From: Deltaproteobacteria bacterium
GTDB lineage: Bacteria; Bdellovibrionota; Bdellovibrionia; Bdellovibrionales; Bdellovibrionaceae
DNA length: 64,000 bases
Direction of reading: 5' to 3'
Assembly: GCA_017302835.1 (NCBI GenBank)
Contig: JAFLCC010000016.1
Location: 1 to 64,000, forward strand
A model generated the notes under the pieces. The model was not told the DNA's origin, did not search any database, and saw only the letters and a list, made by a program, of their open reading frames with translations. Position 1 is the stretch's first letter; each line of letters starts with the position of its first letter. This document shows, piece by piece, positions 1 through 64,000 of the stretch. The translations under genes and the position numbers were made by a program.

Positions 1-32
1 ATTTTACTTGTGATGGCTTACTTTTTCTCATT

Positions 33-96
33 AGGGAGTTCTCCTTTGTTATTAATGATTTATGTGTTTAAGTTAAATCATTATGGAGTGCTCCCT
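33..96. repeat. Imperfect inverted repeat at the broken end of the AHSA1 gene
   Basis: Outer arms AGGGAGTTCTCC (33-44) and GGAGTGCTCCCT (85-96) pair with two mismatches; inner arms AATGATTTA (54-62) and TAAATCATT (74-82) pair perfectly. The minus-strand reading frame of the adjacent SRPBCC gene runs into this structure and stops in it at 68. It may be a small hairpin element that replaced the 3' end of the gene, or a terminator that became joined to it. Which of these is right is inference. Confidence 0.55.
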
Positions 97-454
97 TTTT
101 AATTTCTACCACTTTCGGGACGTTGCCAAATTGAAATCCCAAATGGTCTGCAGGTGCTGGACGAAACCCCTTGGTCATCATTCCTGTCCATACCAGTTTT
201 TTGCTTTCTACGACCTCAAGGTAACAACCGTGATTGTTTACTTTCTCGCCGCTTGGACCTTCCATCAAATTGAAGAATTCACCACCTGCGCGAAGATCAA
301 TTCGGCATTCGGTGACCTTCCATGGGCTCGGGCAAAACCACTTCATCAAGGTTTCTGGATGGGTCCATCCCTTCCATAGTTTTTCAACTGGAATCGATGT
401 AGTTCGCTCAAATACCAAATCTAGTTTTGAATCAATTATAATATCAGTCGTCAT
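68..454 (-). pseudogene. SRPBCC/AHSA1-type protein, 3' truncated
   Basis: The 128-residue product begins with the AHSA1/polyketide-cyclase-like pattern: RTTSIPVEKLWKGWTHPE near residue 18, MKWFCPSPW near 37, and LVWTGMMTKGFRPAP near 87. Family members usually run to about 150-165 residues and end in a helix beginning near HEEMGF...GW, which is absent; the last 20 residues have no family character and lie in the inverted repeat at 33-96. AGAGGG precedes the ATG at 454. The family binds hydrophobic ligands in a helix-grip fold; the ligand here is unknown. Probably a truncated, non-functional member of a decaying cluster. Confidence 0.7.
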
Positions 455-478
455 TGGGCCCTCTAAAATTAAATACGC

Positions 479-892
479 TTACTGAGGCATCTTACTCATG
501 TCCATATACAACACATTCCAGCGATGACCATCGAGGTCTATAAAACCACAGCCGTACATCCAACCATCTTTGTATCCAGGCTTTCCGTAAAGAATGCCAC
601 CAGCATCGATTGCCTTTTGGGCTATATCATCAACTTCTTTTGGTGAGCTTGCGCCGATAGAAAACAGAATTTCAGTCGACTGGATGGTATTTGTTATTGG
701 GTGACCGCCAGAGAAACCTTTAAATAATTCTTCAGTAAATAAATTCAGAACTGTCTTCTTATTGCCAACGAACATGCTGACCATATGCGGAGCTTGGTGA
801 CGGTCATTCATGGTGAAACCGAGCTTACTAAAGAACTCTTTAGCTTTTGGTAAGTTTTTAGAGGATAGATTTATCCAAAACTCATTTTCCAT
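479..892 (-). CDS. VOC (glyoxalase/bleomycin-resistance) family protein
   Basis: A 137-residue single-domain vicinal-oxygen-chelate protein. The N-terminal beta-alpha unit reads FWINLSSKNLPKAKEFFSKL and the C-terminal metal-side strand reads GCGFIDLDGHRWNVLYMDMS. The glycine-rich DAGGILYGKPGYKDG segment before it is typical of PhnB-like or lactoylglutathione-lyase-like members. Start chosen at 892 because GGAGG lies five bases upstream; a TTG four codons earlier has no ribosome site. Substrate cannot be told from sequence. This is one of the few members of the 1-3.3 kb cluster that appears complete. Confidence 0.85.
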   Translation of the reverse strand: MENEFWINLSSKNLPKAKEFFSKLGFTMNDRHQAPHMVSMFVGNKKTVLNLFTEELFKGFSGGHPITNTIQSTEILFSIGASSPKEVDDIAQKAIDAGGILYGKPGYKDGWMYGCGFIDLDGHRWNVLYMDMSKMPQ

Positions 893-1037
893 TTTTACCT
901 CCAAAGGCGACCATTGTTTTAAACCCGCCCCAGATCATTCGTTTGCCGTCAAATGGCATCTTATCCATTTCCATTTTGAGTCGGGGATCGCTCTCAGCAA
1001 GACACTCGTAATACTCGAGTGCGCCATGTTCCATCCT
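882..1037 (-). pseudogene. DUF1428 (YbaA-like) remnant with internal deletion
   Basis: Read in the frame ending at the TGA at 882-884, this stretch gives MEHGALEYYEC followed directly by LAESDPRLKMEMDKMPFDGK and then RMIWGGFKTMVAFGGKNGK. The first part matches the N-terminal EHGALEYREC region of DUF1428 proteins and the second matches their C-terminal DPR...MPFDGKRMxxGGF signature. About 45-50 residues normally between the two are missing. Its 5' side is joined out of frame to an SRPBCC gene fragment. A double deletion scar, not expected to work. Confidence 0.7.
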
Positions 1038-1258
1038 TCTTCGGGACCAGAGTATGAGTTAGTGATCTGCGGATCTTGCTCTTTCCATGGCATCCAAGTA
1101 TCTGCGTTCTTCATGCTGACGAGAAACGGGAAAACTGCCTCTGGCTTTGCGTTGATCAAGACATCTCTTTTAATCAAGTAATCTTCTGGTTTCAGAGCGG
1201 CAATAGCGACGAAAACCAATAGTACAAACCCCAGACCGAAAAGTATTTTCTTGATCAC
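1037..1258 (-). pseudogene. Membrane-anchored SRPBCC protein, N-terminal fragment
   Basis: The first 73 or so codons encode an N-terminal membrane helix (ILFGLGFVLLVFVAIAAL) followed by the SRPBCC entry IKRDVLINAKPEAVFPFLVS and MKNADTWMPWKEQDP. Relatives of this type continue for roughly 100 more residues after the YSGPxEG loop. Here the frame leaves the family right after YSGPEEG and runs out of frame through the DUF1428 remnant to a stop at 935. A deletion has fused two neighbouring genes. Confidence 0.7.
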
Positions 1259-1296
1259 AAATCCTACTGAATCAAAAAAGTTAAAATTTTAATATT

Positions 1297-1525
1297 CTAT
1301 TTCATAGAGTGAAGGCCAATCATGTTGCCTTCTGTATCTATAGCTAAAGTGATGAATCCGTCCTGACCAATAGACATTTTGGACTTATGAATTCTACCGT
1401 CCAATTTGGGAATCATTTTTTCTTCCTTCTTCAGACAACTTAATACTTAGAAGTGATTCATAAAAGTCTTTCGCACGATTCATGTCCGATACATACATTT
1501 CAAACCAACGAACTGGATTTTGCAT
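1297..1525 (-). pseudogene. VOC family protein with internal deletion
   Basis: The start gives MQNPVRWFEMYVSDMNRAKD then FYESLLSIKLSEEGRKN, a typical VOC N-terminus. In another frame the end gives KMIPKLDGRIHKSKMSIGQD then GFITLAIDTEGNMIGLHSMK and a TAG at 1297-1299, the typical C-terminus of PhnB-like VOC proteins (normally GGKxxxxKMSIGxxGFIxLxxDTEGN). Around 60 residues of the middle are gone and the frame is broken near 1413-1440. Divergent from the TetR pseudogene over a spacer with two palindromes. Confidence 0.75.
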
Positions 1526-1532
1526 ACGTCCA

Positions 1533-1556
1533 TACCTCCAACCAAGTATGGAGGTA
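1533..1556. promoter_or_regulatory. Palindrome, candidate TetR operator 1
   Basis: TACCTCCA (1533-1540) and TGGAGGTA (1549-1556) form a perfect 8-bp inverted repeat with an 8-bp spacer, in the gap between the divergent VOC and TetR pseudogenes. Local autoregulatory operators are usual for TetR genes; binding is inferred. Confidence 0.5.
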
Positions 1557-1561
1557 ATCTT

Positions 1562-1579
1562 ACATACCTATTAGTATGT
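1562..1579. promoter_or_regulatory. Palindrome, candidate TetR operator 2
   Basis: ACATAC (1562-1567) and GTATGT (1574-1579) are perfect inverted arms around a 6-bp spacer, six bases beyond the first palindrome and about 35 bp upstream of the TetR GTG start. Confidence 0.5.
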
Positions 1580-1613
1580 TGTCAAGTGTGGTCTATTCTG
1601 GTACCCTATTTCA

Positions 1614-2237
1614 GTGAACGCAAAAAGAAAAGACTCGAAAAAGAACCGCGATCTTGAGCGATCTAGAAAAGAGATCCTCGATGCCGCTTTTAAGGAGGTC
1701 TTTACTAAGGGATTTCAGGGCGTAAGTATTGATGAGATAGTTGCCAAAACGAGATTTACAAAAGGCGCATTTTATCATCAATTTCCAACTAAGCTTGATT
1801 TGGGCTATGCCTTGGTCGACGAAGTTATTAAGCCCATGATTATAGATCGTTGGATCAGGCCACTAGGGGCCCATGAAAATCCGTTGGACGGAATATTGGT
1901 TCAGATGAAGGCACTGATTGGCAATTGCGATCCGGCTTATTTGAAACTTGGTTGTCCGTTGAATAATTTGGTTCAAGAAATGTCTCCGGTCGACAAAGGC
2001 TTTCATAAACGATTTCAGATAGCTTTGAATCTCTGGATTGATGAGATGGGTAAGCATCTCTAGCGTGCTAAAAAGTCGGGATATTTGAATGCTGACGTTA
2101 ACACAAGGCACGTTGCCCACTTTGTTGTCATGGCTCACGAAGGGTTCTATGGGATGCTTAAAGGGCTGGATGATCCCGAGATCTTTTCGGCCCTCTATGA
2201 ATCAATGAATCGATACTTCAAAACAATTTCCATCTAA
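1614..2237 (+). pseudogene. TetR/AcrR family regulator with an in-frame amber stop
   Basis: From a GTG at 1614 the product has the TetR helix-turn-helix: REILDAAFKEVFTKGFQGVS, then TRFTKGAFYHQFPTKLDLGY. A TAG at 2061-2063 ends it after 149 residues. The same frame then continues with typical TetR C-terminal sequence (RAKKSGYLNADVNTRHVAHF, then VVMAHEGFYGMLKG) to a TAA at 2235-2237. The whole frame would give about 207 residues, the usual family length. This is a single nonsense mutation in an otherwise well-kept gene. The truncated product keeps the DNA-binding domain but lacks part of the ligand/dimer domain. Confidence 0.85.
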
Positions 2238-2390
2238 GAAAATTCCAAAATATCTGTTTCACCATGAGAACAGGATTCTCTTCAATTAGTTTTGTAATAA
2301 TATCGGTGTTTCGTTTGGACCAGGCCATTTTCTAAAAAGAGATAGCGACTTGAAAGACAGTATTTGCTCTGAAACTTTAGTTTTCATAGA

Positions 2391-2828
2391 TTAGAGCTTC
2401 TTCAACATTGACGCGTTCAATGTCACAGCCGCAAGAATGAGCGCCTTCAGTGCTTTCGCATTAATTTTATCACCTTCACGAAAGTCGATCGCCCTCCTGG
2501 TGTTTCCCCCAAGACTTGAATTAAATAGACAAGAAGGATCTTTCAATGAGGCCCCCTTGGGAAAGGTCATCTTCACGGCATTTTTGTAAGACTCGCCGGT
2601 GCAACTAATACCATCGTGGGACCAAACAGGAACATTCCATTTCCATTCTTCAACCACTTCGGGGTCGGCATCTTTGATGACTTTTCTAATCTGAGCAAGA
2701 ATTCCGCCGCGCCAACTGCCCAACTCTTTGATTCGCGCATCCATTAATTTAGAGGGTGATTTTGATATTTCTATCTTATTCGAAATAGTTTTACATTTCT
2801 TAACTGTAGTTGTTTTCGTCTTTTTCAT
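2391..2828 (-). CDS. DUF1801 domain-containing protein
   Basis: A 145-residue protein with a lysine-rich N-terminus (MKKTKTTTVKKCKTISNK) and a DUF1801 (YdhG-like) domain from about residue 30: LGSWRGGILAQIRKVIKDAD, then EVVEEWKWNVPVWSHDGI and the YKNAVKMTFPKGASL strand. The biochemical role of the family is not settled. The start at 2828 overlaps the stop of the upstream VOC gene as ATGA, implying translational coupling. The alternative in-frame start at 2864 lies within the VOC gene and has no ribosome site. Confidence 0.85.
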   Translation of the reverse strand: MKKTKTTTVKKCKTISNKIEISKSPSKLMDARIKELGSWRGGILAQIRKVIKDADPEVVEEWKWNVPVWSHDGISCTGESYKNAVKMTFPKGASLKDPSCLFNSSLGGNTRRAIDFREGDKINAKALKALILAAVTLNASMLKKL

Positions 2829-3235
2829 TTCTTTGCCCAAGGATTGTAGTCGCCAAAGCTCCAAATATGACCTTCGGGGTCACGGCAAGCATAGTCGCTG
2901 GCCCCGTAATCTTTTTTGGTCAAAGGCATCAAGATTTCAGCCCCATTCTCTTTTGCTTTTTTAAAATGAGCTTCAGGATTTTCAACGACTATAAACGTAA
3001 CTTGGGTTTCAAATCCGCCGAACTCTTTTGGCAGCCGAATGTATTTCCCAAACTTCGATTCGACATTGGGGCCAATCATAACCAGACCTGTGCCATGTCT
3101 TAATTCAGCATGCATGACGGCACCCTTGCCGTCTTCGTGCACTTGGTGCCGCTCAAAACCAAAAGCAACGCAGAGAAACTCAATGGCCCTCTTTGGATCA
3201 TTATATCGCAAGGTTGGAATTACAGTGGATGCCAT
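2825..3235 (-). CDS. VOC family protein (PhnB-like)
   Basis: A 136-residue VOC domain: MASTVIPTLRYNDPKRAIEF at the N-terminus, GTGLVMIGP in the middle, VTFIVVENPEAHFKKAKENG starting the second repeat, and DYACRDPEGHIWSFGDYNPW at the end. The last of these carries the conserved Glu of the metal-binding side. Overlaps DUF1801 by four bases downstream and starts a few bases after the end of a broken nucleotidyltransferase gene. Substrate unknown. Confidence 0.85.
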   Translation of the reverse strand: MASTVIPTLRYNDPKRAIEFLCVAFGFERHQVHEDGKGAVMHAELRHGTGLVMIGPNVESKFGKYIRLPKEFGGFETQVTFIVVENPEAHFKKAKENGAEILMPLTKKDYGASDYACRDPEGHIWSFGDYNPWAKK

Positions 3236-3239
3236 TGGC

Positions 3240-3554
3240 TTATTTTTTATAGAAGATAATTCCGACTCGATTAATATGATTAACTAAGTTGGGGTTGTCA
3301 ATTTGCTGAAAAAGTGAAACATCAATTTTGTAGGGAAGGAAAAGATCGTCGATCTGATTTTCAATTTTAAACAGCTCGCTCAAGGACATCTGTTGCGACT
3401 TAATAGTTAGATCAATGTCAGAGCCTGGTTTAAAATTTCCTTTTGCTCTTGATCCATAGAGTACGACCTCGTCAATATTCGGGAACTAATCAAAAATGTT
3501 TTTCAGTTTTTCTTGTGTTAATGAATTGAGTCCACACTTTTCTTCAGAAATCAC
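3240..3554 (-). pseudogene. MNT-type nucleotidyltransferase (antitoxin-like), amber-interrupted
   Basis: From a GTG at 3554 the frame gives SLTQEKLKNIFD, a TAG at 3486-3488, then FPNIDEVVLYGSRAKGNFKP and GSDIDLTIKSQQMSLSELF, ending PNLVNHINRVGIIFYKK. The GSRAKGN...GSDIDL block is the catalytic motif of minimal nucleotidyltransferases of the HI0073/MntA type. The stop falls before the catalytic motif, so no active product is expected. The GTGA start overlaps the stop of the HEPN-like gene upstream, the normal arrangement for a HEPN-MNT pair. Confidence 0.75.
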
Positions 3555-3900
3555 GGTAAGAGACTCTTCATCTTTTGAGACAATTCAACAAAGCAGGCGA
3601 CGTAAAGTTGAGTTATATTCTCAGTGATCATTTTTAAGGTGTCTTTATTGTAGGTGTGTGAAGAAAGATTTCGATTCTTAATCATCTCCATCTAAACATC
3701 ACCTTTTGCAATGAGGCCCTTTTGAAAAGCTTCTTTTGTTGTATCTTTTGATCCAATGAGAGATTGGCCTCCAGTGAATTCAATATAGACTTCAAAATTG
3801 CCATAAAAGATTTACGTGTCCCCGACGATTCATTATTTTTCTTAATATGGTTTAGGAAAAAATTAACCGATATAAAATTAAGGAAACTTAATAAGTTTTG
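3551..3900 (-). pseudogene. HEPN/HI0074-like nucleotidyltransferase partner, frameshifted and amber-interrupted
   Basis: The end of the gene reads GSKDTTKEAFQKGLIAKGDV, a TAG at 3692-3694, then MEMIKNRNLSSHTYNKDTLK and ENITQLYVACFVELSQKMK. This is the C-terminal half of substrate-binding partners of MNT nucleotidyltransferases, with the RNxxSHTYN signature in which the HEPN-type RxxxxH can be seen. Relatives have Trp just before MEM, so the TAG is probably a TGG-to-TAG change. Further upstream (about 3780-3900) the frame is lost. Together with the next gene this is a dead HEPN-MNT toxin-antitoxin-like pair. Confidence 0.65.
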
Positions 3901-4020
3901 CACAAAAGTATAAATGTTTTTCCTATTGTCATTGCTAGTGATTTGTTTGGGTTTTTCGATGAATTTCTCAATTTGCTATTCAAGTTCAGTCAAAATCCGT
4001 CGAAAGTTAATCGTATGGAC
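3891..4020. repeat. Fibre-leader repeat, copy 1 (orphan)
   Basis: These 130 bases match 11631-11760 at about 93 percent (some nine substitutions, no indels). That second copy is the leader of the first fibre locus. Here nothing of the lipoprotein or fibre follows: past 4020 the sequence enters the 3' end of an oppositely oriented secreted-protein gene. Probably the left-over leader of a lost fibre locus, or a mobile regulatory segment. Confidence 0.8.
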
Positions 4021-4031
4021 ATAATAATAAT

Positions 4032-4517
4032 CTAGTTATTTAAAGAGGTTGTCATGCACATGCCAAGGACTGAGGAAACTCCATATTCAATGAGATTTCC
4101 ACTACTTCCGAAGCCCTTAATATAAAGGTTTATCCTGGTATCATCAGTAGTATCGCCATTTCTAACATCGATTTTCAAAATACCTTCATCGTCCACTGTA
4201 ACAAATGCACGCGTTGCTTTCTTCATTTTATCCATAGATCCATTGCAGTTTTGCGTATAACAGAAACCAAAGAATACATTTTCTGAAGAAATTTCTCCCG
4301 CCATTATTGCTATTGGGCCACGCTCGTAGTAAAACTCAATCAGACTAGCAATAGTAGAATTTTTTTGAATTAGAAATTGCACAGTTTGTCGAGGGTAAGA
4401 ACATTTAACAGGTCTGTTATTGAACCATCCACCAGTTGCAGAAGCAGAAGCTGAATAAGAGAATTGAGCTAAAGCTATTACCAAAATCGAAAAAGCAAAC
4501 TTTGCAGATTTTTTCAT
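4032..4517 (-). CDS. Small secreted protein, unknown
   Basis: A 161-residue protein with a Sec signal peptide (MKKSAKFAFSILVIALAQFS, cleavage likely near ASASA). The mature part has five cysteines, including KCSYP near residue 38, FCYTQNC near 85 and GMCMT near the end. I recognise no family. The start at 4517 is chosen because GAGGAGAA lies just upstream; an in-frame ATG at 4556 precedes that ribosome site. Likely periplasmic or secreted. Similar in style to the small secreted genes at 15219 and 19340 but not clearly homologous. Confidence 0.75.
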   Translation of the reverse strand: MKKSAKFAFSILVIALAQFSYSASASATGGWFNNRPVKCSYPRQTVQFLIQKNSTIASLIEFYYERGPIAIMAGEISSENVFFGFCYTQNCNGSMDKMKKATRAFVTVDDEGILKIDVRNGDTTDDTRINLYIKGFGSSGNLIEYGVSSVLGMCMTTSLNN

Positions 4518-4756
4518 AAATTCTCCTCTAATTGGCATCAAATTGAAGGATGCCATTTAAAAACTAATGGGTTTCATTTCTCATGCTAACGCCAAGAAAC
4601 CGTATTGTTATTGTTTTTGTTTTAAGAAACAGTATTGTTTATTGCAGCTGATGCTAAATTAAAACTTGAATCTTGAAAACTGTTTTTATTTTGTACAGTA
4701 ACGAATACAAAGTTTTGCGTTTAAAGCCAAACGAGTTAAGCTTAGGACGCGCTTAT

Positions 4757-5107
4757 GAGAAGAAATATATTTTCGGTTCACTCTTCAAAGATAATTAACT
4801 GAGTGTTTGTCTCCTCAATCGGCAATTCTTTGTGCTTCGTTAGTTTTTACTTGCATGGGCTATCAAGGTGGGTTTCCTGCAAGAGGAATAGGGGTTTTTC
4901 TGACCACTCTTTTTAGATTTTTGATTGGCATCCAATTTTATTATTTTAGGTCGGCGATACTTTCGTGGATAACCCATTCGGTTACCAATATGGTGATGTT
5001 TGCGATTAATCTGATAAGTAAACTTAAACCAATCGGCCCAATTTTAAAATCGCAAATGGACCGGCTTGATTATTTATTGATTACCCACCCTGTCAACCCC
5101 TTAATTA
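4757..5107 (+). pseudogene. CPBP-family intramembrane protease remnant
   Basis: One frame gives EEIYFRFTLQR, an ochre stop near 4792, then LTECLSPQSAILCASLVFTC, GYQGGFPARGIGVFLTTLFR and FYYFRSAILSWITHSVTNMV. EExxxR resembles motif 1 of CPBP (Abi/CAAX) proteases, and the hydrophobic block ending in H-S-x-x-N resembles the later motifs. The N-terminal helices are missing, one stop is in frame, and the 3' end abuts the IS element. Assignment rests on motif order only. Confidence 0.45.
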
Positions 5108-5160
5108 TGGACATTTTCGATGCGAACACTTGTGTTAAAATTTGATTTAAATTCTTCATG

Positions 5161-6115
5161 CTAAAGTCTCACTTCCACTTCAGTATTAGAATAGTTTTTA
5201 TAACATTTTTTAAAATCTAATGGAGCCATCATTTTCAAGGAGCCATGTTTTCTTTTAGTATTATAAAATTCAATAAACTCCATGGTTTGCTTGTAAGCTT
5301 CTTGGAAGGTAGCAAAATACCTTACCTGTAAGAATTCAATTTCATAGATTGAGAAGAAGGATTCAATGTATGCATTCTTATTTGGAGTTGCTGGGGGAAT
5401 ATACTCATGTTCTAAACCCAGATCCTCTACTTTTTTTCTAAAGGCCTTACAGGTCATCTGTGAGCCGTTATCACTGCGGATAACTAACCCTGTAGGATCT
5501 TCAATACCAGCTTTAGATAAAGCAGAATCTAATAAATTGACAAGACTTTCACCTTTGCAATTTAAGCCGATATAAAAATCTATAATTTCCCTTGAGAAGA
5601 CATCAATAAATGCTAGCAAATAAAAAAATCTATTCTCTCCCTGTATCCAACCGTACTTGATATCAAATTGCCAAACCCTTAATGGAGCCTTTACCACATG
5701 ATTACTGGCAGGTAATTTCTTAAAGTTCTTCTTTAACTTTTTCTTTCTTGGTAATAAAAGACCCTCTTCTTTGCAAAGCCTATAGAGCTTTTTATGGTTT
5801 ACAATAAACCGATAGTCATCTTATTAAATAATGAACTAACTTTTTCACTCCACCTCCGTTGGCAAATTCCACCTTATCCCTATAATCATGTAAAGCCTTT
5901 CTAATAGAAGCATCCAAGACCATATTACCGTGAACATCATAACCATAATCAGTAGGCCTTCGGCCTATACTTCCCATTGGGGCAATGGGAAGTCCCTCCT
6001 CCTTCTGGGAATAGAAGGTAGATCTCTTAACTCCTGCATATTGAAATAATTTCACTTTATTTACTTTTGGATTTTCTTTTAAAACCAGAGAACAAACCTC
6101 TAATCGTTGCTCCAA
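5161..6115 (-). pseudogene. IS3-family transposase orfB, frameshifted
   Basis: Part 1 (5816-6115) is the N-terminal region: EQRLEVCSLVLKENPKVNKV, then YAGVKRSTFY. It stops at a TGA at 5816-5818 after VKKLVHYLIR. Skipping one T there restores DYRFIVNHKKLYRLCKEEG and the rest of the gene to 5161. The integrase catalytic residues are all present: Asp in VWQFDIKYGWI, Asp in IRSDNGSQM, Glu in NAYIESFFS, with 35 residues between the last two (DD35E). So the enzyme was intact before a one-base insertion. Confidence 0.85.
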
Positions 6116-6369
6116 ACTTGGTATGTTTTTTTTAAAAGCTCTGTTAAGACTTTATTCTTAAGCTCTGCATCGGCTAACTTTTTTTTCATATCTTTTAGCT
6201 CTGAATTTTGCTTATGCTTTTCAATATGATGGGGCTGTTGCCTGGAAATCCAAGAAGCCACCGTGCTCTTTGGAAATCCGTGTTTTTCAGCTACCAATGT
6301 CAAGTTACCAGTCTCTGTAACTTCCTTCATAATTTGCTGCTTCTGAGCATCTGTGTAGTGTTTTTTCAT
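6100..6369 (-). CDS. IS3-family transposase orfA (HTH protein)
   Basis: An 89-residue protein with a helix-turn-helix (YTDAQKQQIMKEVTETGN, then GFPKSTVASWISRQQ) followed by a basic coiled coil rich in Lys and Leu that ends in LLKKTYQVWSND. This is the usual DNA-binding and multimerising orfA of IS3 elements. It overlaps orfB by 16 bases in the -1 frame. It is intact, but the matching orfB is broken. Confidence 0.85.
   Translation of the reverse strand: MKKHYTDAQKQQIMKEVTETGNLTLVAEKHGFPKSTVASWISRQQPHHIEKHKQNSELKDMKKKLADAELKNKVLTELLKKTYQVWSND
6126..6133 (-). other. Slippery A8 run for programmed -1 frameshift
   Basis: On the coding strand orfA reads TTAAAAAAAACATACC near its end. A -1 slip on the A run fuses LLKK to NIPSLEQRLEVC of orfB, the standard way IS3 elements make the OrfAB transposase. 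Confidence 0.6.
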
Positions 6370-6418
6370 CTTTTCTAACCCTTTCTTCCTATATAGATGT
6401 TCGCACCGAATCTGTCCA

Positions 6419-7368
6419 CATCATATAGGGGGTTAAAAAGAAACCATGCTTCACAACTGGCATTAGGGGGGCTTTTAGAATCGCTTCGATTGTCAGCTAC
6501 GAGTCGAGGATTTGCTATAAATACAAAGTATATTTTTGAGACGGGGCAAACACTTTCAGCTTGGGCCGAGGTGCGTTTTGTAGCATGTCAGGTAACTGCC
6601 GATCCATTAGCAGATTTCATAACTCAGCGTCGGACAGATCGCCGAATTTACCAAGGTGGCGAGCTTGACGAGGTTATTCGACAAAAATTGTCAGAAATTG
6701 AAGATGAATTCCCCGGATGCAAAATTCGAATACAAGCGACCAGGTCTCAAACATTTATGCAATACTTTCTAAAGACCGAGGAGCTACTTTGGAAGAACTC
6801 TAAAATTGTCAGAGATTTATGTAAATGGTTACGCTTAACCAAGCGCGAAGCTCAGTCCCGTGATGGAATGACGGCTCAAAGCATTGGCCTTAATCGCATT
6901 GAGAGTTTAATTTTTCGATTGATACGAAAAATGCCCATCTTGCCGCGCCTTTTGTGGTCGTTGGGATTTGGATTTAAAATTAGAAGTAATGCGGAAAAAG
7001 CCATCGAATCTTCGGCGGCTCTTTTGTGTTTTGTATCTCGATCAATGGATCCTGTATCATTGTGCCGACTAGGTCAGTGCGCCTACCGAGCCTGGTTGAT
7101 TTTAAATTCCCATGGATTCGGGGTGCAACCTTTGTCTTTCTCTTCATCCTCAGTGGCGGATCAAAGATCAGGTGCCATGATCGGCCAATCAAATCTAGAA
7201 GAACAAAAAGTTTTTACCGATGGAAAAAAAGTTTTAAATGACTATTTCAATCTAACCGATGATGATTATCCGGTTTGGATGTTTCGGACAGGCTTGTCAC
7301 CGCAAACTGCAGACATGCCAGTTCCAAGACTTTCCGTTCAAGACGTACTGTTAGCCAAAGATTTTTGA
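6419..7368 (+). pseudogene. Nitroreductase-fold protein, N-terminus lost at the IS junction
   Basis: The frame starts in the IS end and becomes gene-like after about 6440: HASQLALGGLLESLRLSATS (flavin-fold helix), ADPLADFITQRRTDRRIYQG (the RRTxRR segment), then CAYRAWLILNSHGFGVQPLS and YPVWMFRTGLSP near the C-terminus. These are the later blocks of Acg-like or ThiF-associated nitroreductases. The first 70-80 residues, including the first FMN phosphate-binding stretch, are missing and are not found left of the IS. So the insertion was accompanied by a deletion or rearrangement. About 315 residues remain; probably non-functional. Confidence 0.65.
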
Positions 7369-7583
7369 GGAGCTTTTGATTACGATGTGACGAGATATTT
7401 CCAAATGTTGTGGATTTAAGGATTAGCCAGCGGTGTAGATTACGTAACCCATGAAGGTAGTTTTCAAAAGGGTGGTGCCCCTTACAATGCTCTCCCCTGG
7501 TAACTTAAATCCACTTCAGAAAGCAACACCTACTAGGCATTTCAAGGCTTTGTGCTATGATGACAGCGGTCTGGTGTTCGTCA

Positions 7584-8324
7584 CTAAAAGACTATAAATT
7601 CTTCTATATACTTATTGAAAACTTCAGGCTGTTCTATATTCGACAAGTGACCAGCATTTTCGATAATTTTAAAATTCGAATGTTCAATATCTTTTGATAG
7701 TTTCAAATTTACATCAACAGACGTTACTTTATCCTCAGCACCTACTAACACTAAAGTGGGGCAAGTAATTTCGGTCAGATATGGAGTGCAATCGTGTCGA
7801 GAGGCCAAAGCGCCGGCGACCATGGCAATATTTTCGGAAGAATTTGTCGTAATCATATTCATTACTTTCTTTTGTACTTCTGGTTTTTCTGAAATAGTTG
7901 TTTCAGACAAGACACTCATAGAAAATTCCTGAGCAAATCCGAGCAAACCTTCTTTTTGTATTCTTAAAATGAGTTCATATCTCTTATCTTTAGTTGCATT
8001 GCTATCAGTGGCCGACATGGTATCACACAATATGAGTCCAGATAAGTATTCTGGATACTTATGCGCAAAATGAAGTGCGATATATCCGCCCATGGATAAG
8101 CCACAAAGAATTACTTTTTCTAAACCATTCTGATCTATCAATAATTTAATATCGTCAGCAAAATGCGCGATCATCCACGGGCCTATATCTGACGGCCCGT
8201 AACGATGACCGCGCAAATCAGGAGTGAAAACATTGTACTTACTTTTAAAAGCTATTGATTGGTCCATCCACATTAATGAGTTGAATGGAAACCCATGAAG
8301 GAAAATTAGATTTACTTTTGACAT
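7584..8324 (-). CDS. Alpha/beta-fold hydrolase
   Basis: A 246-residue alpha/beta hydrolase without signal peptide. LIFLHGFPFNSLMW carries the oxyanion HG, GLSMGGYIAL the nucleophile elbow (Ser near 97), GAEDKV the acid (Asp near 197) and NAGHLSN the catalytic His (near 225). The size and the short cap resemble 3-oxoadipate enol-lactonase-like and related esterases, but no pathway genes lie nearby, so the substrate is open. Upstream is a small lysine-rich secreted protein, separated by an 8-bp tandem repeat. Confidence 0.9.
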   Translation of the reverse strand: MSKVNLIFLHGFPFNSLMWMDQSIAFKSKYNVFTPDLRGHRYGPSDIGPWMIAHFADDIKLLIDQNGLEKVILCGLSMGGYIALHFAHKYPEYLSGLILCDTMSATDSNATKDKRYELILRIQKEGLLGFAQEFSMSVLSETTISEKPEVQKKVMNMITTNSSENIAMVAGALASRHDCTPYLTEITCPTLVLVGAEDKVTSVDVNLKLSKDIEHSNFKIIENAGHLSNIEQPEVFNKYIEEFIVF

Positions 8325-8352
8325 TGATGCCTCAATTTTGAACTTTCTTCTT

Positions 8353-8384
8353 TTGAAATGTTGAAATGTTGAAATGTTGAAATC
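8353..8384. repeat. Tandem 8-bp repeat (four units)
   Basis: TTGAAATG is repeated at 8353, 8361 and 8369, with a fourth unit TTGAAATC at 8377. The array lies between the hydrolase start (8324) and the stop codon of the small secreted-protein gene (8384), so copy-number change would alter the leader of the hydrolase and possibly the last codons of the upstream gene. Confidence 0.8.
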
Positions 8385-8689
8385 TACTTTTTCTTGCTTG
8401 GACTATCTTTTTCTTTGTTAAGATAATCTTGTCTATTACTTTCGGTTCTTTCAATTTGAACACGTGCCTTGGCATTCCCAATTACCTCTGGGGATTCGTG
8501 ATTTTTAAGTTTTATTAATAGTTCTTTTTTTTTCTTATTTTCATTTTTATGTGCTCTTTTCTTTGCAGCTTTGCTTGCCGGTTCTGAAAATGGTTTTGGC
8601 ATCTCAGAGGCCTTTTGAGCCTCTTCTGCTAAACTAGTAACCGAAAAACCCATTATGATAGCAATTAAAAATAGACTTTGTAATTTCAC
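8384..8689 (-). CDS. Small Lys-rich secreted protein, unknown
   Basis: A 101-residue protein with a signal peptide (MKLQSLFLIAIIMGFSVTSL, cleavage after SLA). The mature part is very basic and low in complexity, with AKKRAHKNENKKKKELLIKL and a PSKKK terminus. Such composition fits a periplasmic nucleic-acid- or surface-binding protein, but no family is recognisable. The plausible signal peptide and charge make it a likely real gene. Confidence 0.65.
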   Translation of the reverse strand: MKLQSLFLIAIIMGFSVTSLAEEAQKASEMPKPFSEPASKAAKKRAHKNENKKKKELLIKLKNHESPEVIGNAKARVQIERTESNRQDYLNKEKDSPSKKK

Positions 8690-9028
8690 TTTATCCTTCC
8701 AACTGACAAACTAGTTTCATATCTTTAAATGGTGTTTTCCCATTTTGTCCTTTTTCAGTTTGATCATTTGATGCTCCTTATTTATCTATGATCGACAGTG
8801 CAACATTCGAGCCGATTATTGTGTGGCGTAGGATATCACCGGTCCTTCTGTGTAGTGGATGAAATACCCATTTAATGAGGAAAAAATCCTCAAGATCCAG
8901 AATAGCTGTATTGAAAATGTGAAGTCTCTACCTTCAAATCGCTAAGTACATGACTTCCGCCTCTGAAATTCAGGTGATCAAAAATCTTTTCAACCATGTT
9001 CAGAATTTACGTCACTTCATTCTCTGTT
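8690..9028. other. Intergenic stretch, no gene recognised
   Basis: 339 bases between two minus-strand genes. Short open frames only; one on the minus strand (about 8895-9000) gives MVEKIFDHLNFRGGSHVLSD, which I could not place. Nothing convincing otherwise. Confidence 0.4.
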
Positions 9029-9400
9029 TCAATGCTCTGTTAGGAGATTAATTTGTACATCAGATAATGATTGAACCTTGCAGGAACCTAGAAAATTAAA
9101 GCTCGAACTGGCGGATTCCCAGTCCTGGTTATGTCCAAGTAGTAGATCGTCGATGTATTTTGTATCTTTAGCGAGCAATTTCCTGGTTAATTCAATGTCC
9201 CAATTCGGAGTAAACACAAGGTACATCTGCATCCTGTCCAAACGGCAATCTATATTTTTATCGTTAATAACATGAAGCTCAGCGCGAAGTTTATTGAGAT
9301 ATACATTCGCGGACCTCATAAAGTCACCGTAGTCATATTCCAAAATCTGCGATAAATTTTTGCGAAACACGATTGTGTCAAAGCCCAGCTCGTATCTCAT
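9029..9400 (-). CDS. Conserved-looking hypothetical protein after sodB
   Basis: A 123-residue soluble protein beginning MRYELGFDTIVFRKNLSQIL. No signal peptide, no membrane segment, no family recognised. It is credible because a strong ribosome site, AAAGGAGGACAAA, sits directly before the ATG at 9400, even though that site lies inside the 3' end of sodB (23-base overlap). It ends the oxidative-stress operon, and its job may be tied to that. Confidence 0.65.
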   Translation of the reverse strand: MRYELGFDTIVFRKNLSQILEYDYGDFMRSANVYLNKLRAELHVINDKNIDCRLDRMQMYLVFTPNWDIELTRKLLAKDTKYIDDLLLGHNQDWESASSSFNFLGSCKVQSLSDVQINLLTEH

Positions 9401-10025
9401 TTTGTCCTCCTTTCAATGTGTGAATATTATGAGTTTTCGAAGCCACTATATTTTTTTCAAAAAATTTCCAATTCAGGATCTCCCAGAACTGACTCATATA
9501 TTTAGTTCTGTCATTTTGGTAATCCAAATAGTATGCATGTTCCCAGACATCACATACCAACAATGGAACCTGTCCACTCGTCAGAGGATTTTCGGCATTT
9601 TCGAGACCTTTAATTTCAATGTCTCCGTTCATGTTACCAATCACCCAGACCCATCCTGAGCCGAAAAGTGTCAAAGCAGCCTGATTAAAGTTTTCTTTAA
9701 ATTCCTGAACAGAACCGAACTGTTCTTCGAGAGTTTCTAAAACTTTGTTTGTGGGCTGTAGTTTGGCTGGACTTAGGCACTTCCAATAGAATTCATGATT
9801 CCAAGCCTGTGCGGCATTTTGATAAATGGCAATGTCAATGTCGTGACTCTTAATCAATGTCTCCTTAAGTGAATCATAGGACAAGACTGATTTGGCCATG
9901 AGAACATTGAGAGTCTCGATATATTTTTTGTAATGTTTGTCATGATGAAATGTCATTGTTCTGGCTGAAATATAAGGCTCTAAGGCATTGGTCTCGAAAG
10001 GTAGATTCATCGGTTCAAAAGTCAT
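9378..10025 (-). CDS. sodB: Superoxide dismutase, Fe type
   Basis: A 215-residue Fe/Mn superoxide dismutase converting superoxide to oxygen and peroxide. Metal ligands are visible: His in MTFHHDKHYKKY (about residue 27), His in QAWNHEFYW (about 77), and Asp and His in LLVCDVWEHAYYLDYQNDR (about 163 and 167). Gln in NAAQAWNH, with no matching Gln in the later FGSGWVWV motif, points to the iron enzyme. There is no signal peptide, so it is cytoplasmic. The last 20 residues (KTHNIHTLKGGQNEIRAGL) go beyond the usual family end and are encoded over the ribosome site of the next gene. Operon with the ferritin-like and glycine-zipper genes. Confidence 0.93.
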   Translation of the reverse strand: MTFEPMNLPFETNALEPYISARTMTFHHDKHYKKYIETLNVLMAKSVLSYDSLKETLIKSHDIDIAIYQNAAQAWNHEFYWKCLSPAKLQPTNKVLETLEEQFGSVQEFKENFNQAALTLFGSGWVWVIGNMNGDIEIKGLENAENPLTSGQVPLLVCDVWEHAYYLDYQNDRTKYMSQFWEILNWKFFEKNIVASKTHNIHTLKGGQNEIRAGL

Positions 10026-10049
10026 ATTTTTTCCTTCGTTGAATGTGTC

Positions 10050-10607
10050 CTAGGGTTCGAGTGGAGCTTCGGCCTGTAATTTCTGGAGATCAATTATTTC
10101 CAAATTTGCTTTGGCCCAAGTGTTTGTTTCGTTTAATAATTGAATATCCTGTCCACCAGTTGCGGAAAGGATCTTTTTTGCTTGTTGAATTTGTTGAGGA
10201 CTTTCACTATGCACCGATATTAGAATGCCTCCTGACTGTAAATATTGACCATACCGTTTGGCGGCAGGATCTGGTGTGCCGACCCCAACTAACGTTCCTG
10301 CAGTGGCACCTAGTATCCCTCCGACTATAATTCCCCCTGTCAACATTATCCATCGGCCTCCATTCAATCCCCCAATGCCTGACAGTGCGATAGCTCCCAC
10401 GATTGCTGCGCCTGCAATTGCACCGATGATTGCACCATTTTTTAACTGATATTTTTGAACTTGAGAAAAGTCTTTTGATCCATTTCGTTTCGATTGAAAA
10501 ACTAAAAGTGACGATATATCGAACCCAAATTTTGTGAATGATTGCACAGCCTTTTTGATTTCTTCCCGACTTCGGTAAATTGCAAAAGTAGCATCTTGCG
10601 AGTTCAT
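10050..10607 (-). CDS. Stress-protein-17M-like protein with glycine-zipper membrane segment
   Basis: A 185-residue protein. The N-terminal part (ATFAIYRSREEIKKAVQSFT, then FGFDISSLLVF) resembles the small alpha/beta domain of general-stress-protein 17M/YflT-like proteins. Two glycine-rich hydrophobic stretches follow (IIGAIAGAAIVGAIALSGIG and TGGIIVGGILGATAGTLVGV), then a second alpha/beta part (QSGGILISVHSESPQQIQQA) after VGVGTPDPAAKRYGQYL. Probably an inner-membrane stress protein of unknown mechanism. Its ATG overlaps the upstream ferritin-like stop as ATGA, and sodB follows 24 bases on, so the three are likely co-expressed. Confidence 0.75.
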   Translation of the reverse strand: MNSQDATFAIYRSREEIKKAVQSFTKFGFDISSLLVFQSKRNGSKDFSQVQKYQLKNGAIIGAIAGAAIVGAIALSGIGGLNGGRWIMLTGGIIVGGILGATAGTLVGVGTPDPAAKRYGQYLQSGGILISVHSESPQQIQQAKKILSATGGQDIQLLNETNTWAKANLEIIDLQKLQAEAPLEP

Positions 10608-11179
10608 GATCTAAAACCTGAGTTGTGTTGATCGACTTTGGCTAGTAAATTGGCCATTTCATCTGCATGATCCTCTTCGTCGGCGAGAATGTCTTCGAGC
10701 ATCCGTCTTGTTGTTGGGTCGTCAGCTCCAAACCATTGGATGTTTTTTCGGTAAACCTCAATTGCGATCCGTTCGGCAACTAAATCCTCTTTGATCATTG
10801 ATAACAGATCCTCTGCTTTTCCAAACTCTGTCGTCGATCGTGCGGAAATATGAGCTGGGTCAAAGTCGGCCTTTCCTCCCAGTTGACTGATTCTTTCAGC
10901 AATCATTAATGCATGACCCTCTTCACTTTCAGCATGCTCTTTAAATTCAGCGGCTACTTGCGGAAAATCGATTCCTTTTGCGGCGATTTGATGGTGTCGG
11001 TATCGTAGGACGCAGAGAAGTTCACTCGCCAAAGCCTGATTCAACAAGAGGCAGGCTTGTGTCAGATCCAAAGGGTAGTCTATTGTAACCGCGCCGCTCT
11101 CCAATGATTTCATTGCGTGCTTTCGTATTTCGAGAATATCAAGGGTTGATTCTTTGTTTACTGAGTTTTCCATAGACAT
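10604..11179 (-). CDS. Ferritin-like (bacterioferritin/Dps-type) diiron protein
   Basis: A 191-residue four-helix protein with evenly spaced carboxylate/His pairs of the ferritin-like superfamily: LASELLCVLRYRHHQIAA in helix A, FKEHAESEEGHALMIAERIS in helix B, IKEDLVAERIAIEVYR in helix C, and ILADEEDHADEMANLL in helix D. The repeated ExxxH with two further glutamates could form a diiron site for iron storage or peroxide use. No signal peptide. First gene of the operon with the 17M-like protein and sodB, which supports a role in iron and oxidative stress. Confidence 0.85.
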   Translation of the reverse strand: MSMENSVNKESTLDILEIRKHAMKSLESGAVTIDYPLDLTQACLLLNQALASELLCVLRYRHHQIAAKGIDFPQVAAEFKEHAESEEGHALMIAERISQLGGKADFDPAHISARSTTEFGKAEDLLSMIKEDLVAERIAIEVYRKNIQWFGADDPTTRRMLEDILADEEDHADEMANLLAKVDQHNSGFRS

Positions 11180-11299
11180 TGCCTCTTTCTAAATAGTTAT
11201 GAGTTTTGCTTCATGCAGCCATCCAAAATATTTATTGCAAGAATGTGTCCAAATTTGATTCCTATAAAATATGTGTCCTGTTAACCAAGAGGCGCAGAG

Positions 11300-11545
11300 C
11301 GCAGAGCGCAGAAATAAGATGAGTTTTCCAGTTTGGGAAAATTCCCGACTCTACGATCATCGTATTAAGTGGGGAAATGGGGCAAAAATCCTCGTAGTAT
11401 ATATTCATGGTCAGTAGATCTTTCATCAGTTTGGGAATCTTAAAGGCATCGGGTGGTTTATGACTTGAGCCAGTTATCAATACATTGCCTTGACGGTATC
11501 GACCCGCATTACTGTCTTCAGTTTCTTTAACAATCAAATGCAGGA
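11300..11545 (-). pseudogene. Fic-domain remnant
   Basis: On the minus strand, KETEDSNAGRYRQGNVLITG and SSHKPPDAFKIPKLMKDLL match the stretch of Fic proteins just before the active site (AGRYR...V.I.GS.H.PP....P.LM..L). The catalytic HPFxDGNGRxxR is only present as a decayed out-of-frame trace (HFP, then DDRRVGKI near 11330-11360). Fic enzymes transfer AMP from ATP to proteins; this copy cannot. It lies just upstream of the fibre-leader repeat, transcribed away from it. Confidence 0.5.
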
Positions 11546-11630
11546 GTGATCCATGTGGCCAGTAGGCGACAAAATGGCGACAACACGATGGCAATCGGCA
11601 AAATCCCATTGTTTTAGATGGAGACACGGA

Positions 11631-11760
11631 ATAAGTTTTACACAAAAATATAAATGTTTATCCTATTGTCATTGCTGGTGATTTGTTTGGGCTTTTCGAT
11701 GAATTTCTCAATTTGATATTCAAGTTAAGTCAAAATCTGTCGAAAGTTAAACGTATGGAC
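11631..11760 (+). repeat. Fibre-leader repeat, copy 2 (leader of fibre locus 1)
   Basis: Nearly the same 130 bases as 3891-4020, and its first ~55 bases recur at 15853-15907. It ends 66 bases before the lipoprotein start at 11827, so it very likely holds the promoter and leader of the lipoprotein-fibre operon. One frame (TTG 11683, ATG 11755) is open through most of it and into the lipoprotein gene. The substitutions between copies 1 and 2 in that frame are mostly non-synonymous, so I read it as non-coding. Confidence 0.7.
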
Positions 11761-11826
11761 AAAGAACCTGTTTTAGAACATTTAAAAATTTCATGTGGTG
11801 AAAATTCTTGGTTTTTTAAGGCATCA

Positions 11827-12141
11827 ATGTGTTTGTATTTTCGAAACTTCTTGTTATTGTTTTCATTGAGTGTTCTGCCTGGATGTTATTTGAATGCTAG
11901 TATTCAAGACATGAGTCCTACTAGTTCAACATCCCCCTCTTCCAGCCTTTTTGATAAAGTGACTGGTGCGGAGTTTGTTGCTGGAAGTAGTCAGTATGAG
12001 CACACACTCCTTCGAAATTACAGAAATATTTCTTCTGTTGGAAGTATCTCCAAAGAAATTCAATCAATCACTCCTCGTGGGTACAAGGCCTTTTCTTCTG
12101 TGCAAGGGACCTTGATTTCCTCCAAGGCGGCGAGCCCATGA
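11827..12141 (+). CDS. GCYxNASI lipoprotein, partner of fibre 1
   Basis: A 104-residue lipoprotein with signal MCLYFRNFLLLFSLSVLPGC, lipid-modified Cys at 20. It shares with the 103-residue product at 57361 the block GCYLNASI, then FDKVTGAEFVAGSSQY, and a RGYKAF segment near the end. The length match supports the start at 11827 over in-frame starts at 11755 and 11683; AAGG lies six bases upstream. Its TGA overlaps the fibre ATG as ATGA, so the two are translationally coupled. I infer an outer-membrane-linked helper, anchor or assembly factor for the fibre. The family is unknown to me. Confidence 0.8.
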   Translation: MCLYFRNFLLLFSLSVLPGCYLNASIQDMSPTSSTSPSSSLFDKVTGAEFVAGSSQYEHTLLRNYRNISSVGSISKEIQSITPRGYKAFSSVQGTLISSKAASP

Positions 12142-15038
12142 CTAGTCAATTGTGTTCTATTCTCCTATCATCGGTCGTTGTGATATTCATAGGAATCCAG
12201 AAAGCCCATGCAACGGGGGCAGGGATTACTTATCACGGTAGGCTTATAGATCCCAATGGCAATCCCGTTGTGAGTAGCAATGTTCAATTTCGGTTACAGA
12301 TCAAGACTCCTGGTAATGAAAACTGTTTGATGTATGAGGAAGTCCAAAATAAAGATCTCTCTATGACTAGTGGAGCTTATGCGGTGACTATCAATGATGG
12401 CACGGGATCAAGGCTTGATTCTACAGGATTTGCTCTGGATCAAATCTTTGCGAATCGAAATTCGTTTACCTTTGCTGGAGGCAATTGCGCCGCTGGGGCA
12501 ACCTACACTCCCAATGCAACGGACAGTCGGAAGATTCAGGTTTTCTTTAATGATGGAACCTTTCCCATAGGCCAGTGGGAACCCGTGGCTCCGATGGCAA
12601 TTAACTTTGTTCCTATGGCAATAGAAAGCATGCAAGTGGGTGGTTACAAGAAAGAGCAACTTATAAAGATTGCTGATGGGGTATCGACAACAGGAACAGA
12701 ACTCAATAGTGCTTCATGGACCGAGCTTCTAGCTTTGATTGGTGGAACCACCACTCAGTATGTGAAATCGGGATCGGCTAATTTCACGGCAGCTCCCCAG
12801 TGGAATGGAGTTCCTTCGGGAGCCAATGATCTTGTCAACAAAACCTATGTGGACGCACAGGTAGTGGCAGGTTTACCCAATGTGGGAACTCCAGGGACTT
12901 ATGCGAAAGTAACGACAGATACAAAGGGCAGAGTGACAACAGGAGCCGCCTTAGTGGAAGCAGATATCCCGACACTTTCCACTGCGGGAAAAGTCAGCGG
13001 CAGCGCTATCAATGCAGGCACCTTGGCCGGAAGCACCGCCATCAATTCCTCTGGAAATCTTGTGACCACGGGCACAGTTCAAGGAGCCACAGTGAGTGCG
13101 ACGAATCTGCGAGCCTACAACGGCGCTAATTATGTTCAACTGGCAGCGCCGGCACTAGGTGCTGGAAATTTGAATTTCATACTACCCTCCACAGATGGAG
13201 CTTCCGGTACTTTGATGAAAACCAACGGATCTGGTCAACTCAGTTTTGGAACTTTAAGTTCATCAGATATCCCTAGCTTGGATGCTGGAAAAATCACGAC
13301 AGGAACATTGCCTGTGGCTCGAGGTGGAACCGGACTCACGAGTTATGGGAACAACAGTGTATTGGTTTCGAATGGCACAGGCTCTGCGATAAGTTCATTG
13401 AATTGCACCATCGGACAAATCATCAAGTTTGATGCCTCTGGCTTTGCAGGGTGTGGCACCGATAGCACCGGTGGCTCTAGCCAATGGACAACCACGGGGT
13501 CTGATATTTATTACAATGCTGGGAAAGTGGGGATTGGACTGACGACTCCAGCTGCGGCGCTGGATGTTCTTGGTGCAAACACCACCGTTGGCAATGCCCC
13601 GGCAGCATTTATAGTCAACGGTGGCACATCAACTGCCGGCAGCGGAGCCAGTGGTGGGGCCATAGGTCTCAAAGGTGGTCTGGGGGATCGTGGCGGCAAT
13701 ATTTATCTAACAGGAGGTGACAATACTTTTGGCGCCTCTGGCGGATACCTGACGATAGAGGGCGGGAATTGGGGCGGACCCGGCGGCCTGGTCACTTTGT
13801 CTGGCGGTCTCGGGAAGAATGGATCTGTTGGTGGCACTTTATCACTCAAAGGGGGCAATAACTTCGGTGGTGGTCAAGGGGGGACGATTGATTTAGCTGG
13901 CGGCACCGGCACCGCAAATGGGAACGGAGGCGACCTAACTATATTGGGAGGGGCAAAGGCTGGGTCTGGCGCCGACGGGAATGTTCTTCTTGCCACCACG
14001 CGTGGCAACGTCGGTATAGGAACTACATCACCAGCGGCCCCCCTTGATGTGGCGGGAGATGTGAAGATTGGAAATAGCAGTGCTTCTTGCTCGTCCACAA
14101 ATAAAGGATCAATTCGTTACAACAATGCCTCGAGTGTTCTTGAGTTCTGCAATGGCACGAGTTGGAATCTGATTCAGGCAGCGGCTTGCAGTGATGCGAC
14201 TCCGAATGTTTTTGTGTTCACAGACCAATCGAATCAAACAACTTCAACACAAATTACTTCAGACATCGTTCAAGTGAGCGGCATTAATTGCACCATCCCC
14301 GTCACCGTTTCTGGAGTCGGCTCACCCCAATTCCAAATTTGCTCAGATTCCGGGTGTTCAAGTGTGGTGCAGGGCTGGACGAGCAGCCCTTCTTCCATTG
14401 TCAGCGGTCAGTACTTACAGGTTCGTCAGACCAGTGATGCCGCAGGTGGGGCTACAAGCCAGGCCACAATCATTGCGGGGACGACAGCCAGCATCTGGAG
14501 CATCTCAACTGCCGGTGGTGATTGTGTGGGAACGACTCCTCCCGTTGGTACTGTCTGCGCTGATGGCACCATCTACGCGGGAATTTCCCCTGACACTTCA
14601 GCGAAAATGTTCACCACCCGATGTGATTATGGACAGACCTGGAATGGCTCTGCTTGCATTGGTTCAAGACTTCCTCAGAATTGGAATAACGGAACGTCAA
14701 ATTGGACAACGACTGGCTATAGCAATAGCAACACAGGTAAGGCAAATTCTGCGGGCCTATTTACAAGTGCTGATGCGAGTTCCCCTTATGCTGCAGCAAC
14801 CATTTGTGAAAACCTAAATCAAGATGGCCACACGGATTGGTATTTGCCATCGAAAAATGAATTAAACATCATGTATGCGGGCAAAAATACGATCCGAAAC
14901 TTTGATACGAGTGGAACTTATTATTGGTCCTCGACGGAGAACAACAGTTTCGACTCGTGGAACCAGCGGATCTCTGACGGCAGCCAGAACATCGCCAGCA
15001 AGAACAACGCCTTCTTTGTCCGCTGTTCTCGTAGATAA
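12138..15038 (+). CDS. Mosaic trimeric fibre/adhesin with DUF1566 tip (fibre 1)
   Basis: A 966-residue secreted fibre. Signal peptide to about AHA (residue 26); N-terminal domain 28-160 beginning ITYHGRLIDPNGNPVVSSNV and containing FRLQIKTPGNENCLMYEEVQ, shared with the fibre at 57669; phage-tail-fibre-like shaft with LPVARGGTGLTSYGNNSVLV near 394; KVGIGLTTPAAALDVLG near 463; a Gly-rich beta-helix-like repeat region about 500-620 (GGxGGxxxLxGG units); NVGIGTTSPAAPLDVAGDVK near 625; Cys-rich linker; and a DUF1566/Lcl-type tip from about 805 to the end (WYLPSKNELNIMY, YYWSSTENN, FFVRCSRR). This layout resembles MAT fibres of Bdellovibrio, whose tips bind prey. Target unknown. Confidence 0.88.
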   Translation: MTSQLCSILLSSVVVIFIGIQKAHATGAGITYHGRLIDPNGNPVVSSNVQFRLQIKTPGNENCLMYEEVQNKDLSMTSGAYAVTINDGTGSRLDSTGFALDQIFANRNSFTFAGGNCAAGATYTPNATDSRKIQVFFNDGTFPIGQWEPVAPMAINFVPMAIESMQVGGYKKEQLIKIADGVSTTGTELNSASWTELLALIGGTTTQYVKSGSANFTAAPQWNGVPSGANDLVNKTYVDAQVVAGLPNVGTPGTYAKVTTDTKGRVTTGAALVEADIPTLSTAGKVSGSAINAGTLAGSTAINSSGNLVTTGTVQGATVSATNLRAYNGANYVQLAAPALGAGNLNFILPSTDGASGTLMKTNGSGQLSFGTLSSSDIPSLDAGKITTGTLPVARGGTGLTSYGNNSVLVSNGTGSAISSLNCTIGQIIKFDASGFAGCGTDSTGGSSQWTTTGSDIYYNAGKVGIGLTTPAAALDVLGANTTVGNAPAAFIVNGGTSTAGSGASGGAIGLKGGLGDRGGNIYLTGGDNTFGASGGYLTIEGGNWGGPGGLVTLSGGLGKNGSVGGTLSLKGGNNFGGGQGGTIDLAGGTGTANGNGGDLTILGGAKAGSGADGNVLLATTRGNVGIGTTSPAAPLDVAGDVKIGNSSASCSSTNKGSIRYNNASSVLEFCNGTSWNLIQAAACSDATPNVFVFTDQSNQTTSTQITSDIVQVSGINCTIPVTVSGVGSPQFQICSDSGCSSVVQGWTSSPSSIVSGQYLQVRQTSDAAGGATSQATIIAGTTASIWSISTAGGDCVGTTPPVGTVCADGTIYAGISPDTSAKMFTTRCDYGQTWNGSACIGSRLPQNWNNGTSNWTTTGYSNSNTGKANSAGLFTSADASSPYAAATICENLNQDGHTDWYLPSKNELNIMYAGKNTIRNFDTSGTYYWSSTENNSFDSWNQRISDGSQNIASKNNAFFVRCSRR

Positions 15039-15218
15039 CTTATTCATTTAATTATTTAATCATTTTTTTTGATTTCCCCCGCACTACAGTAGATGAAAAT
15101 GGCGCAAACAATTGTTCGTGAGCATTTGCTGCGCGGGCCTAAGTAGAAAATATTAAAAGCAGGGTAAAAATAATTTCTTTCATGGACCGATTTTTATACA
15201 ATTGGCCCGTTTTTGAAA

Positions 15219-15668
15219 TTATTTATATCGACGAAGCTGGCTTCGAAAATAGCTTGTTACTAAAACGTCGTTGGCCACTGTACAAACAGCTCCTGCTAAG
15301 GTGCTTACCGTCATGGTATTTGTATCAATTTCAATCTTGGCATTTTTAGGAGATGAATCTGTAATGCTTATACCAGGAGGACATGTTGACGACTTGGCGG
15401 CCTTCAGTAATCCCATTTCTAAAAGATCACCATTCAAAGAGTAAGGACCCGTCAGGGAAAAAATGCAATCTGGACTAATTGGTATCGTTTGTGTCATGGT
15501 TCCTTGTTTATAAAGGATATAGCTGTTTTTAAGAAATTGATAGGCAAATGGAGAAACCGCTGCGCCACTTTTACATGTCATAGTTTTAAATGACCAGAGA
15601 CCTTCAAGGTTTCCGGCAAAACCTAGGGTAGACGTCAATATAATTGCTGTAATTAGTTTAAAAATCAT
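15219..15668 (-). CDS. Small secreted protein, unknown
   Basis: A 149-residue protein with signal MIFKLITAIILTSTLGFAG and a mature part starting NLEGLWSFKTMTCKSGAAVS. LEGLWSxxxxxC near the start and paired cysteines (near 29, 66, 95 and 126) recall small beta-barrel periplasmic proteins, but no family is certain. The start at 15668 follows AGAGG; the alternative at 15716 lacks a signal-like N-terminus. It is convergent with the fibre gene. Confidence 0.7.
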   Translation of the reverse strand: MIFKLITAIILTSTLGFAGNLEGLWSFKTMTCKSGAAVSPFAYQFLKNSYILYKQGTMTQTIPISPDCIFSLTGPYSLNGDLLEMGLLKAAKSSTCPPGISITDSSPKNAKIEIDTNTMTVSTLAGAVCTVANDVLVTSYFRSQLRRYK

Positions 15669-15852
15669 TTTTTTGCCTCTTCTTGTTATGTTGTTAACTA
15701 CAGATTGGGCTATCATTTGATCGATGTTAGAGTCAAATTAATTTAGGTTTTTTATCTAATGACCGAGTTTCAATATCAATTTGATTTCTTCTTGTGAAAT
15801 AAGATTTTTCTTCATATTTATTCAGTTGTGATCGTATTAGATTGGAACACTA

Positions 15853-15907
15853 AATAAGTTTTACACAAAAATGTGAATGTTTATCCTATTGTTCGTACTG
15901 GTGATTT
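15853..15907 (+). repeat. Fibre-leader repeat, copy 3 (partial)
   Basis: The first ~55 bases of the leader repeat (AATAAGTTTTACACAAAAAT and on to GTGATTT) recur here, then break off and run almost at once into a copy of the fibre tip domain. This fits a deletion that joined a leader to the 3' part of a fibre gene. Confidence 0.75.
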
Positions 15908-16305
15908 ATGTAATCAAATCGGTGACTGCGCGGATGGCACCATCTACGCGGGAATTTCCCCTGACACTTCAGCGAAAATGTTCGCCACCCGATGTGATTA
16001 TGGACAGACCTGGAATGGTTCTGCTTGCATTGGTTCAAGACTTCCTCAGAATTGGAATAATGGAACGACAAATTGGACAACGACTGGGTATAGCAATCAC
16101 AACACCGGTAAAGCAAATTCAGCTGGCTTATTTGCAAGTGCTGATGCTGGCTCTCCCTATGCAGCGGCTACGATTTGTGAAAACCTGAGTCAGGATGGCC
16201 ACACAGATTGGTATTTGCCATCGAAAAATGAATTAAACATCAAAGAACAACGCCTTCTTTGTCCGTTGTGCGAGGAGATAACTTTTTCTTTTATTTCCTT
16301 AATCA
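15908..16305 (+). pseudogene. DUF1566 tip-domain duplicate, internally deleted
   Basis: From about 15925 the sequence is over 90 percent identical to 14567-14870 of fibre 1: DGTIYAGISPDTSAKMF, then WNGSACIGSRLPQNW, then DGHTDWYLPSKNELNI. At 16241-16244 it jumps to the equivalent of 15001 (AGAACAACGCCTTCTTTGTC) and resembles the fibre 3' flank after that. About 130 bases of the domain are lost, and the junction shifts the frame so the normal FFVRC end is not read. No signal peptide or fibre shaft is present. A scar of a third fibre locus or a silent donor cassette. Confidence 0.8.
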
Positions 16306-16375
16306 TTTTTACTTTTTTGATTCCCACAGTGGAGCGGGGACGCGGAGTTTTTAAAAAAAAAATACCTTGTTTTTT

Positions 16376-16410
16376 ATATTTCACACGTTAACATTTTAAG
16401 TGTGAAATAT
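16376..16410. promoter_or_regulatory. Inverted repeat over a GTG start
   Basis: ATATTTCACAC (16376-16386) and GTGTGAAATAT (16400-16410) are perfect 11-bp arms with a 13-bp spacer. The right arm contains the GTG start of the next gene (16402). Could be an operator or a translation-blocking mRNA hairpin. Confidence 0.5.
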
Positions 16411-16887
16411 ATTTATATTCTTTTAATTTTTATCGGTTCTACTGCTTTTGCCACAATTGACATTGGAGTTGGAACTTCCAGTTATACTTCAGGGCGAGCC
16501 GCACCTACCTTGGCCTTAGGGGTTGATACGGGAAACTGGGGCCTATTGTACAGAAGCGTTGGCGTTCAAACGACTATTTATTCTCAAAATTCTTGGACTA
16601 TCGCAGGCATTAAAAATATTTACGCTGAAAAAATGGGCATCACAACAGCATTCATGGGTGCTGGTCTTGGCACTTGCTATATTTTGCGTTCTTATAGACA
16701 ATCACCTTCCTCGACCACAGATTCCTATAATGAAACTGTCATAGGTCCCCATTTGCTATTTAAAATTCAATTTGGTCCTGCCTTTTTGGCTTTTGATACT
16801 CTCCTTGGGCTCTCTACAAATATTGTTCAGCATATTTTACTGAATTTTCAAGATGTCTCGCATATAACATTTGGGATTTCGTTGTGA
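16402..16887 (+). CDS. Outer-membrane barrel-like protein
   Basis: A 161-residue protein from a GTG with a signal peptide (MKYIYILLIFIGSTAFA) and alternating glycine/aromatic strands such as IDIGVGTSSYTSGRAAPTLA and WGLLYRSVGVQTTIY, ending VSHITFGISL. The pattern of amphipathic strands and the ending fit a small outer-membrane beta-barrel. No ribosome site is obvious; the start lies in an inverted repeat. The next gene overlaps it by four bases (GTGA), and a metalloprotease follows in the same coupled way. Function unknown. Confidence 0.65.
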   Translation: MKYIYILLIFIGSTAFATIDIGVGTSSYTSGRAAPTLALGVDTGNWGLLYRSVGVQTTIYSQNSWTIAGIKNIYAEKMGITTAFMGAGLGTCYILRSYRQSPSSTTDSYNETVIGPHLLFKIQFGPAFLAFDTLLGLSTNIVQHILLNFQDVSHITFGISL

Positions 16888-17279
16888 AATTATTAGTTAT
16901 TCTGATTCTTTCTTTTTTTATTTTCTCTTTAAACTCTGTAAATGCCGAGCCAATGCAAAGCCGCATTGGACATCTGTACTGGGGATTAGGTCCTAACTTT
17001 GGCCTTTTAGGAAATGCTCGCTTAGGTTTTGGAAGCGTGGAATTAGGGGTTCTGCAAAATACAGGATTTGGGATCGTGTATGTGAATAGAACTCAAACGT
17101 CTTTGTTTTTTCAAATTGGCGCCCTGACGACTGATGGTGGCGGCGGTATCATTGGCGGGGGCGGTATGGAGTGGAATACAACCTCTTTTTTTAGATGGAG
17201 AACAGATATCACGGTCAGCACTGACAAAGCTTTTCAAACTCAGGGGTTTGTTAGCTTCGGGGGAGTTTTCATTTTATGA
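16884..17279 (+). CDS. Small barrel-like envelope protein
   Basis: A 131-residue protein with signal MKLLVILILSFFIFSLNSVN (cleavage near NAE) and a glycine-rich, strand-like mature part: HLYWGLGPNFGLLGNARLGF, then FFQIGALTTDGGGGIIGGGG, and a hydrophobic end GFVSFGGVFIL typical of outer-membrane strands. The GTG start overlaps the preceding stop by GTGA, and its own TGA overlaps the ATG of the metalloprotease. Probably a second envelope component of the same three-gene unit. Confidence 0.65.
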   Translation: MKLLVILILSFFIFSLNSVNAEPMQSRIGHLYWGLGPNFGLLGNARLGFGSVELGVLQNTGFGIVYVNRTQTSLFFQIGALTTDGGGGIIGGGGMEWNTTSFFRWRTDITVSTDKAFQTQGFVSFGGVFIL

Positions 17280-17974
17280 ACAAGCTTACAAAATTTTTTA
17301 CATGGCTTTTCATTCTTTTGATGTCTTTTGGTTTTCGTGTGTTTCCTGGTAAGTGGGATGTTTCAAAATCGGACCCTACTATCTGGATAAAACTATGCAG
17401 TGGCTCAGCGATAGTCGAAGAAAATGATATTACCGAAAATGACCCCTTGGCCGGTATTTCAGGATTAACTTTCAATCAAGTTATTCAATCTGTGATCGAT
17501 GATTATAATAATGTTCCCAGCTCTTATTTAAGATTAGCACTTTATCCGTCTGATCCTAACAATCCAGGGACTCCTGCTGCAGGCGATTCATCCTTTACGA
17601 CGGCTTTGGCAGAAAAAAGAACGATCGAAATTTGCTTTGGCGAAACCAATCCCACCGCTGGCATTTCTGGAGGCTATGCTCAACCAAAATACGAAGGTGG
17701 CAATCTTATTGGCTGTAACATTCAGGCAAAAAGTGAATACGCCAAAAAAGCTAAATTCTTAACCCATCTTTTAACACATGAACTAGGACATTGTTTTGGG
17801 CTTATGCATCCTCAAGAGGGCACTAAATCTGTTATGTCGTATTTTTACAAAGATCTGATACTGCGCTTAAAAAATGATGACTATGCAGGGCTTTCTTATA
17901 AATATCCTGAGGATGATGAATACTCTAAAGAGTCCTACACTATGGGTCTTTCAGGATGCTCCCCCAAGAACTGA
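17276..17974 (+). CDS. Matrixin-like zinc metalloprotease, secreted
   Basis: A 232-residue protein with a hydrophobic N-terminus (FFTWLFILLMSFGFRVFPG) followed by a metzincin-type domain. Zinc motif HELGHCFGLMHPQEG at about 167-181 (HExxHxxGxxH), then the Met-turn SVMSYF near 186. Before it, TIEICFGE and the Asp-containing region resemble matrixins. The size fits a minimal catalytic domain without propeptide. It is the last gene of a coupled operon with two barrel-like proteins, suggesting export or display together. A role in digesting envelope protein of prey or host is inference. Confidence 0.85.
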   Translation: MNKLTKFFTWLFILLMSFGFRVFPGKWDVSKSDPTIWIKLCSGSAIVEENDITENDPLAGISGLTFNQVIQSVIDDYNNVPSSYLRLALYPSDPNNPGTPAAGDSSFTTALAEKRTIEICFGETNPTAGISGGYAQPKYEGGNLIGCNIQAKSEYAKKAKFLTHLLTHELGHCFGLMHPQEGTKSVMSYFYKDLILRLKNDDYAGLSYKYPEDDEYSKESYTMGLSGCSPKN

Positions 17975-18719
17975 TTTTTGAGTCTAGACTCTGATCCAGA
18001 TTCTATATTATTCATAGACTATTTTTAGACAACTTTTATTTTTTTAAATGAAATTTAATATTACGCTTTACAAATACAGCTAGAGTTTTTCGAATGTCTT
18101 TTTATAAAATGCTAAGAGAAAATTTAGCAGCATTATTAGAACCAGTGGGTGGTTCTGTTTTGTGTGATGGAAACGACTAGTCATGAAATGGCCAATGTCG
18201 TTGCTAAAACTGAAAAGCATTCGGAGAGTTTGTTAGATCAAGCAAAGCATCTTCAAGAAATTACGAACACCTTGTCTTTCGTCGTCGTTCATAGTAAAAA
18301 TTAACAACATTAAATTCGAGTTTAGACTAAGTTTTAAAATTAGTTTATACTTAGTACCTTTCAATCAAGTATTTCCTTTGTGTCGTCACTTTCAATATTA
18401 CATGAATATTACATGAATATTATATGAAAATTACTTTAAGAAAAGTGGTAAGATTCTTCACTTTAGAAATAGTTGCAGTTGAAAATCTCCACATGAAAGT
18501 CCAAACTTTCCCCAATTGTAAATTGTAAGTGACTGAAACCTCTTGAAAAAAGTCGGCATCCCTATTGCTTTGTTACACTTCTCAAATACAGCCACTTAAG
18601 AGGCACGAACGCTTTCTAAAGGTGGATTTTTTGTTGAAGCAATCTTCTTGGAGGCTTTAGAGGATACTTCAAGTTTCCCAGTTGAACTGTAATAAAAAAA
18701 ATTTAAAAAAGGAGAAAAA
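17975..18719. other. Long intergenic region with one gene remnant
   Basis: 745 bases. The only recognisable content is the chemotaxis-protein tail at 18167-18304. AATATTACATG-like units repeat three times at about 18392-18428. The rest shows no gene or strong structure. Confidence 0.6.
18167..18304 (+). pseudogene. Methyl-accepting chemotaxis protein, C-terminal remnant
   Basis: METTSHEMANVVAKTEKHSE, then SLLDQAKHLQEITNTLSFVV and a TAA at 18302. The pattern HE..NVV.KTE..S..LL.QA..L..I...LSF.V is the tail of a receptor signalling coiled coil. No upstream sensor or HAMP sequence is joined to it. Leftover of a deleted gene. Confidence 0.5.
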
Positions 18720-19256
18720 ATGACAAAGATTCTAGTGGTTCTGTCAGTATTAGTTTCTGTGGGTCTTTCAATTTCTGCATATAGTTGGACGACGACTCAA
18801 GATGCTGCAAGTAGACTGGGTGCCGAGCAAGTTAGAGAGATTACTTTCGACAAAAACTCAAGTAACCTTTCCGATTCTCTAAAAAAAGATATCAGGGAAG
18901 TAATAAATGAGGCATCTCAAAAAGGGAAGATTGTTGAAGTGAAAATTTTAGCCTGGTCCGATAAAGAATACCCTCCAGAAAATGGGAAACAAACAAAACA
19001 AGAAGTTGGCCTTGCAAAAAACCGTCTTAAAACACTTAAAAAGTTTTTAAAAGATGAGTTAAAAGTTTCGAATGTTGAAACTCACAACATGACAGAACGT
19101 CCGAATGCACTACAAAAATTACTTAACACCAATGATGCCAAAGTAAAAACTGCAGCAGAATCAACAGGTGCTGCTCCGACTGACGGCAATACGGGATTAT
19201 TTGAAATGAAAGCACAGGCCTCAAAAGCTTCAATCATGGTATTCATGAAAAAATAG
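18720..19256 (+). CDS. OmpA-like periplasmic protein
   Basis: A 178-residue protein with a signal peptide (MTKILVVLSVLVSVGLSISA, mature part from about YSWTT). The middle follows the OmpA C-terminal fold: REITFDKNSSNLSDSLKKDI for the first strand and helix, VEVKILAWSDKEYPP for the second strand, LAKNRLKTLKKFLKDELKV for the helix that holds the NxxLxxxR-type residues. The usual peptidoglycan-binding Asp/Arg pair is only partly kept, so binding of cell wall is likely but not certain. AAAAAGGAGAAAAAA precedes the ATG, a strong ribosome site. Confidence 0.75.
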   Translation: MTKILVVLSVLVSVGLSISAYSWTTTQDAASRLGAEQVREITFDKNSSNLSDSLKKDIREVINEASQKGKIVEVKILAWSDKEYPPENGKQTKQEVGLAKNRLKTLKKFLKDELKVSNVETHNMTERPNALQKLLNTNDAKVKTAAESTGAAPTDGNTGLFEMKAQASKASIMVFMKK

Positions 19257-19339
19257 GAATTATTTAAATTCTATTCAATTCCATTCCATTCTTTGCGGAG
19301 TCTCTTGGAATATGGGTTCGATGATTTTTTTCAGAGCCT

Positions 19340-19747
19340 TTACTTGTTACACCATGAAGCCTTACCAAAAAATGTTCCGTTATTAGAGTCATCAACACCT
19401 ACACCTAAATCATTATTTTTATATGTAAATAAATAAAAATTTGTTGTTTTATTTTTGAACAAACCTGTATAGCTCATCACGGATGCAAGATTTGATTCAG
19501 TTATTCCAGAATAAGTGAAATATCCTCCAGTCGTAGGGAGACTATTAGATTTAATGTTCGACATCTCTACAGGCGCTTTCGGGAATTGAGAAGAAATAAA
19601 AGTTAGCTTCCCATCAAACATATTCACAGTTAGCGTGAATTTATTTTTATTGTTAAAGTCGCAAACACTCAATTGCGAGTCTTTAGCAAATGAAAATGAG
19701 GATAACAAAAGAGTCATAGCCAAGGGTAAAAATAGTTTCTTGTTCAT
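19340..19747 (-). CDS. Small secreted protein, unknown
   Basis: A 135-residue protein with a clear signal (MNKKLFLPLAMTLLLSSFSF, cleavage after FA). The mature chain starts KDSQLSVCDFNNKNKFTLTV and ends FFGKASWCNK; two cysteines near the two ends could form a disulfide around a beta-rich domain. AAAGGAGAA before the ATG at 19747 fixes the start over an in-frame start at 19777. No family recognised. Likely periplasmic. Confidence 0.75.
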   Translation of the reverse strand: MNKKLFLPLAMTLLLSSFSFAKDSQLSVCDFNNKNKFTLTVNMFDGKLTFISSQFPKAPVEMSNIKSNSLPTTGGYFTYSGITESNLASVMSYTGLFKNKTTNFYLFTYKNNDLGVGVDDSNNGTFFGKASWCNK

Positions 19748-19986
19748 AAATTCTCCTTTATAAAATAATAATTCCACGGGATTTATCTCCCACTTTTCAG
19801 TCTGTAAGATTAATCAGTAAGATTAAACTGGAGCGTAATATAAATTATTTCTTTAAGGTTTTCACCTGTAGAGATTTAGACAGAATGACAATTTGGGCGC
19901 GGCTCAGGCCCCGGCACGCAGTGGCGCTACCTTCTCTACCAGAACGTTGGGTTAGGTTACATTACATGCCAAAACCAGTGGTCAGA

Positions 19987-20415
19987 TTATTTTGCTTTTA
20001 ATTTTTCGCCTAAGATTTTTAGTTTTCCTGCAATTTCATGCATTTCGTCGGTATTTCTGAGGTTTAAGGGTTCATCAAATTTATTGCTAATTAAGCTTTC
20101 GACATATCTGTTGATGGCAATGAAAGGACCTACAAAACGGTGAGTGATGATTAAACTTGAGAAAAAAGTCACAATAAAAGACATCAGAAAACAGATGATC
20201 CCAAGCTGAATCGTAAAATCAGTCATGTTTTTTAATAGCCCCATATCAATTTCATAATCAGCTTGAGTTGAAGTAAAACTTTTAAGCTGATAAACAAAGA
20301 TTAAATTGGTTAATAATATAACACCAGAGACAAACAAGGAATTTAATATGGCGTACTTAAATTGAATTCGGGGATTGGATACAAAACCAAAATAATTTCT
20401 AGCAGGGCTTGCCAT
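19987..20415 (-). CDS. Two-helix membrane protein with HAMP-like domain
   Basis: A 142-residue protein with two membrane helices (YAILNSLFVSGVILLTNLIF and LGIICFLMSFIVTFFSSLII) followed by a HAMP-type segment: HRFVGPFIAINRYVESLISN, then the charged linker and LRNTDEMHEIAGKLKILGEK. It resembles the membrane and HAMP parts of chemoreceptors or sensor kinases but has no output domain. Stand-alone HAMP proteins of this kind are common in Bdellovibrio-like genomes (general impression, not checked). A signal-relay role is possible. Confidence 0.75.
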   Translation of the reverse strand: MASPARNYFGFVSNPRIQFKYAILNSLFVSGVILLTNLIFVYQLKSFTSTQADYEIDMGLLKNMTDFTIQLGIICFLMSFIVTFFSSLIITHRFVGPFIAINRYVESLISNKFDEPLNLRNTDEMHEIAGKLKILGEKLKAK

Positions 20416-20450
20416 TAAATTCCTCCAAACAAATTTAATTCTATAGTTTA

Positions 20451-20581
20451 AGAGCCTGACCCCAAAAGGTCAGATACAAGGCGTGATTCCGTCAAAAAAT
20501 TCGTGGAGGCTTACTTTATGTAAGTTGGAACGAATTTTTTGACGGGCCAACGAAGTAGATGACCCTTTGGGGACAGGCTCT
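20451..20581. repeat. 131-bp imperfect palindrome
   Basis: The outer arms AGAGCCTGACCCCAAAAGGT (20451 on) and the complementary sequence ending CAGGCTCT at 20581 pair with few mismatches. Inner arms CCGTCAAAAAATTCGT and ACGAATTTTTTGACGG are perfect, and a small TTAC/GTAA stem closes the centre. There is no open frame. It lies between gpmA and the HAMP gene. The size and structure fit a dispersed hairpin element (REP/BIME- or MITE-like); it could also end gpmA transcription. Confidence 0.8.
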
Positions 20582-20588
20582 TTAAAGT

Positions 20589-21335
20589 CTAATTTTTTTT
20601 ACCTTGGTTAGCAACAGATTGAATGGCTTTTTCTACCTCTTCAGGATCACCTAAAAATTTCTTAGAAATTACTTTAAAGCTTTCGTCCAGCTCATAAGAA
20701 ATGGGAATTCCTGTTGGGACGTTGACTTGCATGATTTCTTCAGGACTGAGACCCTCTAAATTCATAATTAAGGCTCTTAAAGAGTTCCCATGGGCCGCAA
20801 TTAATACTTTTTTGTTCCTTTTTAAATCGGGAACAATTTTTTCAGTCCATAGAGGAATAAATCGAGCGACGGTGTCTTTCAAGGATTCAGAACCTGGTAG
20901 GTCCTTCAATGCCACATTTTTATAACGAATATCATTTTTTGGATGCCGGGCATCCGTTAGGCTCATTTCCGGGGGGGGAACATCATAACTTCGGCGCCAA
21001 ATTTTAACTTGTTCCTCGCCATGTTGTTGAGCCATTTCCGATTTATTCAGGCCTTGCAAATTTCCATAATGTCGTTCATTCAAACGCCACTCCTTTAGGA
21101 CAGGCAGCCATACTTGATCTGTTTCTTCCAATATAAAATCTAAGGTCTTAATTGCCCGCTTCAATACGGAGGTATAGGCCACATCAAAAATAAGGTTCTC
21201 TTTTTTTAAAGCCTGACCGCCCTTTTTTGCCTCCATCATTCCTTTTTCTGATAATCCAACATCATGCCAACCTGTGAATCTGTTTTCTTGATTCCAAATA
21301 CTTTCCCCGTGTCTAACAATAACTAATTTATGCAT
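20589..21335 (-). CDS. gpmA: 2,3-bisphosphoglycerate-dependent phosphoglycerate mutase
   Basis: A 248-residue glycolytic enzyme interconverting 3- and 2-phosphoglycerate. The phosphohistidine loop is [17 protein letters not shown] with His9; [13 protein letters not shown] near 86 holds the catalytic Glu; [11 protein letters not shown] near 182 holds the second His. Length and the [13 protein letters not shown] segment match the cofactor-dependent family of about 248 residues. Cytoplasmic. Divergent from sucA; the two share a 177-bp AT-rich gap. Confidence 0.96.
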
Positions 21336-21512
21336 ATTTTTTCCTCATTCTTCTTCTGGTCCAATACTTGGCTTCAATCTAGTATAATAAATAAAAAAAT
21401 CAAGATACAATAACGTTTGTTATAAAGATCTTGTAAGTCATAGAGCATTAACTAGTGACGAATACATGACTCTTTGAAAAATTGTTCTGAAATCAGAAAG
21501 GAACCACCCTCC

Positions 21513-24242
21513 ATGAGTTCAATCACCCATGCCAATTTACAATATATTGAATCCCTCTACCAGGATTACCAGGCAAATCCTGAATCTGTTTCTCTTGAAT
21601 GGAAACGATTTTTTGAAGGTGTTGATTTTGTTCAAGGTGGCGCCCTTGGGCTTTCTGAGAAAGAATTGGATGTCTATCATTTGATTCAAGCTTATAGAAA
21701 TTATGGTCACTTCGAGGCTTCGCTTGATCCCTTATCTAACACGCCCCCTTCGAGTGAACAGCTCTCACTCAAAAAATTTAATCTCAATGAAAAAGATTTA
21801 GAATCTAAATTCCAAATCGGCAGTATCGTTGGCAAACCCAACGCCAGTCTCAAGCAAATCATAGCTCATTTAAGATCGGTTTACTGTGGACGCTTGACGG
21901 TCCAGTGTGCCGAGGCTCTGCCCGAAGTTCGCAATTGGTTTATCAAAGAATTTGAAATTGAAAATCCGAAATTTAAGCTCACTCCTTCAGAAAAAAAAGA
22001 AGTCTTTCATTCTGTAGCCAAAACAGAAGCCTTGGAAAAATTTATCCATACCAGGTACGTGGGAACAAAGAGATTTTCAGTTGAAGGTGGCGATTCTTTA
22101 ATGCCCATGTTAGAAAGCTTGGTCCAAGAATGCACGACACTTAAAGCTGAGGAAATCATGATTGGCATGGCCCATCGAGGGCGTGTAAATGTGCTTGCAA
22201 ATTTTATGGGTAAGGGTCTTGAATATATTTTTGCTGATTTCAATGGACCTACCGAGCTGGCTGAACCCATTGATGATTTTGATGGAGATGTTAAATACCA
22301 TTTGGGTTATGTCGCTCAAAAAGAAACTCCCAATGGAGTGTGCCAGGTGACCTTAGCCTACAACCCCTCACATCTAGAGGCCGTCAATCCTGTGGTTTTG
22401 GGGATGACCCGGGCGGCGCAAAGAAGACGTAAAGACACAAAGGAAAGAAAAAAAGTCATCCCTGTCCTGATTCATGGGGATGCCGCCTTTGCCGGTCAGG
22501 GTGTCGTGCTTGAAACTTTTCAAATGGCTCATGTTAAAGGTTATACTGTCGGCGGAACTCTACATATTGTAGTCGACAATCAAATTGGCTTTACGACCAA
22601 TCCTGAAAACCATCGGTCTTCCCACTATTCTTCCGATGTGGCGAAGGTCCTAGCGACTCCTGTGTTGCACGTCAATGGAGACGATGTGGAATCCTGTGTG
22701 CGGGCCATGAAGATGGCCTTGCGATTTCGTCAAGAATGGGGTCGCGATATGGTTATCAATATTGTTTGTTACCGTCGATTTGGTCACAATGAAGGGGATG
22801 AACCTGCTTACACTCAACCATTAATGTATGAAATTATTAAAACTCATCCCACCTTGCGCGAAATTTATGGAAAGCAATTAATCAGAGAAAATATCATTGA
22901 TCAGAAATATTTTGAGGATTTTTATCAGAAAAAAATCGATGACATTCAATTAGTCTATGAAAATACAAAAAAAACTCCACCCAAAAACAAACCCTATAAA
23001 TTTGATGGTTTTTGGAAAGGTTTCAGGAAGGGTTCGAAATCTGATCTCGAAAAAGAAGTGAACACTCAGTTTGATCTTAAAAAATTAAAAGAACTTTGCA
23101 AAATTATTTCTGAGGTTCCAGCAAACTTCACACCTCATCCTAAATTGGTGAAGGGTCTTCTTGAAACAAGAAAGTCCATGTCTGAAGGTAAACAACTTCT
23201 GGATTGGGGAACCGCCGAACTTTTGGCCTATGGGTCGTTATTATCTGAAGGAACCTCCGTCAGGCTTTCAGGACAAGATTGTGTCCGTGGAACTTTCACC
23301 CATCGCCATGCCGCACTTTACGATTTTAAAACAGGCGAATCCTTCAAGGCCTTAGATCAAATCAAAGGGGATAAGGTTGAGTTTTGTGTTTATGACTCCA
23401 TTCTTTCAGAATATGCCGTTCTGGGTTTTGAATATGGAAATGCCACCTGTGATCCTACCTTCTTAACTATTTGGGAAGCTCAGTTTGGTGATTTCTGTAA
23501 TGGAGCTCAAATTATCATCGACCAATTTTTATCAGCCGGAGAAGCGAAGTGGATGCAAATGACCGGACTCGTCTTACTTCTTCCCCACGGTTATGAAGGG
23601 CAAGGTCCTGAACACTCCAGTGGACGGTTAGAGCGATTTTTACAGCTCTGCGCCAATGGAAACATGCAGGTTATGAACCTGACAACTCCAGCTCAAGTTT
23701 ATCATGCATTAAGAAGGCAAATGAAAAGAGATTTTAGAAAACCCCTTGTTGTGATGTCGCCAAAATCTTTATTACGTCACCCCCGTGCGGTTTCCAGCTT
23801 AGAGGACCTAGCTCAAGGAAAATTCCAGGAAGTCATCAAAGATGATAGTGTTAAAGATAATAAAAAAGTAAAAACTCTCGCCTTTGTTTCTGGAAAGTTA
23901 TTCTATGAATTGCTTGAAGAAAAAGAAAAACAAAAAAAAGAGGATCTTGCCATTGTTCGCGTTGAACAGATTTATCCTTTTCCTGAAAAACAAATTTTAG
24001 AAGTGATCAAATCCTATTCTCAGTTAACCAGCGTGGTGTGGACTCAGGAAGAACCCAAAAATATGGGTTCTTACCAGCATGTTTATTTTAAATTTATGGA
24101 CATGTTCAAGAAAGAGAACTTAAATTGGAATTTGAAATATATCGGACGACCCGAAAGATCTAGCCCTGCCACAGGTTCAATCTATCGACACAAAACCGAA
24201 CAAAATGAAATCATTCAAGGTGTGATGAAGGAGTTAGTATGA
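21513..24242 (+). CDS. sucA: 2-oxoglutarate dehydrogenase E1
   Basis: A 909-residue thiamine-diphosphate enzyme that decarboxylates 2-oxoglutarate and passes the succinyl group to SucB in the TCA cycle. [20 protein letters not shown] at the N-terminus is the segment that binds the E2 core; [19 protein letters not shown] near 220, [19 protein letters not shown] near 325 (diphosphate-binding) and [17 protein letters not shown] near 420 are hallmark blocks; the C-terminal transketolase part has [13 protein letters not shown]. The ATG at 21513 is preferred to a TTG at 21474, since homologues begin just before NLQYIE. It overlaps sucB by ATGA. Confidence 0.97.
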
Positions 24243-25447
24243 ATATCGAAGTCAAAGTCCCAGCTGTTGGAGAATCGGTGACGGAAGCAACTATTGGAAG
24301 TTGGAATAAAAAAAATGGGGAGTTTGTTAAAAGAAATGATGTTTTATTGCTACTCGAAACAGATAAAGCCAGCGTTGAAGTGGTCGCTGAAAATGAAGGA
24401 ACGATTCAGATACTCGCGGCCGCTGGACAAGTTGTGAAAATTGGTGCCACCGTAGCCTCTATCGATACAGAGGGAAAAGCTTCGGCAACGACCACGGCAT
24501 CCTCCACTTTGGCATCGCCTACAGCGGCAACAGCTCCGACACAAACTTCAGCAACACTAAGTCCTGCGGTTCAAAGAATCGTCACCGAAAATAATTTAAA
24601 ACCTTCGCAAATTTCTGGAACGGGTAAGGACGGCAGATTGACTAAAGGGGATGTCTTAGCCGCCATCGATACAACGAAACAAGTGCCTGTACCTACGAAA
24701 GCGGCGGCGGTGAATTTATTTCCAACAAGCTCTCGACAAAGCAAGCAAGGGGATAAAAAAATTATTCCGATGACCACCATCCGCAAGAAAATTGCCGAGC
24801 GATTGGTTGAAGTGCAAAACACAGCGGCGATTCTCACCACTTTTAATGAAATTGATTTATCAAAACTCAATGAGATTCGAAATAAGTATAAAGATAAATT
24901 CAAAGAGAAATACGGAATCTCCTTAGGAATGATGGGTTTGTTTACCAAAGCGGCTATCGAGGCCCTTAAAGCCTACCCAGCCGTGAATGCTTTTATTCAG
25001 GGAACTGATTTGGAATATCATAATTATTACAATATTGGAATTGCAGTGAGCACCGAAAAAGGCCTCATGGTCCCTGTGATAAAAGACGCAGACCAGATGT
25101 CGCTACCAGAGATTGAAATGGCCATCAGAGAATTTGCTTTAAAAGCAAGGGATGGAAAAATTGGAGTCGATGATTTAACCGGTGGTACTTTTTCAATTAC
25201 CAATGGGGGTGTCTTTGGCTCTTTGATGAGCACTCCGATTTTGAATCCTCCCCAAAGTGCCATCCTAGGAATGCACAAGGTGGAAGATCGGGCCGTTGTT
25301 ATCAATGGTAAAATTGAAGTGAGACCTATGATGTACGTAGCACTTTCCTATGATCATCGGATTATTGATGGCAAAGAAAGTGTTAGTTTTTTGGTTAAGA
25401 TCAAAGAAGGGGTTGAAGATCCTGAAAGACTTCTCATTGGAATTTAA
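24239..25447 (+). CDS. sucB: Dihydrolipoyllysine succinyltransferase (E2)
   Basis: A 402-residue core enzyme of the 2-oxoglutarate dehydrogenase complex. Lipoyl domain 1-76 with the lipoylated Lys in [12 protein letters not shown] (about 43); Ala/Thr-rich linker about 80-104; E1/E3-binding domain at [20 protein letters not shown]; catalytic domain from about 175 with the CoA-transfer motif [16 protein letters not shown] near 372. Everything needed is present. The ATG overlaps the sucA stop, and lpdA follows 32 bases on, so the three subunits are made together. Confidence 0.97.
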
Positions 25448-25479
25448 GACGTCTTTCAAATTTAAGGAGAGCAAATAGA

Positions 25480-26889
25480 ATGAGCGAAACTCAATATGAT
25501 TTGATTGTTATTGGCAGCGGACCCGGTGGGTATGTTGGGGCCATTCGAGCGGCGCAATTAGGCTTAAAAACGGCGGTTGTGGAAAAAGATAAAAATTTTG
25601 GTGGCACTTGCTTAAATGTAGGCTGTATTCCCTCTAAGGCCTTGCTGGAATCCAGCGAACACTACCAAGCGGCGCTCCACGAGTTCAAATCCCATGGAGT
25701 TGAAATTTCGAAGGTGGATTTAAATTTATCACAAATGCTTTCTCGAAAAGATAAAGTGGTTCAGCAAAATACCGAGGGCATAGCCTTCCTCTTTAAAAAA
25801 AATAAAATCACGCCTTACAAGGGATATGGAAAAATCACTCAACCAGGTACGGTGCAGGTAACTGCGAGCGATGGTACAAGTACTGTTTTAACAGCTAAAA
25901 ATATCATGATTGCCACGGGCAGTGTCCCTTCCGAATTGCCCTTTCTAAAATACGATGAAGAAAACATTGTTTCCAATACGGGTGCCCTCACTTTAAAGCA
26001 AGTCCCTGCCACCTTGGTAGTTGTTGGTGGCGGTGTGATTGGCCTTGAGCTGGGATCTGTATGGGCTCGACTTGGCTCTAAAGTCACGATTATAGAGTAC
26101 ACCGATCGTCTGGGAGGCACCACTGATGCCGAATGCATGCAGGTTCTAAAAAAGAATCTACAAAAAGAAGGTATACAATTTTTGATGTCTACAAAAGTCT
26201 TTGCCGCAGAGAAAACGAGCAAAGGCATTGACATTGAATATGAATCCTTAACCGACGGGAAGAAAAATAAAATTTCTACAGAGGTGGTTTTAGTTGCCAC
26301 GGGGAGAAAACCCTTTACTCAAGGCCTTGGCTGCGAAGAGCTTGGAATTCAGAAAGACCCTCAGGGGCGCATCAGTGTTGATTCCCACTATCAAACAAAT
26401 ATCAAAGGCATTCATGCAATTGGAGACGTCATTCACGGTCCAATGCTCGCTCATAAAGCTGAAGAAGAAGGCGTCGCCTTGGCTGAATTACTTGCTGGAA
26501 AAGCAGGGCATGTTAATTATAACACCGTCCCTGGCGTTATCTACACTCATCCCGAAATTGCCACGGTTGGGATTTCAGAAGAGCAAGCAAAAAAGGAAGG
26601 GCTAACCGTAAATATTGGAAAATTTCCATTTTTAGCCAATGGCCGCGCTCGAGCGAAAGGTTTTACGGAAGGTTTTGTAAAAATCATTGCGGATCAAAAG
26701 ACAGATAAAGTTTTAGGTGCTGCGATTGTTGGTCCCAGCGCTTCTGAAATTATCCACGAAATTGTAGTTTGTATGGAGTTTGGTGGAAGCAGTGAAGACC
26801 TAGCACGCAGTTTTCACGCCCACCCCACCCTCAGCGAAGTCATCAGGGAAGCGGCCCTGGCGGTGGATAGACGACAACGACAAATGTAA
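25480..26889 (+). CDS. lpdA: Dihydrolipoyl dehydrogenase (E3)
   Basis: A 469-residue FAD enzyme that reoxidises the lipoyl group with NAD. FAD-binding LIVIGSGPGGYVGAIRAAQL at 8-27; redox disulfide GGTCLNVGCIPSKALL at about 41-56; NAD-binding VVVGGGVIGLELGSVW near 182; GDVIHGPMLAHKAEEEG near 315; and the active-site His in FHAHPTLSEVIREA near 447. Last gene of the sucA-sucB-lpdA operon. Preceded by AAGGAG. Confidence 0.97.
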   Translation: MSETQYDLIVIGSGPGGYVGAIRAAQLGLKTAVVEKDKNFGGTCLNVGCIPSKALLESSEHYQAALHEFKSHGVEISKVDLNLSQMLSRKDKVVQQNTEGIAFLFKKNKITPYKGYGKITQPGTVQVTASDGTSTVLTAKNIMIATGSVPSELPFLKYDEENIVSNTGALTLKQVPATLVVVGGGVIGLELGSVWARLGSKVTIIEYTDRLGGTTDAECMQVLKKNLQKEGIQFLMSTKVFAAEKTSKGIDIEYESLTDGKKNKISTEVVLVATGRKPFTQGLGCEELGIQKDPQGRISVDSHYQTNIKGIHAIGDVIHGPMLAHKAEEEGVALAELLAGKAGHVNYNTVPGVIYTHPEIATVGISEEQAKKEGLTVNIGKFPFLANGRARAKGFTEGFVKIIADQKTDKVLGAAIVGPSASEIIHEIVVCMEFGGSSEDLARSFHAHPTLSEVIREAALAVDRRQRQM

Positions 26890-26971
26890 CTGCGATAGCA
26901 AAAAAAATGATAGTGAGCCATTACAGATAGTCATAAAATTAATAAAGATCGTATTAAAAAAGGGAATTTAG

Positions 26972-27532
26972 ATGAATCAATCAAAGCGGCTAGGAATTTT
27001 TCTATTTGTATTGGGAGTTTTAACAGGATCTTTTTCGGTACTTATTTTGAATTATTTTAAACCTTTTAATACTAAATATGGGAATATCCGTGAATTACTA
27101 AGAAATAATAAACCAAAATCATTAGCAGATCTTTTAATGGGTGGCAGCCCCTTTGAAGAGTTCTCAAAAAAATTCTCAAATTCGATGGATGAAATGGATA
27201 ATGAAAAGCCCAATGAAGATCCGCAAAATTTTCATTTTAATTTTGGAATAAATAGTGATCAACAGATAGAAACTAGTGAAGATGAAAAGTTTTACTATTT
27301 CACCCTAAAATTAAATGACCTCAAAGCAAAAACTCTCAATGTGAATGTAGAGAATAACCAAGTCATTATCCAGGCACAATTAGAAAGTAGCCAGTCGGAT
27401 GAAAACTCATCTCACTCGGTCTCTCAAAGCTTCACAAAATCCTTCCCTGCGCCACCCAATGCCCAATTAGATAAAATAGAGGTGGAAAATAAAGATTCCA
27501 AAGTACTCATTAAAATCCCCAAGACTCAGTAG
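26972..27532 (+). CDS. Membrane-anchored small heat-shock (Hsp20-like) protein
   Basis: A 186-residue protein with one N-terminal membrane helix (LGIFLFVLGVLTGSFSVLIL), a linker with SPFEEFSKKFSNSMDEMDNE, and an alpha-crystallin-type domain at about 100-184: KFYYFTLKLNDLKAKTLNVN, then ENNQVIIQAQLE, then FTKSFPAPPNAQLDKIEVEN and KVLIKIPK. Small heat-shock proteins hold unfolding proteins; most are soluble, so the anchor is unusual. It would place the domain on the periplasmic side if the helix is an uncleaved signal. AAGGGAA precedes the ATG. Confidence 0.75.
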   Translation: MNQSKRLGIFLFVLGVLTGSFSVLILNYFKPFNTKYGNIRELLRNNKPKSLADLLMGGSPFEEFSKKFSNSMDEMDNEKPNEDPQNFHFNFGINSDQQIETSEDEKFYYFTLKLNDLKAKTLNVNVENNQVIIQAQLESSQSDENSSHSVSQSFTKSFPAPPNAQLDKIEVENKDSKVLIKIPKTQ

Positions 27533-27541
27533 AAATTCTCG

Positions 27542-28519
27542 TTATAAATACTTCTCGTCAATGCTTGCAACAGGAAGACTTTCTGCCTGTTCTCGCTCTG
27601 CCTGAGCGAGCAAAGTCGACAAGTATCTTTCGGTATAACTGGGAACGATAACCACAATCTTTTTTCCAGCATTTTCAGCTTTGGCAGCTATTCTGAGGCC
27701 AACAGCAATGGCAGCTCCCGAGCTTATGCCTACAGGGATTCCTTCTTTTTTTATCACTTCACGGGCCGTGCTTAAGGACTCTTCGGAAGAGACCTGCTCA
27801 ACAGCATCGACAATTTTAGAATCATAATTTTTAGGAATAAAACCGGCTCCAATCCCTTGAATTTTATGAGGTGAGGGTTTACCTCCACTCAACACTGGGG
27901 ACTCCGTTGGCTCCACGGCAATGACTTTTACAGAAGGTTTTTTTGCTTTTAAAACACTTCCAATTCCCGAGATGGTGCCGGCGGTTCCTACTCCACTCAC
28001 CAGAACATCCACTTGACCGTCGGTATCACGCCAGATTTCGAGCGCTGTGGTTTCTTTATGTATTGCGGGATTGGACGGGTTATCAAACTGAGACGGCATA
28101 AAGGAATTGGAATTTTTTTCGTTTAATTCCCTTGCTTTGGCGACAGCACCTTTCATACCTAAAAGACCTGGTGTCAAAATCACCTTGGCACCCAAGAGCA
28201 ATAACAAAGTCCTTCTTTCTTTTGACATGGTCTCTGGCATCGTCAAGGTTAAAGAATACCCTTTGGCGGCACAGACAAAAGCTAATGCAATACCTGTATT
28301 ACCACTTGTAGGCTCAATGACTTCCATTCCTAATTTTAATTTTCCACTGAGCTCAGCTTGCTCGATCATATTTAGACCAATGCGGTCTTTGACTGAACCC
28401 AAAGGGTTAAAAAATTCTAATTTTAAAAGCAATTGTCCAGGTAAATCCTTACCTAATCGTTGCATTTTAACCAAGGGTGTTTGTCCAATTGTTTTGGTAA
28501 TGTCTTCAAAAACTCTCAC
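27542..28519 (-). CDS. cysK: Cysteine synthase A (O-acetylserine sulfhydrylase)
   Basis: A 325-residue PLP enzyme making cysteine from O-acetylserine and sulfide. N-terminal ITKTIGQTPLVKMQRLGK; PLP Lys in LGSVKDRIGLNMI (about residue 43); substrate loop EPTSGNTGIALAF; PLP-phosphate loop SGVGTAGTISGIGSVLKAK; GISSGAAIAVGLRIA near 268. All catalytic elements are present. Its start is two bases from the stop of the upstream STAS-like gene, so they are probably co-transcribed. Confidence 0.95.
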   Translation of the reverse strand: MRVFEDITKTIGQTPLVKMQRLGKDLPGQLLLKLEFFNPLGSVKDRIGLNMIEQAELSGKLKLGMEVIEPTSGNTGIALAFVCAAKGYSLTLTMPETMSKERRTLLLLLGAKVILTPGLLGMKGAVAKARELNEKNSNSFMPSQFDNPSNPAIHKETTALEIWRDTDGQVDVLVSGVGTAGTISGIGSVLKAKKPSVKVIAVEPTESPVLSGGKPSPHKIQGIGAGFIPKNYDSKIVDAVEQVSSEESLSTAREVIKKEGIPVGISSGAAIAVGLRIAAKAENAGKKIVVIVPSYTERYLSTLLAQAEREQAESLPVASIDEKYL

Positions 28520-28521
28520 AG

Positions 28522-28998
28522 CTATATTCCTTTTACTAAAAATTTAAAATATTTCTGAGGGGCAACATCTAACTCCATCTTCATTCCTGTTGAATCTTTA
28601 ACGGATTTAATCGTTGGATTCTTTCCTGGCCTAAAATCTTTTTTTAATTCATACAAGACATGTTTTTCTTCACCGGTTGTCTCGCTAAAATAGGGAACAT
28701 CAAAAGACTCAATAATTGATTTTGAAGGAATAAATCCTTTTACGGCGTTGATTTGCTCGATAATACAGACAGGACAATTTGTAAAAGTATATTTGACTTT
28801 TGGATTTGAATTTATCCAAAGTATCCAATTTCTAATTCCCATGGAATTAATACTGGTGATTTTTTGACAATCCACTTTGACAGCTTTGTTTGGATGAGAC
28901 TTTAAATTACTTAAAGAAAAGGACTCATCAATAATACCTTCAAAATAAAAAGTTACAAAAGTCAGCTCTTCTACTTTTTTAAAAGAAAACTTTGGCAA
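28522..28998 (-). CDS. STAS-like domain protein
   Basis: A 158-residue protein with the layout of an anti-sigma-factor-antagonist (STAS) fold: FVTFYFEGIIDESFSLSNLK, then KAVKVDCQKITSINSMGIRN in which SINSMGIR is the helix-start normally phosphorylated on Ser in SpoIIAA-like proteins, then VKYTFTNCPVCIIEQINAVK. The C-terminal 50 residues contain ETTGEEKHVLYELKKDFRPG and look like a small added module. Several such proteins are known in Bdellovibrio-type genomes. Partner unknown. Confidence 0.6.
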   Translation of the reverse strand: MPKFSFKKVEELTFVTFYFEGIIDESFSLSNLKSHPNKAVKVDCQKITSINSMGIRNWILWINSNPKVKYTFTNCPVCIIEQINAVKGFIPSKSIIESFDVPYFSETTGEEKHVLYELKKDFRPGKNPTIKSVKDSTGMKMELDVAPQKYFKFLVKGI

Positions 28999-29011
28999 AA
29001 AAACTCCTGAA

Positions 29012-29024
29012 ACTCATTATGAGT
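29012..29024. promoter_or_regulatory. Short palindrome upstream of the STAS-like gene
   Basis: ACTCATTATGAGT is a perfect 13-bp palindrome 14 bases before the ATG at 28998. Possible operator of the STAS-cysK unit. Confidence 0.35.
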
Positions 29025-29093
29025 AATTCAAACAGCACTCATCAAGGAAAAAATTTAGAAATAAAAATTTATAGACTTCGCATGAAGGTAACT

Positions 29094-30311
29094 TCAGTAA
29101 AGCAAGTATTTCGTTCTTTCCTTAAGCCAATTTCTTTCATCCTCTTGACACATTTTTTCAAAATCTGAAATTTGCGAGTTTGGATTATCAACCCATTCCC
29201 TTAACAACGTACTTCCATTGATAATGTCTATGGCTAACTTGTCATCAACATACTCGTAAGAAAAATTTCTCCAAATTGGGTACTCAGGGTAAATAACTCT
29301 CAAAGATTTTAAAAATAAAACAACAAGCCTATATGGCTGGAATTCTTCTTCTTTATAAAAACTACCATCGACATGGATTTGAATTCCGCTGCAAAGTTCT
29401 TTCTGATGTTTATTAAATGTAGGCTCAAAAAAACAAGGTCTCAACAAACAGCCTTTCATCCATTGTGGAGCCATTTCATTCATGAGTTTCAATACCTTGG
29501 TCATATTAATTTCTGGAGCTCCAAATAATTCTAAGGGTCTCGTCGTTCCTCTTCCCTCAGAAAGGGTGGTCCCTTCAAACAGTACGGTACCAGGGAAACA
29601 TCGAGCCATAAAAACATTCGATGCGTTGGGGCTTGGATTTACCCACGGTGTGTTTTCAGGCCATGGTTTTTTAAAGCCGTAATTTTCCATTTTAATCAAT
29701 TTTAATTCCAACTCGAATTTAAAATGATCTTTAAACCAAAAAGCGATTTCACCCAAGGTCATTCCGTACCTCATGGGAATTTCAGCGGCCCCCACAAAAC
29801 TTTGCCAGCCCTGGCGTAAGGTTAAGCCTTCGACTTGTCTGCCAGCTGGATTTGGTCTATCCAGAATCCAAAGTTCTTTTTGATGGGCCTGACAAGCTTC
29901 CATCATGTAGAGTAAAGTCGTAAGAAAAGTATAAATACGAGTTCCCACATCCTGCAAATCGAACAAACAGACATCAAAGGAAGTCATCCACTCAGATTTA
30001 GGTCTTCTCACTTTTCCATAAAGGCTATAGACTGGAATTTTATGGATCGGATCAAGATAATCGTCACTTTCAATCATGTTATCTTGTTTTTCACCCCTCA
30101 TTCCATGCTGAGGACCAAAACAGGATACCATTGAAAATCCATTATGGATCAAAGCATCCAGGCTGTGGGTTAAACCTCTCGTCACGGAAGCTGGATGAGC
30201 CACCAAGGAAACCCTTTTATTTCTTAAATCATTTTTAAGTTGAGAGTTCGAAAGTAAAACATCTATTCCAAATTTAAAATCTTGATGATGGCTATCTATA
30301 TTCATATTCAA
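29094..30311 (-). CDS. NamZ/DUF1343 exo-beta-N-acetylmuramidase-like protein
   Basis: A 405-residue DUF1343 protein. Conserved blocks run in order: FGIDVLLSNSQL, RVSLVAHPASVTRGLTHSLD, MVSCFGPQHGMRGEKQDNM, DVCLFDLQDVGTRIYTFLTT, LWILDRPNPAGRQVEGLTLR, CFPGTVLFEGTTLSEGRGTT and RPLELFGAP. NamZ members remove terminal MurNAc from peptidoglycan fragments. No signal peptide is visible, so it would act in the cytoplasm on imported muropeptides unless exported otherwise. A predator living on prey cell wall would use it for recycling (inference). It ends two bases before the DOMON-like gene upstream. Confidence 0.9.
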   Translation of the reverse strand: MNMNIDSHHQDFKFGIDVLLSNSQLKNDLRNKRVSLVAHPASVTRGLTHSLDALIHNGFSMVSCFGPQHGMRGEKQDNMIESDDYLDPIHKIPVYSLYGKVRRPKSEWMTSFDVCLFDLQDVGTRIYTFLTTLLYMMEACQAHQKELWILDRPNPAGRQVEGLTLRQGWQSFVGAAEIPMRYGMTLGEIAFWFKDHFKFELELKLIKMENYGFKKPWPENTPWVNPSPNASNVFMARCFPGTVLFEGTTLSEGRGTTRPLELFGAPEINMTKVLKLMNEMAPQWMKGCLLRPCFFEPTFNKHQKELCSGIQIHVDGSFYKEEEFQPYRLVVLFLKSLRVIYPEYPIWRNFSYEYVDDKLAIDIINGSTLLREWVDNPNSQISDFEKMCQEDERNWLKERTKYLLY

Positions 30312-30312
30312 A

Positions 30313-30948
30313 TTATTTCATTTTTTGATAAATTGTAAAGTTATTAGAGTCATGAAAGTCTGGCTTTTCTAAAGAATGTTGTTGAGACCAATAAGTGATC
30401 TGTTCTTCGCATACAATGATGGAACAAAAGTTAAATTCAAGCTCATCACCGACTTTAAATAAAGGATTTAAGTCTATTTCTATTGCTAATTTGGAGACTC
30501 CGCTTGAGCTTAAGTCATAGGAGTAATTCCTGGCAGGAATAAAAGAATACCTAATTTTTTGAATTTTATCTTCAATTTGAATTGGACTCCGGTATTTCAC
30601 AAATTTATAAAAATTCCAATTGCCGAGGGTGTTAACATTGAATTCAAAATATTTTTCCTGATTTTGTTTTTTAACAAAAAACTCAAAGCAAGTTTTTTTC
30701 CACAATTCATCCATTTGATAGGAGCGATCAAAGGTGGTTTGTTTAAGTAAGTTCAAATCTTGAGATAGAGGGGGGTAGAAGGAGTCCATTTTTCTTTGTG
30801 GGTCTTCTATTAAAAAGTTAATTTTAAGAACTCCAGACTCAATTTCTGCCTGAACTTGAATTTTAAACTTTTCAACAGCTTCGCTGTTTCGATTTGCTTC
30901 GCTGTTTCGATTTGCTTCGCAATAGGGTCTTAACGTGATAGTTTTCAT
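30313..30948 (-). CDS. DOMON/CBM9-like domain protein
   Basis: A 211-residue beta-sandwich-type protein: LKINFLIEDPQRKMDSFYPP, then DELWKKTCFEFFVKKQ (the WxxTCxExF signature), KYFEFNVNTLGNWNFYKF and AIEIDLNPLFKVGDELEFNF. This pattern matches DOMON-like or carbohydrate-binding proteins of about 180-200 residues. There is no signal peptide. The N-terminus contains a short peptide repeat (EANRNS twice) from an 18-bp tandem DNA repeat. It sits two bases from the muramidase gene and 18 bases from the upstream phosphotransferase gene. Confidence 0.7.
   Translation of the reverse strand: MKTITLRPYCEANRNSEANRNSEAVEKFKIQVQAEIESGVLKINFLIEDPQRKMDSFYPPLSQDLNLLKQTTFDRSYQMDELWKKTCFEFFVKKQNQEKYFEFNVNTLGNWNFYKFVKYRSPIQIEDKIQKIRYSFIPARNYSYDLSSSGVSKLAIEIDLNPLFKVGDELEFNFCSIIVCEEQITYWSQQHSLEKPDFHDSNNFTIYQKMK
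30878..30920. repeat. 18-bp tandem repeat in coding sequence (2.4 units)
   Basis: GCTTCGCTGTTTCGATTT at 30878-30895 and again at 30896-30913, followed by GCTTCGC. It encodes EANRNS repeats at residues 11-22 of the DOMON-like protein. In-frame, so copy change alters length by six residues. Confidence 0.85.
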
Positions 30949-30966
30949 TTCTTACTCATGATCTCC

Positions 30967-32931
30967 TTATTTATTTGGGAAATACAATCGATTGTCCCAC
31001 AATCCCTTATTAAAATACTGAATGGAGGCTTTGAGCTTCCGGTCTAGATGATCCACATCTTCTTTTTTTTCTAACTCCAAATTATCTGTTTTGAGATTCC
31101 AGTCTGTAGAATCAAATATTTTTACTGGATCCCTTTGATTCCAAAAAAGAATATTTTTTTTATTTATTAAGAAATAGTTGCCATCTTGAAAAAGTGTCAC
31201 CGTTTTTTCAGGATCTGGCTTAAAAACACTTTCTCCTAATAAAATCTTTTGTTTCATTGGCAGGTTTAAAAAATCCATTACTGACGGCAAAATATCGATA
31301 TGCTGGACAGGTAAATCTAAATCAACTTGTGGCCACTTAAAATGGGGATGATAAAATAGAATAGGAACTTTGTATCTGCCTATTTCATTATTAAACTCAG
31401 GGAGTAAATTCTTTTGGGTATGATCAGCCGTAAAAATAAATAAAGTATTTTTAAACCATTTTTGATTCTTGTAAGTTTCAAAAAAGATTTTTAATGCGTA
31501 ATCTGTGTACTGAATAGACTCTAATATTTCCAATGGTCCTTTTATAAATCTTCCTTTTAAAGCCTCAGGAACCGTGTAAGGATGATGAGAACTTAAGGTA
31601 AACAAAGCCGAAAAAAATGGTTTTTTTCCGGCCCCCAATTTTTCGCCAAAAAATTTTAAAAAGGGCTCATCAAATATTCCCCAGACTTTATCATTGTCGT
31701 CACTTATCCCAGGATATTCGCTTGCCCCGAAATATTTTGGAATTCCTGCACTGTTAATGAATTTGTCAAAATACATAGTTCCATTATGGCCCCCATGAAA
31801 AAAGCTGGTTTCATAACCCAAAGGCTCTAACAGTGAACCAGCCCCTAAAAAGTAATTTGAAGAAAATTCTGATGAGATAAATGGCTCACTCATCATCGCT
31901 GGTATTCCTGCCATGATCGAAGATATTCCCTCGATAGACCTTCTTCCATTGGCAAAGGCATTTTTAAATAATAATCCCTTTTTAGCTATATCATCCAGAA
32001 AGGGGGTATAACCTTTTTGATTATTTACATCTCCCATAAATTCAAAGGCGAAACTTTCAAGAATAAAAATAACCACATTTTGTCTTTCTAATGGCCGATG
32101 TCCCTCAAGTAGAGATTTTTTTTCTTTGTAACCATTCAGAAGGGAGAAATACTCTTCTTCTTTGGCGTAAAATTGAACAGGAGAAATTTTGTCTTTATCT
32201 GCACTTTTAATTATGGAAAAAGTGGAGTTCAAGACCAGATTATTCAGTACCGGAGAGGTAAACACACTTGCAAAAACAAAATCGATGGGTTTTAATTGTA
32301 TGCCTCCTCTAGCAAAAACAATCAATGGAATCAAAAATAGAAAATGGGTCAAGGCATAGGAAAGTTTTGAGTTTTTAGGATCATTTTCAAATTTTATAAC
32401 CTTAATAAATCTCATCAGAAGATAAATAAATCCAAGAATCATGAGACAAATAATAAAAATCCAGAACCCGTAGGTAGAAAAAAAACTGGTCATTTTCCCT
32501 TTGGCTTCGGTAAAAATAAAAAGACCAGCCAAAGTGACTCGCCTGCCAATAAAATTAAAAAACTCGATATCAATATAATTTAAAATCCAAAAAGGAATTT
32601 GAATAAGAAGTACCGAAAAAAGGAAAAATTTTTTCCAAGTCCGGGATTCCAACCAAATACCAACAAGAAAGGTCAAGAGAAACGCGGGTAAAAACAATAG
32701 TCCCACAGCACACAAATCAAATCGTAGACCTATAAAAAATGCATAGGTGATATCAATGAAATTCATATTTTTGAATTGGTTCCAATTCCAATACAAAAAA
32801 CAAGCCCTCAAAACAGAGTAACTGAACATTAAAATTATCAGAGCCCAGAAATAAACCCTCAAAAGTTGCCAATTTAAAATTTTTTTTTCGAAATTCATTT
32901 CTCTATTCTTTAACACAATAATTTTGCCCAT
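30967..32931 (-). CDS. LTA-synthase/OpgB-type membrane sulfatase-fold phosphotransferase
   Basis: A 654-residue protein. The N-terminal ~230 residues hold five membrane helices; the rest is a periplasmic alkaline-phosphatase-superfamily domain: NVVIFILESFAFEFMG (first metal Glu), FANGRRSIEGISSIMAGIPA (nucleophile loop, Ser or Thr position occupied by Ser), TSFFHGGHNGTMYFDKF, LFIFTADHTQ (metal Asp/His) and KVPILFYHP. The family moves phosphoglycerol or phosphoethanolamine to envelope glycans or lipid A. The acceptor here is unknown. Start uncertain: MNFEKK at 32898, behind AGAGAA, is also good. Confidence 0.85.
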   Translation of the reverse strand: MGKIIVLKNREMNFEKKILNWQLLRVYFWALIILMFSYSVLRACFLYWNWNQFKNMNFIDITYAFFIGLRFDLCAVGLLFLPAFLLTFLVGIWLESRTWKKFFLFSVLLIQIPFWILNYIDIEFFNFIGRRVTLAGLFIFTEAKGKMTSFFSTYGFWIFIICLMILGFIYLLMRFIKVIKFENDPKNSKLSYALTHFLFLIPLIVFARGGIQLKPIDFVFASVFTSPVLNNLVLNSTFSIIKSADKDKISPVQFYAKEEEYFSLLNGYKEKKSLLEGHRPLERQNVVIFILESFAFEFMGDVNNQKGYTPFLDDIAKKGLLFKNAFANGRRSIEGISSIMAGIPAMMSEPFISSEFSSNYFLGAGSLLEPLGYETSFFHGGHNGTMYFDKFINSAGIPKYFGASEYPGISDDNDKVWGIFDEPFLKFFGEKLGAGKKPFFSALFTLSSHHPYTVPEALKGRFIKGPLEILESIQYTDYALKIFFETYKNQKWFKNTLFIFTADHTQKNLLPEFNNEIGRYKVPILFYHPHFKWPQVDLDLPVQHIDILPSVMDFLNLPMKQKILLGESVFKPDPEKTVTLFQDGNYFLINKKNILFWNQRDPVKIFDSTDWNLKTDNLELEKKEDVDHLDRKLKASIQYFNKGLWDNRLYFPNK

Positions 32932-32974
32932 TAGTCTTGCATTTAAATTAGTTTTTATGTTATAGGATCAGCCT

Positions 32975-33196
32975 ATGACTCAAGACGAACTTTTATTAAA
33001 GTTAAAATCAAAGTACCCTCAAGCTCATATTAAAGTCCATTCAGAGGACAATGTCCATTTTGAAGTTTATATCGAGAGCAGTTCTTTTGCCGGCTTAAGT
33101 CGTATTGAACAGCATCAACAAGTCATGATGGCTGTTGATCAAGAGCTTAAGAGCGGGGAATTGCACGCCATCGCCATCAAAACAAAAATTATTTAA
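32975..33196 (+). CDS. BolA-family protein
   Basis: A 73-residue BolA fold: LLLKLKSKYPQAHIKVHSED, then HFEVYIESSSFAGLSRIEQH (the FxG...RHQ-type signature, with RIEQHQQV), then GELHAIAIKTK. BolA proteins work with CGFS monothiol glutaredoxins in handling Fe-S clusters, and such a gene follows 13 bases downstream. The length is on the short, IbaG-like side. Divergent from the phosphotransferase gene. Confidence 0.92.
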   Translation: MTQDELLLKLKSKYPQAHIKVHSEDNVHFEVYIESSSFAGLSRIEQHQQVMMAVDQELKSGELHAIAIKTKII

Positions 33197-33209
33197 ATGA
33201 GGAGCTTCT

Positions 33210-33515
33210 ATGCCGTTAGTTAAAGAAAAAATCGATAATCTATTAAATGAAAACAAAGTAGTTCTCTTTATGAAAGGGACGAAAAATTCTCCTATGTGTG
33301 GCTTTTCTGCCAGAGCCTGTGCCATTCTTCAAGACCTGGGTGTCCACTTCCACGATGTCAATATCCTGGAAGACGAAGAAATGAGAGCTGGAATCAAGGA
33401 ATATGGTAACTGGCCAACCATTCCACAGCTTTATGTACATAAAAAACTAGTAGGCGGTTCTGACATCATGATGGAAATGTACGAGACTGGCGAGCTTCAA
33501 GATTTATTAAAGTAA
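33210..33515 (+). CDS. grxD: Monothiol glutaredoxin (Grx4 type)
   Basis: A 101-residue CGFS glutaredoxin: VVLFMKGTKNSPMCGFSARA with the single active Cys near residue 30, glutathione-binding WPTIPQLYVHKKLVGGSDIM near 72, and ELQDLLK at the end. It binds and transfers [2Fe-2S] clusters as a dimer or with BolA. The pairing with a bolA gene just upstream is classical. GAGG upstream is a normal ribosome site. Confidence 0.95.
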   Translation: MPLVKEKIDNLLNENKVVLFMKGTKNSPMCGFSARACAILQDLGVHFHDVNILEDEEMRAGIKEYGNWPTIPQLYVHKKLVGGSDIMMEMYETGELQDLLK

Positions 33516-33565
33516 ACCCTGTTTAAAATAACATCCTATGAGAGATAGGACAGCCTAGGAATTTT

Positions 33566-33606
33566 AAATATGAAATGTAAATATGAAATGTAAATATGAA
33601 ATGTAA
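33566..33606. repeat. 13-bp tandem repeat at a translation start (three units)
   Basis: AATATGAAATGTA-type units place ATG codons at 33570, 33583 and 33596. Only the last opens the DUF2892 gene; the first two give MKCKYEM and stop at 33593 and 33606. The nearest ribosome-site-like AGGA (33556-33559) is spaced for the first ATG, not for the last. Confidence 0.75.
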
Positions 33607-33805
33607 TCTAGCTACTTGGGACCGCATTTTAAGATTTCTCCTAGGAGTTTTGACTCTTGCCTACGCCATTGCTGGCGGCCCTCCATGGCTTTTTCTTGGA
33701 ATTTATTTTATTTTTACCGCCGCGTGGGGATTTTGCGCCCTCTACGCTTTTTTTAGGATTCAGACTCTAAAAGGCAATGTTTCAAGGGAGTTCTTTAAAA
33801 AATAG
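33596..33805 (+). CDS. DUF2892-type small membrane protein
   Basis: A 69-residue protein: NLATWDRILRFLLGVLTLAY, then PPWLFLGIYFIFTAAWGFCA and LYAFFRIQTL. The N-D-R-xxR start and two hydrophobic helices match the DUF2892/YgaP-transmembrane family, which often accompanies rhodanese or sulfur-transfer proteins. Its start lies at the end of a 13-bp tandem array, so translation may need re-initiation after the short upstream frame. Function unknown. Confidence 0.75.
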   Translation: MKCNLATWDRILRFLLGVLTLAYAIAGGPPWLFLGIYFIFTAAWGFCALYAFFRIQTLKGNVSREFFKK

Positions 33806-33853
33806 TTCGAACCAGAGATTGAAATTTTGAGTAATTTCCTATTAAATGCCCCT

Positions 33854-35227
33854 ATGAATTTATTAAAATTAAACCTCGCTAAAAATCAAATTTCTACTGA
33901 TCCTGAACAATTAAAAATTTATGGAAAGGATTGGACAACTTACTTTGATATTCAAAGTTCTGCCCTGGTCTTCCCCGAAACCACTGAAGATGTTGTCCAA
34001 ATTGTCCAGTGGGCCAATAAAGAAAATGTAGCTCTGGTGCCCTCGGGCGGTCGAACAGGATTATCTGGCGGGGCTTGCACCATCCAAAATGAAGTGATTG
34101 TTTCCTTTGAAAGAATGAACCAAATTTTAGAATTTGACTCCTCTGAAAATTCAGTTGTTTGCCAAGCGGGAGTGATCACTGAAGAACTGCAAAATTTTGC
34201 CAAAAGCAAAAATTTATTCTATCCGGTTGATTTTGCCGCCCGTGGCTCCTCGCAAATTGGAGGAAATATTGCGACTAATGCGGGTGGAATTAAAGTGATT
34301 CGCTATGGTCTTACCAGGGACTGGGTCACGTCCTTAACGGTTGTGACTGGAAAGGGTGAGGTCTTAAAACTCAACAATAATCTTGTTAAAAATGCGACCG
34401 GTTATGATCTGAGACATTTATTTATTGGGAGCGAAGGCACCTTGGGTTTTATCACCGAAGCAACCATACAACTTACAAATCCGCCACCTCCCTTGGAAGT
34501 TCTTTTACTGGCATGTAGTTCTATGGAAAATGTTCTTCATACCTTTAGACTGTTCAATCAAGAAACTTCACTGTCTGCTTTTGAAATGATCTCGGATATC
34601 GCTCTTGAAAAAGTTCTACTGAATACTCATTTGCCTTCCCCTTTTGAAAATAAATATCCTTTTTTTCTCCTTGTTGAAATAGAAAAACCCTCTGAAGAAG
34701 CTGAAAATAAAATTCAATCCACCCTAGAGACAGCCTTCACGGAATCCTTTATCACAGATGGCTTGATCGCTCAATCAGAACAACAAGCCAAGACGTTTTG
34801 GCGCTACCGAGAAGATACCAGTGAATCCCTAGCTAAATTTTTTCCTTATAAAAACGATATCTCTGTCAGAATTTCTAAAATGATTCCCTTTATTGCTGAA
34901 TTGGAAAATATCATCAAGACACATTATCCTGATTGGACCGTTGTCTGGTTTGGTCATGTAGGGGATGGAAATCTTCATTTAAATATCTTACGCCCGCCAG
35001 AAATGACAAAGGAACTTTTCGTACAGGAATGTCGTAAAGTGGATATTGAAATTTTTCAATGTTTGAAAAAATATTCTGGCAGTATCTCTGCAGAACATGG
35101 TGTCGGCTTAACAAAAAAGAATTTTCTTCACTACAGCCGAAGTCCCGAAGAAATCCAAATTTTAAAACAGATCAAAAAGATTTTCGACCCTCAAGGTATC
35201 ATCAACCCTGGGAAACTTTTGGATTGA
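33854..35227 (+). CDS. FAD-linked oxidase, GlcD/D-2-hydroxyacid dehydrogenase type
   Basis: A 457-residue FAD_binding_4/FAD-oxidase-C protein. FAD-binding blocks: LVPSGGRTGLSGGACTIQNE, GSSQIGGNIATNAGGIKVIR, NATGYDLRHLFIGSEGTLGF; the C-terminal part has VWFGHVGDGNLHLNILRP (metal-type His residues) and SAEHGVGLTKK. Such enzymes oxidise glycolate, D-lactate or D-2-hydroxyglutarate; the exact substrate cannot be told. Glycolate-oxidase partners GlcE/GlcF are absent nearby, which favours a D-lactate or D-2-hydroxyglutarate enzyme. The start is uncertain: a TTG at 33827 is in frame. Confidence 0.88.
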   Translation: MNLLKLNLAKNQISTDPEQLKIYGKDWTTYFDIQSSALVFPETTEDVVQIVQWANKENVALVPSGGRTGLSGGACTIQNEVIVSFERMNQILEFDSSENSVVCQAGVITEELQNFAKSKNLFYPVDFAARGSSQIGGNIATNAGGIKVIRYGLTRDWVTSLTVVTGKGEVLKLNNNLVKNATGYDLRHLFIGSEGTLGFITEATIQLTNPPPPLEVLLLACSSMENVLHTFRLFNQETSLSAFEMISDIALEKVLLNTHLPSPFENKYPFFLLVEIEKPSEEAENKIQSTLETAFTESFITDGLIAQSEQQAKTFWRYREDTSESLAKFFPYKNDISVRISKMIPFIAELENIIKTHYPDWTVVWFGHVGDGNLHLNILRPPEMTKELFVQECRKVDIEIFQCLKKYSGSISAEHGVGLTKKNFLHYSRSPEEIQILKQIKKIFDPQGIINPGKLLD

Positions 35228-35346
35228 ACTTTAGGCAGAAAAAAGAAAACCAGCACTTCGGTCAGCACCACAATCCTACTGAACTCCACCCACGGGATTA
35301 ACAGAAGTTTTTTGACTTCATTTTTATCTTGAAGAGCCTTAAAAAC

Positions 35347-35393
35347 AGGAGGTGGATTTTTCAAAAAACGAGAAAAATCCACCTCCTTTTTTT
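35347..35393 (+). terminator. Rho-independent terminator
   Basis: AGGAGGTGGATTTTT (35347-35361) and AAAAATCCACCTCCT (35373-35387) form a perfect 15-bp stem with an 11-base loop, followed by a run of seven Ts. It lies 120 bases after the FAD oxidase stop. The A/T run on both sides makes it potentially bidirectional. Confidence 0.9.
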
Positions 35394-35528
35394 GTCCATT
35401 AGTGAAGGTAACTACGAGATTACTGGATACCAGGATGATTCAACAGCTAGAACTTGACTTGTTTGCCGCTTAGGAAATAAAAACAAAAAATCATTCTGGA
35501 TTATTTTTAAATAAGGAAAAAATCGACT

Positions 35529-35795
35529 ATGAAGCAAACAGCAAAAATTGTGATTTATACTAAGGTCCCTTGTCCTTATTGCGATAGGGCCATCAATTTA
35601 TTGGAAGAAAAGAAACTAGATTTTTCTGAAATTGATCTTACAGACAAACCGGATGAAATTCAAAAAATTAAAGACCAAACAGGATGGCGAACAGTTCCTA
35701 TCATATTGATTAATGATCAAGTCATTGGCGGTTATATGGATTTAAAAGCACTCGATGAAGAAGGAAAATTAGAATCCCTGCTTTATTCCAGGTAA
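35529..35795 (+). CDS. grxC: Glutaredoxin 3 (dithiol)
   Basis: An 88-residue glutaredoxin: KIVIYTKVPCPYCDRAINLL with CPYC at about 15-18, the cis-Pro segment RTVPIILINDQVIGGYMDLK near 58, and GKLESLLYS at the end. It reduces disulfides and glutathione-mixed disulfides in the cytoplasm. Single gene with its own upstream AAGGAAAA. Confidence 0.94.
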   Translation: MKQTAKIVIYTKVPCPYCDRAINLLEEKKLDFSEIDLTDKPDEIQKIKDQTGWRTVPIILINDQVIGGYMDLKALDEEGKLESLLYSR

Positions 35796-35854
35796 TTAGC
35801 GGTTGAGACTTTTTGGTATCCTTATTTTCTTAAATATTGCCATCTTTAGCTACT

Positions 35855-35911
35855 CCAAACGCAATTAAACTTTCGTTTAGAGTAGCTAAATGAAAGTTTA
35901 GTTGCGTTTGG
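35855..35911. repeat. Long inverted repeat before the DUF4143 ATPase
   Basis: CCAAACGCAATTAAACTTTC (35855-35874) and GAAAGTTTAGTTGCGTTTGG (35892-35911) pair with one mismatch; the loop itself holds TTTAG/CTAAA. No T run follows, so it is a poor terminator. The ATPase gene begins directly after it. Could be a small insertion or a control hairpin. Confidence 0.7.
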
Positions 35912-35920
35912 AAAAGGAGC

Positions 35921-37078
35921 TTGATACTCTTAAGTTGGGGGCCCGTGGTGATCAATAGAACTTTTTGGGAAGATAAGATAGATGCTTTGTGGAAAGAAAA
36001 AAATCTGATCTGGATTGCAGGAGTCAGGCGTTCTGGAAAAACAACTCTATGTAAAAATTTAAGATTGCCAATATACGACTGTGAACTAGGCTCTGTTCGT
36101 CTTCAGCTCGAAGACCCAGAGACATTTTTTACTAATATGAAATCACCGGTTATTGCTCTTGATGAAATTCATAAATTGCCTGACCCATCAAATGTTCTTA
36201 AAATTGCAACTGACCATTTTCCTAAAATAAAAATTATTGCAACAGGTTCGTCCTCTATTCAAGCATTGAATAAATTTAAAGACTCCTTAACGGATAGAAA
36301 AAGAATTCTTTTTTTTACCCCAATGAACTCTGTCGATTTAAAAGACTTTGGATTAAGTCTTAATGAGAGAATGATAAAAGGAGGTTTGCCGCCGGCAATT
36401 CTGTCCGAACGCTTTAATGAAAACTTTTATCAGGATTGGATTGATTCCTTTTGGGCTAAAGATATTCAGGAGCTTTTTAAAGTCGAAAAACGTCATGGTT
36501 TTATAAAGTTTTTTGAACTTTTAGCCCTTCAATCTGGAGACTTATTTGAAGCTACGAGATTTTCTAGTGAATGTGAAGTGTCTCGACCTACAATTCAGAA
36601 ATATCTTGATATTTTGGAGTTAAGTTTTATTGCTTATCGATTGCGTCCTTTCCATAAAAACTCAGGAAAAGAAGTCGTTGCGGCCCCAAAAGTTTATTTT
36701 TTTGATACAGGATTTATCAGCTATTTTCGCGGTATTTCTCAGCTGTCTAGTGAGCTTAAGGGACATTATTGGAAAAATCTAGTGCTTAATGAACTTCTAT
36801 CTTTCTATCATCCTGATTCAATTTATTATTGGCGAGATAAAAATCAAACTGAAATAGATTTTATTTTAAAACTAAGAGGGCGTGACCCTGTTACCATAGA
36901 ATGCAAATTGCAAGCAAAATCATTTGCAACCAACCGGGTGGAAAGTTTTAGAAAAATTCATAACGGAAATGAGAACTGGTGCATTGCAACTGATATTAAA
37001 GACTCCTATTCTAAAGACATAAATGGGCATCAAATTAGATTTTTAAATATTCACCATCTTAAAGATCTTGTGAAGTAA
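35921..37078 (+). CDS. AAA-type ATPase with DUF4143 domain
   Basis: A 385-residue ATPase of the AAA_14/DUF4143 group. Walker A GVRRSGKTTL near residue 34, Walker B PVIALDEIHKL near 77, sensor region KIIATGSSSIQAL near 107, winged-helix-like ECEVSRPTIQKYLDILE near 218, and a C-terminal nuclease-like core YYWRDKNQTEIDFIL...VTIECKLQ (PD-(D/E)xK pattern). The family is widespread and often horizontally moved; function is poorly known. Start uncertain: TTG 35921, or GTG 35945 behind a G-rich stretch. Its last 20 bases overlap the convergent RND gene. Confidence 0.82.
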   Translation: MILLSWGPVVINRTFWEDKIDALWKEKNLIWIAGVRRSGKTTLCKNLRLPIYDCELGSVRLQLEDPETFFTNMKSPVIALDEIHKLPDPSNVLKIATDHFPKIKIIATGSSSIQALNKFKDSLTDRKRILFFTPMNSVDLKDFGLSLNERMIKGGLPPAILSERFNENFYQDWIDSFWAKDIQELFKVEKRHGFIKFFELLALQSGDLFEATRFSSECEVSRPTIQKYLDILELSFIAYRLRPFHKNSGKEVVAAPKVYFFDTGFISYFRGISQLSSELKGHYWKNLVLNELLSFYHPDSIYYWRDKNQTEIDFILKLRGRDPVTIECKLQAKSFATNRVESFRKIHNGNENWCIATDIKDSYSKDINGHQIRFLNIHHLKDLVK

Positions 37079-40000
37079 GAATCTTTCCTTTTATCCATTG
37101 ACCCATATTTTCAATATATCCAAATGCGGCTGGTACCACGATAAGTGTTAATAAGGTTGAGCTCGCAACACCTCCAATGATGGCAACCCCCATGGATTGT
37201 CTCTGCGCTCCAAGCTCCGTCAAACCAATAGCAATAGGTAAGGTTCCTGCTATTAATGCCAGAGATGTCATCAAGATGGGACGAAGGCGGGTCTTACAAG
37301 ATGTCACTATCGCCTGGTTCATGTCCATTCCTTGATCTAGAAGTTTCTTTGAGTAATCCACTAATAGTATCGAATTTTTAGCCACCACTCCTAAAAGCAT
37401 TACAATCCCAATTAATGAAAAAATATCAATCGTTTTATGGGTGATAAATAAACCTCCCATCGCGCCACTTACGGCTAAGGGCAGAGCTAACAAAATAGTG
37501 ATCGGTGTGATAAAGCTTTCGTACAGTGAAGATAATACCAGATAAATAAACAGAATTCCTAATCCCATTGCTAACATCATATTTGCCATTAAATCTTTAA
37601 AATCTTCTGCTTGACCTACGAAGGCGTACTCGACTCCCAGGGGTGGTTTTAACTCTGCCTTTAAAAGTTGCTCAATCTCTTGAGAGGCATCACCGAGTCG
37701 CCCATTGGCATCCAAATTAGCGGTGATAGCAATAAATCTATTTTTATTTTGTCGATTTATTTGTGAGTAACCAAAACTATTTTCGCCTTTAGCCACTTTA
37801 TTTAAAGCTATCATGTTGAAATTAGAATTAGGAAGAAAGGTTGAGTTAAATTGCGTTCGCAAGTCTCTGTCAGCCTCTTGAAACCTAAGTCGTACTTGAT
37901 ATTCAATACCATTCTCTCTGAAAATGGCAGGTTCAGTGCCTTCAGTGCGAGCTCGCAACTCGGCCCCTGCTGTGCCTGTGGAGATGCCTAATGACTCTGA
38001 TTTTTCTCGATCAAAGCGAACATGATATTCCGGTTTTCCACTTCGAAAATTGGTATCGACGTCCACAAATCCTTTAATTTGAGAAATTCGAGATTTGAGT
38101 TTGTCTGCAAATTGAGTCAGAACCTCCAAGTTTTCACCCGTTAAATACAGATTTAATGGTTTTTGTCCTGCACCTGAAATATCAATATCAGTTACGGCCA
38201 ATACAGCTTCATCATGAAAAATCTTTAATTTTTTCCTGATAATATCCTTTAACTCAGTTGTGTTTGCCTTTCTTTTATTCGCTGGAACTAGTTTAATTAA
38301 AAAGTTTCCTTTATTCCCTTCTCCTTCATTGTTTCCTACCGTTCGGGCTACAAAATCTATAGCCGCTTCCGTACGAATCAAGTCTTCCACTTTTTTCATA
38401 AATTTTTCTGTTTCAAAAATCGAAGTTCCTACGGGTTTTTCCACACTGACTGCAAATTCCCCGATGTCATTGGGAGGCAGAAAAGTTTTAGGCACATATT
38501 TTCCCAATACCAATGAAAAAATAAAAACGATCAGTGCAAGCAACAAAACGGATTTACGGTACCTTAAAGTAAAAATAATTGTTTTTTCATACAACCGCTC
38601 AAGACCGGTCTGCAAGCGATCAAACTGTGCCAATAGTTTGGCTATGGGTCCTTTGCCTTTTTCATGTTCATTTTTTGTTGCTAGATAAGCTGACATCATT
38701 GGCGCCATGGTAAAGGCATCAAATAAGGATATCAGCATCGTAAAAACAACGGTCAATCCAAATTGACGAAAAAACTGACCGACCATCCCTTGAACAAAAG
38801 CAATTGGACCAAAAACCGCAACAACAACCAAAGTCGTTGCGATTACGGCTTGGGCGACCTCCGCAGTTCCTTCAAGAGCCGCTTGAAAAGGTTTTTTACC
38901 CATTTCTAAATGTCTAAAAATATTTTCTCGTACCACAATGGCATCATCAATTAACAATCCCACGGCAAGGGACAATGCCAGAAGTGTCATGATATTAATT
39001 GAAAATCCCATGATAAACATAATGACAAATCCACCTAAAAGAGAGTTTGGTAACGCCATCCCAGTGATAAAGGTAGATCTTACGGACCCTAGAAAGAAAA
39101 AGACAACGACAATACATAACAAGATTCCAAAAGTGATGCTTTCTTTGACATCAGCGATATTCAGTCGAATAGGTATAGAGGAGTCTCTAATGAGAATTAA
39201 TTTAGCATCTAAGTTTTTGCTTTTTAAATACTCATTGATCTTTTCCATGCTCGCTTTAACCGCATCGCTGACGGCAACTGTATTGGTTCCACTTTGTTTG
39301 AAAACATCAAGAAAAATAGCGTTCTGATTGTCAATACTTGAAATTCTTTTGACATCAGCTAAAGATCTTTCAACCTGGGCAATCTCTTTTAACTTAACAG
39401 AACGATCGGAACCAAGAAAATTAATTGAGATATTTTTGATTTGTTCTAAATCAGCAAATTCCCCTAGGGTTCGCATCACTGTTTCTTGTTTTAAGGTTTC
39501 CACTTTGCCAATGGGAACATCTTTTGAGGTCTCCTCAATTCTTCGAGAGACTTGTAACATGGATAAATTTCTATCTTGCAGTTTAGTTTTATCTACTGAA
39601 ATGTGAATCTCTTGTTTTCTACCGCCAATGATATTTAGCTGCCCCACATCGGGAATTCGTTCTATTTGCGCCTTTATCTGTTCATCAACAATGTCATAAA
39701 TTTTTGCGGCATCCATCTTAGAAATAACGGCTAAGGTGATAACGGCTTGGTCGGCAGGATCAAAACGTCGAATGATAGGCTCTTTAATATCATTTGGTAG
39801 TTTTCGTCGCACATTGCTGATTCGATTTCTTACCTGCTGTTCCACTTCCTTAATATCCGAGCCTAGTTTAAATTGAAGGATAATAATGGAAGCGGAATCT
39901 AAATTATTTGAAGTGATAGTTTTTAGTCCAGACAAGGAGCCCAATTCATCTTCAATAGGTTTGGCAACTTGTTTTTCAACATCGACGGGAGAAGCTCCCG

Positions 40001-40154
40001 GATAGGCTATTTGAATAAAAATCGTTGGAAAGGTCACATCTGGAAATAAATCCACGGGCATTTTTTTCAAACAAATATAACCTAAAATGAGCATCAAACT
40101 CACTACACATGTAATAAAAATAGGACGCTTAATGGATAGCTCAGCTAAATTCAT
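37059..40154 (-). CDS. RND efflux pump inner-membrane transporter (AcrB/HAE1 type)
   Basis: A 1031-residue proton-driven exporter. It begins MNLAELSIKRPIFITCVVSL (first helix), then DLFPDVTFPTIFIQIAYPGA. The proton-relay Asp pair is in LSLAVGLLIDDAIVVREN (helix 4); AALEGTAEVAQAVIATTLVV follows; the C-terminal half repeats the layout, with LLGVVAKNSILLVDYSKKL and TRLRPILMTSLALIAG. The start at 40154 is chosen because homologues start at MNLxxxSIKRP; it is one base from the TolC stop. No periplasmic adaptor gene is in the operon. It would export drugs or envelope compounds. Confidence 0.94.
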   Translation of the reverse strand: MNLAELSIKRPIFITCVVSLMLILGYICLKKMPVDLFPDVTFPTIFIQIAYPGASPVDVEKQVAKPIEDELGSLSGLKTITSNNLDSASIIILQFKLGSDIKEVEQQVRNRISNVRRKLPNDIKEPIIRRFDPADQAVITLAVISKMDAAKIYDIVDEQIKAQIERIPDVGQLNIIGGRKQEIHISVDKTKLQDRNLSMLQVSRRIEETSKDVPIGKVETLKQETVMRTLGEFADLEQIKNISINFLGSDRSVKLKEIAQVERSLADVKRISSIDNQNAIFLDVFKQSGTNTVAVSDAVKASMEKINEYLKSKNLDAKLILIRDSSIPIRLNIADVKESITFGILLCIVVVFFFLGSVRSTFITGMALPNSLLGGFVIMFIMGFSINIMTLLALSLAVGLLIDDAIVVRENIFRHLEMGKKPFQAALEGTAEVAQAVIATTLVVVAVFGPIAFVQGMVGQFFRQFGLTVVFTMLISLFDAFTMAPMMSAYLATKNEHEKGKGPIAKLLAQFDRLQTGLERLYEKTIIFTLRYRKSVLLLALIVFIFSLVLGKYVPKTFLPPNDIGEFAVSVEKPVGTSIFETEKFMKKVEDLIRTEAAIDFVARTVGNNEGEGNKGNFLIKLVPANKRKANTTELKDIIRKKLKIFHDEAVLAVTDIDISGAGQKPLNLYLTGENLEVLTQFADKLKSRISQIKGFVDVDTNFRSGKPEYHVRFDREKSESLGISTGTAGAELRARTEGTEPAIFRENGIEYQVRLRFQEADRDLRTQFNSTFLPNSNFNMIALNKVAKGENSFGYSQINRQNKNRFIAITANLDANGRLGDASQEIEQLLKAELKPPLGVEYAFVGQAEDFKDLMANMMLAMGLGILFIYLVLSSLYESFITPITILLALPLAVSGAMGGLFITHKTIDIFSLIGIVMLLGVVAKNSILLVDYSKKLLDQGMDMNQAIVTSCKTRLRPILMTSLALIAGTLPIAIGLTELGAQRQSMGVAIIGGVASSTLLTLIVVPAAFGYIENMGQWIKGKILTSQDL

Positions 40155-40155
40155 A

Positions 40156-41595
40156 TTATTCCTTAATCTCTGTAAACAACAGTCCCTGAGTTTCAAGTTT
40201 TCGTTGCTCGGCTTTCAATTTGATGAGACTTAGTTCAGATTCGCTTGCCTCTTGTTCTGAAGTGATAACCTGAGAGGTAATCGATCGTCCTTTCGCTAAC
40301 TTATCTTGCTCCGCCTTCGCTCGTTCTCGTTGATATTCGGTAACTTTAGCTAGAGCATTGATTTTGTTTGTAAGTTCATTAAATCGCCGATTTAATTCGT
40401 CCCACAAAGTTTTACTTTCAATTTGTTTTCGTTTTAGCTTCAACTCACTGACTAAAAGTTCTTTTTCAGATTGCAAGGTCAGTGCATTCTTTGCGTCGGT
40501 CCCCCATAAATAAGTCCAGGTCAATGCCAATTGGGTTGTAGGGGTTTGGGTTTTTGTTAATTCCCCTCCTAAAGAAAAAGCGGCTTTCGTTGTGTCATAG
40601 GCGTTGGTGTTGTACGAAGCTGAAAGTTGTAAATCAGACTTTTGATTTTCAGAAATTTCATTGACCAGAGATTTTCTGAGGGCTGTTTCTAATAAAGAAA
40701 CTTGAATTTCCATTCGAGAAATATTTTTTATTCCAGGCAAATAATGGATCAGTGATCGGCTTTTATTAATATCGCCAACAAAACCTGGGCTCACTTCGTT
40801 TTCTTTCAATTCTAAAAAATCTCGTACTTTTTGATTATTGCTTTTCTTTTCGTCTAAGCTCGAAATTAATTGTAATTCTCTGCTCGCTTTTAAAGCTTTG
40901 GCATTCATTAAGTCAGCTCTATCGGCGATACCATCGGCATACCTTTTTTGGATCCAATTTTCAATTTTAGTTGCTCTTTGTAAAGAAGCTTCTCGCTGAA
41001 GGACTTCTAGATCTAAATAAAGTGAATCCCAAAATAACAATTCCGCCTCGAAAACTTGCTGCTTTTCTTGTAATGTTAATGATACTAATTCCAGATCTTT
41101 CTGGATGACTTCTCGTTCTCGCCGGATAGAAGTTAAGCGTCCCCAGGAATCTTTCAATAGCGATTGCGAAAGACTGACCCCCAAGGATCCTGTTGCATAC
41201 TTAGCGTAGGAAGAAAAGATGGGGCTCTGAATCCCATTGTTTTCAACTTCCATTAAATCTGTGGAAATTTTTATCTGCGTCCCTGTAGCTAATTTCTGAC
41301 TTAATCCCAAAGAGTATTTTTTACCCAAGGATTCATTAGCAGATAATTGACTGGGTTGTTTTTTATCTGATAAATACCCGGCACTTAAAAACAAAACAGG
41401 AGCGAGGGAAATATCTCCACTTTTCTGCTTTAACAACGAGGCTTCCTTGGACTCTGGATATACCCTAAATAAGGTATTCTTTGCACGGATATTAAGGATG
41501 AATTCTTCTAAGCTCATAGGCTTTTGTGATTGTGCTGAAGACATCATTACGGTTAAAGTTACAAAAATACTAACTATCATTCTATTTTTTTTCAC
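40156..41595 (-). CDS. TolC-type outer-membrane efflux protein
   Basis: A 479-residue protein with signal MKKNRMIVSIFVTLTVMMSS and two repeats of long helices and strands typical of outer-membrane efflux proteins: SLGLSQKLATGTQIKISTDL, SLSQSLLKDSWGRLTS, then QLALTWTYLWGTDAKNALTL and a coiled-coil with ERAKAEQDKLAKGRSITSQV. It forms the outer-membrane exit duct for the RND pump encoded next to it. Its ATG overlaps the upstream TetR stop (41592-41595, ATGA). Confidence 0.88.
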   Translation of the reverse strand: MKKNRMIVSIFVTLTVMMSSAQSQKPMSLEEFILNIRAKNTLFRVYPESKEASLLKQKSGDISLAPVLFLSAGYLSDKKQPSQLSANESLGKKYSLGLSQKLATGTQIKISTDLMEVENNGIQSPIFSSYAKYATGSLGVSLSQSLLKDSWGRLTSIRREREVIQKDLELVSLTLQEKQQVFEAELLFWDSLYLDLEVLQREASLQRATKIENWIQKRYADGIADRADLMNAKALKASRELQLISSLDEKKSNNQKVRDFLELKENEVSPGFVGDINKSRSLIHYLPGIKNISRMEIQVSLLETALRKSLVNEISENQKSDLQLSASYNTNAYDTTKAAFSLGGELTKTQTPTTQLALTWTYLWGTDAKNALTLQSEKELLVSELKLKRKQIESKTLWDELNRRFNELTNKINALAKVTEYQRERAKAEQDKLAKGRSITSQVITSEQEASESELSLIKLKAEQRKLETQGLLFTEIKE

Positions 41596-42236
41596 ACGAT
41601 GATCCCTTTAAAAAAAATTTCATAAATGGATTGAATAAATCTAATTCTATCCTTTGGAAAAACAAAAGTATTTGCCATCAAATCCCATTTACATTCCTTT
41701 TTCGACATAAAACCCCATATCGATTCCGTCAGAAGAATAAAAAAAACTTTTATTGGAATCTTTTTTTTTATTATTTTTTTTTGTTGAGCTTTTTTCATAA
41801 TCGACTCAAGTAAGACAACTAATGGCTTAATAGATTCATTATGAATTTCTTTAGCAAATGGCATTCCTTCTAAGGTTTCCCGCTGCATGATTTTGGCAAT
41901 ATATGGATTTTCTAATCTCATATCCACAAAGATAGAAATAAATTTTTTCATTTCTCTTTCAAAAAGAATTTCATTTAAATCCTCAGCGGAAAGACCTTGG
42001 ATAACCTTATGAATTTTAGATGAAATTAAAAGGGAATGTTCTTTGATGATAGCTTGATACAAGCCTTCTTTGCTACCAAAATAGTAACTTATCTGACTCA
42101 CATTCTGCTTGGATTCCTTAGCTATGTCTCTGACGCTGACACCCTCAATACCATAATCGGCAAAAAGCCTAAGTGACTTTTCCATGATAACACTTTTTGC
42201 GCTGTTTTCCTCAACTTTCATAGACATGACCACCAT
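41592..42236 (-). CDS. TetR-family repressor of the efflux operon
   Basis: A 214-residue TetR regulator: SAKSVIMEKSLRLFADYGIE, then VSVRDIAKESKQNVSQISYY (HTH) and FGSKEGLYQAIIKEH; the C-terminal domain resembles CecR/YbiH-type regulators. The start at 42236 is preferred because the longer frame (to 42263) reads through a palindromic operator. It heads the TetR-TolC-RND operon and very likely represses its own transcription by binding the two palindromes at 42236-42286. Confidence 0.88.
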   Translation of the reverse strand: MVVMSMKVEENSAKSVIMEKSLRLFADYGIEGVSVRDIAKESKQNVSQISYYFGSKEGLYQAIIKEHSLLISSKIHKVIQGLSAEDLNEILFEREMKKFISIFVDMRLENPYIAKIMQRETLEGMPFAKEIHNESIKPLVVLLESIMKKAQQKKIIKKKIPIKVFFILLTESIWGFMSKKECKWDLMANTFVFPKDRIRFIQSIYEIFFKGIIV

Positions 42237-42286
42237 TTCAAACGATTGTTTGAAATAAGTCAATCAAATTCAAGCAATCGTTTGAA
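42236..42286 (-). promoter_or_regulatory. Paired palindromic operators of the TetR-efflux operon
   Basis: TTTCAAACGATTGTTTGAAA (42236-42255) is a near-perfect palindrome touching the start codon; a second, TTCAAGCAATCGTTTGAA, lies at 42269-42286. Both share the core CAA(A/G)C(G/A)AT(T/C)GTTTG. Two sites 13 bases apart at the head of a TetR operon are good operator candidates. Confidence 0.75.
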
Positions 42287-42606
42287 ATTGAGAATTCTAT
42301 TTAGACCGACCTAAGTCGAAATTTGAAATTAAATTCAGACTAAGCTCACGACAGAAGCTATCAATTCCAGCCAGTTTGTTCATTTTGTGCAATTATGATT
42401 GATTTGTGCATTTTGTGCATTTCGTTCCTAAATGTAAAGACAGGCGAAAGATCCTGGAAGTAAGAGAGTAAAGTTCCTGCGTCAGAAACTTAAGCAGATT
42501 AATGGTGTCAAATTATCTTGGCTTTAGTTTTGCTTAGCTTGGTAATTGCTAAGTAGAACAGATAAGTTTTCTAATCAATTAATCAAATAAAACAAAAGGG
42601 GGAAAT
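42287..42606. other. Intergenic region, 320 bases
   Basis: Beyond the TetR operators I see short repeats of TTTGTGCA-like sequence (about 42387-42420) and AT-rich sequence that must hold the promoter of the Cys-rich protein gene. No gene. Confidence 0.5.
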
Positions 42607-43008
42607 GTGAAAATGGTATTAAATCAACTTGCGTTAGCAACAATGATTCTATTTATGGGAGTATTAAATTCAGCAGTTGCGAGGGACAGGGATCACCGTG
42701 GGTACGGCAATTATCAATGCTCATTTGAAGATAAAGGCTGGGAAGAGCATGGAGGTGGCCATGACAGTTGTGGAGAATGCTTAAAGCATCATGGAAAATG
42801 TATTAGGACATGTTACGAAGAGACCTATAAGTGTACTGTTCTCGGCACTGATCGTTATGGGACCACTCGTGAGTTTATTGAGGAAGGTTCCTCTCAGTGG
42901 AGGCTCGAACAGAAGGCTATGGATCGTTGCGATTACTTAAGATATGAAAGATGTGAACCCAAGGGTTGCCAAAAAGAAACAAATGTCATATCTAGAAATC
43001 GTTGTTAG
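42607..43008 (+). CDS. Cysteine-rich secreted protein, unknown
   Basis: A 133-residue protein from GTG 42607, behind AGGGGGAAAT, with signal LNQLALATMILFMGVLNSAV (cleavage after AVA). The mature part has ten cysteines: QCSFEDKGW, HDSCGECLKHHGKCIRTCYE, YKCTVLG, DRCDYLRYERC, GCQKET and a terminal RC. Several HGGGH and HH pairs add metal-binding options. No family known to me; likely a disulfide-stabilised periplasmic or secreted protein. Confidence 0.75.
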   Translation: MKMVLNQLALATMILFMGVLNSAVARDRDHRGYGNYQCSFEDKGWEEHGGGHDSCGECLKHHGKCIRTCYEETYKCTVLGTDRYGTTREFIEEGSSQWRLEQKAMDRCDYLRYERCEPKGCQKETNVISRNRC

Positions 43009-43099
43009 GGGGCTTGCTTAAAGCATTGCTAATTTTTTTTATAGACAAAAACTCAGCTTTGAATTTTAATGACAATTGAAATTCAAAGAAGGGATTTTT

Positions 43100-43690
43100 A
43101 TGAATCAAATGGTATTTTGTTTAATATTTTTGTTCAGTTTTGGAGCTCTTACTTTGGCTCACGCTCAGCAGCCTAACCAGATTTTGATTAATGTCGAAAG
43201 GGAAGATTTTAAGCCTCTTCAGGCAGTGCAATGGAAGGTTCTTGTTGGTAGTTCAAGTCTGACGATGCAGAATGGGAGTATCAGCCGAACTGGTAATGGC
43301 CTGGGAGTTGGGATTGAAAGAATTTTATCTGATAGATGGTCCGCTGGGGCGAGTTATGCCAATATGCGAGTTATCGCTAGTGATTCTAGTTTTTTAAATC
43401 AAGATGATTTTGGAAATCAAACAGCCCGAGAATATAAAGAAAATATTCATGTTCTTTCAGCCTATGGAAAGTATTCCATCGTTAACCTTTCTGTAAACAA
43501 ATGGAATTTAGTCCAAGTAAGTTTGCTTGGAGGAGTTATGGATACTTCGGCAAGTACATCGAAGACCTTATTAAATTATGGAGCTGCTGTATCTTATAAT
43601 TATGATAATTTAATTGGTTTTGAATTAAACACCAAAGTTAACCAATATGCTGAATCGGCAACAAGTGCCAACCTTATAGGGTATTTTTAG
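43100..43690 (+). CDS. Outer-membrane beta-barrel protein
   Basis: A 196-residue protein with signal MNQMVFCLIFLFSFGALTLA (cleavage after AHA). Alternating strands follow: VQWKVLVGSSSLTMQNGS, GLGVGIERILSDRWSAGASY, IHVLSAYGKYSIVNLS, and the end SATSANLIGYF closes with the aromatic residue usual for outer-membrane barrels. An eight-stranded porin-like barrel is likely. The start at 43100 follows AGAAGGGA; the longer frame from 43076 lacks it. Confidence 0.7.
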   Translation: MNQMVFCLIFLFSFGALTLAHAQQPNQILINVEREDFKPLQAVQWKVLVGSSSLTMQNGSISRTGNGLGVGIERILSDRWSAGASYANMRVIASDSSFLNQDDFGNQTAREYKENIHVLSAYGKYSIVNLSVNKWNLVQVSLLGGVMDTSASTSKTLLNYGAAVSYNYDNLIGFELNTKVNQYAESATSANLIGYF

Positions 43691-43698
43691 CATTTTAA

Positions 43699-44373
43699 CT
43701 ATAAATGATGGGACTTCTCTATAATTTTATCGCGTTTTAAGATTAGAATTTTTCTTCCAGATTGATCAACAAGCCCATCCCGTTCAAACTGAGCAAGGGT
43801 TCGCATGACTGTTTCAGGAGTTGTGCCGGCCCATTGTGCTATTTCTTTTCGAGTCCATTGTTGATCTTTAAATTGGTCTTGTAAAAACAAAATGGCTTCG
43901 GCAACTCTTTGAGGGGCCCCTTTATCAATTTGGTCTATCCATTTTTCTTCAGCCTGGCGTAAGTCTTTGCAAATAAATTGCATAAATTTTAAAGAGGATT
44001 CGGGATGTTTTTTTAAAATCTCAATGAATTCATTTTTTGGGATAAAGCATAGATCAGAGTCTTCAATGGCGATAGCATTCGCTTTATAAGATTCGCCAGC
44101 CAAAAGAGATCTGTACCCTATAATGCCACCAGGTCCAATAATTCTTAATGTGTGGGAATTTCCCTCACAGGAATTGACTTCCAATTTCACTAATCCCGAT
44201 TGGAGAATAAAAATTCCCAAGGGTTCATTGCCCTCCATAAAGATAGATTGGCCGTGTTTGTATCTACATTTTACTTTGATTTTATCTAATAGAGTGCTCA
44301 CTTCAGAAAAAACACATAACACACTCTCGGTGTGGTTTTCGCAATTTTCACAGGAGTCTTTCTTTAATGACAT
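43699..44373 (-). CDS. Crp/Fnr-family regulator with FNR-like cysteines
   Basis: A 224-residue regulator. The N-terminal DSCENCENHTESVLC has Cys at 8, 11 and 20; the cyclic-nucleotide-fold follows (HGQSIFMEGNEPLGIFILQS); EDSDLCFIPKNEF holds a fourth Cys that lines up with Cys122 of E. coli FNR (there CEIPFE). The C-terminal HTH is KEIAQWAGTTPETVMRTLAQ. FNR uses four Cys to hold an oxygen-sensitive [4Fe-4S] cluster; here the third spacing is eight rather than five residues. An oxygen or nitric-oxide sensor is likely, by inference. Confidence 0.85.
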   Translation of the reverse strand: MSLKKDSCENCENHTESVLCVFSEVSTLLDKIKVKCRYKHGQSIFMEGNEPLGIFILQSGLVKLEVNSCEGNSHTLRIIGPGGIIGYRSLLAGESYKANAIAIEDSDLCFIPKNEFIEILKKHPESSLKFMQFICKDLRQAEEKWIDQIDKGAPQRVAEAILFLQDQFKDQQWTRKEIAQWAGTTPETVMRTLAQFERDGLVDQSGRKILILKRDKIIEKSHHL

Positions 44374-44520
44374 AGGGTGGTTTTAAATGAAAAAAAAATA
44401 AAAAGCGAGGAATTATTGACTGCAATGAGTCTAAACATTTTGGAAATAGATATTTTTGCAGAATCGGTATTGCCAAAGTCACTCTTTTCAGACTTTAATT
44501 GATCTCGAGGCGGTGTTTTG

Positions 44521-45450
44521 ATGAACAATCTATATAGTAAGATTCTCATTGCAGTGCTCTTAATCAGCCTTAGATTGTATTCAACCGTTCAGCATTCGGG
44601 TTCGGCCCCAGAAAACAATCAAGCCTACGATCATTATTATTTTTTTTCTGATAAAACTGTGGATCGTCGTCGCTTTGAAAATCCAACTGAGTTTGCAAGA
44701 AGTGCCATAAAAACAGGATTGATTCCTGTAACCAATCAATTAAATTTATTAATTTGGCAGAAATTTCATCAACCCCTACAGGTACCTCTAGTGCCCTATG
44801 ATAGAGTGAAGCAATTTGGTACCTGGATTGTCGATAGCAGAAATGGCACTTGTTTAAACCAAAGAGGAATTGTGCTTGTTCGTGATTCAAAAGATCCAGT
44901 AGGTTTGGTTCCAGGAAATAAATGCTTTGTTTCTCAGGGTAAGTGGCTAGATCCCTATAGTAATCGGTTATTCGTTTTATCTAAAGAAATTCAAATAGAC
45001 CACATGGTCCCATTAAAACACGCCTATATTGCGGGGGCATGGAAATGGGATAACAAACTCAGATGTCTGTATGCAAATTATATGGGATATAGAGGTCATT
45101 TGGTATCGTCTTCGGCCTTTGAAAATTTATCAAAAGGAGACTCTTCCCCCTATAGTTATTTACCTCCTAATTCCAATTACGTCTGTACCTATCTGGCAGA
45201 ATGGTTAAGAATAAAATTGATTTGGAATTTGGCTTTGATTCCTCCAGAAGTTCAGGCAATCGCGGATGCTTACAAAAAATATAGCTGTAGTTCGATCCTA
45301 TTTGAGGTTAGTTTAGATGAATTAGCCGCCCAAAGAAAGTGGATGAAAGATAATTACAATCTCTGCGATTATAATGTGGCTCCATCCTATGAAAAAAAAC
45401 AGGTAAGCCCTTTGGAACCTAGCTTGCCAGCGACAAGTATAAGACATTAA
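44521..45450 (+). CDS. Secreted HNH (DUF1524/GmrSD-type) nuclease
   Basis: A 309-residue protein with a hydrophobic export signal (NLYSKILIAVLLISLRLYST) and a C-terminal HNH domain: IQIDHMVPLKHAYIAGAWKW (the DH pair), LRCLYANYMGYRGHLVSSSA, then FENLSKGDSSPYSYLPPNSN (N...SKGD..P..WLPP pattern) and YVCTYLAEWLRIK. These match secreted DUF1524 nucleases that degrade DNA. Four or more cysteines fit a periplasmic or extracellular enzyme. A role in digesting prey or environmental DNA is inference. A TTG one codon earlier is a possible start. Confidence 0.85.
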   Translation: MNNLYSKILIAVLLISLRLYSTVQHSGSAPENNQAYDHYYFFSDKTVDRRRFENPTEFARSAIKTGLIPVTNQLNLLIWQKFHQPLQVPLVPYDRVKQFGTWIVDSRNGTCLNQRGIVLVRDSKDPVGLVPGNKCFVSQGKWLDPYSNRLFVLSKEIQIDHMVPLKHAYIAGAWKWDNKLRCLYANYMGYRGHLVSSSAFENLSKGDSSPYSYLPPNSNYVCTYLAEWLRIKLIWNLALIPPEVQAIADAYKKYSCSSILFEVSLDELAAQRKWMKDNYNLCDYNVAPSYEKKQVSPLEPSLPATSIRH

Positions 45451-45458
45451 TTTATGTT

Positions 45459-45851
45459 ATGATAAAAAATATTATTGCCCTTTTTTTAATTTCAATTTCA
45501 TTAAGTCTTTTTGGCTATTTATATTTAAAGACAGAGAAAAAGCCACTAAACCCATTTCAAACATATCTTGTAAATGAAATTGAAAAAAAAGAGATGAGCC
45601 ATGAGCTGCCAAAGGATTGGAGCTTAATAAAAAATGTAAAGTATAAATATCAATCTAAAAAAAGCAGTCATTTGTTGGGCGACCTTCCGTTTATAAAGAT
45701 AAATAAAAAGGGGATTTATAGATTAGAAATTGTATTTATGGATGAACCGGCCTCGACAGAATTCATATTGATTCAATTTAATTTAATAAACATCAAAACT
45801 AACAATCTTATCCATGAGTTTTTTCTGAGGATCAACACAAAGCAGTTTTAA
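45459..45851 (+). CDS. Small single-pass membrane protein, unknown
   Basis: A 130-residue protein with one N-terminal helix (NIIALFLISISLSLFGYLYL) and a Lys-rich periplasmic part: KDWSLIKNVKYKYQSKKSSH, then the beta-like stretch IYRLEIVFMDEPASTEFILI. It follows the nuclease gene by eight bases and could be co-expressed with it. Its end overlaps the convergent pepN gene by four bases. No family recognised. Confidence 0.6.
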   Translation: MIKNIIALFLISISLSLFGYLYLKTEKKPLNPFQTYLVNEIEKKEMSHELPKDWSLIKNVKYKYQSKKSSHLLGDLPFIKINKKGIYRLEIVFMDEPASTEFILIQFNLINIKTNNLIHEFFLRINTKQF

Positions 45852-48523
45852 CCAACGAGCGCCTCGTATTTGGATAATAACTCATATGTATTTTTAGAAA
45901 GTTTATTATCTTTAACAAAAAGAGAAATTTTAGCAGATAAGAGTGTTTTGACTTCTTGAGGCAATAAGTTTGAAATTTGAAATGCCGAAACGAGTCTCGC
46001 AGCAACTTGAGGATTGAATAAATCAATTCGTTTTATAACCTCCAGATAAAAATCCCAGTAGTTTTCTTTAGAGTAAAAAACATAAATATTTTGTCCAAAA
46101 GTACGAATTAAAGAATAAACTTGATTTGGATTTTGAATATTAAAACCTTCACTATGGTAAATTTTTTGCACAAGTTCGAAAGTGGTTTCAGAATTAGTGT
46201 CGGCAATGACTTGCATCCATTTTTGGATAACCAAGGGCTCATGTTCCCATTTTTTTAAAAAAGAATTCATTTCCGAAATTTTGTTAGTATCATCTAGCAA
46301 TCGCATTCTAAACTTAAAATAATTAATTTCTTGGTTAAAATTATGGTCTATTTTGAGCTCCGAAAGCAAAGCTAACAGATTCTCATTTTGGTCAGAGAAA
46401 CATAAGAGTTCGAAAAGATTATTTAATAATTCTCTTTGGGCCGCCATTTTGAAATCATATGCTGGAGCTGATTCTAAGATTGAAATTTCATTTTTGAGTT
46501 TAAGCAAATAAGATTTAATTTCTTGAAAACTTGATTCAACAATATGTTTTTTTATGAAATTCTCGATCTTTTGTAAAAGACTTGAATCGAGAACTTTTAT
46601 ATTTTGGATGACAATTTGAGGGTTTGGAAATAGTAATAATTTTGATTTTACGATAGCGGACAAATTTTCATTTCTAATACAGGATAAAACCAATTCACTG
46701 AATGTCTTTAAGTATGAAAGAAGATCCTGATCTTCATCAACCAATTCCATGAGGTTCCTATGCGGATCTATTTTAGCACTCTTATAGATTCCATTAAAGA
46801 GCTGAATGTAAATAGTAGAAAGTGATTCCCTTCGGTTGAAAGTGTCATCGTCATGATTTGCCAGAATAAATAAATCGTCTAAAGTTCTTTCCCAGGTTAC
46901 TTTAAGTGGGGAAGAAAAATTTCTTAAAAAAGAGATAACTGGTTTAGTGGCTAAATCATTCAGCTGTAAAAAAAACAAGGGTTCTTTTAAGTTAATAAAT
47001 TTTTCCCCATCCGAATTGATATGAATGTCTTTGTTAAGAATATCTAACTTATTTCCGATCTTGTCGAAAAAATCTATAAAAATAGGAAAATGAAATAGAT
47101 TGTCTTTCTGTTCAATCGAAAGAGTGTAGCTTTTGGTAGCTTCATTGAAAGTCTCTTTAACGATGATTTCTGGAGTTCCGGAAATCTCATACCACCGACG
47201 AAATATTTCTGACATGATTCCAGAGTCATCTAGAATAATTTTTCTAAAATCGTCAGTGGTAATGGCCTGACCATCAAATTTATTAAAATAATTGTTCATG
47301 GCAATTAGGAATTGTTTTTTTCCTAAAAGATTTTTCATCATGCGGATGATCTCTGCACCCTTTTCATAGATAGTAGATGTAAAAAAATTATCAACGCTGA
47401 AACAGGAGTCTGGTCTCACTGGATGGGCGTTGGGGCCAGCATCTTCAGGGAATTGTTTCTCTTTAAGGGTGTCGACATCTTTTATCCTCTGTACCCCTTT
47501 TTCTGTCATGTCTGCTGAAAATTCCTGATCTCGAAAAACTGTTAAACCCTCTTTCAAAGAAAGCTGAAACCAATCCCTTAAGGTGATGCGATTCCCTGTC
47601 CAATTATGAAAATACTCATGGGCGACAACAGATTCAATATTAAAAAAATCCATATCAGTTGCTGTTTTTGGATCAGCAAAAATGAGTCGAGAATTAAAGA
47701 TATTTAATCCTTTATTCTCCATGGCTCCGGCATTAAAATCATCAATAGCTACGATGAGATATTGAGATAAATCATATTCACGATGAAAGACTTGCTCATC
47801 CCAGAGCATGGCTTTTTTTAAAGAATCCATGGCATGATGACAACGAGACTCTTTTCCATGGTCGCAATAAATTTCTAAGGAAACCTTTTTCCCAGTCATT
47901 GTTGTAAAACTGTCTTTGATGTTGCCAACATTTCCAGCAAAAAGCGCAAATAAATAACAAGGTTTTTTCCAAGGATCCTGCCAGGTGACTCGATGTCTAT
48001 TTAAAGAGATATCCTTTTTGTTAATCTGTTCTCCATTTGAAAGTAAAACTGGAAAAATCGTTCTGTCAGCTTCAATAGTAACTAAAAAACTTGTCATGAT
48101 GTCAGGGCGGTCGGGAAAGTAAGTTATTTTTCTGAAGCCCTGAGCTTCGCATTGGGTGACAAGGTATTTATTGCTTTTGTAAAGACCTTCAAGTGACTTG
48201 TTGTTGTATGGGTCGATTTCTGTTTTAATTAAAAGTTCAAACTCCATTTCCATTGGACGGAGCACAAGTAGTTCCTTGTCCGTCTCTAAAGTGAATTCAT
48301 TTGGAGTCAGAACATGATTGTTTTGAGAAATACTCAGAAGGGTTAATTGAGAGCCATTTAAATAGATAGGCTTAAGTTCAAAAAGACGATAACGTGATTT
48401 TTGGGTAACGAGGACTTTGTCTTCCCAAATTTCAAAAATGAGCTCTGTAGATTTGATTTCAAAATGAGGAGCCTGGTAGTCTTTTAAAAAAACTTTTTGA
48501 GATGTAAGCGGATCTGTAGTCAT
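45848..48523 (-). CDS. pepN: Aminopeptidase N (M1 family)
   Basis: An 891-residue zinc aminopeptidase that trims N-terminal residues from peptides. N-terminal beta domain with YLVTQCEAQGFRKITYFPDR; substrate-binding FNAGAMENKGLNIFNS near 265; zinc site VVAHEYFHNWTGNRI (HExxH) near 297 with the third ligand Glu in SLKEGLTVFRDQEF; the long C-terminal helical domain follows. Length and order match PepN (DUF3458-type C-terminus). No signal peptide: cytoplasmic. Confidence 0.95.
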   Translation of the reverse strand: MTTDPLTSQKVFLKDYQAPHFEIKSTELIFEIWEDKVLVTQKSRYRLFELKPIYLNGSQLTLLSISQNNHVLTPNEFTLETDKELLVLRPMEMEFELLIKTEIDPYNNKSLEGLYKSNKYLVTQCEAQGFRKITYFPDRPDIMTSFLVTIEADRTIFPVLLSNGEQINKKDISLNRHRVTWQDPWKKPCYLFALFAGNVGNIKDSFTTMTGKKVSLEIYCDHGKESRCHHAMDSLKKAMLWDEQVFHREYDLSQYLIVAIDDFNAGAMENKGLNIFNSRLIFADPKTATDMDFFNIESVVAHEYFHNWTGNRITLRDWFQLSLKEGLTVFRDQEFSADMTEKGVQRIKDVDTLKEKQFPEDAGPNAHPVRPDSCFSVDNFFTSTIYEKGAEIIRMMKNLLGKKQFLIAMNNYFNKFDGQAITTDDFRKIILDDSGIMSEIFRRWYEISGTPEIIVKETFNEATKSYTLSIEQKDNLFHFPIFIDFFDKIGNKLDILNKDIHINSDGEKFINLKEPLFFLQLNDLATKPVISFLRNFSSPLKVTWERTLDDLFILANHDDDTFNRRESLSTIYIQLFNGIYKSAKIDPHRNLMELVDEDQDLLSYLKTFSELVLSCIRNENLSAIVKSKLLLFPNPQIVIQNIKVLDSSLLQKIENFIKKHIVESSFQEIKSYLLKLKNEISILESAPAYDFKMAAQRELLNNLFELLCFSDQNENLLALLSELKIDHNFNQEINYFKFRMRLLDDTNKISEMNSFLKKWEHEPLVIQKWMQVIADTNSETTFELVQKIYHSEGFNIQNPNQVYSLIRTFGQNIYVFYSKENYWDFYLEVIKRIDLFNPQVAARLVSAFQISNLLPQEVKTLLSAKISLFVKDNKLSKNTYELLSKYEALVG

Positions 48524-48629
48524 TTAAATGTCCTTAGCTGTATTTAAATAAAGTATAAGAGCTACTTTGTATTGTCACTTTTAAAGTTTCACGGTAGATT
48601 AAAAAGATGCTCTTCAGAGAAAGTAAAAT

Positions 48630-48977
48630 ATGAGATTAAGATCTGTCATCATTGCGAGTTCGCAATTAAAAAAAGTATTAAATTTTTATGAATTACTTGG
48701 GTTGGTTTTTCAAAGGAATCAGGTCAGTCTGGGTACCGAGTTTTACACTTCCCAAATTGAGAATTTAGAAATTTCATTTATAGAAAAAATTAATATAAGG
48801 GTGGACTCTCAACCACACTATACTTTTTCTTTTAAAGTTTCAGATATAAATAGCATTTTTAATAAGTTAACCCAGGCCGGTTTTATAGGGATATTAGATC
48901 CTATAGACGATAAAGAGGGTAAAAAAGCCATTCTTATGGATCCTGATGGCCGGTCCGTAGAAATCACGAGTTACTAA
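48630..48977 (+). CDS. VOC family protein, short
   Basis: A 115-residue VOC domain: RLRSVIIASSQLKKVLNFYE, then YTFSFKVSDINSIFNKLTQA, then GKKAILMDPDGRSVEITSY with the typical C-terminal DPDGxxxE. All key parts are present in one compact domain. Ligand unknown. Preceded by AGAGAAAGTAAAAT; no operon partner. Confidence 0.85.
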   Translation: MRLRSVIIASSQLKKVLNFYELLGLVFQRNQVSLGTEFYTSQIENLEISFIEKINIRVDSQPHYTFSFKVSDINSIFNKLTQAGFIGILDPIDDKEGKKAILMDPDGRSVEITSY

Positions 48978-48979
48978 TT

Positions 48980-49014
48980 TTTGTCTCATTTTTTTAATAA
49001 AAAATGAAGACAAA
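48980..49014 (+). terminator. Probable terminator hairpin after the VOC gene
   Basis: TTTGTCTCATTTTTT and AAAAAATGAAGACAAA form a stem with one mismatch and a short TAAT loop just after the VOC stop. The stem is AT-rich and has no clean T run beyond, so strength is doubtful. Confidence 0.4.
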
Positions 49015-49205
49015 TGTTTTAAAAAATGTAGAGACAAAATACACAGAAGAATATCTTTTTGAATTCGCAATGGATTAAAGGTGTCAAGTGAATCTACATA
49101 AAGCATTGATAATAAATCCACTCCATTTTGTAAAATAATTTAAAAACAAGTCGATAAATAGCTAATAATAAGAGGGTAGTCATCAATCTTTTTGAGGTAA
49201 TTACT

Positions 49206-50321
49206 TTGGTTAAACTTACAATGATTGGCATAACATTTCTATTTCTGCTGGGGTGTGCTGGACCAGCGACTCCATTTGGTGCCGTTCCCATAAAGGAAAT
49301 CTATAGAATTTCAAAGGGGCTTCCAGATGAATTGAGTGACCCAGACATGCGGTCTGACCCTTTAATGCCGGCCCGTGGGATAGCAGCTACAAATAATGCC
49401 TACATTGCCGTTAGTCCAAAGAATCAAGTTTTTCATAAAAAACAGGATTTGCGAGTCCATCTGCATGATTCCCTGAAATTAAATATGAAAAATAAGATCA
49501 CTGTGAAATTTAACGGTGTTAATATGACTGACGAGTTTTATAAAAAAGCCCAAGTGATTTTAAATAACAATAACAATTTAGTTTTTGAATTTGAAAATTT
49601 TAAATTAAATCCCAAACAAGAAAATAAAATTAATTTTTCTTTTAAGTCAGCTGAAAATAAGAAATTAAAAATCGATATCACTCCTCCTACTTGCTTTTGG
49701 AATGAGCTAAATGAAATTAAATCAACAGAATGGTTTTCGGTTCATTCAGATATGTTAAAATGGATCAATTATTTAGGTGAAAAAGAAAGAGTTAACCCCA
49801 TTCTTCTTGGGGGGTTGATTGCTCAAGAATCTGGATTTAACACGAAGGCTTTAAGCTATTCTAAAGCTCTTGGATTGACTCAAATCACTCCAATTGCTGA
49901 AAAGGAAATTATATCTGAATATCCAGAATTTCCAAGGTTTCCAAAAATAAATAATCTTAGCTTTTTGAAATTGAAATCTTTAATTTCTTTTGGAAAAATT
50001 AATGCGACTAACGAGTGGCGATTGGACCCTAAGAAATCAATTCAAGGAGGATTGGCCTATTTAAATTATTTAAAAACTTACTGGAACAAAAATGAACAAA
50101 AAGAATTTTTAGATAGAAACTTGGGAGATGATATTAATTTTGAAAAGGAAGTCGAATGGATTATATTAGCGAGTTATAATTCAGGATTTACTCGTGTAAG
50201 AAATTCAATTTTCAAAAATAAAAGTAGTTGGCTTAATGACGTTGAATTAAGTGAGGCACGACGGTACGTTAACATGATTTCCAGTTATTGCTTTGCTTTT
50301 TCAGGGAAACTTTATGAATAA
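49206..50321 (+). CDS. Lipoprotein lytic transglycosylase (SLT domain)
   Basis: A 371-residue protein with a lipobox (MVKLTMIGITFLFLLGC, Cys17) from a TTG behind GAGG. After an unassigned N-terminal beta region (about 60-170), the C-terminal part is a soluble-lytic-transglycosylase domain: NPILLGGLIAQESGFNTKAL with the catalytic Glu (ES), SKALGLTQITPIAEKEI, KSIQGGLAYLNYLKTYW and WIILASYNSGFTRVRNS. It would cut peptidoglycan glycan strands at the outer membrane. It may serve in prey wall entry or in own wall turnover. The PilZ gene overlaps its end by eight bases. Confidence 0.9.
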   Translation: MVKLTMIGITFLFLLGCAGPATPFGAVPIKEIYRISKGLPDELSDPDMRSDPLMPARGIAATNNAYIAVSPKNQVFHKKQDLRVHLHDSLKLNMKNKITVKFNGVNMTDEFYKKAQVILNNNNNLVFEFENFKLNPKQENKINFSFKSAENKKLKIDITPPTCFWNELNEIKSTEWFSVHSDMLKWINYLGEKERVNPILLGGLIAQESGFNTKALSYSKALGLTQITPIAEKEIISEYPEFPRFPKINNLSFLKLKSLISFGKINATNEWRLDPKKSIQGGLAYLNYLKTYWNKNEQKEFLDRNLGDDINFEKEVEWIILASYNSGFTRVRNSIFKNKSSWLNDVELSEARRYVNMISSYCFAFSGKLYE

Positions 50322-51033
50322 AAAGCCATCTTATTTTTCATGGTTATCCCTATTTTTATTAGGAGTGGTTATTTCCTTTCCAGCGCAAATTTTGTATCTA
50401 TTTGAATATGAACTTAGTGATATTTATTTATGTTTTTCACAGCTAAGTCTTATAAATTGGCTGGTAATGGCTTCCTGTTTGATTGCTAGCATTTTTATAT
50501 GGAGGGTTTACAAATATATAAATTACGTCGCAGTAGGATTGGTCCTTCTTGTTTCCGTAAATAATTTAGCAGTGGGCCTGACAGAGGTGAACTACACGAT
50601 AATGGAATCAATGATTTCTGTAGTTATTTTTGTCATCCCTTTAATGTTTTTGTTTAATCCTAGCTATCAAAAATTAATTTACAATCCAGCACTTCATTAT
50701 TGGAAGACTCCTCGGAGATTCTCTTTGCAAGAAGCTGTTTATATCGATAAAGAATTAAATATAATTTCAGAATCTGTTAATGTATCCAGTTCGGGTATAC
50801 TTATTAGAATTAGTAACAACGAATTGACGAAAATGAACTTGATCGAGAGATTTAAAAGTCCAGTTCTTATTAGGTTTACAGTTAAAGGTCATCAGTTTTC
50901 TACCTTGGCAAAAAAAATTCGTTCACATTATGATTTCAAGAGCAATGAATGTTTTATGGCCTTTCATTATTGCCAGTTGAGCCTGCTTGAACAGAAAATT
51001 CTACAGTTTAATTTAGCTTCCAATTCCTATTAA
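50314..51033 (+). CDS. Membrane protein with PilZ domain
   Basis: A 239-residue protein with four predicted helices in residues 1-125 (WLSLFLLGVVISFPAQILYL, INWLVMASCLIASIFIW, VAVGLVLLVSVNNLAVGL and MISVVIFVIPLMFLF) followed by a PilZ-like domain: KTPRRFSLQEAVYIDKEL (RRxx-type entry), then SESVNVSSSGILIRIS (the D/NxSxxG motif) and the beta-barrel. PilZ domains bind cyclic-di-GMP. The c-di-GMP motif is nearly complete. Its start lies inside the transglycosylase gene (ATGAATAA) behind AGGGAAA, so the two are coupled. Confidence 0.82.
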   Translation: MNKKPSYFSWLSLFLLGVVISFPAQILYLFEYELSDIYLCFSQLSLINWLVMASCLIASIFIWRVYKYINYVAVGLVLLVSVNNLAVGLTEVNYTIMESMISVVIFVIPLMFLFNPSYQKLIYNPALHYWKTPRRFSLQEAVYIDKELNIISESVNVSSSGILIRISNNELTKMNLIERFKSPVLIRFTVKGHQFSTLAKKIRSHYDFKSNECFMAFHYCQLSLLEQKILQFNLASNSY

Positions 51034-51092
51034 TTCGCAGTCCAACATTGCTCTACCAGTCTTTTTGCGCAGTCTACATAAAACAAGATGAA

Positions 51093-52235
51093 TTAGGGCG
51101 ACAATAAATCTTCGTGAAAAACTTCTAGCAAAATACGAGGTAAGTCCTTTCTCGGGACCCAAAAGGTGCCGCCCTCGCATTCATATTTATAAATCGGGTA
51201 ATCAGGGATATAAACAGAATTAATGAAAGCTTTGCGATGGCAATCAGTTCCCCAAGAATTTCTAATTTGATAATAGCAAGTGTTGTTTGTAAATTTTCTT
51301 CCCGAGATGATAGAGGCATGCTCTATGGTATTACTCATTTCTGAATTGATAACATTTTGAAGTAAATACGAAATTCCCAGAGGCTTTTCATTGTCAAGAA
51401 CCTTGTCAATGATGTTTAGAACCTCATTTTGAGTTATTTTTTGATGCAATTCTTCGTTGTAAAACTCCTCTGTGCTGTTTCTGTAGGAGGCAAGACGGTT
51501 AAATTTTTTTCTTTTGCTAATGCCGATTTTTCTATCCTCACAAACAACCTCGGTTAATTTTAACACGGCATTATGAATTAATGGTTCTTCTAAAACGGAT
51601 TGGATTTTTTTCTTATCATAATTGGATAAAAATGTTCCTTGTGATTCTAACTCCTTAATCATTTTCACATATTGTGCTTTAAAATTTTCGTTTTTTGTAG
51701 AGATGTATTTTTGATAGTTTTCATGAATTTCACTGAAACGATTAAATTTTTCACGTAATTTTGTTTTAAATCCCGTGTTAAGCAGCGAGTAATCAAGTGA
51801 TTGCGGGCAAAAAAATCCTTTTTCTTGAATGATATTTAAAGTTTCATAAATGAGGCCACCTGAGGAAAAAATTTCTTCAGGCTTTATATTGCTTTTAATC
51901 TGCGCCCATTGATAATTCAGAGCTGTATAAATGGCAGAGACCTGATGCTCAGACCCAGCAGGAGCTATTGGGGATAAACTCATGAGTTGGTTTTGAGAAT
52001 TTAAATGGGATTCAATTTCATTCCAATGCGCGTAGCTCAGCAAATCAGCTGCGGTATTGGCAAAACACCAACCCATGTCACTTTGATCCCTAATGGGCCC
52101 TAGACGGTCATTTAAATTCTTGAAAGCGCAACTCTCCATGGTGGTTTCATTGGCGTAGACAGAAAGAGAAAAATAAGTACTTAGTATTAAGTAAAATAAG
52201 TTAATTCCGAATTTGCATAATCTAATCATACTCAA
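51093..52235 (-). CDS. Papain-like (C1A) cysteine protease, secreted
   Basis: A 380-residue protein with a signal peptide (FGINLFYLILSTYFSLSVYA). Active site Cys in LGPIRDQSDMGWCFANTAAD (Gln-x...-GxCFA, about residue 57), His in NTIEHASIISGRKF (about 309) and Asn in YYQIRNSWGTDCH (about 326), the full C1 triad plus Gln. The insert of some 200 residues between Cys and His is long for papains and helical, perhaps an inhibitory or binding region. Likely periplasmic or secreted protease for prey or envelope protein (inference). Confidence 0.82.
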   Translation of the reverse strand: MSMIRLCKFGINLFYLILSTYFSLSVYANETTMESCAFKNLNDRLGPIRDQSDMGWCFANTAADLLSYAHWNEIESHLNSQNQLMSLSPIAPAGSEHQVSAIYTALNYQWAQIKSNIKPEEIFSSGGLIYETLNIIQEKGFFCPQSLDYSLLNTGFKTKLREKFNRFSEIHENYQKYISTKNENFKAQYVKMIKELESQGTFLSNYDKKKIQSVLEEPLIHNAVLKLTEVVCEDRKIGISKRKKFNRLASYRNSTEEFYNEELHQKITQNEVLNIIDKVLDNEKPLGISYLLQNVINSEMSNTIEHASIISGRKFTNNTCYYQIRNSWGTDCHRKAFINSVYIPDYPIYKYECEGGTFWVPRKDLPRILLEVFHEDLLSP

Positions 52236-52517
52236 ATTATATTTTCAAAAAGTGGGCCATCTTTTGGTGAGTATAGGGGTTGTATTTAAAACCCTGAGAA
52301 AGAGGCAAATCGATGTCAATTTATAAGACAGCTGTCAGCCCATGGATCTCATTTAGGGAATCCTCTTACGTCACAATGCCCCCTAACAGTAATTCACACT
52401 TGGCAAGATAATCGCACTACTCACCAATAAAGGTCAGTCCGGTTGGCACACTTGAGAAATAAATCCAAAGAAGTTTGGAACAGCCTTAAATGCTTTGTAA
52501 GAATGTAAGGATTAAAC

Positions 52518-53825
52518 ATGAGATTAATTAAGAGAAAAGCAAGTCAATTTGGTTTTTCTGTTGTTAAATTTTCGATTTTCATGCAGTTTACCACGGCACC
52601 TGTTTTTGCTGACCAAAGTTGTACCTACTATTATGAACCAAAAATAGATTTAAAAAGCAATGCACATTCAATTGTGCCACAAAAATCTTCTGAATCTCGC
52701 GAGATAGAATCGAAATTAAATGAACTAGAACAAAAATTGATGCCCTTTTTAGCAGAAGTCCAAAAACTTTGGATTATAAAAAACGAGAAGAACTCGGAGG
52801 GCACAAATTCAAAAAATGGTGATGATTTAAATTTGGATGCGAAATGGGATGAATTCGAAAGTGAATTTAAGAAGATCTTTGAAGGCGTAAATTTGACTGA
52901 TTTAGTATCGGCTGTTGAGAGTCGATTTGAAAAAAAATGGACGGATTTTGAGTTCGTAATTTATAGAAATTTATTGGTAGTTTTTCTAAATGATGAAATC
53001 AAAACAATCAATGACTCCCCAATGATTGATACTTTGATTAAACATTTCTTCAATGAATATTCAATAAACCATAAAGAATTTTTTCCAGATATAAATACCA
53101 TTAGAACTTTGTTAAGATTGAGACCTGAATTTCTTTCTATGTTTTCCTATAAAAATTTGAGAAAAAAAGCTAAAACGCCGGATATTGCTAATTCACTTTA
53201 TCGTGACCTTCTTAGTATTATAAATGTAAGTATACCAAACGCAAAACTTTTTGTGACTCGGCGATTGAGTAATCCATTATTTGAAAGTCCTTACCAAAGA
53301 GATTTTGAAAAAATACGGAATATCAGTGACTTCATTAGAAAAGAGATCACGGAGTCACTAAGTTCTTCAAAAGAATCATTGTTTCAAGGGCAAAGACTTT
53401 CACATCTTCTTAAAGTTGCATATACCTTGCAAAAGATGACGGACACTAAATTGGCCTTTCCTCCAATTTCCTCTAAAGATAACCCTATTTTTGTTTTTTT
53501 AAAGTTCAAACTAAGCCAGTTATCTTCTATCGTTGATGGCAATGATTCTAAAATTAGAGACGCTCAAGTGCTCTATTTACGTGAACTGGTATCAACAGTA
53601 TTTTTCTTAACAGAATATGCTTCCAAGGATTCGAAATTAACAATCGAAGTAAAGGAAAAAATTGTGGAGGCAGCCCAAGATATCACGGAGATAGTGGGAT
53701 CGAAACTAATCAATTTAGGTGATATATTAGTCAATGGTTGGAATCCTCCCCTTTTTTTACTTTGGAAAAGTTGGACGCCCAGCTCTTCCTTTGGATTTCT
53801 AGAAAGATCCACAAATCAAAAATAA
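52518..53825 (+). CDS. Secreted helical protein, unknown
   Basis: A 435-residue protein with signal FGFSVVKFSIFMQFTTAPVF (cleavage after FA) and a mostly alpha-helical, charged mature chain: ESREIESKLNELEQKLMPFL, then WDEFESEFKKIFEGVNLTDL and many Leu/Lys heptads, suggesting coiled coils. Only two cysteine positions. AAGGATTAAAC precedes the ATG. No family recognised; it may be periplasmic. Divergent from the papain-like protease gene over 282 bases with no visible RNA or repeat. Confidence 0.7.
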   Translation: MRLIKRKASQFGFSVVKFSIFMQFTTAPVFADQSCTYYYEPKIDLKSNAHSIVPQKSSESREIESKLNELEQKLMPFLAEVQKLWIIKNEKNSEGTNSKNGDDLNLDAKWDEFESEFKKIFEGVNLTDLVSAVESRFEKKWTDFEFVIYRNLLVVFLNDEIKTINDSPMIDTLIKHFFNEYSINHKEFFPDINTIRTLLRLRPEFLSMFSYKNLRKKAKTPDIANSLYRDLLSIINVSIPNAKLFVTRRLSNPLFESPYQRDFEKIRNISDFIRKEITESLSSSKESLFQGQRLSHLLKVAYTLQKMTDTKLAFPPISSKDNPIFVFLKFKLSQLSSIVDGNDSKIRDAQVLYLRELVSTVFFLTEYASKDSKLTIEVKEKIVEAAQDITEIVGSKLINLGDILVNGWNPPLFLLWKSWTPSSSFGFLERSTNQK

Positions 53826-54068
53826 TATAATTTTGATTTTGATTCTTTGGGAGAAGCAATAGCAATATTATATCTGAAAGGGCCCTTTCAGGAAAACAAT
53901 TGCGAAAATTTCCTTCAAATAGTAGCCATAAAATCTTATGGCAGAATTTAAATTCTAGATTTTCATTTAACACGTGGTTTCCTCTTCTGATGACAATTAG
54001 CAAGTCTGTGGATAATGAATGACTTGAGGAAAAACTTTCTCTAGTTTAAATTGAAATAGGAGGTTCTT

Positions 54069-54779
54069 ATGATCTTTCATCGTCTTAGTAATACGAGAGG
54101 CCAGGCTAACCTCGGATGGCTTAAAAGTTATCACTCATTTTCTTTCGCTGAATACCATGATCCCCAATATATGGGCTTTGGTGTTCTTAGGGTTATCAAT
54201 GAGGACTTCATAGCGCCTGAAGCGGGCTTTCCTACCCACAGTCATAGAAATATGGAAATCATCACCTATATGATTGAAGGGACCTTGGAGCATAAAGACA
54301 CCCTGGGAAATTCTGAACTACTTCGTGCCGGTGAAGTTCAAAGGATGACAGCTGGACAGGGGGTAAGACATTCTGAATTTAATCATCGTAAAGATTCACC
54401 GGTTCATCTGTTGCAAATTTGGATTGAACCGGATCAAAAAGAACTGCCACCATCTTATCAACAAAAGTCCTTTACTCGGGCATTAGATGAAAAAAAATTA
54501 ACCCTTTTAGTTTCGCCGACGCAGGAAAAAGAGTCTTTAAAAATCCATCAAGATATTAAACTTTATGGATTTAAGTCGCATGAAAAAATTTCAATTGCAG
54601 AATCACTTCATCCTGATCGGATTTACTATTTACAAATAATAAATGGAGTTCCCTTAGTTAATGATCTTCAACTAGCTCCTGGTGATGCACTGGCTCTAGA
54701 AGCTGAAAAGTCTCTAAAACTAAGTGCCGATCAAGGCTGTGAGTTTTTGCTCTTTGATCTTCCTATGATTTCAATTTAA
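54069..54779 (+). CDS. Pirin-family protein (YhhW-like quercetinase type)
   Basis: A 236-residue double-cupin protein. The first cupin holds the metal site: AGFPTHSHRNMEIITYMIEG (two His and Glu), then LEHKDTLGNSELLRAGEVQR and MTAGQGVRHSEFN. The second cupin is degenerate, as usual. E. coli YhhW opens quercetin with metal; other pirins act as redox-sensing partners. AGGAGG before the ATG. Single gene. Confidence 0.92.
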   Translation: MIFHRLSNTRGQANLGWLKSYHSFSFAEYHDPQYMGFGVLRVINEDFIAPEAGFPTHSHRNMEIITYMIEGTLEHKDTLGNSELLRAGEVQRMTAGQGVRHSEFNHRKDSPVHLLQIWIEPDQKELPPSYQQKSFTRALDEKKLTLLVSPTQEKESLKIHQDIKLYGFKSHEKISIAESLHPDRIYYLQIINGVPLVNDLQLAPGDALALEAEKSLKLSADQGCEFLLFDLPMISI

Positions 54780-54896
54780 GAATCTACGATGAAGATTTAA
54801 AGCTTTAAAACAGCTGCCAAGTTGATTTGCTTGAAAAGAAACCGACTTTTGGGAAAAGACAAATAATCCTTTTATTGCTTTCCGCGATCAAAAAAA

Positions 54897-55307
54897 TTAT
54901 CTCTTTATTTCACAATTGAGCCGATAAATAGCATAGTCGCTTCTGTATTCGCCTGTCACATATTCATTTCGATTGTATGTAGGTGCGAAATACTTCAAGG
55001 TTGTATCATTTAAAAAATATCGATCTTTGAATGTGTAATGAACTTCATCACCAATTCGAGTTGTTACAATTTGCAAGGAGTAGTAAATGGGACCTTTACC
55101 ATTGACAAACAGAGGAATGGTTTTCTTTCCCGTAATGCCACCATAACCTGAAGAGAGAGGTCGGGTGAGGTCAACATCTTTTAAAGTCTGATATTTAGCG
55201 ACTTCTCCCGTAGGGAGTTTACATTCAAATGAGGGACTGACTTCAGTGGCGTGTGCTGCAGCCATAGATACAAGTCCGAATATAATGTTAAAAACTGATA
55301 TTTTCAT
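54897..55307 (-). CDS. Small secreted protein, unknown
   Basis: A 136-residue protein with signal MKISVFNIIFGLVSMAAAHA and a mature part starting TEVSPSFECKLPTGEVAKYQ. The rest is beta-rich (GPIYYSLQIVTTRIGDEVHY, then DYAIYRLNCEIKR) with one cysteine near each end. AGGAGAACC before the ATG. It sits opposite a LysR gene that could control it. No family assigned. Confidence 0.75.
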   Translation of the reverse strand: MKISVFNIIFGLVSMAAAHATEVSPSFECKLPTGEVAKYQTLKDVDLTRPLSSGYGGITGKKTIPLFVNGKGPIYYSLQIVTTRIGDEVHYTFKDRYFLNDTTLKYFAPTYNRNEYVTGEYRSDYAIYRLNCEIKR

Positions 55308-55428
55308 TAGGTTCTCCTTTTTTGTAATGCGTTTATTTTTTACCTTGTTTATTCATTTGTTGTTTTGGTGCTTATAAGCTAAAAATTGATCTTGAAAAAG
55401 GAATGTAAATGAAATAATTGTTTCGATT

Positions 55429-56301
55429 ATGGAAATATTTGAGCTTAAATACTTTTTAGCCGTGGCCCAGATTGAAAATGTCAATCGAGCTGCTGAAAAG
55501 ATTAATGTTTCTTCTGGATCACTTAGTAAAGCTATTGCCCGTCTTGAAGAAGAACTACAAACACCACTTTTTTTTAAGTCTGGACGAGGTATTAGATTAA
55601 CTCCAGAGGGGCAAGTTTTGAAAAAGAAAGCAGCTAATATTATTTATCTCGAAGAGGATGCTCGTCTTGAATTAAGGGGGCGAGAATACGGGAGTCTCAA
55701 TGTCTATGTTTCTTCAGAAGAAATATTGCAGACTTCCTTCGGAATTGAAATAGCAAAAAAAATCATGAATTTTTTTCCACAAGCGAAAATACAGTTTACG
55801 ATTCGAGGCGAAGTAGCCGCTATTAATCAGGTTATGGACGGTGAGTCCCACTTCGCTCTTATCACATTGGACCCACCTGAAAATCTTATTAGTCGTGTAT
55901 TGGCAAAAGTTGAATTCAAAACTTGCGCTTCTAAAAGTCACCCGCTAGTTAAAAAATATGGAAACAAGGCAATCCCTATTGACGAAGTACTTAAATATCC
56001 TTTTGTCGCTCCTGACTCTTCAATTCTAGGAAAAATTGCGAAGTCTTTCTCTATTGACGGTTGGCGAGATGACAAGTTTCCGCGGATGATTAGGTACAAA
56101 GTTTGCGGATTGAAACTGATGGAAAATCTCATACAAGAAGGAATGGCTTTGGGGTACTTACCTGACTACTTTGTTGAGAGTGCTGGGCTTACTTCCCTCA
56201 AATTGTCTGGATGTCCCTATTCATGTCAGCAAACTATTAGAATTGTAACTAAAAATCCCACGGCCCTTGGTTGGCTGAATAAACTTTGGGATCAGATTTA
56301 A
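55429..56301 (+). CDS. LysR-family transcriptional regulator
   Basis: A 290-residue LysR protein: MEIFELKYFLAVAQIENVNR then VSSGSLSKAIARLEEELQTP (HTH) and LFFKSGRGIRLTPEGQVLKK, followed by a periplasmic-binding-protein-like effector domain (LNVYVSSEEILQTSFGIEIA, then DGESHFALITLDPPENLISR). It lies divergent from the small secreted protein gene at 54897 (121-bp gap), the usual LysR target position. The inducer is unknown. Confidence 0.92.
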   Translation: MEIFELKYFLAVAQIENVNRAAEKINVSSGSLSKAIARLEEELQTPLFFKSGRGIRLTPEGQVLKKKAANIIYLEEDARLELRGREYGSLNVYVSSEEILQTSFGIEIAKKIMNFFPQAKIQFTIRGEVAAINQVMDGESHFALITLDPPENLISRVLAKVEFKTCASKSHPLVKKYGNKAIPIDEVLKYPFVAPDSSILGKIAKSFSIDGWRDDKFPRMIRYKVCGLKLMENLIQEGMALGYLPDYFVESAGLTSLKLSGCPYSCQQTIRIVTKNPTALGWLNKLWDQI

Positions 56302-56704
56302 TAGGTACTTTCCAGAGGATGAATCGTTAACTTTCGAGGTTTACTCATGAAGCTATTCCAAATTTAATATTTAAGTATAAATTATGGAGTTTGTCTGATC
56401 TATGATTAAATACTTTTTAATTCAGTAGATTCTATTAGTGGTTTAGAAATCCTCATATTATCAAGAGAATGAAGAATAAAGAATTGAAAATTGAATTAAG
56501 AATCTCTTGGTAAATTTTTTAAAAGGCTCCAAAGTTAGAATTTGATACTGGTAAATTTACAAAGTCTCATCTTGGAAGTGTAAATTAGGATTAATTTAGG
56601 TATATCTCTACCTGTCCTAAGGGATTAGGAATTAATCAATTTAATTAGTATTTCAATTTTGGATGGTTCATTTGCTTAAACCCATAAATATGAAGGAATT
56701 TTCT
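56302..56704. other. Intergenic region, about 400 bases
   Basis: AT-rich sequence without a recognisable gene or strong structure; the promoter of the next secreted protein must be here. Confidence 0.5.
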
Positions 56705-57175
56705 ATGAAAAAGATTTTATTTGGTACTTTATTCGCGAGTTTAATTACCGCCACAGCTTTGAGTGCACCTTTAACTTGCAACGGTTATAACCCTACCTCT
56801 TCTGGCCACGGGGGCGCTTTATACAATTCAGTTGAACTAAATTCTAGCTCCCAAGGTGCTTTTATAAATGTGAGAATGAATGGTGGTGATAAAACCAGGT
56901 ATGAGATTGTAAAAAAAGAATCCTATTCTAATATTTACAGGTATCAACTTGCAGCTGTGAGTGGACCAATAGCAGGAATGAGTGGTCAGGTTCTTCGTTC
57001 AGACAGTGTTTTTGGAACTTTAGGTAGTTCAAGAACTTCCTTAGTTATTCAGGACTTCGGTGCTTCCTTGACCGGCCTTATTTTATACGAAAAGTTAAAT
57101 AGCCAAGGTGTGGTTGTATCTAGCATTGTCGAACCCATGGAGATTTGCGTAAGAGCTCTTTATTTTCAAAAGTGA
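56705..57175 (+). CDS. Small secreted protein, unknown
   Basis: A 156-residue protein with signal MKKILFGTLFASLITATALS (mature part from about APLTCNG). Beta-rich with glycines: GHGGALYNSVELNSSSQGAF, then VSGPIAGMSGQVLRSDSVFG; cysteines near 25 and near the end (MEICVRALYF). GAAGGAAT before the ATG fixes the start over an in-frame ATG at 56663. No family assigned. It sits 185 bases before the second fibre locus. Confidence 0.72.
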   Translation: MKKILFGTLFASLITATALSAPLTCNGYNPTSSGHGGALYNSVELNSSSQGAFINVRMNGGDKTRYEIVKKESYSNIYRYQLAAVSGPIAGMSGQVLRSDSVFGTLGSSRTSLVIQDFGASLTGLILYEKLNSQGVVVSSIVEPMEICVRALYFQK

Positions 57176-57228
57176 GTGTGGATCGGCGATATCTAAACTT
57201 AATTAAAAGCTCAGGGAATTGTTTGAAA

Positions 57229-57276
57229 ATTCCTAGATTGAGATAATTTTCTCTAAAAAAATCTCAATCTAGGAAT
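57229..57276. terminator. Perfect stem-loop between secreted protein and fibre locus 2
   Basis: ATTCCTAGATTGAGAT (57229-57244) and ATCTCAATCTAGGAAT (57261-57276) are perfect 16-bp arms with a 16-base loop. There is no T run, so it may end transcription with Rho or act as a regulatory hairpin upstream of the lipoprotein gene. Confidence 0.5.
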
Positions 57277-57360
57277 GTGTTAATAATTTTGTCAAAATTT
57301 GGGTCAAATGTAGTTTTTAACTAAAGATCTTGAAGGTTCAATCCGAGATATATCCTAAGT

Positions 57361-57672
57361 ATGAAATGCTTAGGATTATTTGTTTTTTTACTGCTTCAAT
57401 TTGTATTATCGGGTTGCTATATGAACGCTTCTATAACATCTATCGCGCCACTAGACGGCAGTTCGGGTGTTCCTCTAGTTCCATTTAGCAAAGTCACTTC
57501 GCTTGAAAATGTTTCGGGTTCAAGCAATTACGTTTCTACTGCGGTCTCTGGCTTTCGAGTCAAGCAATCTGCCGGGTTATTAATTAATAAACAACTCGCT
57601 GCCACTCAGAATGGCTACAAAGTTTATTTGCACGTTAACGGACGCATCACCTCTGGAGAAGAATATCAATGA
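57361..57672 (+). CDS. GCYxNASI lipoprotein, partner of fibre 2
   Basis: A 103-residue lipoprotein, signal MKCLGLFVFLLLQFVLSGC (Cys19), then YMNASITSIAPLDGSSGVPL, FSKVTSLENVSGSSNYVSTA and NGYKVYLHVNGRITSGEEYQ. It shares GCYxNASI, F-x-KVT and the GSSxY motif with the lipoprotein of fibre locus 1 and has almost the same length. Its TGA overlaps the fibre ATG (ATGA). The conserved pairing implies a shared role in fibre export, anchoring or assembly. Upstream there is no copy of the leader repeat seen at locus 1. Confidence 0.82.
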   Translation: MKCLGLFVFLLLQFVLSGCYMNASITSIAPLDGSSGVPLVPFSKVTSLENVSGSSNYVSTAVSGFRVKQSAGLLINKQLAATQNGYKVYLHVNGRITSGEEYQ

Positions 57673-60260
57673 GAAGGCCAATGAAAGTCCTTTTCATTTT
57701 ATTTACTTTTTTTTTAGCGCCAGCCAGTTTTGCTAACAACCCTGGCGTGTCCTACCAAGGGCGCATTTTTAAACCTGACGGCAATCCACTTGAAGGCTCA
57801 TCAGTTCAGTTTCGGTTACAAGTTCGCTCTCCTGGTTCAGAAAATTGTTTGCTTTATGAAGAAGTTCAAACTTTAAATATGGCAGGCTCTTCCGGAGTTT
57901 TTGCCCTTACTCTAAATGATGGCACTGGTACAAGATTAGATACGGCAACTTACCAAGTAGACCGCATTTTTGCTAATCGTGAAACGATGACTTTGGATAC
58001 CACTCGCTGTGCGACGGGCACTACTTACACGCCTAACTCTTCTGATGGACGTAAACTGGTAGTGTATTTTAAAGATGAAACGATGGCCGCCTATGAGGCG
58101 ATGCCGCTTATGAATTTAAATTATGTACCGCAAGCTATGTACGCACTTGAAGCGCAAAAAGTAGATAAATTTGAAGTGAGTCATATTCTGCGCGCGGTGG
58201 ATGGCAGTGGTAATCCGGCGACAGCTCCGGCGCTGAATCCAACTCAATTAACAAATCTAAATACTCTGCTTGCGACTCCGGCAGCGAATTATGTTCAGAC
58301 TACCAGTAACGGCAGTGTTGCGCTTCCAGTTGTTGCGGGAAATCCTTCCAGCGGACTTGCCACTGGGCAAATCTGGTATGATTCAGGTTCTAACGTGATG
58401 AAGTATTACGATGGGGCTGTGAAAACTTTTGGTACCAGCAGTGGTCTTTCCAGTGTGGGGTTGACGCTTCCGGGGATGTTCAGTGTTACTAATTCACCAC
58501 TGACTGCTAATGGTAGCATCACCGCTACCCTTGCTAATCAGACAGCTAATACTGTTTTCGCAGGACCTGCCTCTGGCGGCCCTGCAGCTCCGACATTTCG
58601 TGCACTGGCTTCGACGGATTTACCGATCACTGGCGCTGCTGGAACCTTTATCAACGGCGGTAACAGCTTTGGTGTGGCGGGGAACATCGGTACCAACGAT
58701 GCATTTGATTTGAACTTGAAAACTAATAATACTACCAAAATGACGATTCTGTCTAATGGGAATGTTGGTGTCGGAACGACAGCTCCACAGGAAAAACTTA
58801 ACGTTGTCGGTAATGTTCTTGTCAATGGCAATAATTTATTCGAGTTTTTCGGCAATTCCTTTCCGCAGTCCAGCGGAAAATTACAGTTCCAGAATTTCTA
58901 TGATTCCGATCCTGGAGTAGGAATGACTACAGGAAATTCAAAAATGTCCATTCAAGACATAACTATAAATGCAAATGGAGATAGTCGTCTAAGCGTCCTC
59001 AATAATTCGGACGTAGAGATATTTTCTGTCACTAGTGCTGGCAACGTTGGGATAGGGACTACGACGCCGGTCAGTAGGCTCACTGTTAATGAGACAAATG
59101 TTGCCACCTCCGGAACTAGAAACCTAAGCGATTTCAGTCTGATCGTTTTGCCACCATCCGCATCCACAGCAGTCAACCAAGGATTTCAACTCAAAGCCTA
59201 CAACAATTCAACTGGAGCCTACGGCTATGGGGCTATTCGCGGGATGAGAATTGAGTCCACATTTAATGGAGCTGCGACTTCTTCTGCTTCTACTGTGGAA
59301 GGCATCAATGTTGTATCTTCTGCATTGGGCGGCACCGCAACAAATGTAACGGGCGCTAATATTCTCGCAATGGGCTCTGGCAGTCCGACAACAACATTAA
59401 CAAGACTTACCGGAATTGATTTAACCACTGAGCTAGATGGACCTGCCAGCACAGTAAACATGTATGGGGTGAGTTCGAATTTGTCTACATCAGGGACCGT
59501 TACATCGACGAATCGCTATGGATTCTACCACAATGACTATAATTCCGGTACTTCGACAAATTCCTACGGCGTATATATCTATGATGACAACTGGGGCACC
59601 GTCACCAATCACTATGGGATCTTTTTAGATACTCGTGCTACGGCCACAAATAACTGGGGTGTTTACCAAAAAGTTTCAGCAGCCAAAAACTACTTCGCCG
59701 GCAACGTAGGTATAGGAACTACAGCTCCACAAACTACCCTCCAAGTTGCTGGAGTTATTTCACCAGCGGTAGACAATACCACGACTCTTGGCAGTGCCAC
59801 CTATCGATTCACAACAGTCTATGCGACAAATGGTACAATCAATACCTCTGATCGTCGTGAGAAAAAAGATATTTATGAAACCGATTTGGGCTTGGATTTT
59901 ATTAACAAATTGCGCCCGGTTTCCTACCGTTGGAACTCTGGAATTGATAATGATGTTCACTATGGCCTAATTGCCCAAGAAGCAGAACAAGTGATTGATG
60001 AGATTGGTAAAGGGGAAAAGACCTCTATTGTCACTCACGACGAAACAACAGATCGTTATGGCGTTAGGTACTCAGAACTCATTTCGCCCCTAATTAAAGC
60101 CATTCAGGAGCTTTATATGAAGTTTTTAGGGGTTGATCATAAGATCGCTTTTTTGAAAGTCGAAAACGCATCAATCAAGCAAGAAAACGCTGAACTTAAG
60201 GCGCGCCTTGACCAACAGGAAAAAGAACTAGCAGCCATTAAAAATAAGCTCGGATTATAA
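57669..60260 (+). CDS. Mosaic trimeric fibre with S74 chaperone tip (fibre 2)
   Basis: An 863-residue fibre. Signal peptide to about SFA (residue 22). N-terminal domain 24-160 (VSYQGRIFKPDGNPLEGSSV, then FRLQVRSPGSENCLLYEEVQ) homologous to fibre 1. Shaft with repeated NVGxGTTxPxxxLxV motifs near 362, 458 and 680, the last leading to VAGVISPAVDNTTTLGSATY. A unique middle domain spans about 480-670. The C-terminal Peptidase_S74-type intramolecular chaperone starts at INTSDRREKKDIY: Ser727 and Lys732 have the five-residue spacing of the autocleavage pair of endosialidase-type chaperones. LIAQEAEQVIDEIG and a coiled-coil end follow. Resembles Bdellovibrio MAT fibres. Confidence 0.9.
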   Translation: MRRPMKVLFILFTFFLAPASFANNPGVSYQGRIFKPDGNPLEGSSVQFRLQVRSPGSENCLLYEEVQTLNMAGSSGVFALTLNDGTGTRLDTATYQVDRIFANRETMTLDTTRCATGTTYTPNSSDGRKLVVYFKDETMAAYEAMPLMNLNYVPQAMYALEAQKVDKFEVSHILRAVDGSGNPATAPALNPTQLTNLNTLLATPAANYVQTTSNGSVALPVVAGNPSSGLATGQIWYDSGSNVMKYYDGAVKTFGTSSGLSSVGLTLPGMFSVTNSPLTANGSITATLANQTANTVFAGPASGGPAAPTFRALASTDLPITGAAGTFINGGNSFGVAGNIGTNDAFDLNLKTNNTTKMTILSNGNVGVGTTAPQEKLNVVGNVLVNGNNLFEFFGNSFPQSSGKLQFQNFYDSDPGVGMTTGNSKMSIQDITINANGDSRLSVLNNSDVEIFSVTSAGNVGIGTTTPVSRLTVNETNVATSGTRNLSDFSLIVLPPSASTAVNQGFQLKAYNNSTGAYGYGAIRGMRIESTFNGAATSSASTVEGINVVSSALGGTATNVTGANILAMGSGSPTTTLTRLTGIDLTTELDGPASTVNMYGVSSNLSTSGTVTSTNRYGFYHNDYNSGTSTNSYGVYIYDDNWGTVTNHYGIFLDTRATATNNWGVYQKVSAAKNYFAGNVGIGTTAPQTTLQVAGVISPAVDNTTTLGSATYRFTTVYATNGTINTSDRREKKDIYETDLGLDFINKLRPVSYRWNSGIDNDVHYGLIAQEAEQVIDEIGKGEKTSIVTHDETTDRYGVRYSELISPLIKAIQELYMKFLGVDHKIAFLKVENASIKQENAELKARLDQQEKELAAIKNKLGL

Positions 60261-60282
60261 AAACTGGGAGATACTGGCATTT

Positions 60283-61467
60283 TCAACCAAGGGGGCGACT
60301 TCTTAAGCCGTGCAATCCGATCATCTGTTTCGACAGTTTCGAGAAGAGAATATTGTCAACTGTTTCCCCGGTTCCAGTTGTGAACTCAGATCGAAGGATA
60401 CCTTCCTTTATGAAACCTAATTTTTCCGCCAGTTTAATACTGGGCTCATTTGTAGTTACAGCTCGCACGGTGAGGCGACGAAACAGCCGTTTTTCAAAAA
60501 GTTCGTCGATGGCTAAATTAATCAAACTCGTGGTAATTCCTTTACGTCGAAAGTCGGAATCCACAAAGTAGCCAAGTTCAGCCGACTTTGACGTCCAATT
60601 GATGTGCTTAATTTGAAACTGACCAATGAGTTGGTGGGTCTTCTTGTTTCGGATTCCATAATAGAAAGCATTACCAGAAGCTGCCCAGTGGGCCCTTTCA
60701 GCTATATAGGCCTGCGCCTGTTCAATTGACTCCATTGCTGCAGATTGCGGAAAGCTTTCGATAAGACTAGTTCTATTTCGCCGGGTTAACTGAAGCAGTT
60801 CATTGCTGTCTGGAAGCTGATGAATTCGAAGAGATAGAGTGTCGGTTTCAAGGTTATATGGTAAAAATTTGGAACTTGGAATCTGTCGACTTTGGAGTGC
60901 GTAAAGTCTTTCCTTTATCATTGGCCAGTCAGTATTTGTTATGCAATACAACATTCCGCTGGGAAGATCGCCATTCACTCTAATTTGCCAATGTCGAATC
61001 ACTCCTTCAAACGTTGCGCCAAGACGAAGTACATTCATTTGCGAGGTATAGTTAATGTAATCAACCCTTAGCTCAACACGCACAGCACCCAACTTTTCAA
61101 ATGCATATTTGAATAAAAGACTTTTGACTTCAGTGTTAACAAAGGTTCTTCGCCATTTTGGACTAATGCATGTTCCGCCAATTTCAAGGGCTTTTCGACC
61201 TGGAAATAGGCTGTGATATCTGGTTATTCCCACAACTTGACCCTCGACAAAATAAACAAATGGATTGCATTCCCCACGAGCTTGGGACTCAATTTGTTTT
61301 TTCAACATATCTCGAATCTTTTCAGGAGTATCGATTCCCCACATTCTCCCGCTCCAGCCCAAGGGGTCATGAACGGCCTCGACGATGGCTTCGATGTCAT
61401 TTTGAGTCATTGTTCGTAGGACGACTCTTTCAGTGGAAAGTTCAATTGGATCCGATGCCCAGGTCAT
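60283..61467 (-). CDS. Double GNAT acetyltransferase
   Basis: A 394-residue protein with two RimJ/RimL-type N-acetyltransferase domains. The first, about 8-180, has LSTERVVLRTMTQNDIEAIV and CISPKWRRTFVNTEVKSLLF. The second, about 215-385, has RIHQLPDSNELLQLTRRNRT and GYFVDSDFRRKGITTSLINL with the acetyl-CoA loop RRKGIT. The first domain's CoA loop (WRRTFVNTE) is weaker, so it may be structural or bind a different acyl donor. AAGGAG precedes the ATG. Divergent from a MocR regulator, which suggests control by it. Substrate unknown. Confidence 0.88.
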   Translation of the reverse strand: MTWASDPIELSTERVVLRTMTQNDIEAIVEAVHDPLGWSGRMWGIDTPEKIRDMLKKQIESQARGECNPFVYFVEGQVVGITRYHSLFPGRKALEIGGTCISPKWRRTFVNTEVKSLLFKYAFEKLGAVRVELRVDYINYTSQMNVLRLGATFEGVIRHWQIRVNGDLPSGMLYCITNTDWPMIKERLYALQSRQIPSSKFLPYNLETDTLSLRIHQLPDSNELLQLTRRNRTSLIESFPQSAAMESIEQAQAYIAERAHWAASGNAFYYGIRNKKTHQLIGQFQIKHINWTSKSAELGYFVDSDFRRKGITTSLINLAIDELFEKRLFRRLTVRAVTTNEPSIKLAEKLGFIKEGILRSEFTTGTGETVDNILFSKLSKQMIGLHGLRSRPLG

Positions 61468-61511
61468 TTGCGTTCTCCTTGTTTATGAATTTATCTGAAA
61501 GAACTATCAAG

Positions 61512-61539
61512 AATCTGGTTGATATAGAACAACCAGATT
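61512..61539. promoter_or_regulatory. Candidate MocR operator
   Basis: AATCTGGTTG (61512-61521) and CAACCAGATT (61530-61539) are perfect 10-bp inverted arms with an 8-bp spacer, between the divergent GNAT and MocR genes. They overlap the MocR promoter candidate. Confidence 0.7.
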
Positions 61540-61547
61540 GGTATTTA
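61519..61547 (+). promoter_or_regulatory. Candidate MocR gene promoter
   Basis: TTGATA (61519-61524), 17-base spacer, TATTTA (61542-61547). The expected start of transcription, near 61554, is just before the ATG at 61560, giving a very short leader. The operator palindrome covers the -35 and spacer. Confidence 0.5.
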
Positions 61548-61559
61548 ATTATACACCAG

Positions 61560-62999
61560 ATGAAACAACTATTATTTAAGCTGCCAAAGAGTCGAGCTCC
61601 GAAATATCAGCGTCTAGCAGAAGCGGTCCGAACATCAATTCGTGAAGGGCATGTTAAAGCTGGCGAGCTGTTTCCGTCGACTCGCGAACTATCTAGAATT
61701 TTAAAATTTGATCGGCACACCATTTTAAATGCATTTGCAGAGTTGGTCGCTGAAGGTTGGATTGAAGCACAAGAGAAAGTTCGTTATCGGGTTGTTGGTA
61801 CGCTGCCCTCGACTTTTTTGCAGCCACGAACGACGGTGATGCGTGACTTTCAACCTAAGCTTCCTAAAATTGAATTGGCTCGACCCGTTCATATTGGCGA
61901 CTATTATCCAGAAACAAAATATAGACATGCTTTTCCATCTGGCTTTCCTGATCCGAGATTGTTTCCGATGGGGGAATTTAAGTCCTATTTGTATGATGCC
62001 TTGAAGTCGCGAGACGTTCTTCTTTATGGTGATCCAATTGGGCTTCCAAGTCTTTTGGAACAAATATCTATTTACTTAAGAAGAGTTCGGAATGTAAGCG
62101 AAAGGTCAATTTTGGTGACAAACGGTTCTCAAGAAGCCATTTTTCTTTTGTCACAGCTATTGGTTCGGCCAGGAGATTATGTGGCAGTGGAGGCATTTGG
62201 TTATCCACCAGCCATCGAAGCCATTCGATTTGCTGGAGCAAAAATTGTATCTATTCCCGTGGATTCAGAAGGACTCATCACTGACTACCTAGAAGAAATA
62301 TTAAGGAAAAAAAAAGTTCGTCTTATTTACGTTACCCCGCTTCATCAGTACCCAACAACGGTCACGCTTTCTGCGCGAAGAAGACTACACTTGTATGAAT
62401 TGGCATATAAATACGGCCTACTGATTTTAGAAGACGACTATGACCACGAATTTCACTATGCTAGTCAACCCGTTGCGCCGCTTGCGAGTTTTGACCCCGG
62501 TGGATTGGTATTGTATGTTTCAACTTTTTCAAAAGTATTGTTTCCCTCTGCCAGAATAGGATTCATGGCAGTGCCAAAGTCAATTGGCAATGAGTTGGCA
62601 AAATTAAAACGAATTTCTTCTCGGCAGAATGAACACCTCATGCAAAAGGCATTGTCCTTGTGGATGGGCTCAGGTGGCTTCGAGCGACATTTACGCAGAG
62701 TGCGCCGAGCTTACGAAATCCGGCTGTTGGCAATGATAGATGTATTGGGGCAATTGAAAACTGAACATGAAAAACTTTCCTGGCGCACGCCAGATGGAGG
62801 CATGGCCATTTGGTTGAACACGGGTGAAAATTCGACATCTTTGGCGACAAGAGCGAAATCATCTAAAATTCTTATTTATCCAGAACAGAACTATCAAATT
62901 GATGGCAAAGCAGGCACACATTTACGGTTGGGTTTTTCTGGTCAGACACCCTCTGAGAATGCGGATGGGCTGCGAGCGCTTTCATTTTTATTAAAGTGA
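61560..62999 (+). CDS. MocR-family (GntR-aminotransferase) regulator
   Basis: A 479-residue MocR protein. N-terminal GntR winged helix: RAPKYQRLAEAVRTSIREGH, then LFPSTRELSRILKFDRHTIL and AFAELVAEGWIEAQ. Aminotransferase-like domain from about 105: SILVTNGSQEAIFLLSQLLV, LLILEDDYDHEFHY (Asp), then STFSKVLFPSARIGFMAVPK with the PLP Lys. The start at 61560 is chosen because a promoter and operator lie at 61512-61547 and because it gives the usual family length; a frame open from 61485 is 25 codons longer. It likely senses a PLP-reactive amine or vitamin B6 and controls the divergent acetyltransferase. Confidence 0.9.
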   Translation: MKQLLFKLPKSRAPKYQRLAEAVRTSIREGHVKAGELFPSTRELSRILKFDRHTILNAFAELVAEGWIEAQEKVRYRVVGTLPSTFLQPRTTVMRDFQPKLPKIELARPVHIGDYYPETKYRHAFPSGFPDPRLFPMGEFKSYLYDALKSRDVLLYGDPIGLPSLLEQISIYLRRVRNVSERSILVTNGSQEAIFLLSQLLVRPGDYVAVEAFGYPPAIEAIRFAGAKIVSIPVDSEGLITDYLEEILRKKKVRLIYVTPLHQYPTTVTLSARRRLHLYELAYKYGLLILEDDYDHEFHYASQPVAPLASFDPGGLVLYVSTFSKVLFPSARIGFMAVPKSIGNELAKLKRISSRQNEHLMQKALSLWMGSGGFERHLRRVRRAYEIRLLAMIDVLGQLKTEHEKLSWRTPDGGMAIWLNTGENSTSLATRAKSSKILIYPEQNYQIDGKAGTHLRLGFSGQTPSENADGLRALSFLLK

Positions 63000-63019
63000 T
63001 ATTGAAAACTAATTGTACC

Positions 63020-63249
63020 AACGCCCAAGGTGAAATCGCCAGAGCTGGAAGCAGGATGATCGAGTTCACACTTACCATCCTCTGATTTCTCGGCAAGACT
63101 ACGAGTTGGGAAGTCTTCGTCATTTGTCGGACAATGTTTTTCAAGGCGATCCAAGTGCCATGGTCATGCACCTCATCAGCGAATCGAAAATTTCCAAAGA
63201 GGAACTCCAGAACATTCGAAAGATTCTAAATGAAAGGATCGGGAAATGA
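63020..63249 (+). pseudogene. BlaI/MecI-type repressor, C-terminal remnant
   Basis: One frame gives DRVHTYHPLISRQDYELGSL, then RHLSDNVFQGDPSAMVMHLI and SKISKEELQNIRKILNERIG with a TGA at 63247-63249. This matches the dimerisation half of BlaI/MecI/CopY repressors (R.....Y.PL.S......LR.L.D..F.G....LV..L......S..EL). The N-terminal winged helix is missing. No BlaR-type partner lies next to it. Confidence 0.7.
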
Positions 63250-63445
63250 GTTGTTGAGTTCTACACCTGACGGTATCCCTGTGAAAGCACCAGGTCAGGC
63301 ATGTTGGCTTGCTGGCAGCAATAGGTTCTTTGCCTTCAAGAAATTTCGTTTGCGGCGCAGCAGAGGCTGCCAAAGAAAAGACGAACCCAAATAGAACTAA
63401 GATGTAGAAGTTGGGATTTAATCTGACAGTTGCCCTTTTGTTCAT
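63176..63445 (-). CDS. Possible small secreted protein
   Basis: A frame of 89 residues with a signal-like N-terminus (NFYILVLFGFVFSLAASAAP) that runs antisense over the BlaI remnant. No ribosome site is visible and the C-terminal half is antisense sequence of another gene, so at most the first 50 residues are original. Weak call. Confidence 0.3.
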   Translation of the reverse strand: MNKRATVRLNPNFYILVLFGFVFSLAASAAPQTKFLEGKEPIAASKPTCLTWCFHRDTVRCRTQQLISRSFHLESFECSGVPLWKFSIR

Positions 63446-63546
63446 CAATTTATTTTTAACTTTTTTAAAAAAATCTGTACTGTCAGTTCAAGTTTTGATT
63501 GATGGTTTTTTCTCTTGCTATTCTTAATCCGTCAAGAAAAGTTTCC

Positions 63547-63627
63547 ATGATGAATCCCATCGCCTCTTCTCTGTCAGATAACGACGTCGAGCTGATAGCA
63601 ACTTACTTCTCTAGTCTAAAGCCATAG
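63547..63627 (+). pseudogene. Class I cytochrome c, C-terminal fragment
   Basis: MMNPIASSLSDNDVELIATY then FSSLKP and TAG. This is the last helix of small c-type cytochromes (M.P.A..LSD.D...LA.Y..SLKP), including the Met used as axial ligand. No CxxCH haem site is found upstream, so only the tail remains. Confidence 0.55.
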
Positions 63628-63642
63628 AATTATTAGTATTAC

Positions 63643-64000
63643 TTATTTAGATTTAAAGAGTCTATCCAAATCGAATCCCTCAGCGGCTTCATTAATTTCA
63701 TCAATCCGCTGTTGCAAACCTATAAATAATTCGGCAAAGACTTCTTTGGGATCTTGCAAATCAAAACCTTCTTTTTTGTCTTCTTCAGCATGTTTAGCAA
63801 TAAAATCAAAAATCAGTCGCTTTATAATCTTTTTTTCCAAAAGTGATAAATCGGGACTTAGACTCTTTCCATAAGAATTGATAGTAGCCATCGCAAAAGA
63901 ATTATCCGATGACAACTCATTCGGAAACAATTCTTGCAGTTCAGGCATCTTAAGCAGTCTGACTAACCTTGCAACGACTGCAAAAGAAGGTAAATAATTT
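63643..64000 (-). CDS. Hypothetical helical protein, possibly running off the window
   Basis: From an ATG at 63948 the product is 101 residues, acidic and helical: DLSLLEKKIIKRLIFDFIAK, then DLQDPKEVFAELFIGLQQRI and EGFDLDRLFKSK at the end. The frame stays open above that ATG to the window edge (VVARLVRLLK before MPEL), so the true start may lie outside. No family recognised. Confidence 0.55.
   Translation of the reverse strand, partial: NYLPSFAVVARLVRLLKMPELQELFPNELSSDNSFAMATINSYGKSLSPDLSLLEKKIIKRLIFDFIAKHAEEDKKEGFDLQDPKEVFAELFIGLQQRIDEINEAAEGFDLDRLFKSK

What the first reader, a model, noticed from the sequence alone, without database searches (positions are those of the whole stretch)
11827..15038. 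Lipoprotein-fibre operon: a GCYxNASI lipoprotein coupled to a DUF1566-tipped fibre
A 104-aa lipoprotein overlaps by ATGA a 966-aa mosaic fibre (signal, shared N-terminal domain, phage-like shaft, Gly-rich repeats, DUF1566 tip). The fibre resembles MAT adhesins of Bdellovibrio. The fixed lipoprotein partner is, as far as I know, not described. It could anchor or export the fibre or cap its base.
Basis: partly seen in the sequence, partly recalled or inferred. Interest (0 to 1): 0.85.

Follow-up and report, generated by a model that had tools for sequence, protein, structure and literature searches.

The report
Lipoprotein partner of predator adhesive fibres
Next to the gene for a large adhesive fibre that predatory bacteria use to recognise prey lies a small, so far undescribed lipoprotein gene; the two are joined and diverge together in many Bdellovibrio relatives, including the model strain, so it is a good candidate for the missing part that holds such fibres on the cell surface.

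Summary
ORF 11827-12141 (104 aa, lipobox LPGC) overlaps fibre ORF 12138-15038 (966 aa) by ATGA, and a second such pair lies in the window at 57361-60260. Both fibres are mosaic adhesive trimer (MAT) proteins (NCBIfam NF053851 above cut-off). The lipoprotein matches no Pfam, NCBIfam, PHROG or PDB family and is not mentioned in the MAT paper. In 66 genomes of the family I found 104 homologues: 60 lie directly 5' of a MAT gene (61 with one N-masked locus), mostly overlapping or within 30 nt. In the genome identified as B. bacteriovorus HD100, 6 of 21 MAT genes have a 5' lipoprotein; by size these include Bd2734, Bd2740 and Bd3182. The lipoprotein co-diverges with the MAT N-terminal domain (rho 0.60) and not clearly with the tip. 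'Fixed' is too strong: most MATs lack a 5' partner, about 30 homologues stand away from MATs, and in this genome lipoprotein genes appear to have been cut out of fibre loci at least twice. Best explanation (inferred): an outer-membrane lipoprotein whose C-terminal beta-hairpin module docks the MAT N-domain, the "surface element" that Caulton et al. left unidentified. Binding and localisation are untested.

The parts
11827..12141 (+). Lipoprotein gene, 104 aa; signal peptide 11827-11883, lipid-attachment Cys codon 11884-11886
   Evidence: ORF and lipobox LPGC; homologues
11884..11967 (+). Predicted flexible tether of the mature lipoprotein (residues 1-28)
   Evidence: AF2 pLDDT below 50 for residues 1-28
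11989..12132 (+). C-terminal beta module (strands at mature residues 36-40, 47-62, 68-83), the part shared by the MAT-linked lipoproteins
   Evidence: low-confidence model; conserved ..GYxV..SxG......T..GYxVxxxVQG pattern; similar C-terminus in larger lipoproteins
12138..12141 (+). ATGA overlap: start of fibre and stop of lipoprotein
   Evidence: 24 of 60 family pairs have exactly this 4-nt overlap, counting from the first possible start codon
12138..15038 (+). MAT-family fibre, 966 aa
   Evidence: NF053851 106.3 bits
12210..12680 (+). MAT N-terminal domain
   Evidence: NF053851; AF2 pLDDT 79, pTM 0.71, no PDB match at E<=0.001
13620..13990 (+). Gly-rich repeats of the shaft (approximate limits)
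   Evidence: Read from the translation
14772..15029 (+). DUF1566 / Lcl_C tip
   Evidence: PF07603 41.4 bits; weak PDB relative HbP1 8q4e, E 4e-6
11819..12151 (+). Stretch missing from the partner-less paralogue locus G000:C2:291745
   Evidence: BLASTN: 11611-11818 and 12152-12700 align next to each other in the paralogue at 75% and 87% identity
57361..57672 (+). Second lipoprotein gene, 103 aa
57669..60260 (+). Second MAT fibre, 863 aa, S74-type chaperone end by sequence; ATGA overlap with 57361-57672
   Evidence: NF053851 115.4 bits, phage tail spike/fibre PHROGs

Best explanation
The pair encodes a cell-surface adhesive fibre and its outer-membrane holder. The lipoprotein is made first; translational coupling (ATGA) then gives matched synthesis of the MAT fibre. 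The lipoprotein is lipidated at Cys20, sent to the outer membrane (+2 residue Tyr here, Ser in most homologues, Asp in 1 of 57), and presents, on a flexible tether of about 28 residues, a C-terminal beta-hairpin module. That module docks onto the membrane-proximal MAT N-terminal domain and so retains or positions the fibre, while the tip is free to be exchanged. Shown: gene structure, family membership of the fibre, recurrence of the pair, co-divergence with the N-domain, loci that lack the lipoprotein gene. Inferred: coupled translation, lipidation, outer-membrane location, physical binding, anchoring.
For: 60 of 104 lipoprotein homologues in 66 genomes are directly 5' of a MAT ORF, 24 with an exact 4-nt overlap and most others overlapping or within about 30 nt. 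Small coupled partners and larger lipoproteins (about 180-280 aa, with Ig-like or other middle parts) that precede MATs share only the lipobox and the C-terminal hairpin module, so that module is the constant, MAT-linked part. Lipoprotein and MAT N-domain distances correlate (Mantel rho 0.60, 0/500; shuffling partners within a genome gives mean 0.22, sd 0.07, 0/1000). In eight complete pairs lipoprotein identity follows the N-domain (rho 0.89), not the last 150 residues (0.25); three pairs of this genome have lipoproteins 91-96% and N-domains 95-98% identical with C-termini 19-52% identical. Of 48 lipoprotein-positive genomes in a phylum-wide draw, 47 have MATs, against 101 of 291 overall (not independent because of kinship). 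[quoted passage not shown]
Against: Most MATs have no such gene 5' of them, notably the large Bdellovibrio S74 clade. MAT genes lacking the lipoprotein persist next to intact pairs in the same genome, so the partner is dispensable in cis. About 30 homologues stand away from MATs. Co-divergence is also expected from linked inheritance alone. The lipoprotein model is of low confidence (pLDDT 58.6, pTM 0.25), and no complex could be modelled here.
Confidence: 0.55

Rival explanations
1. Export or assembly factor: the lipoprotein faces the periplasm and acts as a chaperone or pilot that keeps the MAT N-domain competent for passage through the outer membrane or for trimer formation, and is not a lasting anchor.
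For: Gene overlap and co-divergence with the N-domain fit equally. Long predicted hairpins that do not make a confident fold alone fit a strand-donating chaperone. How MATs cross the outer membrane is not known to me.
Against: S74 MATs without partner and the deletion derivatives would then need another factor. The lipoproteins keep a lipid anchor with spacers of widely different size between anchor and module, which suits a tether.
Confidence: 0.22
2. Genomic hitch-hiking: the lipoprotein is a separate surface protein carried with MAT N-domains because cassettes duplicate as a unit; no physical interaction.
For: Pairs in this genome share about 100 nt of upstream DNA and look like duplicated cassettes; stand-alone homologues exist; linked genes co-diverge anyway.
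Against: 4- or 8-nt overlaps recur across several genera and, with larger lipoproteins, in other families of the order; shuffling partners within a genome lowers the correlation.
Confidence: 0.15
3. Self-adhesion blocker, like phage T5 Llp, a small lipoprotein that stops the receptor-binding protein by acting on its outer-membrane receptor (PMC9586334): here it would mask self receptors of the fibre tip.
For: Small lipoprotein encoded beside a phage-like fibre with an adhesive tip.
Against: It should covary with the tip; it follows the N-domain instead (rho 0.89 against 0.25). No PHROG match of the window's lipoprotein.
Confidence: 0.04

Closest known systems
Mosaic adhesive trimer (MAT) fibres of Bdellovibrio bacteriovorus (Caulton et al. 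2024, PMC10769870; NCBIfam NF053851)
   Same: Both window fibres carry the MAT N-domain above cut-off and have exchanged tips (DUF1566; S74-type).
   Different: The published main text mentions no lipoprotein partner. DUF1566 tip rather than the TNF-like, C-type lectin or beta-sandwich tips described there.
Phage T5 Llp (superinfection-exclusion lipoprotein)
   Same: Small phage lipoprotein working at the outer membrane in connection with a receptor-binding protein.
   Different: No detected match to phage protein families; follows the fibre base, not the tip; no evidence for receptor blocking.
Lcl_C / DUF1566 (PF07603) adhesin domains
   Same: C-terminal tip of the first fibre passes the Pfam cut-off.
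   Different: Here it is one of several exchangeable MAT tips; the rest of the protein is unrelated to the Pfam domain.

Membership tests
MAT fibre family | Conserved beta-rich N-terminal domain directly after the signal peptide | tested here: met
   NF053851 106.3 and 115.4 bits against cut-off 60; strands in the AF2 model
MAT fibre family | Sec signal peptide | tested here: inconclusive
   Typical leader by eye; no signal-peptide predictor was run
MAT fibre family | Mosaic: constant N-domain with exchanged tips | tested here: met
   N-domains 95-98% identical with C-termini 19-52% identical among three paralogues
MAT fibre family | Trimeric fibre displayed on the cell surface | not testable with these tools
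   Needs purified protein, EM or surface labelling
Lcl_C / DUF1566 | Pfam score above gathering cut-off | tested here: met
   PF07603 41.4 bits against 34.9
Bacterial lipoprotein | Lipobox with invariant Cys after a short hydrophobic leader | tested here: met
   LPGC at Cys20; Cys invariant in the aligned homologues. Processing itself not testable here
Outer-membrane sorting (E. coli +2 rule) | No Asp directly after the lipidated Cys | tested here: met
   Tyr in the window protein; +2 = Ser in 42, Asp in 1 of 57 pair members. Whether the rule holds in Bdellovibrionota is not tested
Phage T5 Llp-like exclusion lipoproteins | Sequence relationship to phage proteins | tested here: not met
   No PHROG family for the window's lipoprotein at E<=0.01

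The most novel reading that the evidence does not exclude
A lipoprotein family with a C-terminal hairpin module is a general cognate base for a large class of MAT adhesins in Bdellovibrionales, in two or more size forms, serving partner-less MATs in trans. Lipoprotein plus N-domain is then a conserved socket onto which predators plug exchangeable prey-binding tips.
Probability: 0.4. Interest if true: 0.8.

Novelty: new variant of a known kind. Interest (0 to 1): 0.66.

Why it matters
MAT fibres are the best candidates for prey recognition by predatory bacteria, and how they are held on the cell is an open question named in the paper that described them. This work gives a specific candidate gene beside six of the 21 MATs of the type strain, including the two whose single deletions slowed predation (Bd2734 and Bd2740 in PMC10769870; locus identity by size and map position). 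The question becomes testable with ordinary gene removal and tagging in a laboratory strain.

Tried and rejected
(1) 'Always paired': rejected; most MATs in HD100 and G020 have no 5' lipoprotein. (2) Diversity-generating retroelement acting on the DUF1566 tip: no template copy of the last 199 nt in this genome, only short partial paralogue matches. One reverse-transcriptase hit lies on another contig and was not examined. (3) Phage-borne cassette: the MAT N-domain gave no relatives in viral contigs; the lipoprotein alignment was too diverse to search there. (5) PDB relatives of the lipoprotein: none; its model was too poor for a fold search. (6) Promoter/terminator scan: no more sites than in shuffles.

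Full report
Observation. The fibre carries the NCBIfam MAT N-domain (NF053851, 106.3 bits, cut-off 60) and a DUF1566 tip (PF07603, 41.4 bits). A second pair with the same overlap lies in this window: lipoprotein 57361-57672 and an 863-aa MAT, 57669-60260, with an S74-type end. The lipoprotein has no match in Pfam, NCBIfam, PHROGs or PDB sequences.

Distribution. This genome (3.63 Mb, 35 contigs) has five homologues: four directly 5' of MATs and one alone. With a diverse profile (A3) I found 104 homologues at E<=1.1e-3 in 66 genomes of the family and read the DNA around each. Sixty are directly 5' of a MAT N-domain ORF, plus one whose MAT is N-masked. Twenty-four have an exact 4-nt overlap counted from the first possible start; a further set is compatible with an 8-nt overlap, and most others lie within about 30 nt. 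Thirteen more are a Bdellovibrio orthologue lying directly 3' of an S74 MAT, for example L142. About 30 are not beside a MAT. By chance, with 7.6 MAT hits per genome (499 in 66) among roughly 3400 genes (my estimate), fewer than one of 104 would be expected beside a MAT.

Model strain. Genome G008 is one contig of 3,782,950 bp, the length of B. bacteriovorus HD100 (my knowledge), and has 21 MAT N-domains, the number in PMC10769870. Six have a lipoprotein gene just 5': a MAT of 843 aa (Bd2734 by size; 4-nt overlap), its neighbour at 2.66 Mb (Bd2740 by size and place; 53-nt gap), one of 922 aa (Bd3182 by size; 198-aa lipoprotein, 4-nt overlap), one at 2.35 Mb (possibly Bd2439), one at 2.46 Mb, and one of 1959 aa at 0.68 Mb. 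Those matching Bd2133, Bd1334 and Bd2872 by size, and the simple S74 MATs, have none. In G020 one of the 20 MATs examined has a partner. Locus names are my assignment.

Other families of the order. Hits outside the family include larger lipoproteins, about 200-280 aa, with an Ig-like or other middle part, directly 5' of MATs in L234, L235, L236 and L238 (4-nt overlap in L235 and L238); three others stand alone. A 248-aa lipoprotein also precedes one MAT in this genome (L111). What these share with the small ones is the lipobox and a C-terminal GYxV...GYxV double-hairpin pattern.

What it follows. In a tree of 105 MAT N-domains the partner label changes 11 times against 34.8 in shuffles (0/500), so it marks subclades; the large Bdellovibrio S74 clade lacks it except for three rows, where the lipoprotein lies 111-147 nt upstream. 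Over 57 pairs the lipoprotein and N-domain distances correlate (rho 0.60, 0/500; within-genome shuffles mean 0.22, sd 0.07, 0/1000). Among eight complete pairs lipoprotein identity tracks the N-domain (0.89), not the last 150 residues (0.25). Linked inheritance explains part of this; it does show that lipoprotein and N-domain are the stable unit and the tip the exchangeable one.

Loss. Three fibre genes (C35, C10:26596, C2:152) begin with the upstream DNA and the first 48 or so nucleotides of a lipoprotein gene, joined in frame to the mature fibre; being near-identical they count as one event. The locus C2:291745 matches the window operon on both sides (75% and 87% identity) but lacks 11819-12151, the lipoprotein gene. 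Deletion is the simpler reading because relatives G006 and G034 have the gene, but direction was not formally tested. The partner is therefore not strictly needed in cis.

Structure. AF2 of the MAT N-domain: pLDDT 79, pTM 0.71, no PDB match at E<=0.001, in line with the MAT paper. Lipoprotein: residues 1-28 disordered, then three strands, overall poor (pLDDT 58.6, pTM 0.25). Long hairpins that do not fold confidently alone would fit a part completed by a partner, but this is weak evidence.

Mechanism. Best explanation: outer-membrane lipoprotein that docks the MAT N-domain and holds the fibre (0.55). Rivals: export or assembly factor (0.22), hitch-hiking (0.15), self-adhesion blocker like T5 Llp (0.04). 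The MAT paper has no occurrence of 'lipoprotein' or 'operon' in its main text and leaves the surface element open; its supplements were not readable here. I found no paper on the partner in the held library, which lacks most subscription journals and preprints.

Noticed in passing
window 15873-16281: A decayed duplicate of the DUF1566 tip region lies about 0.9 kb downstream of the fibre; it lacks 128 nt that the intact tip has (16211-16242 joined to 16243-16281). Possibly a remnant of tip exchange.
   Followed up: partly
L103, L102, L104 (G000 C10:26596, C35, C2:152): Three MAT genes whose leader is the start of a lipoprotein gene fused in frame to the mature fibre.
   Followed up: yes
L142:11020-11370 and orthologues such as L030, L031, L036, L093, L094, L096, L098, L175, L180, L181: Bdellovibrio orthologue of the lipoprotein conserved directly 3' of an S74 MAT and, in most, 5' of a gene for a 'VDVRRNITL' protein.
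   Followed up: partly
L011:3755-4069 (G000:C23): Lipoprotein homologue without a MAT, followed by an ORF that looks like a CpaF/TadA-type ATPase.
   Followed up: no
L243 (G000:C26:20293-20670): Single reverse-transcriptase (PF00078) hit in the genome; type not determined.
   Followed up: no
L156 (CALQIT020000013.1): Record titled Streptomyces griseus holds a lipoprotein-MAT pair and matches Bdellovibrionota genome G034; the title looks wrong.
   Followed up: no
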